64,000 nucleotides of DNA from Erysipelotrichaceae bacterium (GCA_016280635.1 JAEEHC010000084.1:1-64000), one strand, 5' to 3'. Numbered from the stretch's first letter, positions 1 through 64,000 are shown. Notes: a model not told the origin generated them from the sequence alone. Numbers and translations: made by a program.

Positions 1-45
1 CCTAAAGGCATCTTGAAATTGGGTTGTGTTTTGGTATAATAACAA

Positions 46-273
46 CGCTATTATCCGCAGCAGTTCCCCTTCTCTGTTATCAACGCTGATAACAAAATGA
101 TAACAGAAGGGGTGATAGGCTGGATAATATGGATATATCAAATAATCAAAGGAACTACGAATAGGACGAACAACATTTCCTAAACGAAATTAGTTAAGTT
201 CAGTCGAGTGGGAATAGGCCAAACCGATTAAAAAGAAAAAGCCCTCCTGTACAACAAAGTATGGGAGGGCTTT
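46..273 (+). ncRNA. candidate small non-coding RNA or leader RNA (tentative)
   Basis: TTGAAA (13-18), 16-nt spacer, TATAAT (35-40), then a strong inverted-repeat region (66-112), no ORF above about 28 codons, and a GC-rich hairpin at 241-270. Confidence 0.25.
230..273 (-). terminator. intrinsic terminator of the minus-strand redox operon
   Basis: GCCCTCC (241-247) pairs with GGAGGGC (264-270); read on the minus strand it is followed by TTTTTCTTTTT, just downstream of the PP2C stop at 306. Confidence 0.8.
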
Positions 274-305
274 ATCGTGATGAACAAACAATCGACGGGA
301 AGAGA

Positions 306-1475
306 TCAGAAATAACTGACCTTGACGGTTTTATCAAGCGTTCTTAAGATCTTGCATAGTTCATCAATGAGCTTCATTTTCAAAGAGATGGAAAGATCCT
401 TGTTGTGCTGGTGAGCCGGATTGACGGCGCAGCCGGAAAAGATGATGATGTCGCTGGAATCCTCAAAAAGCAGCGACGCCAGCCGGGAAGCTCCGTCAGT
501 CTTATAGTTCCAGTTGAAATAATCCTGGTTGCCGGCCGCAAAATCACGGCCGTATTCCAAGACCCGGTTAAGGGTGACCATTCCCTCGGTGACCAGATCA
601 ATGCCTTCAATGGTGGAAATTGGAGGTATGTCCGTCTCCATTTCGTTGGGAACAGCCTTTATTTCCCTGTTCAGGTAGCGGGCAACGATTGAAGCGGTCG
701 TTCCTCCGGAAACGATGTGCTTTCCCTTTTTGGAAAGGAAGAGGGAGACCATCCGGTCATCGTCTTCCGGCGCGGTCGAAGGACCTACCATCAGGGATAG
801 CTGCTGCCGCTCTCTGATCCGGATACAGGCAACCGTTACATCATCGGTCGGCTTTCCCTCATATAAGGCGTTGCAGCGGTCGATCAGCGTCGTTGCCAGC
901 ACTTTGGCGCAAAGCTGGTCGGTGATGGTCTCTTCCGCAAAATTCATGATCTGAGGCAGGGTCCAGCCGTAATTGAGGATCTCACCGGCTCCGGCATTGA
1001 TGACTCCGTCAGACATCATGAAGAAGCTGTCGCCAACCGTGGCTTCATATTCGGCTTTCTCGATCCGCTTGCCGTGGATCTCGCTGACCGTATAGTCGGG
1101 CAGGAAGGCTTTTCCTTCATGGACAATGAAGGGAGAGGGGTTATCGTAGTTGTAGATCGTGATCCAGCGGTTATCCTTTACGCTGATCAGTGAAAAGGTG
1201 GAATAGGCCACACCCCGGTCCTTGCATACCGGCAGGGTGGCAATGATGGTTCTGACGCACTGTTCAATGTCAATGTCGCTGCCGACCATCTTGGACATCA
1301 TGATCGAAGTGAGCGTTGACAGGATGTTCGCCTTGACGCCGCTGCCCAGACCGTCAGCCAGAACGATGACATAGGAGTCTTCGGACAGTTTTCTGACGGA
1401 GACATTATCCCCGCACAGCGTTTCGCCGACATGGTTCAGAGAAACATGGCCATAATCCGTATAAAGTTCATTCAT
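306..1475 (-). CDS. SpoIIE/PP2C-family serine phosphatase with C-terminal extension
   Basis: PP2C metal-binding motifs VLADGLGSG, MMSDGV, TDDVTV; 8-bp overlap with the upstream gene. Confidence 0.85.
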   Translation of the reverse strand: MNELYTDYGHVSLNHVGETLCGDNVSVRKLSEDSYVIVLADGLGSGVKANILSTLTSIMMSKMVGSDIDIEQCVRTIIATLPVCKDRGVAYSTFSLISVKDNRWITIYNYDNPSPFIVHEGKAFLPDYTVSEIHGKRIEKAEYEATVGDSFFMMSDGVINAGAGEILNYGWTLPQIMNFAEETITDQLCAKVLATTLIDRCNALYEGKPTDDVTVACIRIRERQQLSLMVGPSTAPEDDDRMVSLFLSKKGKHIVSGGTTASIVARYLNREIKAVPNEMETDIPPISTIEGIDLVTEGMVTLNRVLEYGRDFAAGNQDYFNWNYKTDGASRLASLLFEDSSDIIIFSGCAVNPAHQHNKDLSISLKMKLIDELCKILRTLDKTVKVSYF

Positions 1476-3141
1476 CGCTCTTCACCAGACTCTTCAGTTT
1501 TTCCAGCGCGACCTTGGTCTCGGCCGTCGTCTCACCAAGCAGGGAGGCGATCTCATGAACGGAACGCATGTTCTTTTCCAGCAGGGAGTCGGTGATCGAG
1601 ATCGTGTTCTTCACCAGATCCTGATGGTACTGCCGGTTCTTTTCCTCGCCGGTTATGTCCCGGTAAACGCAGACCAGCACCTTGAATCTCTGATCATAGG
1701 AGATCGTCTTGACGACATAGCGCTCATATTCCTTCAGGTACTCCCGCTTGGCAAAAATCTGCTTGCCGTCCAGGACATCATAGAAATCAGCAGGATCAAG
1801 GATTGAAGCGACATGCTGGTTGATCAGCAGATCGGCTGAGGGTATGCCGACCAGCCGGCACATGGTGTTGTTTATCAGGCCAATGTTGAGGTCCTCATCG
1901 AGAACGATCAGGCCATTGGGCGTATTGTTGACGATGTTATTGGCCAGAGACTGGGATTTCTCCATCAACAGCGGCAGACACATGTCAATGTTGGCGTAAC
2001 CCTTGAGGATGGCAATGGCCTTGTCGCGGCAGGTATCATAGCCGCAGCAGCCGCAGTTGAGCCGGTCAGTTTCGTTTTCCTTTCCCATCTTCTTCAGCAT
2101 TGCCGTTATTTCTTCCTCCGAAGGCTGGCGGTGCTGGATGGCAGGCCGGTCGTAGGCGGCCGTTATGTCCGCTGTATTGGTCAGGGCATATTCAAAGTCT
2201 TCAGAACCCGCGTAGCTGTTTACCAGCAGGCTGTTTCGGGCCTGCGAATTCCTTCTGGTCTTGGCGACCGGACCGTTGACGCAGCTGCCCTTGCAGGCGG
2301 ACATTTCGATGAAACAGTTATGGATCTTGCCGGCCTTGAGGTCTTCCAGAGCGGCGATGGCTTCCTCCATGCCGTCGACAACGAGGTAATCATGTCTGGT
2401 GCTGGTGCACGCCATCGTCCGAATGATACCGCCGCTGGTGGGGAACAGCCGGGCCTTGGATTTCTGCTGTCTGGTCTTTTTCTGAGTGGTCAGCATGGTG
2501 AGGTTTTCTTCCTTCAGCCACTGATCGAGTTCCTCAAAGGTCAAAACGGCATCGATGTACTGGCTGTGGTCGCCTTCGTCCTTTTTGGCGATGCAGGGAC
2601 CGATGAAGACCACCTTGGCATCTTCATGGCGCTTCTTGATGTTCAGACCATGTGCACACATCGGGGAGAGAACGTCGGCAAGATAGGGCCGGCATTCCGG
2701 ATAGTGCTTCATGATCAGGGTATTGATGCTGTGGCAGCAGGAAGAGATAAGAACATCCCTTCCCTCGTTGAGCAGCTGGTCATAGGCATTCTTGACGATC
2801 GTAGCTCCGATGGCGGTTTCCTCGACGTCATAGAAGCCCAGCTTCTTCAGCGTCTGCGACAGGCAGTCGATGTCGCTGTCTTCATAATAGGAAACGAAGC
2901 TGGGGGCGAGGGAGACGATCACCTTATCCCTTTCCAGCATCCTCTTAACGGTCAGCAGATCATTGCGGATGACCTTCAGCTTTGAGGGACAGACATTGTA
3001 ACAGGTGCCGCAGAGCACGCAGTCTTCCTGAATGATCGAAGCGCGGTTATTTTCAAATGAGATGGCCTTGATGGGGCAGCTGCGGATGCATTTGTAGCAG
3101 TTCTTGCAGTTGTCGGTCTTACTGGTCAGACATTTTTCCAT
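1468..3141 (-). CDS. [FeFe]-hydrogenase-like sensor protein (2x[4Fe-4S] ferredoxin domain, H-cluster-like domain, Fe-S domain, PAS)
   Basis: N-terminal CKNCYKCIRSCP and CVLCGTCYNVCP; H-cluster-like motifs SSCCHS, GPCIAKK, EMSACKGSCVNG; CGCCGYDTCRDKA Fe-S motif; PAS-like LIVLDEDLNIGLINNTMCRLVG. Confidence 0.85.
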   Translation of the reverse strand: MEKCLTSKTDNCKNCYKCIRSCPIKAISFENNRASIIQEDCVLCGTCYNVCPSKLKVIRNDLLTVKRMLERDKVIVSLAPSFVSYYEDSDIDCLSQTLKKLGFYDVEETAIGATIVKNAYDQLLNEGRDVLISSCCHSINTLIMKHYPECRPYLADVLSPMCAHGLNIKKRHEDAKVVFIGPCIAKKDEGDHSQYIDAVLTFEELDQWLKEENLTMLTTQKKTRQQKSKARLFPTSGGIIRTMACTSTRHDYLVVDGMEEAIAALEDLKAGKIHNCFIEMSACKGSCVNGPVAKTRRNSQARNSLLVNSYAGSEDFEYALTNTADITAAYDRPAIQHRQPSEEEITAMLKKMGKENETDRLNCGCCGYDTCRDKAIAILKGYANIDMCLPLLMEKSQSLANNIVNNTPNGLIVLDEDLNIGLINNTMCRLVGIPSADLLINQHVASILDPADFYDVLDGKQIFAKREYLKEYERYVVKTISYDQRFKVLVCVYRDITGEEKNRQYHQDLVKNTISITDSLLEKNMRSVHEIASLLGETTAETKVALEKLKSLVKSDE

Positions 3142-3162
3142 GTTCTTTATCCTTCCATAGAA

Positions 3163-3873
3163 TTAATTGGCTTTGCCAAGCAGCCTAAGCGTCTTTTCAG
3201 ACTTGCTTATCGTGATTGAGTCGGTGATGGTACCGATGTACTCGCCATCGGCGAAGATTCCGGCATCATCGTGGTTGACGGATACGGTGATCTGACGGTC
3301 GTCTCTGACGACCAGGGTGTGGATGTTCTTGGTATGCGAGCAGATCGGGGTGATCGCCAGCACTCCGGCATCATTGTCCAAAAGGGGGCCGGAGGCGGCC
3401 AGATTGTAAGCCGATGATCCGACCGGGGTTGTGATTATCAGTCCGTCGCAGCGGGTAGTATAACGGAAGTGGCCGTTTACGGACAGGCTCAGGTCGACGG
3501 TCTTGCCGAAACTGGTCTTACCGGCTGTGATGTCGTTGACGGCTATGTGCTCAATACCGCCCAGCTGACACTTCAGCAGGACCTTTTCACTCAGCTGGGC
3601 CGTGCTGACAGCTTCATCAAAATCGGCGATCTCTTCCTGCCGGAGCAGGCACAGATAACCAAGCCGGCCGCAGTTGATCCCGGCCAGCGGCTTATCGGCA
3701 GCGATGGCGTGCTGAGCGGCCTTCAGAAGGGTGCCGTCACCGCCCAGGGAGAGGATCAGATCACATTCAGAAAAGGAGCCGCAGATACTGTGGCCCCTTT
3801 CCTTCAGTCTATTACTGATGTTTTCCACATCCTGTTTTGCTGTGTAATCGCCGTAATAGAGATACAGTTTCAT
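3163..3873 (-). CDS. nadK: NAD kinase
   Basis: LGGDGTLLKA, NCGRLGYL and DGLIITTPVGSSAYNLAASGP motifs. Confidence 0.93.
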   Translation of the reverse strand: MKLYLYYGDYTAKQDVENISNRLKERGHSICGSFSECDLILSLGGDGTLLKAAQHAIAADKPLAGINCGRLGYLCLLRQEEIADFDEAVSTAQLSEKVLLKCQLGGIEHIAVNDITAGKTSFGKTVDLSLSVNGHFRYTTRCDGLIITTPVGSSAYNLAASGPLLDNDAGVLAITPICSHTKNIHTLVVRDDRQITVSVNHDDAGIFADGEYIGTITDSITISKSEKTLRLLGKAN

Positions 3874-5282
3874 TACTTGTTGCTTAAGAATTCGTCAATG
3901 GACTTGGCAGCCAGCTTGCCGGCACCCATGGCGCTGATGACGGTGGCAGCACCGGTTACGGCATCGCCGCCGGCATAAACGGCTTCACGGGAGGTCAGAC
4001 CGTCTTCATTGACGATGATGCCGCCGTGAGAGTTGACTTCCAGACCCTTGGTGGTGTTCTTGATCAGCGGGTTGGGTGAAGTACCGATGGACAAGATGAC
4101 GGTATCGACATCAAGCACGAACTCTGAACCCGGAACCTCGACCGGTCTTCTTCTGCCGGAAGCATCCGGTTCGCCAAGTTCCATTCTGATGCACTTGATA
4201 CCGGTGACAAAGCCGTTCTTCGGATCTCTGGGATCATCAGGGTTATTGTAGCCCAGGATCTCAACCGGATTGTTGAGCAGTCTGAAATCGATGCCCTCTT
4301 CCTGAGCGTGTTCGACTTCTTCCTTTCTGGCGGGAAGTTCTTCCATTGATCTTCTGTAAACGATGTAGACCTTTTCAGCGCCCAGACGCAGAGCCGTTCT
4401 GGCAGCGTCCATGGCGACGTTGCCGCCGCCGACGACCGCGACCTTGCCGCCCTTCATGATCGGGGTGACGGGGTCTTCACGATAGGCTTTCATCAGGTTG
4501 GATCTGGTCAGGAATTCGTTAGCGGAGTAGACGCCCTTGTAGGCTTCGCCTGGGATGTTCATGAACCGCGGTAAGCCGGCACCGGAACCGACGAAGACGG
4601 CTTCATAACCCATTTCAAACAGTTCGTCGATGGTCAGGGTCTTGCCGATGACGACGTTGGTATCGATGTCAACGCCGAGAGCCTTCAGGGTTTCAACTTC
4701 CTTGGCAACGATTCTCTTGGGAAGTCTGAATTCGGGAATGCCGTAAACCAGAACACCGCCGGCAGTGTGCAGAGCTTCATAGACCGCGACCTTGTAGCCC
4801 TTCTTGGCCAGGTCACCGGCGCAGGTCAGTCCGGACGGGCCGGAACCGACGATGGCAACCTTGTGGCCATTGGGAGTCGGAAGCTGCGGCTTGGCAGTGT
4901 TGTTTTCGTTGTGGTAGTCAGCGACGAATCTTTCCAGTCTGCCGATGCCAACCGGTTCAAACTTGATGCCCAGGGTGCACTTGGATTCGCACTGGGATTC
5001 CTGCGGGCAGACACGTCCGCATACAGCCGGCAGAGAGGAAGTCATGTTGATGATCTGATAAGCTTCTTCAAACTGGCCTTCCTTTACCTTGGCGATGAAT
5101 TCCGGAATATGGATGTTGACTGGGCAGCCCTTAACGCAGGGCTGGTTCTTGCAGTTGAGGCAGCGGCTGGCTTCGTTCATGGCGATCTCAGCCGTATAGC
5201 CTAAGGCAACTTCGTCAAAATTATGCGCTCTTACTTCCGGAGCCTGAGTAGGCATCGGGTTCTTATTGGGGATGATAGCCAT
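3873..5282 (-). CDS. nfnB: NADPH-dependent glutamate synthase-like / NfnB, large subunit of electron-bifurcating ferredoxin:NADP+ transhydrogenase
   Basis: CLNCKNQPCVKGCPVNIHIPEFI, two dinucleotide-binding motifs, adjacent to nfnA. The ORF track starts at 5309; MAIIPNK at 5282 overlaps the nfnA stop (TAATG). Confidence 0.88.
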   Translation of the reverse strand: MAIIPNKNPMPTQAPEVRAHNFDEVALGYTAEIAMNEASRCLNCKNQPCVKGCPVNIHIPEFIAKVKEGQFEEAYQIINMTSSLPAVCGRVCPQESQCESKCTLGIKFEPVGIGRLERFVADYHNENNTAKPQLPTPNGHKVAIVGSGPSGLTCAGDLAKKGYKVAVYEALHTAGGVLVYGIPEFRLPKRIVAKEVETLKALGVDIDTNVVIGKTLTIDELFEMGYEAVFVGSGAGLPRFMNIPGEAYKGVYSANEFLTRSNLMKAYREDPVTPIMKGGKVAVVGGGNVAMDAARTALRLGAEKVYIVYRRSMEELPARKEEVEHAQEEGIDFRLLNNPVEILGYNNPDDPRDPKNGFVTGIKCIRMELGEPDASGRRRPVEVPGSEFVLDVDTVILSIGTSPNPLIKNTTKGLEVNSHGGIIVNEDGLTSREAVYAGGDAVTGAATVISAMGAGKLAAKSIDEFLSNK

Positions 5283-6133
5283 TATTTTACCTCCTTGAAC
5301 AGGTTGCACGCTTCTTCATAGGCGTGTCTTTCAAAATCCATGTACATTCTGTTTCTGGACATGGCTTCGTCAAAGTCGACTTCATAGCCGTTGAAATCGG
5401 GGCCGTCGACGCAGGCAAACTTGGTTACTCTCTTACCGTCCTGATTCAGGGTGAGACGGCAGCCGCCGCACATGCCGGTACCATCGATCATGATCGGGTT
5501 CATGGATACGGTGACCGGAATGTTGAAAGGCTTGGCAGCGGCAACGACGAACTTCATCATGATCAGCGGTCCGATCGTGATGATCTCATCGAAGGTCTCG
5601 CCGTTTTCCAGCATTTCCTTCAGCGGAACGGTGACATTGCCATGTCTTCCGTATGATCCGTCATCGGTCATGACAAAGAGCTTGTCGGAGCAGGCCTTGA
5701 ACTCGTCCTCAAGAATGACGATGTCCTTGTTGCGGAAACCGATGATCGAGGTGACTTCGGCACCCAGACGGTGGAATTCCTGAGCAACCGGCATGGCAAT
5801 GGCGCAGCCGACACCGCCGCCGACGATGCAGACTTTCTTAACGCCTTCGGTATGGGTGGCAACGCCCAGCGGACCGACAAAGTCCTGCAGGTATTCACCT
5901 TCGGTCTTGTGATTGAGTTTTTCAGTGGTACCGCCGACAATCTGGAAGATGATCTTGACTGTTCCCTTTTCCGGATCGGTTCCGGCTACGGTCAGAGGGA
6001 TACGCTCGCCGTCTTCATCAACGCGTAAGATGATGAACTGACCCGGTTTGGCCTTTCTGGCAACCAGCGGGGCTTCGATCTCCATCTGAGTGACGGTAGC
6101 ATTCAATGGTTTTCTGCTGATGATTTTATACAT
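5282..6133 (-). CDS. nfnA: sulfide/dihydroorotate dehydrogenase-like FAD/NAD-binding protein, NfnA
   Basis: FAD/NAD reductase fold with GGGVGCAIAMPVAQ and C-terminal CGGCRLT; pairs with nfnB. Confidence 0.87.
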   Translation of the reverse strand: MYKIISRKPLNATVTQMEIEAPLVARKAKPGQFIILRVDEDGERIPLTVAGTDPEKGTVKIIFQIVGGTTEKLNHKTEGEYLQDFVGPLGVATHTEGVKKVCIVGGGVGCAIAMPVAQEFHRLGAEVTSIIGFRNKDIVILEDEFKACSDKLFVMTDDGSYGRHGNVTVPLKEMLENGETFDEIITIGPLIMMKFVVAAAKPFNIPVTVSMNPIMIDGTGMCGGCRLTLNQDGKRVTKFACVDGPDFNGYEVDFDEAMSRNRMYMDFERHAYEEACNLFKEVK

Positions 6134-6265
6134 GTAAAATCCGTCCTTTCTATATGCCCATTCTTAGGATCTTCCTTACTGAGAAAGGACAGATCAAGAA
6201 TACATAAATATAGTATCATCTTTTCCGGGCATTATAACACTAAATATAGATAAAGCAGATGTTTT

Positions 6266-6298
6266 TTGTTGACTGAATCGACAACTAATCTGTATTAT
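6266..6298 (+). promoter_or_regulatory. promoter with overlapping near-palindrome in the nfnA/SDR divergent region
   Basis: TTGACT (6269-6274), 18 nt, TATTAT (6293-6298); TTGTTGACTGAATCGACAA (6266-6284) is an imperfect palindrome. Confidence 0.45.
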
Positions 6299-6346
6299 AA
6301 ATAAGGAAAAAAACATACCGATGTGTATAAGAGCAAGGAGGAAAAT

Positions 6347-7132
6347 ATGTTCGATTATACAGGAAAAGTTGTTGCTGTTACGGGTGCTTCTTCAGGTTTG
6401 GGCAAGCAGATGGCTGAAGGTTATGCTCAGCAGGGCGCCAATCTGGTACTGATGGCCAGAAGAGTTGAAAGACTTGAAGCCAGTGCCAAGGAATGGAAGG
6501 AAAAATACGGAGTAGACGTTCTTCCGGTTGCCTGCGATGTTACCAATGCTGAATCCATCAAGGCCGCTACCGAAGCCATCAAGAATCACTTCGGTCATTG
6601 TGAAGTTATCGTCAACTGCGCCGGCGGCGAAAAGGGAACCGGCACACCGTTAGTTGATTACAAGAGAGAAGACTGGGACTTCACCATTAATCTGGACCTG
6701 ACCTCAATCTTCGCCGTTACTCAGGGCTTCGTCAACATGATGAAGGAAGCCATGGCAGCCGGCAAGCAGACTTACGGTCGTGTCATCAACATCGCTTCCA
6801 TCTACGGTCTGGTTGGCAACACTGCCATTCCGACAATCGCTTATCATACCACCAAGGGTGCCGTTGTTAACTTCACCAGAGGCGCTGCCGCTGAACTGGC
6901 TACTTCCGGCATCACTGTCAACACCATCTGCCCGGGTTACTTCTACACTGAACTGACCACCGAAACCCTGAATTCCGATTACTTCCAGGCTTTCGCCAAG
7001 CAGTCCGTTCCGATGCAGAGATACGGCCATGAAGGCGAACTGAATTCCGTCGCTGTCTTCTTAGGCGCTGAGGAATCCAGCTATGTCACCGGCCAGGCCA
7101 TTGCGGTCGACGGCGGCTACACTTGCGTATAA
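6347..7132 (+). CDS. SDR-family oxidoreductase (FabG-like)
   Basis: TGASSGLGKQMA, NCAGG, YHTTKGAVVNFTR (YxxxK). AAGGAGG upstream of ATG at 6347. Confidence 0.9.
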   Translation: MFDYTGKVVAVTGASSGLGKQMAEGYAQQGANLVLMARRVERLEASAKEWKEKYGVDVLPVACDVTNAESIKAATEAIKNHFGHCEVIVNCAGGEKGTGTPLVDYKREDWDFTINLDLTSIFAVTQGFVNMMKEAMAAGKQTYGRVINIASIYGLVGNTAIPTIAYHTTKGAVVNFTRGAAAELATSGITVNTICPGYFYTELTTETLNSDYFQAFAKQSVPMQRYGHEGELNSVAVFLGAEESSYVTGQAIAVDGGYTCV

Positions 7133-7161
7133 AAAGCGCATCATAACCGGTTACGGATCAT

Positions 7162-7187
7162 AAAAGGGCTGACAAAGCCCTTTTCTT
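7162..7187 (+). terminator. intrinsic terminator
   Basis: AAAAGGGCT (7162-7170) / AGCCCTTTT (7176-7184). Confidence 0.8.
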
Positions 7188-7240
7188 TGGCTAATTGGTA
7201 GTATAATTAAGAAAAATTGACAGAACAGTCTTAGCAAAGG

Positions 7241-8509
7241 ATGGATCATATGAGTGAATTCAGTAATGCTTCCCGCGCTGCCGGCAGCGGCATTGACCGG
7301 CTGAACGCCTTTACGGAAGAACTGCACGACTGGTCGGTAAGCGGCAGGAAGCCGGTTCTGGCCTCCCGGGAGCTGCGTTATGTCCTCGGGCAGCAGAAAC
7401 AGCGGCTTCAGAGCTTTGGCCTGCAAATGGAAAACGCAATCGACCATACCGGTGATGAGATCACCGGCCGGCTGGCAAGAAAGGGTCAGAGCATCAATGC
7501 CAGCGTGCTTTACCGGGAAGCTGTCCGGCGCACCAGCATAAAGAGCGGCGAGAAGACGGTCAAGACGGAAAAAGAGCCGATCACCTTCTATGCTACCCTG
7601 CTGGAAAAGCCCGGCTTCAGCGATTTTTCCTGTACCTGCCCCAACTGTGGCCACAGCGGTCTGGTTTCCGAGATGAGAGACGGCTGCCCGTATTGCGGTA
7701 CGGTATTTGAGATCGAGGATGTCTGGCCGGTCTTCTCCTCCTGGTACAGCGTACCGGGAATCGTGGAAAGAGCGAACCTGATGACAAAACTGAAGAAGAG
7801 CATGATGACGATATTCTTTGTTTCCTTCGCGGCGCTGTCCGTAATCTCCTGGTTTGTCAACAAGGACATTGATCCGGTATTCCGGGAGCTGGTGTCGCTG
7901 TTTACCGGCGCCGTTACCGCCGGCATGCTCACCTTTGTCAGCTACATGGCCTACAGTATCTTCCTCCTTGGCCGCGTTTTCAAGGAAGCCGGCCGGTCCC
8001 TGCCCCTGCTTAAGGGCGTGAAGACCGGAAACAAGGTCGAAAAATTCATGAAACAATATGAACCGGACTTCTCCTTCCCCTACTTCGAAGGCCGTCTCAT
8101 TTCCTTGCTCAGGGCTATCGCCTTTACCAATGACCGCCGTGACCTCAGCATCTATGAAGGCAATGAGGACCTTTCCTTCCTGGATAAGCTGATCGACATG
8201 CAGTACCGGGGAGCCCTGCAGCTGCTTTCGGCCAAGGCGGAAGACGGAGTTATCCGGATGAAACTGAAGGCTTTCATGGACAACCGTTATTACGACGGCA
8301 GAGTCAGTCACAGAGACGTAAACTATATCGTTGCCATTGAAAAGGACATCGAAGCGCACACTGATCCCGAATTCAGCCTCTGCAAGGTCAAATGCCGTAA
8401 CTGCGGCTCGAGTTTTGATGCCCTGCACATGAAGAAGTGCCCTTATTGCGCCACGCCTTACCGGCTCACTCACGATGACTGGATGATCACCTCGATCAGA
8501 AAAGCCTGA
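7241..8509 (+). CDS. membrane protein with zinc-ribbon motifs at both ends (possibly Tim44-like middle)
   Basis: CTCPNCGH...CPYCGT and CRNCGSS...CPYCATPY flank hydrophobic TM segments. Confidence 0.7.
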   Translation: MDHMSEFSNASRAAGSGIDRLNAFTEELHDWSVSGRKPVLASRELRYVLGQQKQRLQSFGLQMENAIDHTGDEITGRLARKGQSINASVLYREAVRRTSIKSGEKTVKTEKEPITFYATLLEKPGFSDFSCTCPNCGHSGLVSEMRDGCPYCGTVFEIEDVWPVFSSWYSVPGIVERANLMTKLKKSMMTIFFVSFAALSVISWFVNKDIDPVFRELVSLFTGAVTAGMLTFVSYMAYSIFLLGRVFKEAGRSLPLLKGVKTGNKVEKFMKQYEPDFSFPYFEGRLISLLRAIAFTNDRRDLSIYEGNEDLSFLDKLIDMQYRGALQLLSAKAEDGVIRMKLKAFMDNRYYDGRVSHRDVNYIVAIEKDIEAHTDPEFSLCKVKCRNCGSSFDALHMKKCPYCATPYRLTHDDWMITSIRKA

Positions 8510-8599
8510 GAACACCATCAGAAATGAGCATTTTGGTTGATTAAGCCGGTGCTCTGGTATAAACAGATAGATAAAGACAGGAAAAGGAAGGAGACCACT

Positions 8600-10516
8600 A
8601 TGAAAGCAATTGATCTGGAACTCATGAAAGGATACCGCTATCTGTCCAATCTGCATTCTGCCGGCGGCAGTCTGTATTACACGGAAACCGTTGCCGACAT
8701 CGAAAACAACGACTACAAGCAGCAGCTGCACTGCCTGAAGACGACCGGTGAGGATACTGTCATCTGGGGCCCGCAGAAGAGGATAGCCTCCTTCACTCTG
8801 GATGACCGGCTGTGGCTGAAAAAGAGCGGCGAAGGTGAACTCATTGAGACCGTTTATTCGTCACTGACTGACGGTGGGGAGAAAGAACTGTTTGTCCTGC
8901 CGCTTTCGTCCGGCGAGCTGAAAGAGTTGAACGGGGACTATTATCTTACGGAAGCCGAGACTGACCGGCGCTGCCCGGAATACTACCGTCTTTCCGAGCA
9001 GGAAAAGAAGGCCTTCCACCAGGCCTGCAGCAAGGAAGAAGACTATCTGGTGCTGGATGAATATCCGTTCAACTATAACGGCGTCGGCTTCATCAACGGC
9101 AAGCGGAATTCCCTGTTCATCATCGACAAAAAGAGTCATGAAGTCGTCAGAATCACCCCGGAGACCATGGATGTGGAAGATGTTCAGGTCCATGACGGCA
9201 AGGTTTATCTTTTAGCCAATGACTATGAATCGATGAAGAAGATGTTTGCCTCGATATACTGCTTTGACCCGGTCAGGGGAAAGCTGGAGGAACTCTATCA
9301 TAACGAGAAGGCCTACCTCAGAGCCATTCACATCGTCCACGGCAGACTGTATGCCGAAGGCGCCTTTGACACCTGCATTTCCGGCCACAACTTCTACGAG
9401 GTAAAGGACGGCGATCTGCTTATGGCCTGTAAGAGCGAGTGGATGTTCTACAACAGCATCGGCAGCGACTGCCGCTATGGCAAGACCCATGGCCGGATCA
9501 CCAGGAATGACGAAGTCTACATGATCACGGTCGACAACGAAAGATCGATCGTCGTACGCTTCGATGGCGAGAAACTGACCAAAATCACCGATGGCGAAGG
9601 TTCGGTAGACGATCTGGCCTTTGTCGGCGATGATCTCTATGTCATTGCCATGAAGAACATGAAGCTTCAGGAAGTCTACCAAGCGCCAGCCTTTAAGCAG
9701 CTGACCGGCATCAATGAGGAAATCCTGAAGGACAGATATGTGGCCAGACCGGAGCGCTTCAGCTGCTTCAACGAGGATGAGATCGTCGGTTATGCCCTCA
9801 AGCCGATCAACTATGATCCCAATAAGCGCTATCCGGCGATTCTGGACATCCACGGCGGTCCCAAGACGGCTTATGGTGAAGTCTTCTATCACGAGATGCA
9901 GCTTTGGGCTTCTCAGGGTTACTTCGTCATCTTCTGCAACCCGCATTGCTCGGATGGCCGGGGCGATGACTTTGCCAACTATGTCCGCCACTACGGCAAG
10001 ACCGACTACTTTGACATCATGGCTTTCGTTGATAAGGCTCTGGAACTCTACCCGATCGATCCCAGCCGTCTGGCGGTGACCGGCGGATCATATGGCGGCT
10101 ACATGACCAACTGGATCATTACCCATACCGACCGCTTCAAAGCGGCGGCTTCACAGCGGTCCATTTCCAACCGCGTAGCTGATTTCTACTACTCTGACTA
10201 CGCCTACGATACGACTCATGAGCACGGCATCCCGCTTGATGAAAAGGCGATTGAGATGTTCTGGGACCGCTCACCGCTGAAATATGTGGAAAACGCCGTA
10301 ACCCCGACCCTGTTCATCCAGTCAACGGAAGACTACCGCTGCCCGTTCCCGGAAGCCCTGCAGCTCTTCTCGGCCCTGAAATGGAAGGGTGTTGAGACCC
10401 GCATCTGCGGCTTCAAGGGAGAGAACCATGAACTCTCCCGCTCCGGAAAGCCTCTCCACCGCCTGAGAAGACTCCAGGAGATCACCGACTGGCTGATCAG
10501 CCATACCCAAAACTGA
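8600..10516 (+). CDS. S9-family (prolyl oligopeptidase / acylaminoacyl-peptidase) serine peptidase
   Basis: GGSYGGYMTNWI nucleophile motif, DIHGGPKTAYGE, C-terminal GENHELSR. Start at ATG 8600 within the 8537 ORF. Confidence 0.92.
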   Translation: MKAIDLELMKGYRYLSNLHSAGGSLYYTETVADIENNDYKQQLHCLKTTGEDTVIWGPQKRIASFTLDDRLWLKKSGEGELIETVYSSLTDGGEKELFVLPLSSGELKELNGDYYLTEAETDRRCPEYYRLSEQEKKAFHQACSKEEDYLVLDEYPFNYNGVGFINGKRNSLFIIDKKSHEVVRITPETMDVEDVQVHDGKVYLLANDYESMKKMFASIYCFDPVRGKLEELYHNEKAYLRAIHIVHGRLYAEGAFDTCISGHNFYEVKDGDLLMACKSEWMFYNSIGSDCRYGKTHGRITRNDEVYMITVDNERSIVVRFDGEKLTKITDGEGSVDDLAFVGDDLYVIAMKNMKLQEVYQAPAFKQLTGINEEILKDRYVARPERFSCFNEDEIVGYALKPINYDPNKRYPAILDIHGGPKTAYGEVFYHEMQLWASQGYFVIFCNPHCSDGRGDDFANYVRHYGKTDYFDIMAFVDKALELYPIDPSRLAVTGGSYGGYMTNWIITHTDRFKAAASQRSISNRVADFYYSDYAYDTTHEHGIPLDEKAIEMFWDRSPLKYVENAVTPTLFIQSTEDYRCPFPEALQLFSALKWKGVETRICGFKGENHELSRSGKPLHRLRRLQEITDWLISHTQN

Positions 10517-10531
10517 AAAGCGAACAAATGA

Positions 10532-10567
10532 AAAAGGCCGTTGAAGCGTTTGCCTCAGCGGCCTTTT
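10532..10567. terminator. bidirectional intrinsic terminator
   Basis: AAAAGGCCG (10532-10540) / CGGCCTTTT (10559-10567) between convergent genes. Confidence 0.8.
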
Positions 10568-10583
10568 AATGTGCCTTAGCTGT

Positions 10584-11729
10584 TTATTTGCCGATCTCAA
10601 AGAGATCTCGGGGAAACTTGGAAAGGGAGACGGCGCCGTCTTCGGTGACCAGAACCATGTCCTCAATGCGCATGTACATGATGCCGTAGAAGATCATCTT
10701 TGGCTCAGAGCAGAAGATCATTCCCGGCTTCAGCACGTAATCAACGCCATTATTGACCAGCGGATGCTCGTGGCAGTCGATGCCGATCTGATGCCCCAGA
10801 CCGCCGCTGTCGCGGAAACGCAGGTAGTCCTGATAGCCGAATTCGCTGACTCCTTCCAGAACATAGCCATACAGCTGGTTGATGTTAGTCTGGTAGGGCT
10901 TGATCTTGGAAATCATGTTGAGCTGACCGTTGTGCAGAGCCCGGTAGCCCTCCTTGACGATTTCCGGCGCCTTGCCGTAGTAGAGCGATCTGCCCCAGTC
11001 GGAACAATAGCCCTTATGCATGAAGCCGATGTCAAAGGCGATGCCGGTTCCCTTGGTCAGGGTCTGCTCGCGGTCATAGTCAAAGGGAATCTCCACCGGC
11101 ATCTGGTTCTTCCGTTTGAAGCCGATGGTCGGCGGGAAGGAGAAATCGTCAATGCCGTGGGCAAAGCCGTACTGCATCAGGCAGTCTTCGGCTTCCCGCA
11201 TCGTCATGCCTTCCCGGAAGTTGTTGACCACATGCATGACGGCTTCATCAGTGAATTCCGCCAGCCAGGTCATGTGTTTGATCTCCTCAGCGTCCTTGAT
11301 GCAGCGGATGTCGTTCCAGATGTCCTCCGCCAGTTCGGTCTCAATGGAAGGATCGACGGCTTTCAGGGTTTCCTGCAGCCACTTGTTCTGGTCGGAACCG
11401 ATACCGATCTTCTTTCCTTTTACGATGGGTGCCAAAGTGTCTTCCATCTGGTCCATGTAGGACAGCACGACGCGGCAGCCCGGGAAACAGTCGCGGTTTT
11501 TGGGAATGGTAACGATTGTCAGCTCGCCGTCCTTATCCAGATAGGCCAACGATTCCGGTATCTCGTAGGCAGTGCAGTAGTCCGGCATGTTCTTCATGCA
11601 GGAACGCTGCCAGAACAGCTGCGTAGTTTCGGCGATGTACTGCAGATTGGCGCCGGTGCCAAACAGCACCGCATCCAGGCCGCGGCCAATCAGCGCCTGG
11701 GTACATTTCTTTCTTCTTTCACTGATCAT
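10584..11729 (-). CDS. M24-family metallopeptidase (Xaa-Pro aminopeptidase-like)
   Basis: FDIGFMHKGYCSDWGR, GLGHQIGIDCHE, FCSEPKM, RIEDMVLVTEDG metal-ligand motifs. Confidence 0.9.
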   Translation of the reverse strand: MISERRKKCTQALIGRGLDAVLFGTGANLQYIAETTQLFWQRSCMKNMPDYCTAYEIPESLAYLDKDGELTIVTIPKNRDCFPGCRVVLSYMDQMEDTLAPIVKGKKIGIGSDQNKWLQETLKAVDPSIETELAEDIWNDIRCIKDAEEIKHMTWLAEFTDEAVMHVVNNFREGMTMREAEDCLMQYGFAHGIDDFSFPPTIGFKRKNQMPVEIPFDYDREQTLTKGTGIAFDIGFMHKGYCSDWGRSLYYGKAPEIVKEGYRALHNGQLNMISKIKPYQTNINQLYGYVLEGVSEFGYQDYLRFRDSGGLGHQIGIDCHEHPLVNNGVDYVLKPGMIFCSEPKMIFYGIMYMRIEDMVLVTEDGAVSLSKFPRDLFEIGK

Positions 11730-11830
11730 ACGAATTGACTCCTTTTACTAATAAGATAGCACAAAACCCCATAAACATGAAAACATTTTTCATTTGGTGA
11801 AAAAAATTACCATACGAAAATGAAAATTTC

Positions 11831-11859
11831 TTGCAAACGCTCTGAAAACGCACTATAAT
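11831..11859 (+). promoter_or_regulatory. opp promoter with overlapping cre-like site
   Basis: TTGCAA (11831-11836), 17 nt, TATAAT (11854-11859); TGCAAACGCTCTGA (11832-11845) is one mismatch from the cre consensus. Confidence 0.7.
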
Positions 11860-11893
11860 TCAAATTATTATTGAAAGTAAAGGGGAAACAACG

Positions 11894-12817
11894 ATGCTAA
11901 AGTATATCGCCAAAAGACTGATCCTGGGATTGTTTACGATGCTCGTACTGGTTACCGTCGTCTTTTTTGGCATGAAAGCCATGCCCGGAAGCCCTTTCTC
12001 CAGAGACAATAAGGCCATCGCCGCGGAAACGCTGCGGGCACTGGAAGAAAAATACGGACTGGACAAGCCGGTTTCTGAGCAATATGTGATCTACATGAAG
12101 AATGTCATGCGCGGAGATTTCGGCATTTCGATCTCCAAGAAGGGCCAGCAGGTTTCCGAGATCATCGCCCTGCGCTTACCGGTGACGGCCAAGCTCGGTA
12201 TCATTGCCTTTGTCTTCTCCATTGCCGTGGGCATTACCCTGGGCGTCCTTTCGGCCCTGACCCGGCATCGATGGATCAATTCAGTCATTACCGTATTTAC
12301 GACCATCGGCGTATCCGTTCCGGGGTTTTTGCTGTCGCTGTTGATGATGGTAATACTGGCCGTCAAGCTGCGGCTATTGCCGATAATCGGCCTTAATACC
12401 CCGGCCAGCTACATCATGCCGGTACTGGCGCTGTCCTTCAGCCCGGTCTCCTCAATCACCCGTCTTACCCGTTCATCCCTGCGGGACGTCATGTCCAGCG
12501 ATTACATAACTCTCGCCCGTTCCAAGGGTACCAAGGAATTCTGGGTCGTGCTCAAGCACGGACTCAAGAACGCCCTGCTGCCGGTCGTTACCTACGCCGG
12601 CCCGCTGTTTGCCGGCATGATCACCGGTTCTCTGACTACGGAGACCCTGTTCTCAATTCCCGGCATCGGCAAGGAATTTACCAACTCGATCTCAAACCGC
12701 GACTATACCCTGTGCATGGGTCTGACCATTCTGCTTGGCGCTCTGGTCATCATCATGACCCTGGTCTCCGACCTGGTTGCCGCCATCATTGACCCGCGCA
12801 TCAAGGTGGACAAGTAG
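11894..12817 (+). CDS. oppB: ABC peptide transporter permease (OppB/DppB)
   Basis: BPD transporter permease sequence with LARSKGTKEFWVVLKHGLKNALLPVVT EAA loop. Confidence 0.9.
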   Translation: MLKYIAKRLILGLFTMLVLVTVVFFGMKAMPGSPFSRDNKAIAAETLRALEEKYGLDKPVSEQYVIYMKNVMRGDFGISISKKGQQVSEIIALRLPVTAKLGIIAFVFSIAVGITLGVLSALTRHRWINSVITVFTTIGVSVPGFLLSLLMMVILAVKLRLLPIIGLNTPASYIMPVLALSFSPVSSITRLTRSSLRDVMSSDYITLARSKGTKEFWVVLKHGLKNALLPVVTYAGPLFAGMITGSLTTETLFSIPGIGKEFTNSISNRDYTLCMGLTILLGALVIIMTLVSDLVAAIIDPRIKVDK

Positions 12818-12831
12818 GAAGGAGAAGAAAC

Positions 12832-13755
12832 ATGTCAGAGAAAATGGAAATCAAAGACGAAATGTTTGAACTTCTTCCCGAGGAAGAAAAGAACTCCGAG
12901 TTCATCGCCATGGAGTCCCAGACCTTCCTTCAGGATGCCTGGAGCCGCTACCGGAAAAACCGCCTGGCCATGATCGGTCTGGGCTTTCTGATCATCATGA
13001 TCATCATGTCGATCGTTGTTCCAATGTTTTCCAAGTATGGCTTTGAGACTCAGAACATCGAGATCCGCAACGCCCTGCCTTCCCTGGAGCATCCCTTCGG
13101 GACCGACAAACTGGGAAGGGACATCTTCGTAAGAGTCATGTACGGCGGCCGCATCTCGCTGGCAATCGCCTTCTCCAGCGCCTTCATCTGCCTGATCATC
13201 GGCATCCTCTACGGAGGCATTGCCGGTTATGTCGGCGGTAAGGTCGACATGGTGATGATGCGCATCGTCGACATCCTCGACAGCGTCCCGACGCTGCTGT
13301 ATGTCATTCTGATCCTGATGATCTTCGGAAACACGATCCCGGCAATGCTGCTGGCGATCTGCTTTACCTCCTGGATCGGCATGGCCAGACAGGTTCGTCA
13401 GCAGGTCAGATCGATCAAGGAAATGGAATACGCCCTGGCCGCGACCGTCATCGGTGCCAGCCATTCGCGCATCCTGCTCAAGCACCTCGTTGTCAACGCG
13501 ATCGGACCCATCATCGTCAACCTGACGACCATGGTCCCCAGCGCGATCTTTACAGAGAGTTTCCTCAGTTTCGTGGGCATCGGTCTGGATCCCTCGATCC
13601 CTTCCTGGGGAAAGCTGGCAAATGACTGCCGCGACCTCTTCTTTACCTTCCCGATCCAGATCACCTGGGTCATCGCCGCGATATCGCTGACCTGTCTGTC
13701 GCTGAACTTCATCGGTGACGGCATCGGCGAAGCGTTCCAGACCAAGAAAAGATAG
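12832..13755 (+). CDS. oppC: ABC peptide transporter permease (OppC/DppC)
   Basis: HPFGTDKLGRDIFVRVMYGGRISL and EAA-loop motif. Confidence 0.9.
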   Translation: MSEKMEIKDEMFELLPEEEKNSEFIAMESQTFLQDAWSRYRKNRLAMIGLGFLIIMIIMSIVVPMFSKYGFETQNIEIRNALPSLEHPFGTDKLGRDIFVRVMYGGRISLAIAFSSAFICLIIGILYGGIAGYVGGKVDMVMMRIVDILDSVPTLLYVILILMIFGNTIPAMLLAICFTSWIGMARQVRQQVRSIKEMEYALAATVIGASHSRILLKHLVVNAIGPIIVNLTTMVPSAIFTESFLSFVGIGLDPSIPSWGKLANDCRDLFFTFPIQITWVIAAISLTCLSLNFIGDGIGEAFQTKKR

Positions 13756-13767
13756 GAGGGTGAAAGA

Positions 13768-14775
13768 ATGCCATTACTTAAAGCAGAACATCTTACCACA
13801 TCCTTCATTACTCCGCAGGGAAAGGTCCAGGCGGTCCGCGATGTCTCCTTCGAACTCAACGAAGGCGAAGTGCTGGGCATCGTCGGTGAATCCGGTTCCG
13901 GCAAATCCCAGATGATGTACACCATCATGGGCTTACTGGCCGATAACGGCGTCATCGAATCCGGCAAGATTACCTTCGATGGGGAGGACATCTCCTTACT
14001 GGATTTCCCCGACAAGAAGAGCTATGACCGCAAGATGCTGGAAATCAGAGGCAACAAGATCGCCATGATCTTCCAGGACCCGATGACTTTCCTCAATCCG
14101 GTCCTCAAGATCGAGACGCAGCTGATCGAGCCGCTGATGAACCATACCAACATGACCAAACAGCAGGCCAGAGAAAGAGCCCTGGAACTGATGAGACTGG
14201 TCGGCATCCCTTCACCGGAAAAGCGCATCAAGCAGTATCCGTTTGAATTCTCCGGCGGCATGCGCCAGCGCATCATCATCGCCATTGCCCTGACCTGCAA
14301 TCCCAAGCTGATCATCGCCGATGAGCCGACTACGGCCCTGGATGTTACCATTCAGGCTCAGGTGCTGGAACTGATCGACAAGCTCAGAAAAGAGACCAAC
14401 ACCGCGGTCATCATGATCACTCATGACCTGGGTGTCGTAGCTAAGCTGTGTGACCGGGTAGCGATCATGTACGGCGGCAAGATGGTCGAGATCGGTACTG
14501 ACCGGGAGATCTTCTATCAGCCTCATCACCCCTATACCAAGGGCCTGCTCAGCTGCATTGCCAAGACCGGCGCTGACGAAAAGGAAGAGGAACTCAAGCC
14601 GATTCCGGGCTCACCGCCTGATTTGCTCAATCCGCCTAAGGGCTGTCCGTTTGTGGACCGCTGCGGCCGGGCAATGCGCATCTGCAAGGATGTCATGCCT
14701 GATGTCACTTCCTATACCGATACCCACAAGGCCAGATGCTGGCTGAACGATCCAAGGGCGAAAGGAGATGAGTAA
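13768..14775 (+). CDS. oppD: ABC peptide transporter ATP-binding protein (OppD)
   Basis: Walker A GESGSGKS, signature FSGGMRQR, Walker B LIIADEPTTALD, C-terminal oligopeptide Cys motif. Confidence 0.92.
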   Translation: MPLLKAEHLTTSFITPQGKVQAVRDVSFELNEGEVLGIVGESGSGKSQMMYTIMGLLADNGVIESGKITFDGEDISLLDFPDKKSYDRKMLEIRGNKIAMIFQDPMTFLNPVLKIETQLIEPLMNHTNMTKQQARERALELMRLVGIPSPEKRIKQYPFEFSGGMRQRIIIAIALTCNPKLIIADEPTTALDVTIQAQVLELIDKLRKETNTAVIMITHDLGVVAKLCDRVAIMYGGKMVEIGTDREIFYQPHHPYTKGLLSCIAKTGADEKEEELKPIPGSPPDLLNPPKGCPFVDRCGRAMRICKDVMPDVTSYTDTHKARCWLNDPRAKGDE

Positions 14776-15754
14776 CATGGAAAACAAGACCATTCTGAAA
14801 GTCTCTCACCTGAAAACCTATTTCGATGTCACCAAGGGCATCCTTACCCGCAAGCAGATCGTCAAGGCGGTCGATGACGTCAGCTTTGAAGTCAAGGAGG
14901 GTGAGACCCTGGGCATCGTCGGCGAATCCGGCTGCGGCAAGTCCACGCTGGGCCGGACGATCGTCAAGCTCTATGAACCGGAAGCCGGCACGATCGAATT
15001 CGACGGCAAGGACATCTCCAAACTGAAGGGAAATGATCTGAAGGCTTTCCGCAAGGATGTCCAGATGATCTTCCAGGATCCCTACGCCTCACTTAACCCG
15101 CGCATGACGGTCGGCGAGATCATCATGGAACCGATGATCATTCACGGTATCTACAAGACGGCTGCCGAAAGGGAAGCCCGTACGGTGGAACTACTGGAGA
15201 TCGTCGGTCTGAAACCCGACCACATCCGCCGTTATCCCAGTGAATTCTCCGGCGGCCAGCGTCAGAGGATCGGCATTGCCAGAGCCCTGGCTGTCAATCC
15301 GCGCTTCATCGTCTGCGATGAACCGATCTCCGCGCTGGACGTCTCCATACAGGCTCAGGTCATAAACCTGCTGGAAAAGATCCAGAAGGAAATGAACCTG
15401 TCGTACCTGTTTATTGCCCACGATCTGTCGATGGTCAGACACATCTCTGATCGCATCGGTGTCATGTATCTGGGCCACATGATGGAAATAGGGCCGGCAA
15501 ACGACGTCTTCTACCGTCCGCTGCACCCCTATACCATAGCCTTACTGTCAGCGATTCCGATTTCGGATCCCGATACCGCAAAAGCGAAGAACCGCATCAT
15601 TCTGGAAGGAGAGATTCCGTCACCAATCAATCCTCCGGGCGGCTGCCCTTTTGCCTCACGTTGCTCCAAGGCAACGGAAAGGTGTTTCCAACAGACACCT
15701 GAACCGATCCAGGTCGGCGATCGACTGGTCACTTGTTTCTTATACGAGAAATAA
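14768..15754 (+). CDS. oppF: ABC peptide transporter ATP-binding protein (OppF)
   Basis: [29 protein letters not shown]. Start may be 14768 or 14777; overlaps oppD. Confidence 0.92.
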
Positions 15755-15772
15755 AAAGAAAGGAAGGAATCA

Positions 15773-17389
15773 ATGAACATGAAAAAGCTTTTCACATTAT
15801 TGCTTGCAGTACTTATGGTTGTTTCGTTAGCTGCATGCAGCGGTGGCGGCAATACCCCGGAAAAGACCGGTAAGGTATTCAAGTACGCTGTCGGTGACTC
15901 ACCGAACTATCTGGACCCGGCGATTGCGTCTGACTCCATCGGTTCATACGTCATTAACCAGTTCTACTACCCGCTGTACTACTTCTCACCTAACGGAATC
16001 TTACCGGCAGCTGCTGCTGATACCAAAGTCAGCGATGACGGACTGGTATACACGATCACACTGGTAGACAACAAATGGTCAGATGGCAAAGCGGTGACAG
16101 CCGACGACTTCGTCTATGGCGTCAAGCACGCTCTGTCTCTGGGTGACGCCGAGGTATCCTACCTGGCCTGGATCACCGACTACATCGTCAATGCCAAGAA
16201 CTATGTAGCCGCCAATACCGACACCATGACTGACATCGGTGTCAAGGCTCTGGATGACAAGACGGTCGAATACACCCTGGTCAAGCCGTGCAGCTTCTTT
16301 ACCTCACTGCTCTGGGGCGGCGTCTACTATCCGCTGAGACCGGACTTCGCTCCGTCAGGAGACTACACCTGGGCCAATACCGTTGGTTATCCGACATGCG
16401 GTGCCTTCACTCCGACTTTCATCGATACGGCTGCCAAGATCGAGTCCGTCAAGAACCCCAACTGGTTCGACGCTGCCAAGGTCAAGGTTGACGGTCTGGA
16501 ATGCAAGGTCATCACTGACATGGAATCTCAGCTGATGGCTTACCAGACTGAAGAGATCGACTTCGCGACTTCTCTGTCCGCCGGTACCGTTTCCAAGCTG
16601 TATGACGACAAGGAACTGTTTGCTTCCGGCAACGTCAACTACTACATGGAACTGAACATGAGACCGGAAACGGCCACCAACAAGGCTCTGCTTGATGTCA
16701 ATGTCAGAAAGGCCATCCTGTACGGAATCGACAGACAGGCTATCGTCGATGCCATTGACGCCGGCACCATCTACTACCCGCTGTACGGCTTCGTTCCGCA
16801 TGGCATCGTAGACCCCACTGACGGTGACTTCCGTACTACCGGCGGCGATCTGTGCAAGTATGATCCGGATGCTGCCAAGGAATTCCTGGCCAAGGCCGGC
16901 TACAGCACTGACAAGCCGCTTGAACTGGAGTACTACTACAACCAGAACACCACTCATGATACTGTCGCAGCTGTCCTGAAGAGCCAGTTGGCCGAAATCG
17001 GCATCAACCTGACTCTGAAGACCGGTGACGTCCGCACCTTCTTCGATGATCGTGACAATCAGGGTCATTACGAAGCTGCCAGAGGCGCCATGTCTGCTGA
17101 CTACAACGACGCTCTGACCTATCTGGATATGGCAACCTTCTCATATCAGACCAAGGCTTCCTGGGGTGATACTACCTATGATGCCCTGATGCTTGAGATT
17201 GCTTCAATGTCCGGTCAGGAAAGAATTGCCAAGCTCCACGAAGCTGAGAAGTACCTGGTTGAAGAACAGGCCATGGTCGTTCCGCTGTTCGGATACGGCT
17301 CAGCCTGCCTGCGTCACACCTATGTGACCGGCGACTTCGACAACGGCCAGGGCAACTCCATCTTCTGGTATGTTAACATCAACAAATAA
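15773..17389 (+). CDS. oppA: peptide ABC transporter substrate-binding lipoprotein (OppA)
   Basis: Signal peptide with LAAC lipobox; SBP family 5 sequence. Confidence 0.9.
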   Translation: MNMKKLFTLLLAVLMVVSLAACSGGGNTPEKTGKVFKYAVGDSPNYLDPAIASDSIGSYVINQFYYPLYYFSPNGILPAAAADTKVSDDGLVYTITLVDNKWSDGKAVTADDFVYGVKHALSLGDAEVSYLAWITDYIVNAKNYVAANTDTMTDIGVKALDDKTVEYTLVKPCSFFTSLLWGGVYYPLRPDFAPSGDYTWANTVGYPTCGAFTPTFIDTAAKIESVKNPNWFDAAKVKVDGLECKVITDMESQLMAYQTEEIDFATSLSAGTVSKLYDDKELFASGNVNYYMELNMRPETATNKALLDVNVRKAILYGIDRQAIVDAIDAGTIYYPLYGFVPHGIVDPTDGDFRTTGGDLCKYDPDAAKEFLAKAGYSTDKPLELEYYYNQNTTHDTVAAVLKSQLAEIGINLTLKTGDVRTFFDDRDNQGHYEAARGAMSADYNDALTYLDMATFSYQTKASWGDTTYDALMLEIASMSGQERIAKLHEAEKYLVEEQAMVVPLFGYGSACLRHTYVTGDFDNGQGNSIFWYVNINK

Positions 17390-17469
17390 TTCATCCAGAG
17401 ATTGCTAGAAATAAGATCGGATGATTACCTGTCACCCGGAAGCAAGGCTGCCGGGCGAAGTAAAAACTT

Positions 17470-17520
17470 AATTCATCAGTGAATTATGGCAGACAAGGGA
17501 TCCTTCGGGGTCCCTTGTCT
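17470..17520 (+). promoter_or_regulatory. tandem hairpins in the oppA-M24 intergenic region
   Basis: AATTCA-TCAG-TGAATT (17470-17485) and AGACAAGGGA (17491-17500) / TCCCTTGTCT (17511-17520); no clear U-tract. Confidence 0.5.
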
Positions 17521-17543
17521 TCAGCGAATGGAAAGAGGTATTT

Positions 17544-18776
17544 ATGTACAGTTTGGCTGAGCAGTATCGCATTGCCGATGCCTGTCTGAAAGAGCGACTG
17601 GAACTCGTCCTTCCTGAGGTGATGCAGGAGTGCGGGATCGAGTGCTGGCTGATTGCCTGCCGGGAATACAATGAAGATCCCATCATGAAATTCATTACCC
17701 CCTGTCACTTTCCCACGGCCAGAAGACTGTCCATCTTTCTGTTCTTTCATAAGGATGGTGCTACCCATCGCATCACGGTTTCCCGCCCCGATGAGGAACT
17801 GGCGAGATTTTATGACCGTGAATACGATGCAGAAAGCGAAACACAGATGGAGGCATTGATCCGGGTCTTACGGCAGTATGACCCGAAAAACATCGCCATC
17901 AATGTTTCTGAAGACGGCTATGCATACACCGATGGCCTGAGCCATGGGCTGTATGAGATGCTTATGAAAGAACTGCCCGCCGATCTGAGCAGCCGCTTTG
18001 TCAGCGCTGACCGGCTGGGCCTTCGCTATCTGGAAACCAGAACGCCGAGTGAACTGAAATACTACCCGGAAGTCATGGCTGAAGCCATGGAGATCATTGA
18101 GGCAGCCTTCTCTGACGAAGTGATCACCCCCGGTAAGACGACCTGCCGCGATGTCATGGACTTCATGGAACAGATGACCAATGACAAGGGGCTTTCCCTG
18201 TGGTTTCCGGCAACCGTTGACCTGCAGCGAAAGGGTGGCATGCTGGGCGAGAACACCGTCATTGAAAGGGGCGATCTATTGCACTGCGATTTCGGAATCG
18301 TCTATCTGAATCTGTGCACGGATACCCAGCGGCTCGCCTATGTGCTGAGGGAAGGCGAAGAAGACCTGCCTGAACAGCTTGCCGAAGCCATGAAGCACAA
18401 CAACCGTTTCCAGGACATCGTCAGAAAGAACATGGCCAGGGGCTTAAGCGGCAACGAGGTCTTTAGCGAAAGCGTTGAGGAAGGACGCCTGGAAGGACTG
18501 CGGCCGGTACTGTATTCCCACCCCTGCGGCCTGTTCGGCCATTCGGCCGGGCCGATGATCGGCCGGTGGGATCACCAGCAGGGCGATCTGCCCCATGGGC
18601 AGCCGCTGTTAAGAAACAACACTTCCTACGCTCTTGAACTTAGCGTCATTGAGCATCTGGACATCTATGAGCAGGATACCTACATCTTTACTGAAGAGAC
18701 CGTTGTCCTACATGATGGCAAAGTCGATTTTCTGGCGCCGAATCGCGAGCGCGTCAAGGTGATCGGGAAGAACTGA
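17544..18776 (+). CDS. M24-family metallopeptidase
   Basis: LLHCDFGIVYLNLCTDTQR, GHSAGPMIG, ALELSV, FTEETVV. Confidence 0.85.
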   Translation: MYSLAEQYRIADACLKERLELVLPEVMQECGIECWLIACREYNEDPIMKFITPCHFPTARRLSIFLFFHKDGATHRITVSRPDEELARFYDREYDAESETQMEALIRVLRQYDPKNIAINVSEDGYAYTDGLSHGLYEMLMKELPADLSSRFVSADRLGLRYLETRTPSELKYYPEVMAEAMEIIEAAFSDEVITPGKTTCRDVMDFMEQMTNDKGLSLWFPATVDLQRKGGMLGENTVIERGDLLHCDFGIVYLNLCTDTQRLAYVLREGEEDLPEQLAEAMKHNNRFQDIVRKNMARGLSGNEVFSESVEEGRLEGLRPVLYSHPCGLFGHSAGPMIGRWDHQQGDLPHGQPLLRNNTSYALELSVIEHLDIYEQDTYIFTEETVVLHDGKVDFLAPNRERVKVIGKN

Positions 18777-18844
18777 ATAAATATTAAATGCGGCCTGTCA
18801 TTACTGACAGGCTGATTAAGCAGATACTGGAAGGGGAGATTAGC

Positions 18845-20275
18845 ATGGAATTTGATTTAAGCAAGAGACACTGTTACTGGTTCAATGAACTTTGCCGGAT
18901 CCCGCACGGATCCCGCAATGAAAAACAACTCAGTGATTTCATTGCCGGATTTGCCAGAGAACATGGCCTGGATTACAAACAGGATGAGGTTTATAACGTC
19001 ATCATTGAAAAGAAAGCGTCGCCGGGATATGAAAACAGCGAGCCGCTGATCCTGCAGGCCCACATGGACATGGTCTGTGAAGCCAACGGTGACTGTAAGC
19101 ATGACTTCCTGAAGGACGGCCTGGATCTCTATGTGGATGACGGCCTGCTTAAAGCCAGAGGCACGACGCTGGGAGGCGATGACGGTACCGGCGTGGCCTA
19201 CATGCTGGCGATTCTGGAAGACGACACGCTTGCTCATCCTCCGCTTTCCTGCATCTTCACCACCATGGAGGAGATCGGCCTGCTGGGCGCCTCAGCTCTG
19301 AAGCCTGAGGATGTCCATGGCCACCGCATGATCTCGCTGGATGGCGGGGGCGAATGTCACACCCTGCTGTCTTCCGCCGGCGGCGGAACGGCGATCGTTT
19401 CCCGTAAGCTAAGCTTTGAGCCGAATAACGATCCCTGCCTGCTTCTTCAGGTAAAGGGACTGCTGGGCGGCCATTCCGGCGGCGACATCCATCTGGAAAA
19501 GGGCAATGCCAACAAGATCGCGGCCCGGATGATCAGGGAAGCGGAAATGGCCGGCTTTGAGCTGAGACTGGTCGGCTTCAGCGGCGGCATGAAGGATAAC
19601 GCCATCCCCAGAGAAGCCGCGGCTATAGTTGCTGTTAAGGCTGATAAGGAAAAACTGAAGGAATTCTTCCGCAAGAAGGAAAAGGAGATCTGGCAGGAAC
19701 TGGAATTCTCCGATAACGGATTCAAGGTAGAAATAGGCGAGACGGAAAGTTCCCGAAAGCTGACTGCCGAAGATTCACGGTCCTTCATCGATCTGCTGTA
19801 TCTGTTCCCCAATGGTTTCAGAAACCGCTCAATGGTCATTGAGGGGCTGACCACGGCCTCCCTCAATCTCGGTGTTGTGCGGATGAAGGATGACACGGCG
19901 GAACTGGATGCCCTGATTCGGGCAGCGCTGGATTCTCACGCCGATGACCTGCTTAATCAGGTAAAGGTGCTCAGCGAGCTCTTAGGCTGGCAGTTCAAGG
20001 TCGAAGGCCGCTACCCGGGCTGGTCCTACAGCGAGGTATCACCGATGAGAGATGTCTTCCGGAAGGTCTGCGAAGACAACGGCAGGGAACTGGAGATATC
20101 GGCAGCGCATGGCGGTTGTGAGTGCGGGGTGTTCAAGGGTCTGGATCCGCAGATCGACATCATCAGCTTCGGTCCGGTGACCCGCTACATCCATACCCCG
20201 GATGAGGAACTGGACCTGGCGTCATTTGACCGGTCATATGACCTGTTGTGTGAGATAATTAAAGAGTGCAGATAG
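18845..20275 (+). CDS. pepD: aminoacyl-histidine dipeptidase (M20, PepD-like)
   Basis: LQAHMDMVCE, LGGDDGTGVAYMLAIL, FTTMEEIGLLGA, LGGHSGGDIH. Start ATG at 18845 after GGGGAG RBS. Confidence 0.9.
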   Translation: MEFDLSKRHCYWFNELCRIPHGSRNEKQLSDFIAGFAREHGLDYKQDEVYNVIIEKKASPGYENSEPLILQAHMDMVCEANGDCKHDFLKDGLDLYVDDGLLKARGTTLGGDDGTGVAYMLAILEDDTLAHPPLSCIFTTMEEIGLLGASALKPEDVHGHRMISLDGGGECHTLLSSAGGGTAIVSRKLSFEPNNDPCLLLQVKGLLGGHSGGDIHLEKGNANKIAARMIREAEMAGFELRLVGFSGGMKDNAIPREAAAIVAVKADKEKLKEFFRKKEKEIWQELEFSDNGFKVEIGETESSRKLTAEDSRSFIDLLYLFPNGFRNRSMVIEGLTTASLNLGVVRMKDDTAELDALIRAALDSHADDLLNQVKVLSELLGWQFKVEGRYPGWSYSEVSPMRDVFRKVCEDNGRELEISAAHGGCECGVFKGLDPQIDIISFGPVTRYIHTPDEELDLASFDRSYDLLCEIIKECR

Positions 20276-20288
20276 GAGGAAGCAACAG

Positions 20289-20873
20289 ATGAAAAAAGGA
20301 ACTGTCGTCATACTGAGCGGAGCCAGCTCCGTCGGCAAGGGAGAGATCAGAGACCTGCTTCTGCAGGATGAGGATCTCAAGTTATTCTTCTCCGTTTCGG
20401 AGACTACCCGCCCCAAGAAGGAAAACGAGGTCGACGGTAAGGACTATTACTTTGTCTCCCATGAAGCCTTCGCAAACTCCGTCAAGAACCGGGAACTGCT
20501 GGAATATACCGAATTCAACGGCTATTATTACGGAACTCCCAAGGCTCAGGTCGAATACCTGGTCAATCTGGGCAAGAATGTTCTGATTGAGGTTGAAGCG
20601 CAGGGTGTCGGCGGCATAAAGCTGAACATCCCCGAAAGCATTGCCTTCTATGTCATGCCGACCAGCTTTGAAGAACTGGAGAAGCACATCGTAGAACGCT
20701 ACCACGATGATGAGGCGTCCATACAGAGGCGTCTGAACAAGGCCAAGATGGACATGGAGATCGCTCCGCTGTTCCGAAATGTCGTTTATAACGATGATCC
20801 CGAAAAGGCCTATCGGCAGATCAAGGCCAAGGTATTGGAAGAAATGGAGAAACAGGAAAATGGAAATATCTAG
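20289..20873 (+). CDS. guanylate kinase-like protein (divergent P-loop)
   Basis: SGASSVGKGEI, SVSETTRPKKENEVDGKDYYFV, YYYGTPK. Confidence 0.75.
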   Translation: MKKGTVVILSGASSVGKGEIRDLLLQDEDLKLFFSVSETTRPKKENEVDGKDYYFVSHEAFANSVKNRELLEYTEFNGYYYGTPKAQVEYLVNLGKNVLIEVEAQGVGGIKLNIPESIAFYVMPTSFEELEKHIVERYHDDEASIQRRLNKAKMDMEIAPLFRNVVYNDDPEKAYRQIKAKVLEEMEKQENGNI

Positions 20874-22221
20874 AGAGAATTTTCTGGTTGATGTACCAAG
20901 TGTTGATGAGTTAAGACCCAAGATCCTTGACTACCGTCAGCAGGACAGACTGCTGGACAGCTGGCTGGTCAAGAGGCTCGATCAGGTACTGCCGTTAGTA
21001 ATGAAGAGAAGCGGCATTGATTGCTGGGTCGTCTGTAATAACGAATACAACGAAGAGCCGGTCTTCTGGACTCTGGCGCCCCGTTCCCTGATCACCGCCA
21101 GAAGACTGACGATACTGGTCTTCCATCTGAAGGACGACGGAACGGTGGACAGAATGTCTCTGACCCATCCGGTCCCGGTCATCGGCGAGTATTACCGGCC
21201 GATGTGGCTCAATCCCAAGGGCCAGTCCTGGGGTGAATCCAAGGTCCTCAATCCCAACGCTCCGGTAAGCGAGCAGAAGGGTGAAGGAGAAACGCAGATG
21301 GAGTGTCTGGCCAGAGTTCTGAAGGAGATCAATCCCAAGGTCATCGGTCTGGACTTCTCCAGAAACTTCGCCTTTGCGGACGGTTTGAGCCATACGCTTT
21401 ATGAAGAGATGATGGAAGTCTTCGATGATGAGCAGAAGGCCAAGATCGTCTCCGCTGAGAAGGTCGTCGTCGGCTGGATGGAGACGAGGATCGATGAGGA
21501 AATGGATGCCTATCACGGCATCATGCAGATCGCTCACGCGATGATTGCCGAAGCCTTCTCCTCCAAGGTCATCCTGCCCGGTGTCACCACCAATGAAGAC
21601 GTCAAGTATTGGATGATGCAGAAGACCGTTGATCTGGGTTTCCGTCCCTGGTTTGACTATGAGGTATCAGTCAGAAGAGCCGGAATCGGCGAAGTCAGCG
21701 GCGAGACCGTGATCCGTCAGGGCGACATCCTGCATTGCGATGTCGGCTTCCGCTATCTGAACCTGTGCACCGATACCCAGGAAAACGCCTACATCCTCAA
21801 GCAGGGTGAGACCGATGCGCCGGAAGAACTGAAGGAAGTCATGCGTACGGTCAACCGTTTCCAGGACATCACTCTGGGCGAATTCAAGATCGGCCGTACC
21901 GGCAATGAGATCCTGGCTGCCTCACTGAAGAAGGCCAAGGAAGAAGGTATCGTACCCTGTCTGTATACTCATCCGATCGGCTTCAATGGCCACGCGGCTG
22001 GACCGACCATCGGCTTATGGGACAAGCAGGGCGGTGTCGAGGGCACCGGCGACTATCCGATGTATGACAATACCGCCTATTCCCTGGAACTCAATGTTAA
22101 ATGTCCGGTCAAGAGCTGGGGCGTGGAGCTGACTTTCGGCGCTGAGACCGATGTTCTGGTCAGAAACGGCAAGGTTTATTTCCTGGCCGGCCGTCAGGAC
22201 CGCTTCCACCTGGTCAAATAG
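20860..22221 (+). CDS. M24-family metallopeptidase, paralogue of 17544-18776
   Basis: ILHCDVGFRYLNLCTDTQE, GHAAGPTIG, SLELNVK, GAETDVLV. Start ATG at 20860 overlaps the gmk-like gene. Confidence 0.85.
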   Translation: MEISRENFLVDVPSVDELRPKILDYRQQDRLLDSWLVKRLDQVLPLVMKRSGIDCWVVCNNEYNEEPVFWTLAPRSLITARRLTILVFHLKDDGTVDRMSLTHPVPVIGEYYRPMWLNPKGQSWGESKVLNPNAPVSEQKGEGETQMECLARVLKEINPKVIGLDFSRNFAFADGLSHTLYEEMMEVFDDEQKAKIVSAEKVVVGWMETRIDEEMDAYHGIMQIAHAMIAEAFSSKVILPGVTTNEDVKYWMMQKTVDLGFRPWFDYEVSVRRAGIGEVSGETVIRQGDILHCDVGFRYLNLCTDTQENAYILKQGETDAPEELKEVMRTVNRFQDITLGEFKIGRTGNEILAASLKKAKEEGIVPCLYTHPIGFNGHAAGPTIGLWDKQGGVEGTGDYPMYDNTAYSLELNVKCPVKSWGVELTFGAETDVLVRNGKVYFLAGRQDRFHLVK

Positions 22222-22224
22222 AAA

Positions 22225-23427
22225 ATGAAGAAGATCTCGGTTTTACGCCTGCTGATCCTGCATGCCGTATACAGCCTGGTGGCCAATTTCGCCCACCCGG
22301 TTGAACCGACATTCTATAAGCAGCTGGGCTTGCCCGATTACATCTTTGGCGTAGCCTTTGCCTCGATGGCCACGGCGCTCTTCCTGTTTTCGCCGTTCTG
22401 GAACAAGATTGCCGACCGCAAGGGGCCTAACCGGGTACTGACGCTGTGCTTCATCGGCTATGGCTTCGGTCAGCTGTATTTCTTCTTCTTTTCCGACAGC
22501 GTTCTGGATGTGGTGCTGGCCAGGCTGTTTGCCGGTGTCTTCATTGCCGGCATCAGTGTTTCCAACATCCTCTACATCCTGGACAACGCGGAAAACGAAA
22601 ACAAGGGAGCCACCCTGGCAGCCATGGCTACGGTCAATGCCATCTTCAGTGCCTTCGGCTATCTGATCGGCGGCTTACTGGGTGATCTTTCCCTAAAGTT
22701 CTGCCTGGGAATCGAGGTTGCCGGATTATGGCTGCTTTCTCTGGCCCACCTGTTACTGCTCAGTGACTGTCAGCGCAGCGGCTCGAAGACCGACCTGCTT
22801 CAGCTGCTCAGAGAAGCCAACCCCCTGAAGGCCTTCATCCTGCCAAAAAAGGACCTCAGCAAGGCTTTCATCCTGTTTTTGTTGATATGCATGCTGACGA
22901 GCTTTGCCTCGATCTGTTATGAGCAGTGCTTCAACTATTTCATCAAGGACCAGTACGGCTTTCCGCCGTCCTATAACGGCTACCTTAAGGGAGGAGTCGG
23001 CATCATTACCCTGATCGCCAACGCGACGATCTGCAGTTATCTGCTGAAGCGGACCAACATCAGCCGCTCGATCATTTATGTTCTGGCCATCTGCGTGGTG
23101 ATGATGACGGGAATCGTTCTGATCAACGCCGTCGTGCCTTTCATCATCCTGAACGTCGTCTTCTTCGGCTTCAACGCGGTCTACAAGCCGCTGCTGCAGT
23201 CGATGCTTAACGGCTTTTCCCGAAGATCGGAGAGCCCGGTGGTAGGGGTATACAATTCAATTTCCAATATCGGCACCATTGTCGGTTCGCTGGTTTCCGG
23301 TTTTGTCTATGAAGTCTCGCCGAGAGGATCATTCGTCTACTCAACGGCAGCCTTCATCCTGGCGGTCGCTTGCAGCGCCGCCCTGGCAAGACAGCCTGAA
23401 ATGAGCAGCCGGCGTCGGAAGGGCTGA
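22225..23427 (+). CDS. MFS transporter
   Basis: About 12 hydrophobic segments; FWNKIADRKGPNRVL MFS loop motif. Confidence 0.85.
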   Translation: MKKISVLRLLILHAVYSLVANFAHPVEPTFYKQLGLPDYIFGVAFASMATALFLFSPFWNKIADRKGPNRVLTLCFIGYGFGQLYFFFFSDSVLDVVLARLFAGVFIAGISVSNILYILDNAENENKGATLAAMATVNAIFSAFGYLIGGLLGDLSLKFCLGIEVAGLWLLSLAHLLLLSDCQRSGSKTDLLQLLREANPLKAFILPKKDLSKAFILFLLICMLTSFASICYEQCFNYFIKDQYGFPPSYNGYLKGGVGIITLIANATICSYLLKRTNISRSIIYVLAICVVMMTGIVLINAVVPFIILNVVFFGFNAVYKPLLQSMLNGFSRRSESPVVGVYNSISNIGTIVGSLVSGFVYEVSPRGSFVYSTAAFILAVACSAALARQPEMSSRRRKG

Positions 23428-23443
23428 TTAGAGAGGGGAAAAC

Positions 23444-24604
23444 ATGATTATCAGTGAAAGAAGAAAGAAATGCTTTGCGGAATTCCAAAAGACCGGTCTG
23501 GACGGCATCCTGTTTGCCGGCGGCGCCAACTTCCAGTATCTGGCGGAATGCACATCCTATTTCTGGCAGCGTTACTGCTTTAACCTGGATGTTCCGGTTG
23601 CCGGATCCCACATCATTCCGGAAGTCATGATCTACATGAACCGGCAGGGAAAGACGACCATCCTGACCATTCCTTCCAAGAAGGATCACTTTGACACTAC
23701 CAAGAATGATGTCGTCGTCAGTTTCATGGATCAGTTTGAGGATGAACTGCGCCACATCGTCGACGGAAAGAAGATCGGCATCGGCCGGGATTGCGACGAC
23801 TGGTTTGTCCGCACTTTGAAGGAAGTCGATCCCGAGATTGAAACCTGCAGCGTGGAGACGATCTTTGACGACATCCGCCGCATCAAGGATGCCAGGGAGA
23901 TCGACCAGATGAGAAAACTCGGCAAGTTCACCGATGATGCTGTCATGTACGTAGTCAAGCACATGTATGAAGGCATGACGATGTTTGAATGCGAGCGGGG
24001 AATCATTGACTACGGTCTTACCCATGGCATTCAGGACCTCTCCTTCGCACCGACCTGCGGCTTCAAGACCAGAGGGACAAAGAACGCGGAAAACATCGAG
24101 CCCTTTGAACCGGAAAGAAAACTGGTCGAAGGCACGATGGTGGCCTTTGACATCGGCTACATGGACCAGGGATACTGTTCTGACTGGGGCCGGACCGTCT
24201 ACTTCGGCAAGGCGCCTGAACTGGTTAAGAAGGGATATGAAGCCCTTCAGGCTGCCGAGTGCTACATGGTCTCTCAGATCAAGCCGGGTGTTACCCGTTT
24301 CGGCGACCTCTACGATCTGATCTGCGATAAGGCGGAAGAACTCGGTTATTATGACTATCTGCGCTTCAAGCGCGACGAACCGGGCGGAAACGGCCACCAC
24401 ATCGGCTCGGAAGTCCACGAGGTTCCCTTCCTGATCCCGGGAACGGAGCTGGTACTGCAGCCGGGCATGATCTTCTGCAGCGAACCGAAGATGTTCTTCC
24501 CCAACGAGGGCTACATGCGGGTTGAGGACATGATCCTGGTGACCGAAGACGGCGCCGAGTTTCTGACCAATTTCCCCAGAGACCTCTTTGAGATCGGAAG
24601 ATAG
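23444..24604 (+). CDS. M24-family metallopeptidase (Xaa-Pro aminopeptidase-like), paralogue of 10584-11729
   Basis: FDIGYMDQGYCSDWGRT, GNGHHIGSEVHE, FCSEPKM, RVEDMILVTEDG. Confidence 0.9.
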   Translation: MIISERRKKCFAEFQKTGLDGILFAGGANFQYLAECTSYFWQRYCFNLDVPVAGSHIIPEVMIYMNRQGKTTILTIPSKKDHFDTTKNDVVVSFMDQFEDELRHIVDGKKIGIGRDCDDWFVRTLKEVDPEIETCSVETIFDDIRRIKDAREIDQMRKLGKFTDDAVMYVVKHMYEGMTMFECERGIIDYGLTHGIQDLSFAPTCGFKTRGTKNAENIEPFEPERKLVEGTMVAFDIGYMDQGYCSDWGRTVYFGKAPELVKKGYEALQAAECYMVSQIKPGVTRFGDLYDLICDKAEELGYYDYLRFKRDEPGGNGHHIGSEVHEVPFLIPGTELVLQPGMIFCSEPKMFFPNEGYMRVEDMILVTEDGAEFLTNFPRDLFEIGR

Positions 24605-24626
24605 AAAACGAAAAAAGGAAAAGCAG

Positions 24627-24657
24627 ACAGCCGGTCTTTCAATGGCCGGCTGTTTTC
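24627..24657 (+). terminator. intrinsic terminator
   Basis: ACAGCCGG (24627-24634) / CCGGCTGT (24646-24653), then TTTC. Confidence 0.7.
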
Positions 24658-24745
24658 AATTGGCAGCGCAGGCAAGACTGATGAAAACGGGCCGGATTTA
24701 AATTATAATATAGCCATAAACTATGAGAGATAAGGAGCAACAAAA

Positions 24746-25834
24746 ATGAAAAAACTGGGATTTGGCTTGATGCGCCTGCCTCAGAGCGAAGGCGTTATTG
24801 ACGTTGAACAGGTCAAGGAAATGGTCGACCTTTTCCTGGAAAACGGCTTCACCTATTTTGATACCGCGTATATCTATGAGGGCAGTGAGGAAGCGACCCG
24901 CAAGGCGCTGGTCGAACGCCATCCCCGGGACAGCTATACGCTGGCCAGCAAGATCAATGCCGGGGTTGCCAAGGATGAGGAAAGCTGCAAGCAGCAGTTC
25001 TATACCTCCCTGGAAAGAACCGGGGCCGGTTATTTCGACTATTACCTGCTGCACGCCATTCAGTTGAACAACTATGAGAAATATGACGAGTACCATATCT
25101 GGGATTTCGTGAAATCTCTGAAGGAGCAGGGACTGGTAAAGCACTACGGCTTCTCCTTCCATGCTACTCCGGAACTGTTGGATAAGCTGCTGACTGAACA
25201 TCCGGATGTCGACTTCGTGCAGCTGCAGATCAACTACGCCGACTGGGAGAATCCCGATGTCCAGTCCCGGGCAAACTATGAAATGGCCCGGAAGCACGGC
25301 AAGCCGATCGTGGTCATGGAGCCGATCAAGGGCGGTACTCTGGCTAATCCCATTCCCCAGGTACGGGAAGTCTTTGAACAGGCCAACCCCGATGTCAGCC
25401 TGGCCAGCTGGGCCATCAGGTTCGTAGCCAGCCATGAGGGCATCATGGTCGTACTGTCCGGCATGAGCTCACGGGAACAGATGGAGAACAACGTATCCTA
25501 CATGAAGGACTTCCAGCCCTTAAGTGAGGAAGAGGAAGCGGTCATTGAGAAGGCCAGAGAAGTCTTCGCTTCAGTTGATTCGATTCCCTGCACCAAATGC
25601 CACTACTGTACCCCGGGCTGCCCGATGGGCATTCCGATTCCGGACATCTTCGAGCATGTCAACCGCCGGATCGTCTACAATGATGCCCGTTCAGTTGTCC
25701 GCTACGGGCGGGTAACCGAAGGCAAGGGCAAGGCCAGTGACTGCATCCAGTGCGGTCAGTGCGAGGCGGCCTGCCCCCAGCAGATCAACATTATCGAACG
25801 GCTGCAGCAGGCTGTGGAGCTGTTTGAACAGTAA
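24746..25834 (+). CDS. aldo/keto reductase with C-terminal 4Fe-4S domain
   Basis: AKR barrel FDTAYIYEGSEE; C-terminal CTKCHYCTPGCP and CIQCGQCEAACP. Confidence 0.9.
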   Translation: MKKLGFGLMRLPQSEGVIDVEQVKEMVDLFLENGFTYFDTAYIYEGSEEATRKALVERHPRDSYTLASKINAGVAKDEESCKQQFYTSLERTGAGYFDYYLLHAIQLNNYEKYDEYHIWDFVKSLKEQGLVKHYGFSFHATPELLDKLLTEHPDVDFVQLQINYADWENPDVQSRANYEMARKHGKPIVVMEPIKGGTLANPIPQVREVFEQANPDVSLASWAIRFVASHEGIMVVLSGMSSREQMENNVSYMKDFQPLSEEEEAVIEKAREVFASVDSIPCTKCHYCTPGCPMGIPIPDIFEHVNRRIVYNDARSVVRYGRVTEGKGKASDCIQCGQCEAACPQQINIIERLQQAVELFEQ

Positions 25835-25869
25835 TTCAGAGCCGCGGAAGGAGGGCATTTTGCCCTGAT

Positions 25870-26469
25870 ATGGAGAAGGAGAAGAAAGAGATGGATACGG
25901 AAAGATACCTGCAGGTACTGGCGGAAATAGACCGGCTTCTGGAAAGCGACCGGGAAGTCATCCTGGTGGCCATTGACGGCCGCTGCGCTTCCGGAAAGAC
26001 GACGCTTGGCAATTATCTGAAGCAGCATTATGACTGCAATCTCTTTCACATGGATGATTTCTTCCCGCAGCCTTACCAGCGCACGGAGGAAAGACTCAGC
26101 GAGCCCGGCGGCAATCTGGACAGGGAACGTTTCCAGCAGGAAGTACTGCAGCCGCTGATGGAAGGTAAGGATGTACTGTACCGGGCCTTCAACTGCAAGA
26201 CGCTGGATTTCAATCCAACCGTGACGGTTCCGTTTAAGAGGCTGAACATCATTGAAGGGGCCTACAGCCAGCATCCCTATTTCCTGGATGTATATGACCT
26301 GAAGGTTTTCTGCGATGTTGACCCTGAAGATCAGCTGGCACGCATCAGCAAGCGCAATCCGGATGCGCTGGAGGCTTTCCGGAACAAGTGGATTCCCAGA
26401 GAGGAAGCCTATTTCAACGAATTCAACATCCGGGAAGGCAATCTGATTGTCAGCACTCCTGATTACTGA
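25870..26469 (+). CDS. uridine kinase-like P-loop kinase
   Basis: AIDGRCASGKTTLG Walker A; HMDDFFPQP; EGAYSQHP. Confidence 0.75.
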   Translation: MEKEKKEMDTERYLQVLAEIDRLLESDREVILVAIDGRCASGKTTLGNYLKQHYDCNLFHMDDFFPQPYQRTEERLSEPGGNLDRERFQQEVLQPLMEGKDVLYRAFNCKTLDFNPTVTVPFKRLNIIEGAYSQHPYFLDVYDLKVFCDVDPEDQLARISKRNPDALEAFRNKWIPREEAYFNEFNIREGNLIVSTPDY

Positions 26470-26511
26470 AATAAAGACCGGACACTTCCGGACACCCGAT
26501 AAAACGAACGT

Positions 26512-26538
26512 AAGAGCATTAATTGGTGCTCTTTCTTT
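26512..26538 (+). terminator. intrinsic terminator
   Basis: AAGAGCA (26512-26518) / TGCTCTT (26527-26533) followed by TCTTTC. Confidence 0.6.
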
Positions 26539-26613
26539 CGTCAGAAGGAAAACCGGCTGAAAAACAGTGCCCGCAGATGATATAATATTATATTGATTGT
26601 TGGAGGTGTTTTT

Positions 26614-28608
26614 ATGTCCAGACCTGAATTCCCCAAGAGAGCAGTAATAACTGCCGGCATGCCTTATGGCAACAAAGATCTTCACTTCGGCCACATCGGC
26701 GGTGTCTTCGTTCACGCTGACGTTTTTGCCCGCTTCTTAAGAGACCGCATCGGCAAGGAGAACGTCATCTTCGTATCCGGAACCGACTGTTACGGTTCAC
26801 CGATCGCTGAGGGCTATCGCAAGAAGGTTGAAACCGAAGGGTTCAAGGGAACCATCGAAGACTATGTCATGGCCAACCACCTGAGCCAGAAGAAAGCCCT
26901 TGATGATTATGAGATCTCTCTGAACATCTTTGGTGCTTCCGGACTTGGCGACAGTAAGGACATCCACCAGCAGTACACCAACGAGTTCATTACCACCTTA
27001 TATAAGAACGGCTGGCTGGAAAAGCTGGTCACCAAGCAGTTCTATGATGCCAAGGCCAACTGCTTCCTGAACGGCCGGCAGGTCATCGGCAAGTGCCCAA
27101 TCGAAAACTGCCAGTCGGAAAAAGGCTACGCTGACGAGTGCGATCTCGGCCACCAGTACATGCCCGAGGATCTGATCGATCCCAAGAGCACCCTGACCGG
27201 AGAGACTCCGGAAATGAGGGACGTTACCAACTGGTATTTCCGGTTGACCGACTGCAATGACATCCTGAAGGAATATGTCGAAGACATCGCCGGCAAGGAA
27301 AACGTCCGCCGGGTCGTCTACGAGACCATGAGAGAATCCCTGGCCGAGCCGATCATCTATGTCCGCAAGGAAGGTTTGGAGAAGTATAAGCAGCTGGCTG
27401 ACCAGCTGCCGGAACATGAATGTTCTGATCTGGAAAACATCAAGGGCGGAAGCTTCGAGATCACCTTCAAGACTCTGAAGGACAGAGAAGCGGCCTGCAC
27501 CGTTCTGACTGCAAATGGCTTACGCTACCGTACCGGCAAGACCCTGGTACCGTTAAGGCTGACCGGCAACATCGAATGGGGCGTTAAGGCACCGTCACTG
27601 GAAGGCGAGGAAGGACTGACCGTCTGGGTCTGGCCGGAAAGCCTGTGGGCACCGATCAGCTTCACCAAGACTTTCCTGAAGAGGATGGGAAAAGATGATG
27701 AGGCCTGGAAGGACTTCTGGTGTGATCCCCAAGCCGGTGTCTTCCAGTTCATCGGGCAGGACAACATCTACTTCTATGGGGTTGCCCAGATGCCGATGTT
27801 CATGGCCCAGAACGGCCGGAATCTGAACGTTCACCCGGGCAAGGGCGAACTGTGCCTGCCCACCCTGGTGGCCAACCACCACATCCTTTTCCTGGACAAG
27901 AAAGCCAGTTCTTCCGGCTCGGTAAAGCCTCCGATGGCCGCTGATCTGCTGAACTACTATACCGCTGAGCAGCTCAGGGCTCACTTCATTTCCCTGGCGC
28001 TGGCCAACAAGTCGGTCAGCTTCATGCCCAAGCCGCTGAATCCGCAGATGCAGGACAGCCGGGAAGCCGATCCGGTTCTGGCTCAGGGTAACCTGTTTAC
28101 CAACGTGCTGAACCGTCTGGTCAGAAGCTGCTTCTACTGCAGCCAGAAATACTATGACAATACCGTTCCCTATGGCCAGGTAAGTAAGGAAATCAGAGAG
28201 AGCAGCGAAAAGGCGATCCTGGACTTCGAAAGGCAGATGTACCGCTTCGAACTGCATCAGCTGATGAACACCCTGGACACCTACATCCGGCAGGCCAACA
28301 AGTACTGGGCCAGAAACATGAACCAGGCTGATAAGGAAGATAACGAACCGCTGAGGAGGCAGACCCTGATTGACTGCTTCCACATGGTCCGGGTGGCAAC
28401 GCTGCTGTCGCACGCCATCGTGCCGGCCGGCTGTGAAAAGACGGTTGCCTATCTGAACCTGGACGAGAGGTTCTTTGACTGGCAGTATGCCTTTGAGGAT
28501 CTCTACTATTTCTTTGAAGACAAGGAAAACCATCATATCCGGGAACTGAAGGAAAAGGAAGACTTCTACCTCAAGCATCCCAGTCAGTTCGTACAGAAAG
28601 AGGGGTAA
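26614..28608 (+). CDS. class I tRNA ligase-family protein, methionyl-tRNA synthetase paralogue with variant motifs
   Basis: HFGH (HIGH position), CPIENCQSEKGYADECDLGH zinc knuckle, FIGQDNIYFY, KASSS at the KMSKS position. Start ATG at 26614. Confidence 0.82.
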   Translation: MSRPEFPKRAVITAGMPYGNKDLHFGHIGGVFVHADVFARFLRDRIGKENVIFVSGTDCYGSPIAEGYRKKVETEGFKGTIEDYVMANHLSQKKALDDYEISLNIFGASGLGDSKDIHQQYTNEFITTLYKNGWLEKLVTKQFYDAKANCFLNGRQVIGKCPIENCQSEKGYADECDLGHQYMPEDLIDPKSTLTGETPEMRDVTNWYFRLTDCNDILKEYVEDIAGKENVRRVVYETMRESLAEPIIYVRKEGLEKYKQLADQLPEHECSDLENIKGGSFEITFKTLKDREAACTVLTANGLRYRTGKTLVPLRLTGNIEWGVKAPSLEGEEGLTVWVWPESLWAPISFTKTFLKRMGKDDEAWKDFWCDPQAGVFQFIGQDNIYFYGVAQMPMFMAQNGRNLNVHPGKGELCLPTLVANHHILFLDKKASSSGSVKPPMAADLLNYYTAEQLRAHFISLALANKSVSFMPKPLNPQMQDSREADPVLAQGNLFTNVLNRLVRSCFYCSQKYYDNTVPYGQVSKEIRESSEKAILDFERQMYRFELHQLMNTLDTYIRQANKYWARNMNQADKEDNEPLRRQTLIDCFHMVRVATLLSHAIVPAGCEKTVAYLNLDERFFDWQYAFEDLYYFFEDKENHHIRELKEKEDFYLKHPSQFVQKEG

Positions 28609-28616
28609 AAATAACT

Positions 28617-30263
28617 ATGGATTATAAGAAACTGGCAGATCTGCTTTATCCAAATCTGCAGCATGACTGCCAATATTACGAAGAACTCTATCCGGCCAGA
28701 GACCTGCCCAAGGGAGCTGAGGTCCTGCGCATGGCACCATCACCGACCGGCTTCGTTCATCTGGGCAACCTGTACGGGGCCTTTGCCGATGAGCGAATCG
28801 CCCACCAGAGCGGCGGCGTCTTCTTTCTGCGCATTGAAGACACGGACCTGAAGAGAAAGGTCGAGGGCGCCGTTGAGGCGGTCATCAACTGCTTCAACTA
28901 CTTCGGACTGCACTTTGACGAAGGCGCTCAGCAGCCGGTGGAAGGAAACTACGGCCCTTACTATCAGAGACAGCGCGAAGAGATCTACCAGACCTTCGCC
29001 AAGAAGCTGATCTCGGAAGGCAAGGCCTACCCCTGCTTCTGTTCACAGGAAGAACTCAATGAGATCAGAAGGCAGCAGGAAGAAAACAAGGAAGCTACCG
29101 GTTATTACGGCAAGTGGGCGCACTGCCGCAACCTGACCTACCAGCAGGTGGAAGAACACCTGAAAAACGGCGATCCCTTTGTCATCAGACTGAAGGCGGA
29201 GGGTAATCCGGAAGTCAAGCATCAGTTTCATGATGAGATCAAGGGTGACATCGTCGTCACTGAAAACAATCAGGACATCGTCCTTTTGAAGACCGACGGC
29301 ATTCCAACCTATCACTTTGCCCATGCCGTTGACGATCATCTGATGCATACCACCATCGTCTTAAGAGGCGAAGAGTGGCTAGGTTCGCTGCCCGTTCATC
29401 TCGAACTGTTTGACAAGCTGGGATTCCCGCTGCCCAAGTTCGCTCATACGACCGTCTTAATGAAGATCGATAACGGCGTCAAGAGAAAGCTTTCCAAGCG
29501 CAAGGACCCGGAACTGTCTCTGGATTACTACCGTCAGCTGGGCTATCACCCCTATGCCGTCAAGGTTTATCTGCTGACGCTGCTGAACTGGAACTTTGAA
29601 CAGTGGTATCTGGGTCATCCGGACAGCGATGTCGATGAGTTCAAGTTCTCTCTCGACAAGATGGGCCAGTCCGGCGCCCTGTTTGACCTGGACAAGCTCA
29701 ACAACATTTCCAAGACCTATCTCTCCAAGATGAGCCTGGAGGAAATGAAGGATTATCTGCGCACCTACGTCCGTTCCTACTGCCCGGAAAGGGAAGCCAT
29801 GTATTTCGGCAATGAAGAATACCTGGACAAGATCCTGACTCTGGGCATGGGCATGAATCTGAAGAAGAGAAGGAAGGACTACATCTACGCCAAGCAGATC
29901 CTGGAGTCCATTGATCTCTACTTTGCGGATGGCTATAAGCGGGAAGATGAATTCAAATATGATCCTCAGCTGACCGCCACCATTCTGAAGCAGTTCAGAG
30001 ACAGCTATGATTACAGCGATGACAACGGCACCTGGTTCAACAAGGTCAAGCAGATCGCTGCTGATAACGGCTTTGCGGCGGAGATGAGCGACTACAAGGC
30101 TGCTCCGGAAAACTACCGGGGTTCCGTCAGCGATATTGCCGAAACCGTGCGCATCGCCATTACCGGCCACCGCAATTCTCCCGATCTCTGGAGCATCATG
30201 CAGATCCTGGGTGTTGAGGAGTCAAACCGCCGCATTGATGAAGTGCTTAAGGAGCTTGCTTAA
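28617..30263 (+). CDS. gltX: glutamyl-tRNA synthetase
   Basis: RMAPSPTGFVHLGN (HIGH region), RIEDTD, KRKLSKRKDPE (KMSKS region). Confidence 0.92.
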   Translation: MDYKKLADLLYPNLQHDCQYYEELYPARDLPKGAEVLRMAPSPTGFVHLGNLYGAFADERIAHQSGGVFFLRIEDTDLKRKVEGAVEAVINCFNYFGLHFDEGAQQPVEGNYGPYYQRQREEIYQTFAKKLISEGKAYPCFCSQEELNEIRRQQEENKEATGYYGKWAHCRNLTYQQVEEHLKNGDPFVIRLKAEGNPEVKHQFHDEIKGDIVVTENNQDIVLLKTDGIPTYHFAHAVDDHLMHTTIVLRGEEWLGSLPVHLELFDKLGFPLPKFAHTTVLMKIDNGVKRKLSKRKDPELSLDYYRQLGYHPYAVKVYLLTLLNWNFEQWYLGHPDSDVDEFKFSLDKMGQSGALFDLDKLNNISKTYLSKMSLEEMKDYLRTYVRSYCPEREAMYFGNEEYLDKILTLGMGMNLKKRRKDYIYAKQILESIDLYFADGYKREDEFKYDPQLTATILKQFRDSYDYSDDNGTWFNKVKQIAADNGFAAEMSDYKAAPENYRGSVSDIAETVRIAITGHRNSPDLWSIMQILGVEESNRRIDEVLKELA

Positions 30264-31282
30264 TGCGCTACCCGTCATTTTTGCCTAAGAATGGAACGAT
30301 AGGCGTCGTGGCCCCGAGCTTCGGGGTCAGCGGCTTTCCCTACGAGGACCGCTACTTCAACGCCAAGAAGAAACTGGAAGCCTTAGGTTATACGATCAAG
30401 GAAGCGGAGCACATTTTCGGCATCGAAAAAGCCGCCAGTACGGACGGCAGGACCAGAGCTTCTGAGTTCATGGAGATGTATCTGGACGATGAAGTCGACT
30501 TCATCATTTCCGTCGCCGGCGGCGAACTGATGATGGAGATCCTTCCTTACATCGACTTTGAAAAACTCAGGCAGGCCAAACCCAAGTTCTTCATGGGCCT
30601 TTCCGACAATACCAATCTGACTTTCACCCTGCCGGTGCTTACCGATACGGCGGCTATCTACGGCAACTGCTTCGGTTCCTTCGGCATGGAGAAATGGTAC
30701 CGCTCGCTGAAGGAAAACCTCAAGATCATTACCGGCCAGCAGAGCAGCCAGCTCAGTTTCCCCAAATATGAAAAGGAAGGCTGGCCGAAGGAGAATCTCG
30801 ATCCTTATGCCGGCTTCAACATGAGAAAAAAGGTTGAATACAAGTCCCTGGACGGCAAAGACCACAGGATAACCGGAAGGCTGATCGGCGGCTGTCTGGA
30901 CATATTGGTAATGCTGTGCGGGACCAGATATGGTGATGTTGACTTTTTTCTTGAAAAGTACAAAGATGATGGTTTTATTTGGTTCTTAGAATCCTACGAC
31001 TTAAATATTCTTTCTCAGCAAAGAGCGCTGTGGCAATTAAGAGAAAACGGATGGTTCAAATACTGCAATGGCGTGATATACGGTAGGCCATTTAATTCAG
31101 AGCCACTATTTGATGTGACGTTACATGAAGCGTTATTTGCTGCCCTTAACTCTATTGATGTTCCAGTGATATATGGCTGTGACTTCGGTCACTTACCCCC
31201 GGGCTGGACGCTCATCTCTGGATCGCTGGCCACCTTTGAGAAGGAAGGAAGCAAAGGCCGCATAAGTTTTGAACTGAAATGA
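30263..31282 (+). CDS. S66-family peptidase (LD-carboxypeptidase / MccF-like)
   Basis: GVVAPSFG start, GLSDNTNLTF catalytic Ser region, WFLES (Glu), DFGHLPPGWTLISGS (His). ATG overlaps the gltX stop. Confidence 0.87.
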   Translation: MRYPSFLPKNGTIGVVAPSFGVSGFPYEDRYFNAKKKLEALGYTIKEAEHIFGIEKAASTDGRTRASEFMEMYLDDEVDFIISVAGGELMMEILPYIDFEKLRQAKPKFFMGLSDNTNLTFTLPVLTDTAAIYGNCFGSFGMEKWYRSLKENLKIITGQQSSQLSFPKYEKEGWPKENLDPYAGFNMRKKVEYKSLDGKDHRITGRLIGGCLDILVMLCGTRYGDVDFFLEKYKDDGFIWFLESYDLNILSQQRALWQLRENGWFKYCNGVIYGRPFNSEPLFDVTLHEALFAALNSIDVPVIYGCDFGHLPPGWTLISGSLATFEKEGSKGRISFELK

Positions 31283-31911
31283 TCAGAAATGTGATATTTG
31301 ACCTGGACGGTACCCTGCTGGATACCGAATACCGGGCCATTGAGATAAAGAAGATGATCCTAGCTCGCCATGGCTTAGATCCCAATGACCAATTGATGAC
31401 CAGGCTGACGGCCCGCAAGCTGAAGGATGCCCTGCCTGAACTGCTGGAGGACAAGCAGCTGGTCAGGGAGATTCTGGATGACTATTATCAGTTTGCCTAT
31501 GATGGCATTGATTATGGCAAACTGAAGTTGCCCGGCAGTGATGAATTGCTACGGCAACTGAAAAAATCTGGCTACACTCTGGCTCTGGCAACCATCTCCG
31601 ACCGCAGCAAGGTCGATCAGGTGCTGCAGCAGTGCCAATGGCAGGATATCTTCAGTTATACCACGACCCTTGATGATGTCAGAAAGGCCAAGCCGGATCC
31701 TGAGACCTACCTGACAGTTCTGGAAAAGCTCGGGCTGCAGGCTGAGCAGACCGTGGTCGTAGAGGATTCGCTGATTGGCATTCAGGCCGGCAACCGGGCC
31801 GGGCTGAAAGTCATCTGCCGCCGGGAGCCCAGACTGAACATGGATCAATCCGGAGCTGACTGGTATGTTGATGATCTCGATGATATTATTCTGTCCATTA
31901 GCAACAAATGA
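31279..31911 (+). CDS. HAD-superfamily hydrolase (phosphoglycolate phosphatase/beta-PGM-like)
   Basis: IFDLDGTLLDTE, KPDPETYL, VVEDSLIGIQAG. Confidence 0.9.
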   Translation: MIRNVIFDLDGTLLDTEYRAIEIKKMILARHGLDPNDQLMTRLTARKLKDALPELLEDKQLVREILDDYYQFAYDGIDYGKLKLPGSDELLRQLKKSGYTLALATISDRSKVDQVLQQCQWQDIFSYTTTLDDVRKAKPDPETYLTVLEKLGLQAEQTVVVEDSLIGIQAGNRAGLKVICRREPRLNMDQSGADWYVDDLDDIILSISNK

Positions 31912-32101
31912 AATAAAGTGATAAAGAAAGAATCCCCAAAGACAGTTGTAAACAACTAAGAATAATTGAAACGCAAATTCCTGTTGCCACCAAACAAGAA
32001 TTTATGAAACAGTAGATATTAGCTTGTTCAAACAATTATGGCCGGCTCATAATTAATAAGTGACATAGAGCACATTCTGATATAAAGTATTTCGCTGAGA
32101 G

Positions 32102-32977
32102 TTATTTCTCTACCTTTCTAATTATTCCTTTATTGTCTAATAGATAAAGATTTGTTGCCCCAACCCCAAGCAAACGCTTTATTTTTTCGTCAATATGGCA
32201 ATTTCGTGAATCAATAAAATCAAACTCATTTTCTTTAATTGTTTGGAATACAGGGTCATTTTTAGCCTTATATGTAATTAATACTTTATCAAATAAATCG
32301 ATTATATCCTTTGAGTAAGTATTATTTTGAAGTGTAGCTAATACAAGCTTTTCAACAGCAATTCCACCAATAGCTATGGATGAATTGGTTGGAAGAGGGT
32401 GAATATGCGCAAGAGAACAAGAAAGGCCATTTATGATAAATCGGATGTGGTAATCGTAAGGCCCTTTTTCACTAATCAGTATTTTATCCGATCCATATAT
32501 ATCTGAAAAAAGAGAAACAAGAATGTTTAGGAGGTCGCTTATCGTTCTGTTTGATAAGAAATTTATGAGACTGAATGAATGTAGGCGAAGTTGTGTAATT
32601 TGAACTCTTTCGGTAGTATCAACATAAGTTTTTTCCCACAGAACATCTATGCCATCAGCCAATAGAGGCATTAATTCTGTTGCATCAGTTATTGGGTCAG
32701 AAACAAAAAGTAAAGAGGCCTTTTCCATTACTGAGCAAGTACGAGGAATGATTATGTTGTTTTTATAACAAAGTAGAGAGGGAACAGATACTTCGATCAT
32801 GTTGTTTTTGCTTAATCCATTTATAACATAGTCGCTTAGTTTCTGCTTAACTAAGTTGCCTAAAGGGGTATATATGATATTACCAACGCTTCTTGATTTT
32901 GTGGCTATACCATAGTAGAGGAAATAATCCAATCTACTTTTAATGACGATGTGTTTTATTGTATCTTTTACTATCAT
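32102..32977 (-). CDS. uncharacterised protein, possible class II aminoacyl-tRNA synthetase-like fold
   Basis: By eye: motif-1-like GNIIYTPLGNLVKQKLSDYVINGLSKNNMIEVSVPSLL, motif-3-like SIAIGGIAVEKLVLATL, C-terminal FDFIDSRNCHIDEKIKRLLGVGATNLYLLDNKG like the class IIa anticodon-binding domain. No convincing motif 2. AT-rich. Confidence 0.5.
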   Translation of the reverse strand: MIVKDTIKHIVIKSRLDYFLYYGIATKSRSVGNIIYTPLGNLVKQKLSDYVINGLSKNNMIEVSVPSLLCYKNNIIIPRTCSVMEKASLLFVSDPITDATELMPLLADGIDVLWEKTYVDTTERVQITQLRLHSFSLINFLSNRTISDLLNILVSLFSDIYGSDKILISEKGPYDYHIRFIINGLSCSLAHIHPLPTNSSIAIGGIAVEKLVLATLQNNTYSKDIIDLFDKVLITYKAKNDPVFQTIKENEFDFIDSRNCHIDEKIKRLLGVGATNLYLLDNKGIIRKVEK

Positions 32978-32985
32978 ATTTCACC

Positions 32986-34617
32986 TTAGATTGAAAAAAA
33001 ATTAGACGAGTTAGATAAAAGCAAATCTATGCTCTCCACTTTGGATGGGGAAACAAGATCTAAGTCGTATAATAGATTTAAATCTTTTTTTCTTGCGTTA
33101 CCAACGAAATCATAAAAATGAACATTACCTTTAAGGGATGACAATACAGCTATATGATTAAACGCTCCTCTACATGAGGAATATACACATATATTTACAC
33201 CAGTATCCCCTAAATACTTAATAATCTCTTCACAACAAGGAAAAGAAAAAATGTTTTCGGTGATAATGTTAATTTTCCTAGAGTTAAGCGGGGTTATTAC
33301 ATTAACAAGGTTATAAACAATGTCATCAATGCAAGTGTTATTGATATTAACCGTAACTATTGATCCGTTTGTCTCAGGATTAGTTTTTGTTCTTTTTCTT
33401 TTATATTTTTTGTTTATTTGGCTTATTTGTTGTGGTGTCTCACTCACTAGTGATAGCCCTTTGTAAAACAATAAATTATGCCAGGATTCATCAACTTTAG
33501 GATCGTGAACTTTTAACTGATCGAAAAAGACAGTTCCAGGTCTTACTAGTAGTGAAGAAACATTGTATCTTATGCCAAGCAAACCAAGATAATCTAAATC
33601 ATTACTCAGGCTTTCAGTCGATTGTCCAGGCAAACCCTGCATCATAAAGGCGGCAGGGAACAACCCATGTTTGTGAATAAGTTTTAGGGAGTTAATATTT
33701 TTTTCACGGTCATTATTCTTGTTTGCACGTCGGAGGACTTCGTTATCCAGGCTTTCAACCCCAAGCCAGATGCCGATAAACCCACTTGCTTTCATTAAAG
33801 CCAACAAATTGTCATCTAATATACCCGCTCTACTCTGTGCAAGTATTTTAATGTTGATAGGGTTCTCTATTAATCTTTTGCATAAAGCTGTACTCCAAGG
33901 CTTATTTAGTCCAAATATACTATCAATGAAAAAAACATACTTTGCGCCTAAAGTGGATTGGAGTTTTAAGTCATTATAGACATCATCAACTTCTCTATAT
34001 CTAACTTTTCTGCCATTAAAGTTATAACAAAAAAAACAATTATATGGGCATCCTCGAGAGCCTTGAATAATAGACCAGTTTCTTATGATGCCATCAGAAT
34101 TATTGTCAATTGGATAGCCAAAATAATTAATATAATTCAACAACTCGTATTTGGGGATGGAACGTGTTTGAAAAAGATCACCACCTGAATGTAGGATTCT
34201 TGATTTATTTGAGCAATCACTGTTTAATAAGGTTGCTACGGCTGTTTCCCATTCCCCAACAACAACATAATCTGCACCAGTGGCATTCAGCATCCTTTCG
34301 GGGTATAAAGAAGAATGAGCACCAACGATAATCAGTTTTCCATGACACGTTTTTTTTAGATGCTTGCAAAACGATATGGCATATAATAGCCTATAGTCAA
34401 TTGGGTAGTTTTGAATAATGTCAAGCTCCGATGTACAAACAACAAGATAATCATAATCATGAAAACAAACAGATTCATTTACTCGCAAGTCATGAAGTTC
34501 AGCTGTAATTGAATCGCTTAATAAAGAGATAGTCCATAGTGAACCAAGAGGAGGTTGTAAAAAATAGCGCCCTCCTAATAATGGCGGGATAATGAAAGCG
34601 GCTTTCTTCTTTTTCAT
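32986..34617 (-). CDS. B12-binding-domain radical SAM protein
   Basis: Radical SAM CPYNCFFC; N-terminal cobalamin-binding-like IPPLLGG...LIIVGAHSSLYPERML...YVVVGEWE; extra C-terminal region of about 125 aa. Confidence 0.88.
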   Translation of the reverse strand: MKKKKAAFIIPPLLGGRYFLQPPLGSLWTISLLSDSITAELHDLRVNESVCFHDYDYLVVCTSELDIIQNYPIDYRLLYAISFCKHLKKTCHGKLIIVGAHSSLYPERMLNATGADYVVVGEWETAVATLLNSDCSNKSRILHSGGDLFQTRSIPKYELLNYINYFGYPIDNNSDGIIRNWSIIQGSRGCPYNCFFCYNFNGRKVRYREVDDVYNDLKLQSTLGAKYVFFIDSIFGLNKPWSTALCKRLIENPINIKILAQSRAGILDDNLLALMKASGFIGIWLGVESLDNEVLRRANKNNDREKNINSLKLIHKHGLFPAAFMMQGLPGQSTESLSNDLDYLGLLGIRYNVSSLLVRPGTVFFDQLKVHDPKVDESWHNLLFYKGLSLVSETPQQISQINKKYKRKRTKTNPETNGSIVTVNINNTCIDDIVYNLVNVITPLNSRKINIITENIFSFPCCEEIIKYLGDTGVNICVYSSCRGAFNHIAVLSSLKGNVHFYDFVGNARKKDLNLLYDLDLVSPSKVESIDLLLSNSSNFFSI

Positions 34618-34619
34618 AT

Positions 34620-35684
34620 TTACTCCAAATCTGTTCTAGTAGCCATATCTTTGTTATCGCCAGTTGCATAGAACTCTGCCCTTTTGAAAGATTTAATTAG
34701 CCACTGCATTTGATCTTCCATAGAGTTGTACTTCTGCTTCTCTGTCCATCTACAAGAACAAAGTCTTCCATCAGATAGACAGAAAATATCGTATAGGCCT
34801 TCATGGCAGGGGAAATATTTACAGCCTCGACATATGGAGTCTTCTTCATTCAAGTCGTAGTGGGATCCTTTTTTGCTGTTTTTCACTGTGACAAAAACAT
34901 CACCAAATTTATATCTGTAGCATGGCGTTCCAAATCCTCTTGAATATTCATGAGTATAAACTGCATCGCACTTTTCTGCGAACTCCTGTTCTAAAGAATT
35001 AACCTCAGTGTAAAACGACTGCCGTTTAGTGCTATAGGGTACTGGCACTGAAACAATGTCCAAAATTTTTAAATCACAATGAAGGGAATCACAGTAGCTA
35101 ATAATATCGTATATTTCATCATTATTATATTTACTAATAACCGTGTTTATTCTCAAAAGATGCCCTGTGTCACTTAGTAACTGTAGGCCAGATTTGATTT
35201 CTTGTAAACAATTCGCGCTTGATACAACTGTAAGAGTTTCTGGTTTTAGTGTGTCTAGACTTACTGCAAACTTGATGTTGTTAGGTAGCGATTTAATGGT
35301 GTCTTCGTGTTTTTTTAAAAGAGAACCGTTGGTGTTAACCAATGTGTAGAGGCAAGAATTGCCAAGATAATGTAAGATTTCACTGATATTTGGATGAAGA
35401 AAAGGTTCTCCACCTGTGATGCGTATTTTATGAATGCCAATGGATGAAGCATAGGAAACATATTTTTCTATTAAGGGCAATTGTATAAAAATGTTGTTTG
35501 ATGCTGTAGCTTCTCCACCACTTCCACAGTATATACAGCGAAAATTGCACGCTTTTGTGATTGGGAATGATAAAAAAGGAGTCCAGTTGTTTCCGTGGTC
35601 TTTATCCACACTACAGTACTCATCCCATTTGTTTTGGAACGAGGTTTTCTTATCATAATCATGCATATCAAAGTACATTTTCAT
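34620..35684 (-). CDS. radical SAM protein (MoaA-like with C-terminal Cys cluster)
   Basis: KACNFRCIYCG; RITGGEPFLHPN; C-terminal CRGCKYFPC...CLSDGRLCSCRW. Confidence 0.88.
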   Translation of the reverse strand: MKMYFDMHDYDKKTSFQNKWDEYCSVDKDHGNNWTPFLSFPITKACNFRCIYCGSGGEATASNNIFIQLPLIEKYVSYASSIGIHKIRITGGEPFLHPNISEILHYLGNSCLYTLVNTNGSLLKKHEDTIKSLPNNIKFAVSLDTLKPETLTVVSSANCLQEIKSGLQLLSDTGHLLRINTVISKYNNDEIYDIISYCDSLHCDLKILDIVSVPVPYSTKRQSFYTEVNSLEQEFAEKCDAVYTHEYSRGFGTPCYRYKFGDVFVTVKNSKKGSHYDLNEEDSICRGCKYFPCHEGLYDIFCLSDGRLCSCRWTEKQKYNSMEDQMQWLIKSFKRAEFYATGDNKDMATRTDLE

Positions 35685-35699
35685 ATTATATCCTCTTTC

Positions 35700-35741
35700 T
35701 TAACTAGTTAAATTATAAAAAGGAAAAACGACAGGTTTCAA
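35700..35741 (-). promoter_or_regulatory. promoter and palindrome upstream of the radical SAM island operon
   Basis: Minus-strand TTGAAA (35736-35741), 18 nt, TATAAT (35712-35717); perfect 12-bp palindrome TTAACTAGTTAA (35700-35711) next to the -10. Confidence 0.65.
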
Positions 35742-35794
35742 TAATTATTTGGCTGTAGAGAATAGAAGAAATACACTCTAGGGTTCTAATTCTA

Positions 35795-36757
35795 TCAGGT
35801 CATTATCTGAACTATCTCAATGGCCCTGAGCAGGGAATCCGGACGGGCAAGGTTCCTGCCGGCGATGTCAAAGGCGGTTCCGTGGTCAACGGAAGTCCGG
35901 ATGACAGGCAGACCGCAGGTGATGTTTACCCCGCCGTCAAAGTCCATCAGCTTCAGGGGAATGTGGCCCTGATCGTGATACATGGCCACCACCAGATCGT
36001 ATTCGCCCTTGGCGCATTTCAAAAAGACAGTATCCGGGGGGATTGGCCCGCAGACATTGAGCCCGGCGGCCTTCATCTGCTTTACGGCGGGAATGATCTC
36101 GTCAATCTCTTCCCGGCCGAATAGGCCGTTTTCCCCGGCGTGGGGGTTAAGTCCGGCAATGGCAATCCGGGGATTCTCATATCCGGCCTTAACCAGAATT
36201 TCCTGAGCCAGTCCGGTCACCTCAATGATCCGTTCCTTCTTTACTCTTCTGATGGCTTCGGCCAGAGAAACGTGAGTAGAAACATGGATCGTCTTCAGTT
36301 TCTGAGCCCACAGCAGCATCGCGCATCTTTCAGCGTGAGTAAGTTCTTTAAGTATTTCGGTATGTCCGGCATAATCGTAACCGGCCAGATGCAGGGCTTC
36401 CTTGTTGAGCGGGCAGGTAACGATGGCGCTGATTCTGTTATCCAGGGCATCATCACAGGCTCTCTGCAGGAAGATGAAGGCGCTTTTGCCGCACAGCGGG
36501 GAAAGCTGGCCGACGGAAAATTCGGCAAGCTTCAAGCCGGTAGGGTCGATGACGTTGAGCTCGCCATCCCGAGCTTCTGCCGGTTCAGCGATCAGGTTCA
36601 AGCTGTAATGATAGCCAAAGCGATCATTATAGACCGAAAGGACATCTGCAGATCCGTAAATGATGACTTCATCCAAATGCTTATCCAGCACTTTTAGAAT
36701 GATCTCCGGACCGATGCCGGCGGCATCGCCCATCGTTATTCCCAGTCTTTTTGCCAT
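35795..36757 (-). CDS. pdxA: 4-hydroxythreonine-4-phosphate dehydrogenase family (PdxA)
   Basis: ITMGDAAGIGPEII, YAGHTEIL, GLNPHAGENGLFG, YHDQGHIPLK, VDHGTAFDIAG. Confidence 0.9.
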   Translation of the reverse strand: MAKRLGITMGDAAGIGPEIILKVLDKHLDEVIIYGSADVLSVYNDRFGYHYSLNLIAEPAEARDGELNVIDPTGLKLAEFSVGQLSPLCGKSAFIFLQRACDDALDNRISAIVTCPLNKEALHLAGYDYAGHTEILKELTHAERCAMLLWAQKLKTIHVSTHVSLAEAIRRVKKERIIEVTGLAQEILVKAGYENPRIAIAGLNPHAGENGLFGREEIDEIIPAVKQMKAAGLNVCGPIPPDTVFLKCAKGEYDLVVAMYHDQGHIPLKLMDFDGGVNITCGLPVIRTSVDHGTAFDIAGRNLARPDSLLRAIEIVQIMT

Positions 36758-37674
36758 GGTGAATTTACCTCCGGTTTCAGATACTCTTTTCTGATCTTAC
36801 ATACATACGGGGAAAAAGGTTCGTCATCGCCGTGCAGCATCGTGCATCTGGCTTCCAGAACCTGTCCCAATAACAGATAGGCTTCTTGAGGTGTGAAGCG
36901 GTAGTCTTCGCACATCCAGTCGATCAGCTCATGGGCAGCTTCACAGAAGGAGTCCTTGATCTTAATGTTATTGGCAATGGTCATGATGTAGTCATCGTTT
37001 TCCAGCCGGATCCATTTATTGCCCTTGCGGCCCCTCAGCAGTTCGACCTGCAGGGTCACCAGAGCCTGACACTCGATGGCGCCGCCGTGAGGGATCTCGC
37101 CGTCGCCCATGATGGCGTGGCAGTCCCCGACATGCAGCAGAGCTCCTTCCACATTGATGGGCAGATAGACGGTCGTACCGGCGGTCACTTCCTGAACATC
37201 CATGTTGCCGCCGTTTTCATAGGCATACTGGGCGCTCTGGCTTCCCTGAGCCGGAGCGGTAGCAATGGTGCCGATCATCGGTTTGATGGGCAGTTTCAGC
37301 TGATCGGACCAGTCAACGTAATCATCATGAATTTCCACGGTCTTGGTTACCACATCCCAGTCATTGGGATAGATCAGCTGGGAGAGCTTGTTGCGCCAGC
37401 CGGCAAAGCCGGTATAGCCCAGTCTGCCCGGTCTGACTTCCAGGATCCTGACTGCCAGGGTATCACCGGGATGAGCCCCTTCAACATTAATGACAGTGCA
37501 GAGATTTGGTCCTCTGGACTTGGAGGGATCCCAGAGATCGGTGATGCTGTTGAGCCAGGAGCCACCGTTGAGCTGGGTTTCGACCTTAAAGGTTTCTCCG
37601 GAGCGAACGCTCAGAGCGGCTTCATTATCCGGGGAAAAGCAGTTATAGACATGATCTCTCTTTGCGGTTTTCAT
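36736..37674 (-). CDS. acetamidase/formamidase family protein
   Basis: GAHPGDTLAVRIL, GDCHAIMGDGEIPHGGAIE; 22-bp overlap with pdxA. Confidence 0.88.
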   Translation of the reverse strand: MKTAKRDHVYNCFSPDNEAALSVRSGETFKVETQLNGGSWLNSITDLWDPSKSRGPNLCTVINVEGAHPGDTLAVRILEVRPGRLGYTGFAGWRNKLSQLIYPNDWDVVTKTVEIHDDYVDWSDQLKLPIKPMIGTIATAPAQGSQSAQYAYENGGNMDVQEVTAGTTVYLPINVEGALLHVGDCHAIMGDGEIPHGGAIECQALVTLQVELLRGRKGNKWIRLENDDYIMTIANNIKIKDSFCEAAHELIDWMCEDYRFTPQEAYLLLGQVLEARCTMLHGDDEPFSPYVCKIRKEYLKPEVNSPWQKDWE

Positions 37675-37716
37675 GTTTTCATTATATTATCTGCCGGCTG
37701 ACCGGCACAAGAAAAA

Positions 37717-37733
37717 AGTCCGCTGAGCGGACT
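37717..37733 (-). terminator. intrinsic terminator downstream of cysE
   Basis: AGTCCGCT-G-AGCGGACT; minus strand continues into TTTTTTC. Confidence 0.7.
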
Positions 37734-37758
37734 CTTCAAAGTCGTCTTCTGATCAGGT

Positions 37759-38541
37759 TCAGTCCTTCTTTTCCGGAGAGTGCAGGATCCAGCTGTTGCC
37801 GCCGACCACCATGTTATCGGGAATGAAGGTATCCCCGCCCAGAATGGTGGCGTTGGCATAGATGACAACGTTGTTGCCGATGTTGGGATGGCGCTTGCCG
37901 CCCTTGACCGGGAAGCCGTTTTCATCCATCTTGAAGCTGCGGGCTCCGATGGTAACGCCCTGATAGAGCTTGACATGATGGCCGAGCACGGCAGTTTCAC
38001 CGATGACGATGCCGGTACCGTGGTCGATACAGAAGTATTCACCGATGGTCGCTCCCGGGTTGATGTCAATACCAGTCTTGCCGTGGACATATTCGGTCAT
38101 GATGCGGGGAATGATGGGAACGCCCAACCGGTAAAGGCCGTGGGCCAGCCGGTAGGCCAGGATGGCGTAGAAGCCGGGGTAGGTGATGATGACTTCCTGC
38201 TTGCTGGTGGCGGCCGGGTCACCGTCATAGATGGCCTGGATGTCGGTCAACAGCACTCTCTTGATCTCTGGCAGCATGCCAACATATTCATCAATGATCG
38301 TGTCAATGTCGGCAGTTTTTTCAGCCAGCGCATAAGCGGCTGTCATCTGGTCCTTCAGCTGATTTCTGGTCAGGGAAAGGACCTGCTGCGGATCAGTTAA
38401 TGAGCAGAAATGAAAATAATCAGGAAAAAGCAGCGTCTGTAAGAGTTTTAAGGCCCGGACGGTCAGTTCGCGGTCCGGAAGTCTTTCCTTATCGTCGTCT
38501 TCATTGAGTTCTCTCAGTTTTTCCAGTATTTCCTTATCCAT
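37759..38541 (-). CDS. cysE: serine O-acetyltransferase
   Basis: Left-handed beta-helix hexapeptides; GIDINPGATIGEYFCIDHGTGIVIGETAVLGHHVKLYQGVTIGA. Start MDKEILEK at 38541. Confidence 0.9.
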   Translation of the reverse strand: MDKEILEKLRELNEDDDKERLPDRELTVRALKLLQTLLFPDYFHFCSLTDPQQVLSLTRNQLKDQMTAAYALAEKTADIDTIIDEYVGMLPEIKRVLLTDIQAIYDGDPAATSKQEVIITYPGFYAILAYRLAHGLYRLGVPIIPRIMTEYVHGKTGIDINPGATIGEYFCIDHGTGIVIGETAVLGHHVKLYQGVTIGARSFKMDENGFPVKGGKRHPNIGNNVVIYANATILGGDTFIPDNMVVGGNSWILHSPEKKD

Positions 38542-38615
38542 GTTATTACCTGCTTCTATCGGTTTAATTATAGTTTTTGTCAACAATGATGTAAAGGAAA
38601 CTGCCGGCATGAGGT

Positions 38616-38644
38616 TTGCCAGAGAGAAGGGGCAAGTTTATAAT
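38616..38644 (+). promoter_or_regulatory. promoter of S9 peptidase gene
   Basis: TTGCCA (38616-38621), 17 nt, TATAAT (38639-38644). Confidence 0.65.
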
Positions 38645-38673
38645 TTTGTTATTGAACTAGAAAGCGTGATTAC

Positions 38674-40671
38674 ATGAAGAAAATCGAACTTAACGAATTC
38701 TGCAATTTCAGGATGCTCTCATCAGTCACCTTTTCACCTGAGGGCGACAAGCTGGCTTATGTGCAGAGCACCATCGATGAAAAGGAAAACGAGTATCTCA
38801 GCAATCTGATGCTGATCAGAGACGGACGGACCGTTACCTTGGTAAATGACGGAAAGGTTGGCAGTTTCTTCTTTGAAGACAACGATCACATCCTCTTCTC
38901 CACCGTCAGGGGCAGGGATAAGGATAAGGAAAAGAAGGAAGAGTTTACGACTTACTACCGTCTGGATCTCAATGGCGGCGAAGCCGAAAAGGCTTATGAA
39001 TTCCCCTTTATTACCGGGGAAATGAAGAAACTGGATAATGGTGACTACCTGCTTACCGGTGTCATTGACGTCCGCTATCCTGACTATTACCTGTTAAAGG
39101 ATGAAAAGAAGAAGAAATTCCTGGAAAAATTCAAGGAAGAGAACGAAGACTATGAAGTTCTGACGGATTCCCCGTTCTTTTCCAATGGCGCCGGATTCGT
39201 TTCCGGAAAGCGTTCAGCGCTGTTTTATTACCATGTGAAGGATAACAGGCTGGAAAGACTGACGGATAAGTATCTGGATGTCGGTGACCTCCGGGTCAGG
39301 GGCGAGAAGGCATATTTCGTCGGTACCGGCTATAAGGCTAAGGCACCGCTGTATTCCGCTGTTTATATGCTTCCTCTGAAGGACAGAAAACCGGTCAGGA
39401 TCCTGAAGCCGAAATTACAGATCTATTCTCTGGAACTGCTTAAGGACCAGCTGCTGGTCGTGGGAACGGAAGGAAAGCGCTATGGTCTCAGCGAGAACCC
39501 ATTCTTCTACCTGCTCGATGAAAACACCGGCGAACTGCAGCTCATCAATGAAGCTGATGAGTCCATCGGTTTGGGAGTTCTGAGCGACGTGGAATACGGT
39601 TCAACCCGCTTCATGAAGAGCGACGGTGAGTTTGTCTATTTCCCCGCTCTTGAGCGCTATGACGGAGTTCTTAAGAGAATTGATCTGAACGGAAAGATTG
39701 AAACGGTTGCCTTTAAGCCGGGTTCCATCAATGACTATGACGTCTGTAACGGTAAGATCGCCATGATGGGCATGTTTGGCCTGGACCTGCCGGAAATCTA
39801 CCTCAAGCAAGAGAATGAATACCGGAAAGTTACCAAGGCCAATGAAGAGGTATTAAAGGATAAATACCTGGCACAGCCCCGCTATCTGAAGACTGTCTGC
39901 GAAGGCGAAGAGATCGACGGCTGGGTACTGTTACCGGAAGAGTTTGATGAGCAGAAGAAATATCCGGCAGTTCTGGACATCCACGGCGGACCCAAGTGCG
40001 CCTACGGTCCGGTCTTCTTCCACGAGATGCAGCTGTGGGCATCCCGGGGCTACATCGTGATGTTCTGCAACCCCCACGGTTCCGATGGCCGTGGCAACGA
40101 GTTTGCCTCTCTGAATCTGCGCTGGGGATCCATTGACTTCCGGCACATCATGGCCTTTGTCGATAATGTGCTGAAGACCTATCCGCAGATCGATGAGAAG
40201 AAGGTCTGCTGCACCGGCGGTTCCTATGGCGGCTACATGAGCAACTGGATCATGGGTCATACCGACCGCTTCTGCTGCATTGCCACTCAGCGCAGCATTT
40301 CCAACTGGATCACCATGTACGGTGTCGGTGACATTCCGCCGATCGCCTGCGACGAGACCTGCAATACCCACCCCTACAGCGAGGAAGGATTCCGGCAGAT
40401 GTGGGAGGTCTCTCCCTTGAAATATGTCCGCAATGCCAAGACTCCGACCCTGTTCATCCACAGTGATGAAGACCACCGCTGCCCGATCGAGGAAGGCTAT
40501 CAGCTCTATACGGCGCTGATTTACCAGGGGGTTGAAGCCCGGATGGTGGTCTTCCATGGCGAGAACCATGAGCTGAGCCGCACCGGCAAGCCCAAGCACC
40601 GCTTAAGAAGGCTGAAGGAGATCACCGGATGGTTTGATGCTCATACCGGACAGCCCAAAAGCAATTCTTGA
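38674..40671 (+). CDS. S9-family serine peptidase, paralogue of 8600-10516
   Basis: GGSYGGYMSNWI, DIHGGPKCAYGP, GENHELSR. Confidence 0.92.
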   Translation: MKKIELNEFCNFRMLSSVTFSPEGDKLAYVQSTIDEKENEYLSNLMLIRDGRTVTLVNDGKVGSFFFEDNDHILFSTVRGRDKDKEKKEEFTTYYRLDLNGGEAEKAYEFPFITGEMKKLDNGDYLLTGVIDVRYPDYYLLKDEKKKKFLEKFKEENEDYEVLTDSPFFSNGAGFVSGKRSALFYYHVKDNRLERLTDKYLDVGDLRVRGEKAYFVGTGYKAKAPLYSAVYMLPLKDRKPVRILKPKLQIYSLELLKDQLLVVGTEGKRYGLSENPFFYLLDENTGELQLINEADESIGLGVLSDVEYGSTRFMKSDGEFVYFPALERYDGVLKRIDLNGKIETVAFKPGSINDYDVCNGKIAMMGMFGLDLPEIYLKQENEYRKVTKANEEVLKDKYLAQPRYLKTVCEGEEIDGWVLLPEEFDEQKKYPAVLDIHGGPKCAYGPVFFHEMQLWASRGYIVMFCNPHGSDGRGNEFASLNLRWGSIDFRHIMAFVDNVLKTYPQIDEKKVCCTGGSYGGYMSNWIMGHTDRFCCIATQRSISNWITMYGVGDIPPIACDETCNTHPYSEEGFRQMWEVSPLKYVRNAKTPTLFIHSDEDHRCPIEEGYQLYTALIYQGVEARMVVFHGENHELSRTGKPKHRLRRLKEITGWFDAHTGQPKSNS

Positions 40672-40696
40672 TTAAGCCGGTAAAGTATTGTATATT
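40668..40696 (+). promoter_or_regulatory. promoter of T-box/metG transcript
   Basis: TTGATT (40668-40673), 17 nt, TATATT (40691-40696). Confidence 0.55.
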
Positions 40697-40700
40697 TTAA

Positions 40701-40909
40701 CTACAGGTTGTGAACAGAAGAGTAGCAGCAAGCCGGAAGCAGAGAGACATTGGCTGGTGGAAAATGTCCGAAGTGAACTGTGAACATGGTCTGGGAACCG
40801 TCCTGCCAATGTCCTTCAGGCAGGAACGTATGACGGCGTTAACGTTTTGAGAAGCAATTAAGGTGGTACCACGTTAAAGACGTCCTTTGTCGTGGTACCT
40901 TTATTTTTT
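40701..40909 (+). promoter_or_regulatory. T-box riboswitch (Met-specific) upstream of metG
   Basis: T-box sequence AAGGTGGTACCACG; terminator GGTACCACG (40865-40873) / CGTGGTACC (40891-40899) plus T-run; Stem I GGTT...ACAG / CTGT...AACC enclosing GAACATGGTCTGGG with specifier ATG at 40786-40788. Confidence 0.92.
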
Positions 40910-40924
40910 ACAGGAGGTATGAAT

Positions 40925-42859
40925 ATGACTGAGAAGAAACCTTATTACATTACGACGGCAATTGCCTATGCCAGCGGCAAGCCGCACATCGGCAACACCT
41001 ATGAGATCATCATGGCTGATGCCATCGCCCGCTACCGCCGGGCCCAGGGCTATGACGTGCGCTTCCAGACCGGAACTGACGAGCATGGCCAGAAGATTCA
41101 GGAAAAGGCTGAGGCGGCCGGACTGACCCCGAAGCAGTTTGTCGATCTGCAGGCCGGTGAGATCAAGCGGATCTTCGATCTGATGAATACCTCCTATGAC
41201 CGCTTCATCCGGACAACGGACGATGACCACGAAGCACAGGTCAAGAAGATCTTCAGGAAACTCTATGACCAGGGCGACATCTACAAGAGCGAATACGAAG
41301 GCTGGTACTGCACACCGTGTGAATCCTTCTGGACTGAATCCCAGCTGGTCGACGGCAAGTGCCCGGACTGCGGCCGGGAAGTTCACAAGGAGAAGGAGGA
41401 ATCCTACTTCTTCAAGCTGAGCAAGTATCAGAAGAAACTGGAAAAGTACATTGAGGATAACCCGCACTTCATTCAGCCGGAATCCCGCAAGAATGAGATG
41501 ATCAACAACTTCCTGAAGCCGGGTCTGCAGGACCTCTGCGTATCCCGCACCTCCTTCAGCTGGGGCATCCCGGTCGACTTTGATCCCAAGCATGTCGTCT
41601 ACGTCTGGATCGATGCCTTAAGCAACTACATCACCGGTCTGGGCTATGATGTTGATGGTAATCATGGAGACCTCTATAAGAAGTACTGGCCGGCTGATCT
41701 GCACCTGATCGGCAAGGACATCGTCCGGTTCCACACCATCTACTGGCCGATCATGCTGCTGGCTCTGGATGTACCGCTGCCCAAGCAGGTCTTCGGTCAT
41801 CCCTGGATGCTGGTAGGTGAAGACAAGATCTCCAAGAGCCGGGGCAATGCCATCTATGCTGATGACCTGGTTCACTTCTTCGGCGTTGACGCGATCAGAT
41901 ACTTTGTTCTGCATGAGATGCCGTTTGCTCAGGATGGCTCGATCACCTGGGAACTGGTCATCGAAAGATACAATTCCGATCTGGCCAACATCTTCGGCAA
42001 TCTGGTCAGCCGCACCGTCTCAATGACCAACAAGTACTTTGACGGCCTGCTGTCCGATCAGCGCGCTGAAGAGCCTGTGGATGAGGAACTGAAGCAGCTG
42101 GCTGGCGAGACAGTCAGAAAGGTTGCGGCCAAGATGGATGAACTGAAGGTTGGTGACAGCCTGGAAGCCATCCTGGATCTGTTAAGAAGATGCAACAAGT
42201 ACATCGATGAAACCACCCCGTGGCTACTGGCCAAGGAAGAAGACAAGAAAGTCAGACTTAACACCGTTCTCTACAACCTTCTGGAAGGCATTCGTACCGC
42301 TACCGTCTTACTGGCACCGTTCATGCCGGAAACCGCCGAGAAGGTCTATCAGCTGATCAACACCAGGGCAACGACTCTGGAGTCCGTTGAGCATTGGGGT
42401 GGCTATGAGGTCAACAACAAGGTCGCTGAAAAGGCAGATCCGCTGTTTGCCCGCATTGACGCCAACGCCAAACTGGATGAGATCCATGCCTATCTGGAAG
42501 AAAAGTATCCGACCGTCAAGCCGATGGTCTACAAGGATGAGATCGAGATCGGTGACTTCGAGAAGCTGGACCTGCGGGTTGGCACCGTTCTGGAGTGCCA
42601 GAAGCATCCCAAGGCCGACAAGCTGCTGGTTTCCAAGGTCAGATGCGGATCGGACACCCGTCAGATCGTTTCCGGCATTGCCAACTGGTACAAGCCGGAG
42701 GAAATGGTCGGCAAGAAGGTAGCCTTCATTGCCAACCTGAAACCGGTCGTCTTAAGAGGCGTGGAATCGCAGGGCATGATCCTGTGTGCCGAAGATGAGA
42801 AGGGCAACCTGGAAGTTGTCAGTCTGGGAAAGACTGAGGACGGAGCAACCATCCGGTGA
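40925..42859 (+). CDS. metG: methionyl-tRNA synthetase
   Basis: GKPHIGNTYE, YVWIDALSNYI, HLIGKDIVRFHTIYWP, KISKSRGN, C-terminal tRNA-binding domain. Start ATG at 40925 after AGGAGG. Confidence 0.93.
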   Translation: MTEKKPYYITTAIAYASGKPHIGNTYEIIMADAIARYRRAQGYDVRFQTGTDEHGQKIQEKAEAAGLTPKQFVDLQAGEIKRIFDLMNTSYDRFIRTTDDDHEAQVKKIFRKLYDQGDIYKSEYEGWYCTPCESFWTESQLVDGKCPDCGREVHKEKEESYFFKLSKYQKKLEKYIEDNPHFIQPESRKNEMINNFLKPGLQDLCVSRTSFSWGIPVDFDPKHVVYVWIDALSNYITGLGYDVDGNHGDLYKKYWPADLHLIGKDIVRFHTIYWPIMLLALDVPLPKQVFGHPWMLVGEDKISKSRGNAIYADDLVHFFGVDAIRYFVLHEMPFAQDGSITWELVIERYNSDLANIFGNLVSRTVSMTNKYFDGLLSDQRAEEPVDEELKQLAGETVRKVAAKMDELKVGDSLEAILDLLRRCNKYIDETTPWLLAKEEDKKVRLNTVLYNLLEGIRTATVLLAPFMPETAEKVYQLINTRATTLESVEHWGGYEVNNKVAEKADPLFARIDANAKLDEIHAYLEEKYPTVKPMVYKDEIEIGDFEKLDLRVGTVLECQKHPKADKLLVSKVRCGSDTRQIVSGIANWYKPEEMVGKKVAFIANLKPVVLRGVESQGMILCAEDEKGNLEVVSLGKTEDGATIR

Positions 42860-43311
42860 TCAGCATTGTTGCCGTCGGAAAGATCAAGGAAAAGTCCCTT
42901 CAGAATCTGATTGATGAATATCTCAAGCGGATCTCCGGCTACACTAAGATCAATGTTGTTGAAGTAGCGGATGAGCCTAATGACCGCAGTGACGTTCTTC
43001 AGATCGAAGGTCAACGGATCCTGAAGCAGATAAGGGATGACGCCTATGTCATCCTGCTGGATCTGCAGGGCAGGGAAGTTGATTCCGTCAGTTTCTCCAG
43101 GTTGATTCAGGACATCAATACCTACCGCTCTTCCCACATTGTCTTTGTGATCGGCGGGTCCCTGGGAGTCAGCGAAGAAGTCCGTAAGAGAGCCGATTAC
43201 CGGCTGAAGATCTCCGAGATGACTTTTCCCCACAATCTGGCCAGACTGATCATTCTGGAACAGATCTACCGGGCCTATAAGATCGCCAACAACGAGACTT
43301 ATCACAAATGA
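42856..43311 (+). CDS. rlmH: 23S rRNA (pseudouridine1915-N3)-methyltransferase RlmH
   Basis: ISIVAVGKIKE, FVIGGSLGVSEEV, FPHNLARLIILEQIYRAYKI; GTG start overlaps the metG stop. Confidence 0.93.
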   Translation: MISIVAVGKIKEKSLQNLIDEYLKRISGYTKINVVEVADEPNDRSDVLQIEGQRILKQIRDDAYVILLDLQGREVDSVSFSRLIQDINTYRSSHIVFVIGGSLGVSEEVRKRADYRLKISEMTFPHNLARLIILEQIYRAYKIANNETYHK

Positions 43312-43334
43312 AAAGCTGTCTGCGGACAGCTTTT
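43311..43334. terminator. bidirectional intrinsic terminator
   Basis: AAAAGCTGTC-TGCG-GACAGCTTTT. Confidence 0.85.
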
Positions 43335-43344
43335 TGCGTGGTGA

Positions 43345-44067
43345 TCAGTTAATGCGGACCAGAATGGCGTTGTGGCCGTTTTCCTTCAGGGCCGTCAGTT
43401 CCAGCCCGCCGTTCTTTTCCCGCCTGTAGAAGGAAAGCGTTTCTCCTTCCGTGCAGGGAGTCAGGTAATTGATTTCAAACTTTCTGATGTTCAGTTCATC
43501 CAGCTGAGCAGAACTGAAGAAGTTAAGCAGGGCGCTGACATAGGCGACGTTATTGACATGCCGGCCCAGATCGATATCGCCGGAAACGACAACATGGCGT
43601 CCGATCAGCTGGTCTTCGGTGAAATTATGATCGATCATCGTAAAATCATGCGGGCAGCAGTCGTCTTCCCGGAAAGCCAGATCAGCCGGAAACAGCCCGT
43701 CAACCGGCTGAACAGCATTGGCGGCAATGTTCCATGCGACCCACAGGGTCTTGGCTATGGCAACGATCTCATCACCGCAGGACAGCGTATAGTCGCGATA
43801 GCAGCGCTGACCTTCCGGCCGCAGCGGCCAGGTCGTAACGGTCAGCTGCTCCATCAGCTGCGGATAACGTTCAACGATCACCATGGTCTTGGTAGTCAGC
43901 CAGAACAGGCCTCTGGGCAGGATGTCGGCAGCACCGACCCCAAGCTGGCTGGCGTGCATGGTTGCCGCATCCATAAACAGGTTCATCATCGCCTTCAGCG
44001 ACAGGCGGGCATTGTGATCGGTCATGCTGGGCATGACGGCGCAGCGGTATTGAAAGGTGTTTTCCAT
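43345..44067 (-). CDS. acyl-ACP thioesterase
   Basis: Hotdog-fold thioesterase; DIDLGRHVNNVAYV and RPEGQRCYRDYTL. Confidence 0.85.
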   Translation of the reverse strand: MENTFQYRCAVMPSMTDHNARLSLKAMMNLFMDAATMHASQLGVGAADILPRGLFWLTTKTMVIVERYPQLMEQLTVTTWPLRPEGQRCYRDYTLSCGDEIVAIAKTLWVAWNIAANAVQPVDGLFPADLAFREDDCCPHDFTMIDHNFTEDQLIGRHVVVSGDIDLGRHVNNVAYVSALLNFFSSAQLDELNIRKFEINYLTPCTEGETLSFYRREKNGGLELTALKENGHNAILVRIN

Positions 44068-44152
44068 GTCAGGGAACCTCCTTCTTCAATATCATTTTAC
44101 ACTGTTTTCAACACCGTGAGTAAACAGACGGTCATGTCGGAGCCGGACATGA

Positions 44153-45649
<1,497 letters not shown>

Positions 45650-45667
45650 GACAGAAAATGATTATTA

Positions 45668-45696
45668 TTGAAAACACTTACAAAATGTTATAGAAT
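45668..45696 (+). promoter_or_regulatory. ptsH promoter with overlapping cre-like site
   Basis: TTGAAA (45668-45673), 17 nt, TAGAAT (45691-45696); TGAAAACACTTACA (45669-45682) is one mismatch from the cre consensus. Confidence 0.55.
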
Positions 45697-45732
45697 ACAG
45701 GCATAGGTAGTTTAGGAGGTTGATAATTACAT

Positions 45733-46029
45733 ATGACAGAAGTTAAAGTTCTTGTTGTTGATCCAGTTGGTTTACATGCCCGTCCGGCAACCGTCGCAGT
45801 TCATGCTGCCAGCAAGTGCAAGTGCAAGGTCACCATTTCCTTCAACGGACGTTCAATGGACATGAAGTCAATCATGGGCGTCATGTCTCTGGGCATTCCC
45901 ACTCAGTCTGAAATCGTCATTACCTGTGACGGTGAAGATGAGGAAGCTGCCATCAAGTCAATCGTTGAGACTCTGGCCAGCCAGAAGGTCATCGACGCAC
46001 CTGAAGCAGCACCGGCTGAAGAAGCATAG
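45733..46029 (+). CDS. ptsH: phosphocarrier protein HPr
   Basis: GLHARPAT (active-site His) and MDMKSIMGVMSLGI (regulatory Ser). Confidence 0.93.
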   Translation: MTEVKVLVVDPVGLHARPATVAVHAASKCKCKVTISFNGRSMDMKSIMGVMSLGIPTQSEIVITCDGEDEEAAIKSIVETLASQKVIDAPEAAPAEEA

Positions 46030-46050
46030 CAGTATTCAAAACGGACTGTC

Positions 46051-46080
46051 AAAGTATCATCTGCGGATGATACTTTTCTT
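46051..46080 (+). terminator. intrinsic terminator
   Basis: AAAGTATCATC-TGCG-GATGATACTTT followed by TCTTTT. Confidence 0.85.
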
Positions 46081-46157
46081 TTCCGTTTTTCAGCCGGTTA
46101 ATGTGTTAGAATAATATCAGAAAACCGTAAGGTAATAATCATTGGAGAGGAAAGAAA

Positions 46158-47843
46158 ATGATCGAAGAAAAATACCTGGAATGGCTTAATCATCCGCAGA
46201 TGGATGCGGACCTGCGTGAAGAACTCCAGCAGATGGATGAAACGCAGAAGAAGGACGCTTTTTACACCGACGCCAAGTTCGGCACCGCCGGCATGCGTAA
46301 CCTGCTGGGTGCCGGCACTAACAGACTGAATGTCTATACCATCAGAAAGGCGACCCTGGGCTTCGGCCGTTGGCTGCTGACACAGGACGAACATCCTTCA
46401 GTGGCGATCGCCTACGACAACCGCTTCAAGTCACCGGAGTTTGCCGACCAGACTGCCAAGATCCTGGCCAGCCTGGGCATCAAGGCTTATGTCTTTGAAT
46501 CGCTGCGTTCAACCCCGGAACTCTCATTTACCGTCAGATATCTGAAGTGCACCGGCGGCGTCATGATCACTGCCTCCCACAACACCAAGGAATACAATGG
46601 CTACAAGGTCTATGACCGTAACGGCTGCCAGCTGATCCCGGATCTGATCAGCCATGTCATCAAGGAGATCGACAGCATTTCCGAGGCCTTCGTTGAGGAA
46701 CCGGTTCTCACCGAAGAGCAGAAGAAACTGATCGTCACCGTCGGCGAAGACATCGACATCCCCTACTACAAGGAAGTTCTGACCATTCAGCTCAACCCGC
46801 AGCTCAGCAAGGAAGACTACAAGATCGTCTTCACCCCGCAGCACGGTACTTCCCTGAAGGCCATTCAGTACCTGTTCAAACAAGTCGGCTATGACTGCAC
46901 CTATGTTGAGGAACAGTGCACACCGGATCCGGCCTTCAGCAACACCATCATCCCCAACCCCGAGGATCCCAGAGCCTACAATCTGGCCATCGAATACGGC
47001 AAGAAGGTCGACGCTGACATCGTGCTGTCGACTGACCCGGATGGCGACCGCTTGGGCGTCGTCGTCAAGGATAACGGCCAGTACGTGCTGATGACCGGTA
47101 ACCAGACCGGTTCCGTACTGCTCGAATATGTCTTCTCCCAGAGAAAGGAAAAGGGCCTGATGCCTCCGCATCCGGTCATGTTCAATACCGTCGTTACCAG
47201 TGACCTTGGTGAACTGGTCGGCAGAGACTACGGTGTCGACATTGAGAAGACCCTGACCGGCTTCAAGTACATCGGCGATAAGATCGCCAAGTATGAAGTC
47301 ACTCATGAAAAGGACTTCGTCTTTGGCTACGAGGAATCATACGGCTATCTGATCAAGGAATTCGTCCGGGACAAGGACGCTAACCAGTCCTGCCTGCTGA
47401 TCGCTGAGGCGGCCAACTACTACAAGAAGAAGGGCCTGACCTTCATGGATGTCCTGCGCCAGCTTTATGCCAAGCACGGTACTTTCCTGGAGACCCAGAC
47501 TTCCCTCAACCTGCCGGGTGCTGATGGCAGTGCCAGGATCGCCGCTTTGCTGAAGGGCTTGAGAGACGAGGTCCCGACGGAAATCGCCGGTCAGAAGGTT
47601 GTCAGATACGAAGACTTCGGCACTCAGAAGTACTACGAAAACGGCAAAGAAGCCGAACTGAAGGGCTTTGACAAGAGCGATGTCCTGAAATACTTCCTGG
47701 AAGACGGCAGCTGGATCGCGGTCAGACCTTCCGGCACCGAGCCCAAGTGCAAGTTCTACTACTGCATCAAGGGCGCTGATCAGAAGGATGTCGAGGCCAA
47801 GCGCGACGCTTACTTCGCCGCCATGGACAAGCTGGCTGAATAG
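46158..47843 (+). CDS. phospho-sugar mutase (phosphoglucomutase/phosphomannomutase)
   Basis: TASHNTKEYNGYKVY, DPDGDRLGV, GYEESYGYL, RPSGTEPKCKFY. Confidence 0.92.
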   Translation: MIEEKYLEWLNHPQMDADLREELQQMDETQKKDAFYTDAKFGTAGMRNLLGAGTNRLNVYTIRKATLGFGRWLLTQDEHPSVAIAYDNRFKSPEFADQTAKILASLGIKAYVFESLRSTPELSFTVRYLKCTGGVMITASHNTKEYNGYKVYDRNGCQLIPDLISHVIKEIDSISEAFVEEPVLTEEQKKLIVTVGEDIDIPYYKEVLTIQLNPQLSKEDYKIVFTPQHGTSLKAIQYLFKQVGYDCTYVEEQCTPDPAFSNTIIPNPEDPRAYNLAIEYGKKVDADIVLSTDPDGDRLGVVVKDNGQYVLMTGNQTGSVLLEYVFSQRKEKGLMPPHPVMFNTVVTSDLGELVGRDYGVDIEKTLTGFKYIGDKIAKYEVTHEKDFVFGYEESYGYLIKEFVRDKDANQSCLLIAEAANYYKKKGLTFMDVLRQLYAKHGTFLETQTSLNLPGADGSARIAALLKGLRDEVPTEIAGQKVVRYEDFGTQKYYENGKEAELKGFDKSDVLKYFLEDGSWIAVRPSGTEPKCKFYYCIKGADQKDVEAKRDAYFAAMDKLAE

Positions 47844-47863
47844 CAACATGACACAATAACCCA

Positions 47864-47891
47864 GAAAGGCCGGGCAACCGGTCTTTCTTTC
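47864..47891 (+). terminator. intrinsic terminator
   Basis: AGAAAGGCCGG-gcaa-CCGGTCTTTCT with one internal mismatch. Confidence 0.65.
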
Positions 47892-47990
47892 AGTCATGAC
47901 CCCGGTTGACCACCCGCATGGCGGCGGTGAAGAACAGGCAGATTACGGAAAGCTGGTTTTCCGCTATAATATCAATTAGAAGAGGTGTTT

Positions 47991-48755
47991 ATGAAAATCG
48001 TCTTTTTCGACATCGATGGAACGCTGGCCGAAAGGACCCATGTCCCGCAGAGCGCCGGCGAGGCGGTAGAAAGGCTGCGGGAAGCCGGGAATCTGGTTTT
48101 CATCTGCACCGGCCGGTCGCATCATTATGTCAAGACTCATTTCGGCAGCTACGCCGACGGCTTCATCTGCCATAACGGCCGTTTCGCGATTCAGGGTGAA
48201 AACATCCTGTATGATCACCCGGTAGATTTTGAAAGAATAACGGCCATCTCGCAGGTCATAAAGGCCAGCAGGGCCGCCATGGTCTGGTATGGGTGCCGGG
48301 AGGGCTGGTATTACGGCAGTGAGCCGCCGTACGACAGTTTGAAGGAAGATGAAGAGGCGCCAACCGTCCATCCGGGCCTTTCCGCCAACATGAAGGCCTA
48401 CAGCTTCAATGTTCATTTCACCCGCCGTCAGATCCTCGATCATCTGGAAGAGATTCTGAATGATCAGTGCATATTCAATCCCCATGGCCCCTTGCCCCAT
48501 GCCGATGTTACCGTCAGGGGCCATGACAAGGGCAGCCCCCTGAAGGCGATCAGCAAGGCCCTCAAGGTAAATATCGAGGACACCTATGCCTTTGGCGACG
48601 GCATCAACGACATCAGCATGCTGCAGGCGGCCGGCCACGGCATTGCCATGGGCAACGGTCAGGACAGGCTGAAGGAAATCGCCGAATTCATAACTACCAA
48701 CATTCATGATGACGGCATCAGAAACGGCCTGCGGCACTACGGACTGATAGAATGA
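47991..48755 (+). CDS. HAD-superfamily (Cof-like) hydrolase
   Basis: FFDIDGTLAERT, CTGRSHHYVKTHFG, FGDGINDISMLQAAG. Confidence 0.88.
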   Translation: MKIVFFDIDGTLAERTHVPQSAGEAVERLREAGNLVFICTGRSHHYVKTHFGSYADGFICHNGRFAIQGENILYDHPVDFERITAISQVIKASRAAMVWYGCREGWYYGSEPPYDSLKEDEEAPTVHPGLSANMKAYSFNVHFTRRQILDHLEEILNDQCIFNPHGPLPHADVTVRGHDKGSPLKAISKALKVNIEDTYAFGDGINDISMLQAAGHGIAMGNGQDRLKEIAEFITTNIHDDGIRNGLRHYGLIE

Positions 48756-48773
48756 AACAGGAGGACAGAGCAT

Positions 48774-49238
48774 ATGATGAAGAAACTTCCACCAATTGAA
48801 AAGATCTATGAGGCCTACAGCGCCATCGCTGACGGGCGGGTCAGCATGCATGATCACTTTGCCGAAGTGACATCCTCAGACAGAACCAAGGACTATATCG
48901 TCACCTTCAGCAACAACACCTACAGTTCCAACGACAACGGCTCATACTGGCAGTCCTATGCCGGTTATCCGATCCTGGCGGTTCTGATGCTGCAGGGAAG
49001 ACTTTCCTATGATCCGCAGACCGCCAGTCTGTTTAAGAACATCAACTGGAAGAAACTGAACACTCAGTTTAAGAACAAATACGCTGATGCCGTTAAGGAG
49101 ATCTTCAGGGATCTGCGCAACCGCGGCATTGATACTGATGAGATCACCAGGCAGGTTCAGGCAGGCTACAATGAACTCAAGAGGCTGGACATTTCTCTGA
49201 AGAAGAGCTCGACAAAGCCAAACCTGAAAAGCCGATAA
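48774..49238 (+). CDS. hypothetical protein
   Basis: 154-aa ORF downstream of the HAD gene with GGAGGA-type RBS; no family recognised. Confidence 0.65.
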   Translation: MMKKLPPIEKIYEAYSAIADGRVSMHDHFAEVTSSDRTKDYIVTFSNNTYSSNDNGSYWQSYAGYPILAVLMLQGRLSYDPQTASLFKNINWKKLNTQFKNKYADAVKEIFRDLRNRGIDTDEITRQVQAGYNELKRLDISLKKSSTKPNLKSR

Positions 49239-49262
49239 CAGTTTAACCGGGAGGAAAACACG

Positions 49263-49907
49263 ATGAGTACCAAGGAAAGAACGCAATGCGATGAAAATGG
49301 CAACATTACCAGAATGGAACGCTATGATGGTCAGGGCCAGTTGCTGTATGTCCATGTCAGTGAGTGGCAGGACGGCCGAATCATTCGCAAGAGCAGTTAT
49401 GACGCTGCCGGCAATCTGACAGCATCTTATGAGTATATTTATGATGAACGGGGGAATAATACCGAGGGAACCTGGTTCTTTTCCAACCGCGGGGTTCTGA
49501 TGAAAGCCGAATTCGTCTACGATGACCAGGGCCGGCAGATTGAGATAACCCATTTTGGCACTGGCAACATTGCAACCAACAAGACCTTCCAGAGTTTTGA
49601 CGATCAGGGAAAGCTGACGGTTTCTGAGTATTACGGAGCCTGGCCGGACAGCGCCCCGGTCTATACTTATTACCATTATGACGAGACCGGTTTTCCGGTA
49701 AGACAGCAGACTGAAGATGACTCCCATAACATCCTGCACTATGAACTGTTTACGGCCAACCGCTTCGGCAAGGTCGCTGAATATACCAGTTATGATGGAC
49801 AGGATAAGCCGGTCTATACCATTCGCTATCTTTACGATGAGGAAGGAAAAAAGACTGGGGAAGAAAGATACGATGGTCAAGGCAAACTGGTACAGACCGG
49901 TAGCTGA
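49263..49907 (+). CDS. hypothetical protein with degenerate YD/RHS-like repeats
   Basis: Repeating YDxxGxxx units (YDGQGQLL, YDAAGNLT, YDERGNNT, YDDQGRQI, YDEEGKKT, YDGQGKLV); no signal peptide; GGGAGG RBS. Confidence 0.7.
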   Translation: MSTKERTQCDENGNITRMERYDGQGQLLYVHVSEWQDGRIIRKSSYDAAGNLTASYEYIYDERGNNTEGTWFFSNRGVLMKAEFVYDDQGRQIEITHFGTGNIATNKTFQSFDDQGKLTVSEYYGAWPDSAPVYTYYHYDETGFPVRQQTEDDSHNILHYELFTANRFGKVAEYTSYDGQDKPVYTIRYLYDEEGKKTGEERYDGQGKLVQTGS

Positions 49908-49980
49908 TTTCCTTCAATACGAAAAAAGAAGAACTGCTCTGAATTCTTCTGCTTTTCCGGTTTTTGTTTTTTATGCCTTT

Positions 49981-50385
49981 TTACGGCTGTGAATCATCAA
50001 GGGGATGATCAGCAGAGTCTTTTCCTAGGAATTCCTCCGCACTGATTTCCCGGCTGTTATCAACGGTCTTACCGCTGAAGGCGTTATGGTAGTAGTCGTC
50101 GGCATAGTAGTGGTTTTCCATCGGCTCCTTGCGGGCCTTGAGGAAGACAATGCCGAACATGGTGACAAACATTCCGATGAAGGAAAGCGCAAGGCTGATG
50201 ATTGAAGGGGCCAGGATGGCTTTGATTTGGAAAAAAGATGCCGTCAGAGTAGCGAGCACGCTTACCGTAAACCATAGGCCGACCGCCTTGATGATCAGGT
50301 CTTCCTGCTTAGTTGCCTGCCAGCTGCCGCTGGCCTGCAGGTGCCGGCCCTTCCGTATTTCCATTAGGGGTTTTGTCCACTTCAT
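49981..50385 (-). CDS. hypothetical membrane protein
   Basis: Two hydrophobic segments; upstream GGAGGG RBS on the minus strand. Confidence 0.55.
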   Translation of the reverse strand: MKWTKPLMEIRKGRHLQASGSWQATKQEDLIIKAVGLWFTVSVLATLTASFFQIKAILAPSIISLALSFIGMFVTMFGIVFLKARKEPMENHYYADDYYHNAFSGKTVDNSREISAEEFLGKDSADHPLDDSQP

Positions 50386-50414
50386 GTTCTGCCCTCCTTT
50401 ATTGCCTGTAAATC

Positions 50415-50439
50415 AAAACACGGGGCTGTCCCGTGTTTT
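50415..50439 (-). terminator. intrinsic terminator downstream of murA
   Basis: AAAACACGGG (50415-50424) / CCCGTGTTTT (50430-50439), abutting the murA stop. Confidence 0.75.
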
Positions 50440-51719
50440 CAGTCGATGTGTTCTCTCCAGATGTCAGCGCCTAGGTTGCGGAGCTTGCTGACAATGTCCT
50501 GATAGCCGCGGTCGATGTGCTTGATCTCATGAATGGTAGTCATGCCATCAGCCATCAGCCCGGCAACGACCAGAGCGGCGCCGCAGCGCAGATCAGTAGC
50601 CGTAACATCGCAGCCATGGAGATGGCTGATGCCGGTGATCTCAGCCTGAGGCTGTTCGATCTTGACCTTGGCCCCCATCTTCTCCAGCTGTTCACAGGCC
50701 TTGAAGCGTTCCGGGTAAATGGTCTCCAGAATGGTGGAAGTACCTTCCGCCTTGGTCATCAGCGCGGAAAGCGGCGACTGCAGGTCAGTCGCGAAACCCG
50801 GATAGGGCATGGTCGTGATGTCAACGGCGTTCAGGGCCGGGGAGGAGTAGACGTCTACCCTGTCCAGGGAAGGAACGATGTTGACGCCCATTTCCTTGAG
50901 CTTGGAGATCAGGGAATCCAGGTGATAGGGAATGACGTTTTCGATGCAGACATGGTTGGCCATGGCCGCGGAAAGGATGATGTAAGTGCCGGCCTCAATG
51001 CGGTCGGGGATGATCTCGTGGAAACAGCCGCCCAGCCTGTCGACGCCGTCAATGACGACCCGGCTGGTACCGCCGCCGCGGATGACCGCGCCCATGCGGT
51101 TGAGCAGGTTGATGCAGTCGATGATCTCCGGTTCGCGGGCCGCGTTTTCAATGATCGTCCGGCCCTTAGCGTAAACGGCAGCCATGATGATGTTGATGGT
51201 GGCGCCTACGGAGGCGAAGTCAAGATAGATCCTGGTGCCGACCAGTTCTTCGGCTTCAATGGTAATGATGATGTCATTGGGAATAGTCTCGTTGTCGTAG
51301 GTGATGTGAGCGCCCAGAGCCTCAAAGCCCTTCAGATGCAGGTTGATGGGGCGGGGGCCCAGATCACAGCCGCCCGGCATGCGCATGACGACCTTTCTGT
51401 ATTTGCCTAACAAAGCACCCATGAAATAGTAGGAGGCTCTGAGTTTTCGGACAGCTTCCAGATCAAGAACGCGGTTTTCCATGTTGGTGGGGTCAATCAG
51501 CAGTTCATTGTCGCCGATCTCCTGAACGTCAACATTCATGAAGCGCATGATCTCCTTCAGGGAGTTGACATCGGAAATGTCGGGTATGCCGGCGATTCTG
51601 ACCGGCTGATAAGCCATGACGGAGGCAGGTAAAAGGGCGACGGTGGCGTTCTTGGCACCGGATACCTTAATCGTTCCATCAAGCAGTTTCCCGCCGTTTA
51701 TCCTAATTACTTCTTCCAT
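50439..51719 (-). CDS. murA: UDP-N-acetylglucosamine 1-carboxyvinyltransferase
   Basis: INGGKLLDGTIKVSGAKNATVALLPA, MPGGCDLGPRPINLHLKGFEALGA, YPGFATDLQSP. Confidence 0.93.
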   Translation of the reverse strand: MEEVIRINGGKLLDGTIKVSGAKNATVALLPASVMAYQPVRIAGIPDISDVNSLKEIMRFMNVDVQEIGDNELLIDPTNMENRVLDLEAVRKLRASYYFMGALLGKYRKVVMRMPGGCDLGPRPINLHLKGFEALGAHITYDNETIPNDIIITIEAEELVGTRIYLDFASVGATINIIMAAVYAKGRTIIENAAREPEIIDCINLLNRMGAVIRGGGTSRVVIDGVDRLGGCFHEIIPDRIEAGTYIILSAAMANHVCIENVIPYHLDSLISKLKEMGVNIVPSLDRVDVYSSPALNAVDITTMPYPGFATDLQSPLSALMTKAEGTSTILETIYPERFKACEQLEKMGAKVKIEQPQAEITGISHLHGCDVTATDLRCGAALVVAGLMADGMTTIHEIKHIDRGYQDIVSKLRNLGADIWREHID

Positions 51720-51847
51720 AATTCATCTCTCTTTTTCCAAGACAAGTATATCATAATTTATCAACGGACAGAATAGAGCACAGAATGTCAGGAAAACGAT
51801 GGCACGATGATATACAATGAACGTGTCAGAACAGTGAGGAAAAGAAA

Positions 51848-52744
51848 ATGGATTGGCTTACCTGCATACGCAAGGCTATCAATTACATGGAAGAACATCT
51901 GCGGGATGACATCAGTGGCCAGGATGTCGCTGAGCAGGTCTATCTTTCGCCATTCTTTCTTCAGAGAGGCTTTTCGCTGATGACCGGATACGGTATCGGT
52001 GAATACCTGCGCAACCGCCGGCTCTATCAGGCAGCGGTGGACCTGCAGAATACGGACGAAAAGATTGCAGAGATTGCCGGCCGCTATGGCTACGAAACGC
52101 CGGAGAGTTTTTCCCGGGCCTTCACCCGTTTCCATGGATGCAGCCCGTCGCAGGTACGTGAAGGAGCGCCCTTCCGGAGCTTTCTGCCGCTGACGCTGAA
52201 CATAACACTTTACGGAGGAAACAGAATGGATTACCGAATTACGCCGATGTTCCCTTTCCGGGTCATTGGCTTTGAAAGAGTATTTGACAATGAAACGGCA
52301 TATGAAGAGATCCCGAAATTCTGGGATGAGATCTGTGAAAAATATGCCAATAATGTCTATGCCGGAAACCAACCGGCCAACGCCTATGAAAAGGCGCTGG
52401 TCGACAACTGCATCGGTGAGTACGGCATCTGCATCGACGACATCGGTGAGGAAAGATTCCGCTATCTGATTGCCGGAAGATACGCCGGCGGCGAAGTGCC
52501 GGAAGGCATGACGCTTTATGAATTCCCCCGGGGAGAGTGGGCCGTGTTCGACTGCAGCGGTCCCCTGCCTGGAGCCCTGCAGAGCGTCAACACCCGGATC
52601 TTCAGAGAATGGCTTCCGGGCAATCCTGACTATGAACTGTGCGGTAATGCCAATGTGGAATGGTATGACACCGTACACGGAGAGAAGACCGATCCCGATT
52701 ATCACAGCGCCATCTGGATTCCGGTAAGGAAAAAAGAAGGATGA
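51848..52744 (+). CDS. AraC-family transcriptional regulator with GyrI-like effector domain
   Basis: HTH IAGRYGYETPESFSRAFTRFHGCSPSQVR; C-terminal SOUL/GyrI-like domain. Confidence 0.88.
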   Translation: MDWLTCIRKAINYMEEHLRDDISGQDVAEQVYLSPFFLQRGFSLMTGYGIGEYLRNRRLYQAAVDLQNTDEKIAEIAGRYGYETPESFSRAFTRFHGCSPSQVREGAPFRSFLPLTLNITLYGGNRMDYRITPMFPFRVIGFERVFDNETAYEEIPKFWDEICEKYANNVYAGNQPANAYEKALVDNCIGEYGICIDDIGEERFRYLIAGRYAGGEVPEGMTLYEFPRGEWAVFDCSGPLPGALQSVNTRIFREWLPGNPDYELCGNANVEWYDTVHGEKTDPDYHSAIWIPVRKKEG

Positions 52745-52755
52745 TCATGTGAGTG

Positions 52756-52780
52756 ACAGAGCAAAAAGCTCTGTTTTCTT
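52756..52780 (+). terminator. intrinsic terminator
   Basis: ACAGAGC-aaaaa-GCTCTGT then TTTCTT. Confidence 0.8.
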
Positions 52781-52846
52781 ATACCCGGGCAGGACTTTTT
52801 GGCTGGTGGAAAGGTATAATTAACATATGAAGTGAGGATAACGACA

Positions 52847-53848
52847 ATGGAAAAGATCAGAAAGATTCTCGGAGGACTTCTGGCCGGTGCCGTCGGTGAT
52901 GCCATGGGTGCGCCGACCGAGACCAGGTCAACTCAGCAGATTATTGATAAATTCGGAGGGCTGGTAACTTCCTTCCTTACTCCGCCGGAGGATGTCTTTG
53001 CCCACGGCTTTCCGGCTGGTAGCGTTACTGATGACTTTTCTCTGGCCTATTATACCGCTCAGGCCATCATTGACGCGCATGGCGTCATTGATGATGACAT
53101 GGCAGCAGCAGCGCTGCTGAAATGGGCAGACACCCCTTACTATGTGATGGCCGGGCCGACGACCCGGGCGGCGGTAGACCGGATCCGCGGGCTGGAAACG
53201 CCCAGGCCGGACTTCGTCATGGCTGTTGACAATTCCAAGGCCACTAACGGCAGCGCCATGAAGATCGCTCCGGTGGGATTGGCCAGTGGCGGCGATATTG
53301 ATAAGGCCATCAGAGATGCCATTACCATCTGCCGGCCTACCCACAATAATTCGACTTCACTTTCCGGCGGCTGCGCGGTAGCGGCAGCCATCAGCGCCGC
53401 ACTGGCGGCTGACGCCAGTCTGGATTCCATAATCGAAGCCGGACTGAGGGGAGCCCGGGAAGGAGAAAGACACGGGGTTCAGATGTCGACGCCTTCCGTA
53501 TATGAGAGGATCAAACTGGCGGTGGAAATCGGCAGGAAATACAAGGGAGATGACCGGCTGGTCATGAAGAAGATGACGGACATCATTGGCACCGGTCTGG
53601 CTGCGGCCGAAGCGGTACCCAGCGCCTTCGGTTTCCTGGCCGGCAGTGACGGAGACACCATGAAGGCCATCATCATGGGCGTAAACGCCGGTAATGATAC
53701 CGATACCGTCGCAACCATTGTCGGCGCCATTGCTGGAACTTACCAAGGTTACTACGATGAGGAGATGCTGAAGAAGATCGATGAAGTAAACGGCTTCGAC
53801 CTGAAGAAAACAACGGAAAGGCTGCTGGAGGTGAGCCGTGATGCATGA
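52847..53848 (+). CDS. ADP-ribosylglycohydrolase family protein
   Basis: GAVGDAMGAPTE, VTDDFSLAY, NGSAMKIAPVGL, VNAGNDTDTVATIVGAIAGTYQG. Confidence 0.9.
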   Translation: MEKIRKILGGLLAGAVGDAMGAPTETRSTQQIIDKFGGLVTSFLTPPEDVFAHGFPAGSVTDDFSLAYYTAQAIIDAHGVIDDDMAAAALLKWADTPYYVMAGPTTRAAVDRIRGLETPRPDFVMAVDNSKATNGSAMKIAPVGLASGGDIDKAIRDAITICRPTHNNSTSLSGGCAVAAAISAALAADASLDSIIEAGLRGAREGERHGVQMSTPSVYERIKLAVEIGRKYKGDDRLVMKKMTDIIGTGLAAAEAVPSAFGFLAGSDGDTMKAIIMGVNAGNDTDTVATIVGAIAGTYQGYYDEEMLKKIDEVNGFDLKKTTERLLEVSRDA

Positions 53849-54782
53849 CTATCTTCTGGCCATTGCCGGCAGTGACATTGATTATTTCTATCAGACTCAG
53901 GCCTTTCTGGGACCGGGCGATGCCTGCATAGCGACACCTTTGCAGACCCGGGTGGGCGGCTGCGTTCTCAATGTCAGCGCGGTAGCTTCAGCATCCGGGC
54001 TTAAGACAGCGGTGCTGGATTATCTGAAGGAAAACGATGAGTCTACCGACCTGCTGATCAATACTCTTAAGGAAAAGAACATCGATGTGAGCCATGTCAA
54101 ATACGGCGCTGAGGTGGTCAATGGCAGCTGTTTGATCATGCAGTGCGGAAATGAAAAGTGCATCTACGTCATCGATCCGCAAAGGCCTTTCTTTACCGTC
54201 GATGAGAAAACGCAGAAACTGCTTGATGAGGCGCAATACATCTATTCACTGGCCCGGATCCTGAAGACCTCCTTCAGTGATCTGAAACCGCTGAAGAAGG
54301 CCAGAGGCAAAGGAGCCAAACTGATCTTTGACGGCGGCTGTCAGTATCAGGAAGAATATGAAAAGGACATGATCATGAACCTGGCTGACGGGCTGTTTCT
54401 CAATGAGACCGCCTACGAAAGACTGTGTCAGGTTACCGGCTGCCAAGCTAAAGAAGAACTGTTGAAGAGAGGCTGTGAGTTTGTCTGCATAACCTCCGGA
54501 GCCAGAGGAGCCAGCTGTTATACCCAAAAGGGCGAACTGTTTCAGCCGGCCATGAAGGTCGAGGTAGTTGATTCGACCGGAGCCGGAGACAGCTTTGCCG
54601 GCTGCTTTCTGAGCTGTCTGCATCAGGGAATGGACCATGGAAAGGCGCTCTATTACGCTTCCGTTGCCGGGGCCTACTGCTGCAGTCGTCAGGGTGGCAT
54701 GGCTGGCAGCGTTGATCTAAAGACCCTGGAAAACTTTGCCAGAGAAAATGATTATGAAAACAATAACTGTTCAGACAGATAG
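53841..54782 (+). CDS. PfkB-family carbohydrate/nucleoside kinase
   Basis: GGCVLNVSAVASA; C-terminal DSTGAGDSFAGCFL; overlaps the upstream gene. Confidence 0.87.
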   Translation: MHDYLLAIAGSDIDYFYQTQAFLGPGDACIATPLQTRVGGCVLNVSAVASASGLKTAVLDYLKENDESTDLLINTLKEKNIDVSHVKYGAEVVNGSCLIMQCGNEKCIYVIDPQRPFFTVDEKTQKLLDEAQYIYSLARILKTSFSDLKPLKKARGKGAKLIFDGGCQYQEEYEKDMIMNLADGLFLNETAYERLCQVTGCQAKEELLKRGCEFVCITSGARGASCYTQKGELFQPAMKVEVVDSTGAGDSFAGCFLSCLHQGMDHGKALYYASVAGAYCCSRQGGMAGSVDLKTLENFARENDYENNNCSDR

Positions 54783-54855
54783 GAAGGGCAACGGCATGTA
54801 TCTGGACCCGGAAGAACATCTCTGTGACTGGTAGCAGGTAAAAAGCAAGGAAATC

Positions 54856-54882
54856 AGAGAGGCAGCAGCCTCTCTTTCTTAG
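54856..54882 (+). terminator. intrinsic terminator
   Basis: AGAGAGGC-agca-GCCTCTCT then TTCTT. Confidence 0.75.
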
Positions 54883-54925
54883 AAGATCTTAATGGTAAAA
54901 AACAGGGAAAGATTTTCGTAATTAA

Positions 54926-54944
54926 TATAGTCAAAATGACTATA
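54926..54944. promoter_or_regulatory. perfect 19-bp inverted repeat, putative NrtR operator
   Basis: TATAGTCA-AAA-TGACTATA immediately upstream of the NUDIX regulator-like gene and overlapping the likely promoter (TATAAT at 54951). Confidence 0.7.
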
Positions 54945-54978
54945 ATATTGTATAATGCTGGTGGAGGAGGAAAGAGAA

Positions 54979-55818
54979 ATGGAATTCCTCAATGAAAAAG
55001 GACAGACAGAACAGCAGTTTCTGGCTGAATACGATGACAGCATGTACCGCAAGGCCAACAATACGGTGGACATGCTGCTGTTCACCATCAAGGACGGTAC
55101 CCTTCAGCTTCTGCTGATAAAGAGGCGCAATCACCCCTGGATCAACCGCTGGGCGCTGCCGGGGGGCTTCGTCAACTATGATGAAGACCTGGATACCGCC
55201 GTACTCAGGGAACTGAGGGAAGAGACCAATGTCAGCGACACCGCCTACTTCCGTCAGCTCTACACCCTGGGCAAGGTCGACCGCGACCCCCGCAGCCGCA
55301 CCATTTCCACAGCTTATCTGTCGCTTAGTCCGCAGGAGAACCTGAAGGATGTCCGGGGCGGCGATGACGCCCGACAGGCAGCCTGGTTCCAGGTCGAAAA
55401 GAAGACCGTTGAGCAGGATGAAAGCCAGCGGATCTCCAAACTGACCCTGAAAGGGGAATGCGAGATCTGTTATGAAATCACCGAAAAGGTCAAGGCCAAT
55501 TACATCTGCCGCTCTTCCCGGCTGCTGAGCGAAGATGAACTGGCAGCCGATCACATCAAGCTGGTCAACATGGCCATCGACCAGCTCCGCAGCAATGCCA
55601 TCTCTTCCGGCCTGCTGTTCAACCTGCTGCCGGAGACCTTCACGCTCAAGGAAGTGCAGACCGCTTACGAAGCGGTCAGCGGGCTGAAGGTAGATACGCC
55701 GAATTTCCGGCGCGGCATCGTTTCCCGCCTGACAGCCACCGGTCAGTACCGGCAGGGGCGCAAGGCAGCGATGCTGTACCGGTTCAATCCGTTATACGAA
55801 AACATGGAGGGTAATTAA
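54979..55818 (+). CDS. nrtR: NUDIX-domain protein with C-terminal winged helix, NrtR-like NAD regulator
   Basis: Nudix box GFVNYDEDLDTAVLRELREETNV; C-terminal VSGLKVDTPNFRRGIVSRL; heads a pncA-pncB-nadE-nadD operon. Start ATG at 54979 after GGAGGAGG. Confidence 0.82.
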   Translation: MEFLNEKGQTEQQFLAEYDDSMYRKANNTVDMLLFTIKDGTLQLLLIKRRNHPWINRWALPGGFVNYDEDLDTAVLRELREETNVSDTAYFRQLYTLGKVDRDPRSRTISTAYLSLSPQENLKDVRGGDDARQAAWFQVEKKTVEQDESQRISKLTLKGECEICYEITEKVKANYICRSSRLLSEDELAADHIKLVNMAIDQLRSNAISSGLLFNLLPETFTLKEVQTAYEAVSGLKVDTPNFRRGIVSRLTATGQYRQGRKAAMLYRFNPLYENMEGN

Positions 55819-55819
55819 C

Positions 55820-56338
55820 ATGAAAAAGCTATTGGTTGTTGTCGATGTTCAGAAGGATTTCGTTGACGGTTCCCTGGGAACCCCGGAAGCCGTCGCCATC
55901 ATCGATAAGGTCGTTGAGACGATCTCTGATCCCCAGTATGACGATGTCGTCTTTACCAAGGACACCCACTTTGAGGATTATCTGCTGACCCAGGAAGGCC
56001 GCAACCTGCCGGTCGTCCACTGCGTCAAGGGTACCGAAGGCTGGCAGCTGGACAAGCGGGTCGAGGAAGCGGCCATGAGCAAGCTGGTTGAAGTCAGAGT
56101 CGTGGAGAAGAACGCCTTCGGCTCCAACAAGATCGCCGGCATCGCCTGCGGCTATGACGACGTGACGCTGATCGGGCTTTGCACCGACATCTGCGTCATC
56201 TCCAACGCCCTGCTGATCAAGGCGGCCAATCCGGAATTGCCGATCCATGTCATTGAAGCGGCTTGTGCCGGTGTTACCCCGGCAAAGCATGCCGCGGCCA
56301 TTGAAACGATGAGAAGCTGTCAGATCGACATCATCTGA
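55820..56338 (+). CDS. pncA: nicotinamidase (isochorismatase family)
   Basis: VVDVQKDFVDGSLGTPEA, FTKDTHFEDY, GLCTDICVISNAL. Confidence 0.88.
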   Translation: MKKLLVVVDVQKDFVDGSLGTPEAVAIIDKVVETISDPQYDDVVFTKDTHFEDYLLTQEGRNLPVVHCVKGTEGWQLDKRVEEAAMSKLVEVRVVEKNAFGSNKIAGIACGYDDVTLIGLCTDICVISNALLIKAANPELPIHVIEAACAGVTPAKHAAAIETMRSCQIDII

Positions 56339-56353
56339 GGCAAGGAGGGAACA

Positions 56354-57562
56354 ATGGAACAGATCATCAAGAGCCTGCTGGAAACCGACATGTACAAGTT
56401 TTCCATGGGGCAGGCCATTTATCACCAATACCCGGAATACATGACCACCTGGGATTTCAAATGCCGCAATAAGGATGTCCATTTCACCGAAGAAATGCGA
56501 CAGGAGATCGCCAGACAGATCAGACTCTACTGCGACCTGCGCTTCAGCGAGGATGAACTGAAGTATCTGGACAACATCAAGTGGATTAAGGGATCCTATG
56601 TAAACTTCCTGCGCTTATGGCATCCCAACTTCGCCGACTTTACCATTGACGATCAGGCGGAATGCGGCTTACGGATCGAGACCCGGGGCAGCTGGCTGAA
56701 CACCTCTATGTATGAGATCCCGACGCTGGCCATCGTCAATGAAGTCTATTTCCGGATGAACTATGACTATGATCAGCTTTACCGCCAGTTTGAAAGGAAA
56801 CTGGAGGAAAAGATCAGCTGGCTGAAAGAAGGCGCCTGTAACATCGGCTCCTTCTCCGAGTTCGGCTTGAGAAGAAGGCTGTCGGCTGAAGCCCAGGAGC
56901 TGGCCGTCAGGAGAATGAGCGAGGAGAAATACGCCGATTCGACTTTTGTCGGTACCTCGAATGTCTATCTGGCCCGCAAGTTCAATGTCACCCCGGTCGG
57001 CACTCAGGCTCATGAATGGATCATGTGCGTTGGCCAGGGCAATCATCAGCTCAACCCGTCCTATTCCAATCTCTTTGCCCTGACCAGCTGGGTCAAGGAA
57101 TACGGCGTTCTCAACGGCACCGCGCTGACCGATACCATTACGACCGACATGTTCCTCAGGGACTTTGACCTGACCTTTGCCACCCTGTTCTCCGGCGTCC
57201 GCCACGACAGCGCCGACCCGATCGAATGGGGCGAAAAGATCATCGAACACTATCAGAAACTGGGCATTGATCCCAAGACCAAGACCCTGCTGTTCAGCGA
57301 CAGCCTGAACTTCAAGAAGGCGGATGCCATCCGCGAGCACTTCAAGGGCCGGGCCAAGGTAGCCTTCGGCATCGGTACCTACATTGCCAACGACACCGAT
57401 GTTACCCCGCTGAACATCGTCATGAAGACGGTTCTGTGCAATGGGCAGGATGTCGCAAAGCTGTCTGATGTAGCCGGCAAGGGCATGTGCCGTAACCCGG
57501 AATATGTGGATTATCTGGAAAGAAGCATTAAATGGAGGAACGAACATGAGCAGAGAATTTGA
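56354..57562 (+). CDS. pncB: nicotinate phosphoribosyltransferase
   Basis: LETDMYKFSMGQAIYHQYP, EFGLRRRLSAEAQ, FSGVRHDSADPIEWGEK, FSDSLNFKKA. Confidence 0.93.
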   Translation: MEQIIKSLLETDMYKFSMGQAIYHQYPEYMTTWDFKCRNKDVHFTEEMRQEIARQIRLYCDLRFSEDELKYLDNIKWIKGSYVNFLRLWHPNFADFTIDDQAECGLRIETRGSWLNTSMYEIPTLAIVNEVYFRMNYDYDQLYRQFERKLEEKISWLKEGACNIGSFSEFGLRRRLSAEAQELAVRRMSEEKYADSTFVGTSNVYLARKFNVTPVGTQAHEWIMCVGQGNHQLNPSYSNLFALTSWVKEYGVLNGTALTDTITTDMFLRDFDLTFATLFSGVRHDSADPIEWGEKIIEHYQKLGIDPKTKTLLFSDSLNFKKADAIREHFKGRAKVAFGIGTYIANDTDVTPLNIVMKTVLCNGQDVAKLSDVAGKGMCRNPEYVDYLERSIKWRNEHEQRI

Positions 57563-58301
57563 CGTCAAGAAGCACACCGAAGGGATCATTGAATTCATCA
57601 GAAACTATTTCCGGGAAAACCAACTGCGCGGAGCCGTGCTGGGCATCAGCGGCGGCAAGGACAGCGGTGTTGTCGCCGGCCTGCTTTCCCTGGCCTTGGG
57701 CCCGGAAAATGTCGTCGGCATTACCATGCCCTGTCACTCCAACCCCACTGATAAGAGCGACGCTCATCTGGTAGCGGAAAAGTTCGGCTTTGAAATGCTG
57801 AACCTGGATCTGACCAGCACCTTTGACAGCTTCGTTGCCGAGGCCAGCAAGATCGCCGACTGCTCCAACCCGCTTTCCAATGCCAACATCAACCTCAAAC
57901 CCAGGCTGCGCATGGCGACCAACTACTACATCGCCGCACTGTTGAGCGAGGTCAGAGGCGGCACCTGGATCGTCGCCGGTACTTCCAACAAGTGCGAACT
58001 GTATGTCGGCTACTTCACCAAGGGCGGTGACAGCACCTACGACATCGGCATTCTCAATGACCTGACCGTCGAAGAAGTCATTGCGGTTGGCGCCTACATC
58101 GGCGTACCTGATCCGGTACTCTACAAGGCTCCCAATGACGGCCTTTCCGCCAAGACGGATGAAGACAAGCTGGGTGTGAAGTATTCCGAGATCGCCAAGG
58201 TCATCAACGGCCAGGAAGGAGAAGGCCAGGAACGCATCGAGCAGCTGCACCGCAACGCTCAGCACAAGTTCCATACGCCTTACTATAAGAAATGCGATTA
58301 G
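57546..58301 (+). CDS. nadE: NAD synthase (ammonia-dependent)
   Basis: LGISGGKDSGVVAGLL, GTSNKCELYVGYFTKGGDSTYDI. Start MSREF at 57546, overlapping pncB. Confidence 0.92.
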   Translation: MSREFDVKKHTEGIIEFIRNYFRENQLRGAVLGISGGKDSGVVAGLLSLALGPENVVGITMPCHSNPTDKSDAHLVAEKFGFEMLNLDLTSTFDSFVAEASKIADCSNPLSNANINLKPRLRMATNYYIAALLSEVRGGTWIVAGTSNKCELYVGYFTKGGDSTYDIGILNDLTVEEVIAVGAYIGVPDPVLYKAPNDGLSAKTDEDKLGVKYSEIAKVINGQEGEGQERIEQLHRNAQHKFHTPYYKKCD

Positions 58302-58831
58302 GAGTCTATTTCGGAAGTTTCAACCCCGTCCACCGCGGCCACATGCAGATCGTCTACCGGCTGCTGTCGGAGAATCTCGTCGACAAGGTCATCGTGGTAG
58401 CGACCATGGAATACTGGGGCAAGACGCAGCTGATGCCGCTGGAAAAGCGGCTGGCCATGCTGAAACTGTACGGTAACGAGAACATCATCATCGATGAGAC
58501 CCATAATCACGCGGAAAAGACCTATCAGCTTTTCCGTCAGCTTAAGGAAGAAAACCCGGAGGATGAACTGTTCTTCATCATCGGGGCAGACAGCCTGAAC
58601 CGCTTTGACCAATGGGTCAACTACGAAGAACTGCTGACCTATACCTTCATCGTCGTGGAGAGAGACGGCATTGACATTGAAGCGGCCATGAAGCGGCTGA
58701 AAAAGCGCGACTACCTGATCATGAGAAAGGTAAGGGATGTTTCCTCTACCTTCATCAGGGAACATCTGGACGGCGATCTGAGCAATCTGGTCGACCCGGG
58801 TGTTGCCGAGATACTCAGACAGCCTGATTAA
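58292..58831 (+). CDS. nadD: nicotinate-nucleotide adenylyltransferase
   Basis: GVYFGSFNPVHRGHM, IIGADSLNRFDQWVNYEEL, RKVRDVSSTFIRE. Confidence 0.9.
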   Translation: MRLGVYFGSFNPVHRGHMQIVYRLLSENLVDKVIVVATMEYWGKTQLMPLEKRLAMLKLYGNENIIIDETHNHAEKTYQLFRQLKEENPEDELFFIIGADSLNRFDQWVNYEELLTYTFIVVERDGIDIEAAMKRLKKRDYLIMRKVRDVSSTFIREHLDGDLSNLVDPGVAEILRQPD

Positions 58832-58847
58832 GAGATAAGAAATAAAG

Positions 58848-58891
58848 AAGTGAACCTGATGCCCTGAGGGGGCATAGTGTTCACTTTTTTC
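58848..58891 (+). terminator. intrinsic terminator of the NAD operon
   Basis: AAGTGAAC (58848-58855) / GTTCACTT (58879-58886) with inner GCCC/GGGC and T6. Confidence 0.88.
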
Positions 58892-58940
58892 TTGTTATAT
58901 AAGGGCTTTATTTAGTAAAATAGAATAGCGGAGGTGTCGT

Positions 58941-60761
58941 ATGGATCTAAACGCGCTTCAGAGTTTCTATGATGGTTACAGCATCAACGCCTATGAGATC
59001 TTCGGAGCTCACATGACGGAAGATGGCACCATATTCAGAGTTTATGCCCCCAATGCCAAGAGCGTGAGGCTCATTGGTGATTTCAATGGCTGGAACCGTG
59101 AGGCTGACCGCCTTTTCAAGTCAGACCTGGGTTTCTGGGAAATCAAGATTGGCGGTCTGCAGGAATATGCCCGGTACAAATACGTTATTGAGGCAGCCGA
59201 CGGGACAATGGTCGAAAAGGCCGACCCCTATGGCTTCTATAATGAGAACCGTCCGGACTGGGGCAACAAGGTTGTCTCGCTTTACCATGAGTGGCAGGAC
59301 GGCGACTGGATGGCCAGCCGCGACCGCAACTTCGACAAGCCGATGAACATCTATGAGGTTCATCTGGGCGGCTTCCGTCACAACTGGGCCGACCAGTGGC
59401 TCAATTACGGCGAGATGATCGACGTGCTGATTCCCTATGTCAAGGAGATGGGCTATACGCACATTGAACTGATGCCGCTCAACGAGCACGCGCTGGACCA
59501 GAGCTGGGGCTATCAGCAGTTTGGCTACTTCTCCATCACTTCCCGCTACGGCAGTCCCAGACAGTTGATGGAATTCATCGATGCCTGCCATCGCAATGGC
59601 ATCGGTGTCATCATGGACATCGTCATCGTTCACTTCGTCAAGGACAGCTATGGCCTGGGCAACTTTGACGGATCACCTCTTTATGAATCCAGTGATCCCA
59701 ATTACGCGGAAAGCCAGTGGGGTACCCACTACTTTGATTTCAACAAGAACATCGTCAAGAGCTTTTTGCTCTCAAGTGCCGGCTTATGGCTGGACAAGTA
59801 TCATGTTGACGGTTTGCGCGTTGACGCCGTCAGCAACCTCATCTATTTCCATGGGGACAAGAGAAAGGGAGAAAACACCGAGGCCATCAGCTTCATCAAG
59901 CGGATGAACTACCATCTCCACCAGCATTTCCCGTCCGTCATGACCATTGCGGAAGATTCCACTGACTATCCGAAAGTCACCGGAGATCCTTCTGAAGGTC
60001 TGGGCTTTGACTACAAGTGGGACCTGGGCTGGATGAACGACACCCTGAAGTACTACAAGGAAGACCCGGAGTACCGCCATTACGATCACAACCTGATCAA
60101 CTTCTCGATGGCCTACTTCTTCACCGAGCGCTTCCTGCTGCCGTTCTCCCATGACGAGGTCGTCCACTCCAAGGGCACGATCATCGACAAGATGTGGGGC
60201 AGCTATGAGGATAAGTTCCGCCAGTGTCGCAACCTGATGGTCTACATGTACACCCATCCGGGCAAGAAGCTGAATTTCATGGGCAATGAAATTGCCAGCT
60301 TCCGCGAATTTGATGAGATGAAGGAACTCGACTGGTTCCTGCTCAAGTATCCGCTGCACGACAGCTTCAAGCGTCTGTGCCGGGACCTGAACATGGTCTA
60401 CCGTCACAATGAGGCCTTCTGGAAGTATGATTACAGCTGGAAGGGCTTCAAGTGGATCGATGCCGACAACAGCCGGGACCGCATTTACAGCTACGTGCGC
60501 TATGATGATGAGAAGTGCTATGTCGTCGTGCTCAACATGTCGCCGGTCGGTCACGAACATTTCGAACTCGGAGTTCCGACTTACGGCTACTTCACCGAGA
60601 TCATCAACTCGGAAAGGGACATCTATGGCGGCTGTAACATGTGCAACTTCCGCAAGATACAGGCACACAGGACCAAGACAGGGTGCAACGGCTTCAAGTA
60701 TAAGCTGGAGATGCGGGTAGCTCCGTATGCCGGCATCATTCTGGAGGCCAAATTAAGATAG
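58941..60761 (+). CDS. glgB: 1,4-alpha-glucan branching enzyme
   Basis: CBM48 FRVYAPNAKSVRLIGDFNGWN; GH13 VDGLRVDAVSNLIY, TIAEDST, LPFSHDEVVH. Confidence 0.93.
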   Translation: MDLNALQSFYDGYSINAYEIFGAHMTEDGTIFRVYAPNAKSVRLIGDFNGWNREADRLFKSDLGFWEIKIGGLQEYARYKYVIEAADGTMVEKADPYGFYNENRPDWGNKVVSLYHEWQDGDWMASRDRNFDKPMNIYEVHLGGFRHNWADQWLNYGEMIDVLIPYVKEMGYTHIELMPLNEHALDQSWGYQQFGYFSITSRYGSPRQLMEFIDACHRNGIGVIMDIVIVHFVKDSYGLGNFDGSPLYESSDPNYAESQWGTHYFDFNKNIVKSFLLSSAGLWLDKYHVDGLRVDAVSNLIYFHGDKRKGENTEAISFIKRMNYHLHQHFPSVMTIAEDSTDYPKVTGDPSEGLGFDYKWDLGWMNDTLKYYKEDPEYRHYDHNLINFSMAYFFTERFLLPFSHDEVVHSKGTIIDKMWGSYEDKFRQCRNLMVYMYTHPGKKLNFMGNEIASFREFDEMKELDWFLLKYPLHDSFKRLCRDLNMVYRHNEAFWKYDYSWKGFKWIDADNSRDRIYSYVRYDDEKCYVVVLNMSPVGHEHFELGVPTYGYFTEIINSERDIYGGCNMCNFRKIQAHRTKTGCNGFKYKLEMRVAPYAGIILEAKLR

Positions 60762-60776
60762 GGGATAAAGAATTAT

Positions 60777-63173
60777 ATGTTTGAGAATAAAGACAGTTTC
60801 AGAGAAGAATTCTGCCAGCGCGTCATTCAGACGTACGGGCGTTCAGTTAATAAAGTTGAAAGGTCAGACCAGTTCCTGGTTCTGGCTCAGATGGTCAGAG
60901 AATATGCCAACTTCAGCTGGATGAAGAGCAAGGAAGAAGTCTCCGGAGAGGAAGACAAGCAGCTCTTCTACTTTTCCATGGAGTTTCTGATTGGCCGGCT
61001 GCTGACCAACAACATGATGAATCTGGGCATCTACAACATCATCAAGGAAGGCCTGGCCGATCTGGACATCGACCTGGGCAAGCTGGAAGAAGTTGAAAAG
61101 GATGCCGGACTGGGCAATGGCGGCCTGGGCCGTCTGGCTGCCTGCTTCCTGGATTCTCTGGCTACTCTGGGATTGCCGGGTCACGGCAATTCCATCCGCT
61201 ACGAGTACGGTCTGTTCGAGCAGAAGATCGTTGACGACAAGCAGGTTGAGGTACCGGACATCTGGCTGAAGTACGGTAACCCCTGGGAAGTAAGAAAGAC
61301 CAAGCACGCGGTTGACGTGCGCTTCTACGGCAAGGTCGAGACCTTCTGGAACAGCGATGGCAACATGGACGTCAAGCATGTTGACGCAGAAGTCGTCAGG
61401 GCCGTTCCCTATGACGTGCCGGTAGTGGGCAAGGACAATGTCTGCGTCAACAACCTGCGCTTATGGAAGCCGGAGGCTTCCGATAAGGCACCGGCCGGCA
61501 AGGACTTCATTGCCTACATTCAGGATGTCAATAAGATCTGTCAGAACGTCTATCCCGACGACTCCACCGAAGAAGGCAGGATCCTGCGCATCAAGCAGGA
61601 ATACTTCTTCGTATCCGCCGGTGTTCAGACCATTCTGGCTGACCACTACGCCAAGTATCATACCTTTGAGAATCTGCCGGACAAGGTCGTCATTCAGCTT
61701 AATGACACCCACCCGGTTATGGTAATCCCTGAGATCATGCGCATCCTGATGGATGATTATCAGTACAAGTGGGACGTCGCCTGGGACATCGTAACCAGAA
61801 CCGTCGCCTATACCAATCACACCATCATGCAGGAAGCACTGGAGAAGTGGCCGGAAAAGCACATAGCCACGCTGTTACCGCGCATTTACCTGATCATCAA
61901 GGAGATCAACAACCGCAAGAAGGCCGAAGTCTATAACCGGACTCTGGATCCCGATCTGACCAACCGGGTCTCCATCATCCGCGATGGCCAGGTCCACATG
62001 GCCAATCTGGCTAACCATACCGTCTTCTCCATCAACGGCGTCGCCCGCATTCATACCGAGATCATCAAGAGCGATGTCATGAAGGACTTCTACTATCTCT
62101 ATCCTGAGAAGTTCAACAGCAAGACAAACGGCATTACCCATCGCCGCTGGCTGCTCTATTCCAATCCCCAGCTTACTCAGCTGTTGACCGACAAGATCGG
62201 ACCGGGCTTCATCAACGACCCGCAGCAGCTGGAAAAACTGCTGGACTATGTCGATGACGAGGACACCATCAACCGCTTCATGGAAGTCAAGAAACAGCGC
62301 AAGCAGATTCTGGCCAACTACATCAAGAAGAAACTGGACATCGACATTGACATCAACTCCATCTTTGACGTTCAGGCCAAGCGGCTGCATGCCTACAAGC
62401 GGCAGATGCTCAACTGCATGAACATCATCGCCCTTTATCAGCGTTTCAAGAAGGAACCGGGCTTTACGATCTACCCGCGTACCTTCATCTTTGCCGCCAA
62501 AGCCGCTCCGTCCTATGTCTATGCCAAGAATGTCATCGAACTGATCAACCGCCTGGCTGCCGTCATCAACAATGACCCGGAAGTCAGCCGTTACATGAAG
62601 GTCGTCTTCATCCCCAATTACAATGTCTCGATCGCCGAGATCCTGATGAACGCGGCCGACATTTCCGAGCAGATCTCCACCGCCGGCAAGGAAGCCAGCG
62701 GTACCGGCAACATGAAGCTGATGATGAACGGCGCCATTACTCTGGGCACCCTGGATGGAGCCAACGTCGAGATTGCCGAACTGGTCGGCGACGATAACAT
62801 CATCGTCTTCGGTCACAACGTTGACGAACTGCGCTCGCTGAAGTACAACGGCTATGACGCCATGGAACTCTACCGCACTAATGAGACCATTCACGCAGTG
62901 CTGGATTCCCTGGTCGACGGGACCTGGCATCCCAACAAGGATGAGTTCAAGCCGATCTTCGACGAGATCCTCTACCGCAATGACGAATATTTCCTGCTGG
63001 CGGACTTCGAACAGTATTCCGAAGCTCAGCGCACCGTCTACCATCTCTACAAGGAACATAAGAAGTTCTGCCGCATGTGCCTGATCAACATTGCCAAGAG
63101 CGGCTACTTCAGTTCTGACCGTACGATCAGCGACTACAACCGCGACATCTGGCATCTGAAGGAAATCAGGTAG
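60777..63173 (+). CDS. glgP: glycogen/maltodextrin phosphorylase
   Basis: YFSMEFLIGRLL, GNGGLGRLAACFLDSLATL, PLP-site EASGTGNMKLMMNGAITLGTLDGANVEI. Confidence 0.94.
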   Translation: MFENKDSFREEFCQRVIQTYGRSVNKVERSDQFLVLAQMVREYANFSWMKSKEEVSGEEDKQLFYFSMEFLIGRLLTNNMMNLGIYNIIKEGLADLDIDLGKLEEVEKDAGLGNGGLGRLAACFLDSLATLGLPGHGNSIRYEYGLFEQKIVDDKQVEVPDIWLKYGNPWEVRKTKHAVDVRFYGKVETFWNSDGNMDVKHVDAEVVRAVPYDVPVVGKDNVCVNNLRLWKPEASDKAPAGKDFIAYIQDVNKICQNVYPDDSTEEGRILRIKQEYFFVSAGVQTILADHYAKYHTFENLPDKVVIQLNDTHPVMVIPEIMRILMDDYQYKWDVAWDIVTRTVAYTNHTIMQEALEKWPEKHIATLLPRIYLIIKEINNRKKAEVYNRTLDPDLTNRVSIIRDGQVHMANLANHTVFSINGVARIHTEIIKSDVMKDFYYLYPEKFNSKTNGITHRRWLLYSNPQLTQLLTDKIGPGFINDPQQLEKLLDYVDDEDTINRFMEVKKQRKQILANYIKKKLDIDIDINSIFDVQAKRLHAYKRQMLNCMNIIALYQRFKKEPGFTIYPRTFIFAAKAAPSYVYAKNVIELINRLAAVINNDPEVSRYMKVVFIPNYNVSIAEILMNAADISEQISTAGKEASGTGNMKLMMNGAITLGTLDGANVEIAELVGDDNIIVFGHNVDELRSLKYNGYDAMELYRTNETIHAVLDSLVDGTWHPNKDEFKPIFDEILYRNDEYFLLADFEQYSEAQRTVYHLYKEHKKFCRMCLINIAKSGYFSSDRTISDYNRDIWHLKEIR

Positions 63174-63177
63174 GAAA

Positions 63178-64000
63178 ATGCGCTTACCCATCAGTGCTTT
63201 TCTTGACGACTATAATCAGATAACCTGTACGATAAGCAGGAGTTTTAACGAGGGTAAAGCCGAAAGATTTACCCTTTTAAACGGTGATGAGGCCACCGAC
63301 CTTCCCATTGAATCCTTCTGGGAAGATGGCGGTCGGATCATCTATCGGCTGAGCTGCCCGGATCTACAGATTGGCCGCAGCTATCAGGTCATGGGGCCCA
63401 ACGGCTATACCGTTGAGCTGGTCTACCGCTTCATCGTCAAGAGCGAGCGCTTCAACCGGGAATTCGCCTACGAAGGCGATGATCTGGGCTGCCGCAGGGA
63501 AGGCGATGAGACGGTCTTCCGCCTTTGGGCACCGACCAGCAGTGAAGTCGTCATGGTGCTGGACGGGCAGTATCATAAGATGGTCCGCAAGGAAAAGGGT
63601 GTTTACGCCCAGTCCTTCCGGGGTGATCTGAGCGGCCGCAGCTATCATTACCTGGTCAGAGTGAACGGCGAAGTCCTGCAGGCCAACGACCCGTACGGGC
63701 GGGCCTCCCTGGCCAACAGCCGGGAAAGCGTCGTCTTCTTCCCCAGACCGCTGGAGCCGGTCGAGGTCAGAAGAAGGGAGCCGGTCATCTACGAAGTGTC
63801 AGTACGTGACTACAGCGAAGCGGGCACCTTTGCCGGTTTTGGCGAGAATCTGGAATACCTGAAGCAGCTGGGTGTCAGCCATGTGCAGCTGCTGCCGGTA
63901 AACGACTTCGGCAGCGTCAACGAATGCCACCCCGAATTAAGCTACAACTGGGGCTATGATCCCGTTAATTATCAGGTGCTGGAAGGAAGCTACAGTTCCG
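63178..64000 (+). CDS. pullulanase-type GH13 enzyme (3' end beyond window)
   Basis: Translated directly from 63178 (absent from the ORF track because there is no stop): MRLPISAFLDDYNQITC...RLWAPTSSEVVMVL...NDPYGRASLANSRESVV...VIYEVSVRDYSEAGTF...YNWGYDPVNYQVLEGSYSS. Confidence 0.88.
   Translation, partial: MRLPISAFLDDYNQITCTISRSFNEGKAERFTLLNGDEATDLPIESFWEDGGRIIYRLSCPDLQIGRSYQVMGPNGYTVELVYRFIVKSERFNREFAYEGDDLGCRREGDETVFRLWAPTSSEVVMVLDGQYHKMVRKEKGVYAQSFRGDLSGRSYHYLVRVNGEVLQANDPYGRASLANSRESVVFFPRPLEPVEVRRREPVIYEVSVRDYSEAGTFAGFGENLEYLKQLGVSHVQLLPVNDFGSVNECHPELSYNWGYDPVNYQVLEGSYSS

Follow-up and report, generated by a model that had tools for sequence, protein, structure and literature searches.

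Described systems closest to the island

Radical SAM enzymes are only rarely paired with synthetase-like ligases. In the pyrrolysine system (PylB, PylC, PylD, and PylS) a radical SAM enzyme is linked to a class II synthetase, and it was with this system that the original prediction compared the locus described here, a three-gene island within a 64,000-nucleotide stretch of Erysipelotrichaceae DNA (the window). The island genes encode, in the order of the operon, the radical SAM proteins P3 and P2 and an orphan protein, P1. Relatives of the island likewise combine radical SAM genes with genes for class II synthetase-like proteins. The difference from the pyrrolysine system is that no dedicated tRNA is found beside the genes of the window or the sampled loci, PylC and PylD are missing, and the relatives' ligases resemble lysyl-tRNA synthetase (LysRS).

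Other described systems share single features with the island or its relatives. MoaA, the GTP 3',8-cyclase, has a radical SAM core and a C-terminal set of cysteines in common with P3. EpmA/GenX, the EF-P lysine ligase, is a short LysRS core, as are the ligases of a looser set of relatives, although these cassette ligases score under the EpmA cut-off and P1 gives no match to the EpmA model at E values up to 1. Immunity to microcin C involves the peptidases MccF (S66-type) and MccG (S51), which cleave aminoacyl- or peptidyl-nucleotides (PMC9239234). Genes of the S66 (LD-carboxypeptidase) or S51 family are present in the looser cassettes, and by analogy their products may protect as MccF and MccG do; the island, in contrast, contains no such peptidase gene. 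In the literature searched, which did not extend to subscription journals, no paper matches the gene combination of the cassette, and no product is given for the pairing of radical SAM enzymes with a synthetase-like ligase.

Composition, layout, and origin of the island

The island (31912 to 35794, a region assigned to neither strand) is AT-rich and lies between the 3' ends of a HAD gene and pdxA. Its GC content is 34.4%, whereas 1-kb windows outside it have a mean of 52.7% (sd 2.3, minimum 45.3%); the GC profile runs at 31-38% from 31912 to about 35700 and at about 52% on either side. The GC3 values of the three island genes (0.27, 0.29, and 0.34) are likewise far from those of neighbouring genes (0.62-0.74), and a single antisense ORF of at least 80 aa (33719-33979) lies beneath the island genes, compared with many beneath the neighbours. 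The drop in GC, the shift in codon usage, and the near-absence of antisense ORFs that had been noted earlier are thus borne out by measurement. All three genes are on the minus strand with intact, open frames, and they are packed as tightly as predicted, with gaps of 2 nt and 8 nt. The promoter that had been assigned to this operon is recovered as a predicted site, TTGAAA-18-TATAAT (35712..35741, minus strand, reading from 35741 to 35712), which is positioned just upstream of the start codon of P3, the first gene. The site is identified by its match to the consensus (11 of 12 positions); promoter-like sites as a class are no commoner in the window than in shuffles.

A same-genus genome (G003) keeps both of the blocks that flank the island and lacks the island itself. 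Nucleotide homology between the window and this genome stops at 31877, at the end of the HAD gene, and restarts at 35816, at the end of pdxA. Because G003 lacks the island and has the two blocks separated by about 15 kb of sequence particular to itself, the island sits at a rearrangement junction; a chimeric contig may be another source of the island junctions. None of the three proteins is found outside the window's own genome in the related genomes sampled, which numbered 146 relatives and 395 genomes of the class for P1, 395 of the class for P2, and 392 of the phylum for P3. Together, the composition, these absences, and the lack of the island in G003 support the earlier proposal that the island is foreign and was acquired horizontally.

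The two radical SAM proteins

P3 (354 aa; 34620..35684, minus strand) and P2 (543 aa; 32986..34617, minus strand) both match Pfam Radical_SAM, at 8.8e-17 and 2e-17, respectively, as the original prediction had it. P3 has the cysteines C46-x3-C50-x2-C53 and a C-terminal set, C285/C288/C293/C311. Its nearest curated family is moaA, with a score of 108.6 bits that is far under the cut-off of 284.05; in contrast to MoaA, its cysteines are spaced differently and its C-terminus, MATRTDLE, does not contain the C-terminal GG. P3 also scores against peptide-maturase families, and it has no Pfam match to a SPASM domain. P2 carries CPYNCFFC at residue 190. The B12-binding-like domain at its N-terminus is weak and partial (2.8e-4; 21.1 bits versus a cut-off of 32.1), and the DxHxxG motif is absent from the protein.

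Relatives of P3 were collected by scanning 84,980 species genomes for an exact pattern based on the shared C-terminal Cys motif. The scan yielded 25 loci, of which 24 are distinct, as L023 and L024 are copies of each other in opposite orientation on a single contig. Four other close relatives of P3, with identities of 56, 44, 42, and 39%, come from Lachnospiraceae, Bacteroidia, Actinomycetota, and Elusimicrobia. In a P3 tree these and the window protein form a clade of five rows with support of 95/92, closer to one another than to MoaA or other radical SAM families, and the Lachnospiraceae protein (L021) is nearest to the window. The window clade is not joined to the clade of the looser cassettes ahead of MoaA in this tree, which therefore does not show that the two kinds of cassette share an ancestor.

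Scans of viral contigs with P3 and P2 returned nothing, and a scan with the P3 alignment returned distant radical SAM proteins only. Matches in Paraclostridium, Geobacillus, Pseudomonas, Treponema, Sinorhizobium, and Synechocystis were dropped, as their neighbourhoods are unrelated, and PADLOC gave radical SAM cross-hits and nothing else.

Relatives with a similar neighbourhood

Two of the loci, L021 (a Lachnospiraceae MAG; P3 identity 56%) and L023 (an Actinomycetota MAG; 42%), have relatives of both P3 and P2 in one neighbourhood, as the window does. The P2 relatives are 28-32% identical to the window protein, with pairwise E values of 4.9e-61 and 1.1e-55. In L021 the gene order is B12-type radical SAM, class II LysRS-like, class I LysRS, SPASM radical SAM, P3, P2. 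In L023, P3 is followed by the class II LysRS-like and class I LysRS genes, and P2 is encoded on the opposite strand some 4 kb farther downstream. Unlike the window, then, these loci add a class II LysRS-like gene and a class I LysRS gene, and they have no homologue of P1; in the window the LysRS pair is missing, and P1 alone stands in that place. The class II LysRS-like gene matches PF00152 at 7.2e-13 in L021 and weakly, at 0.033, in L023. The class I LysRS is full-length in both (TIGR00467, 386.9 bits in L021 and 312 bits in L023, both above the cut-off), and that of L021 has a tRNA-binding domain. The cassette LysRS copies are extra ones, since each of the two genomes encodes a housekeeping class II LysRS at another site. 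Class I LysRS searches of the window's genome (91% complete) gave weak cross-matches only. The L021 block is AT-richer than its flanks and adjoins a transposase-like gene, and the SPASM protein beside its P3 relative is a Clo7bot-type maturase. At L022, which is near a contig end, and at L043, the P3 relative has no neighbouring P2 or synthetase gene; in L022 its neighbours are a deaminase, a NUDIX protein, and a methyltransferase. Homologues of the three genes that never co-occur elsewhere would have counted against the original prediction; P3 and P2 do co-occur elsewhere, in L021 and L023, and P1 has no homologue. The pairing of radical SAM and synthetase-like genes is supported by the relatives, through LysRS/EpmA-like and class I LysRS genes, and is not carried by homologues of P1.

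Several smaller features of these loci may be recorded here. The class I LysRS and class II LysRS-like genes that adjoin the radical SAM genes occupy 3074-6455 in L021 and 9132-12073 in L023. Residues about 400-543 of the window P2 (32986-33418) form a C-terminal extension of some 140 aa that is missing from the L021 and L023 relatives, which carry N-terminal extensions instead. The housekeeping lysS of the L021 genome (L197; G610:C1:189654-191102, minus strand) has an in-frame TAG at codon 15 from a GTG start, with TTG as the very next codon, which may be a sequence error, a nonsense change, or a sign of a later start.

A looser set of cassettes resembles the window in that a MoaA-like radical SAM gene, with the C-terminal Cys motif PCH[DE]xL, is followed by a B12-type radical SAM gene, and the third gene is often class II synthetase-like. 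These cassettes (actinomycetes, Calothrix, and Clostridia; L025-L044 and plasmids) differ from the window in P3 identity, which is about 21-27%, in falling into a separate tree clade, and in having many more genes (S66, SDR, small protein, WYL, HhH-GPD). They recur on plasmids: a plasmid search with P3 found cassettes in Nocardia, Streptomyces, and Calothrix. Besides a MoaA-like and a B12-type radical SAM, these encode a LysRS-like protein, a peptidase of family S66, an SDR, and a small protein; in Streptomyces the S66 and LysRS-like genes have changed places. Across the 24 distinct loci of the looser set, the pair of radical SAM genes is present in about 20, a LysRS-like gene in 14, and an S66 gene in 13, and L036 has S51 in place of S66. 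The LysRS-like ligases of this set are short synthetase cores. Among L009, L010, L020, and L025-L044, the cassettes also encode an OGG/HhH-GPD-like protein, a regulator of the WYL type, and a small conserved protein that has no match in Pfam. In L029, L034, L037, and L042 an EgtB/SUMF1-type protein is present and a LysRS-like gene is absent.

The third island protein

P1 (291 aa; 32102..32977, minus strand) had been predicted to contain stretches like class II synthetase motif 1, motif 3, and an anticodon-binding domain, and its residues 27-70 bear a weak resemblance to motif 1. Single-protein scans of plasmids, phages, viral contigs, genome contigs, and related genomes find no homologue (the matches L002 and L003 are unrelated proteins), and P1 has no match in Pfam. 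In NCBIfam it matches threonyl-tRNA synthetase (ThrRS) at E values of 0.025 and 0.05 within residues 27-72, and it also matches Avs1b, at 0.02. A prolyl-tRNA synthetase (ProRS) HMM scores 4.7 bits at residues 27-70, above 1000 of 1000 shuffles and 517 of 517 unrelated protein pieces; a ThrRS HMM scores 2.2 bits at the same place, a value exceeded by 3 of the 1000 shuffles and 1 of the 517 pieces. These ProRS and ThrRS scores are suggestive rather than conclusive, because the profile tests covered seven synthetase families and two LysRS-like sets. By eye, a possible motif 2 is located near residues 94-136 (YVDTTER) and a possible motif 3 near 200-215 (VEKL; alignments leave the placement unsettled, with GATNL as the other candidate), with the conserved Arg replaced in each. 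If P1 is a class II synthetase core, the catalytic arginines of motifs 2 and 3, which are visible in the LysRS-like ligases of relatives, thus appear to have been lost. Of the stretches first proposed, motif 1 has gained weak statistical support, motif 3 is plausible by eye, and the anticodon-binding domain has gained none.

An unaided AlphaFold model of P1 is poor (pLDDT 34.8). When it is searched with Foldseek, 40 of the 50 best matches are class II synthetase-fold chains, none of them significant (E above 0.2, in a search made without a shuffled-sequence control). The matches include ProRS, PylRS, a bacterial tRNA synthetase, and the polymerase gamma accessory subunit, which has a class II-like fold. 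Thus the fold check that had been proposed for P1 yields mostly class II matches from a model that is too poor to exclude the fold. Taken together, profile scores and model are suggestive of a class II synthetase fold, and P1 may be a worn-down tRNA-synthetase-like domain. Comparison by hhalign of P1 with the LysRS-like proteins of relatives is no better than with shuffles. A 4.2-bit HMM score between P1 and this family was rejected as out of register, and an AlphaFold model of P1 that used these proteins as its alignment was set aside as circular and poor (pLDDT 40.4).

A proposed pathway and its alternatives

Relatives of P3 and P2 lie beside LysRS-like genes in several phyla, and the island is therefore probably a small variant of an undescribed pathway that couples an amino acid to a small molecule. 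More specifically, our preferred but tentative reading (probability about 0.4) is that the island was acquired and represents a divergent, minimal form of a mobile biosynthetic cassette, whose core would be the MoaA-like P3, the B12-family-like P2, and a synthetase-like partner, and which would serve a small-molecule pathway with amino-acid activation. This reading builds on what is observed directly, namely the foreign composition, the gene order, the radical SAM assignments, and the co-occurrence in relatives. Within such a pathway, the P3 and P2 of the relatives would probably build an unusual group on a substrate that may be an amino acid or a nucleotide. The class II LysRS/EpmA-like enzyme would activate an amino acid, probably lysine-like, as the adenylate and would then join it to the P3/P2 product. 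The likely output would be a small molecule that carries an aminoacyl group and can interfere with a synthetase. Such a product would account for the S66/S51 hydrolases of many relatives and for the additional class I LysRS of L021 and L023, the hydrolases and the LysRS alike serving in immunity. P1 is the third protein of the operon, in the slot that the synthetase-like gene has in several of the relatives' cassettes; it may be a class II core that has diverged strongly and that binds the amino-acid part or joins it on, or else a pseudo-synthetase. Against the cassette reading, the island has no hydrolase or spare LysRS, the S66 gene nearby is native, and P1 has neither a homologue nor a significant match to the LysRS-like proteins of relatives. 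The poor P1 models, the P3 relatives of L022 and L043 that stand without P2 or synthetase neighbours, and the separation of the two clades in the P3 tree also count against it. In a narrower version, which we consider improbable, the product of the P3/P2 cassettes would be an antimetabolite, either derived from lysine or a lysyl-nucleotide, with class II LysRS as its target; the cassette class I LysRS would be a structurally unrelated, resistant spare, and P1 would be an immunity or carrier pseudo-synthetase that replaces it in the window. If the cassette reading is correct, a single mobile and widely scattered family brings together radical chemistry, synthetase paralogues that activate amino acids, and immunity through either peptidases or a spare class I LysRS. 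This could mean that there is a new class of natural product directed at LysRS and a further repurposing of the synthetase fold.

A small-molecule product is more likely than the insertion of an unusual amino acid into protein, because the looser relatives carry short synthetase cores together with peptidases of families that act on aminoacyl-nucleotides. In a pyrrolysine-like system, P3 and P2 would produce the unusual amino acid, which a synthetase would then load onto a tRNA for incorporation into protein. Such a system would suit the radical SAM enzymes of L021 and L023, which are accompanied by LysRS relatives of class I as well as class II, and the tRNA-binding domain on the L021 class I LysRS. 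However, there is no tRNA gene in the window and none adjoining the genes of the sampled loci, nor any Rfam match beside the genes of either; the island consists of three genes and has no pylC or pylD; the ligases of the looser set are short cores; and no intact catalytic motif is seen in P1. The analogy to pyrrolysine is consequently weak, and we regard this alternative as very unlikely. The absence of a tRNA, pylC/pylD, and a precursor peptide had been noted from the start, and none has been found. The last of these bears on the idea that P3 and P2 are RiPP maturases and P1 an accessory protein. Here the scores of P3 against peptide-maturase families and the Clo7bot-type SPASM maturase in L021 are as expected, but the intergenic gaps in the window are too small for an obvious precursor peptide, none is evident in the L021 gaps, and P3 has no Pfam SPASM match; we judge peptide modification unlikely.

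Modification of a nucleic acid or cofactor, with P1 as an unrelated novel protein, would fit the position of MoaA as the nearest curated family to P3, the HhH-GPD/OGG-like gene of the looser cassettes, and the deaminase, NUDIX protein, and methyltransferase of L022. The recurring LysRS-like and S66/S51 peptidase genes would nevertheless be unexpected in such a pathway, and it is judged unlikely. Somewhat less unlikely, and still of low probability, is that three functionally unrelated genes were acquired together, or that the island is the remnant of a larger cluster, so that P1 does not act together with P2 and P3. The orphan status of P1, the absence of the relatives' partner genes from the island, and the great rarity of window-type loci all agree with this, whereas three open, tightly spaced frames behind a good promoter match do not.

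Neighbouring genes of the window

The region from 26593 to 31911 (plus strand) is a native operon that contains second MetRS-like and GluRS-like copies, an S66 LD-carboxypeptidase, and the HAD protein. The S66 gene (30263-31282) was considered as part of the island system and rejected, as the metG2-gltX2-S66 set is native and is conserved in three same-genus genomes; it may be a separate resistance set. Farther along the window, at 40701-40890 (plus strand), a T-box leader lies upstream of the main metG gene.
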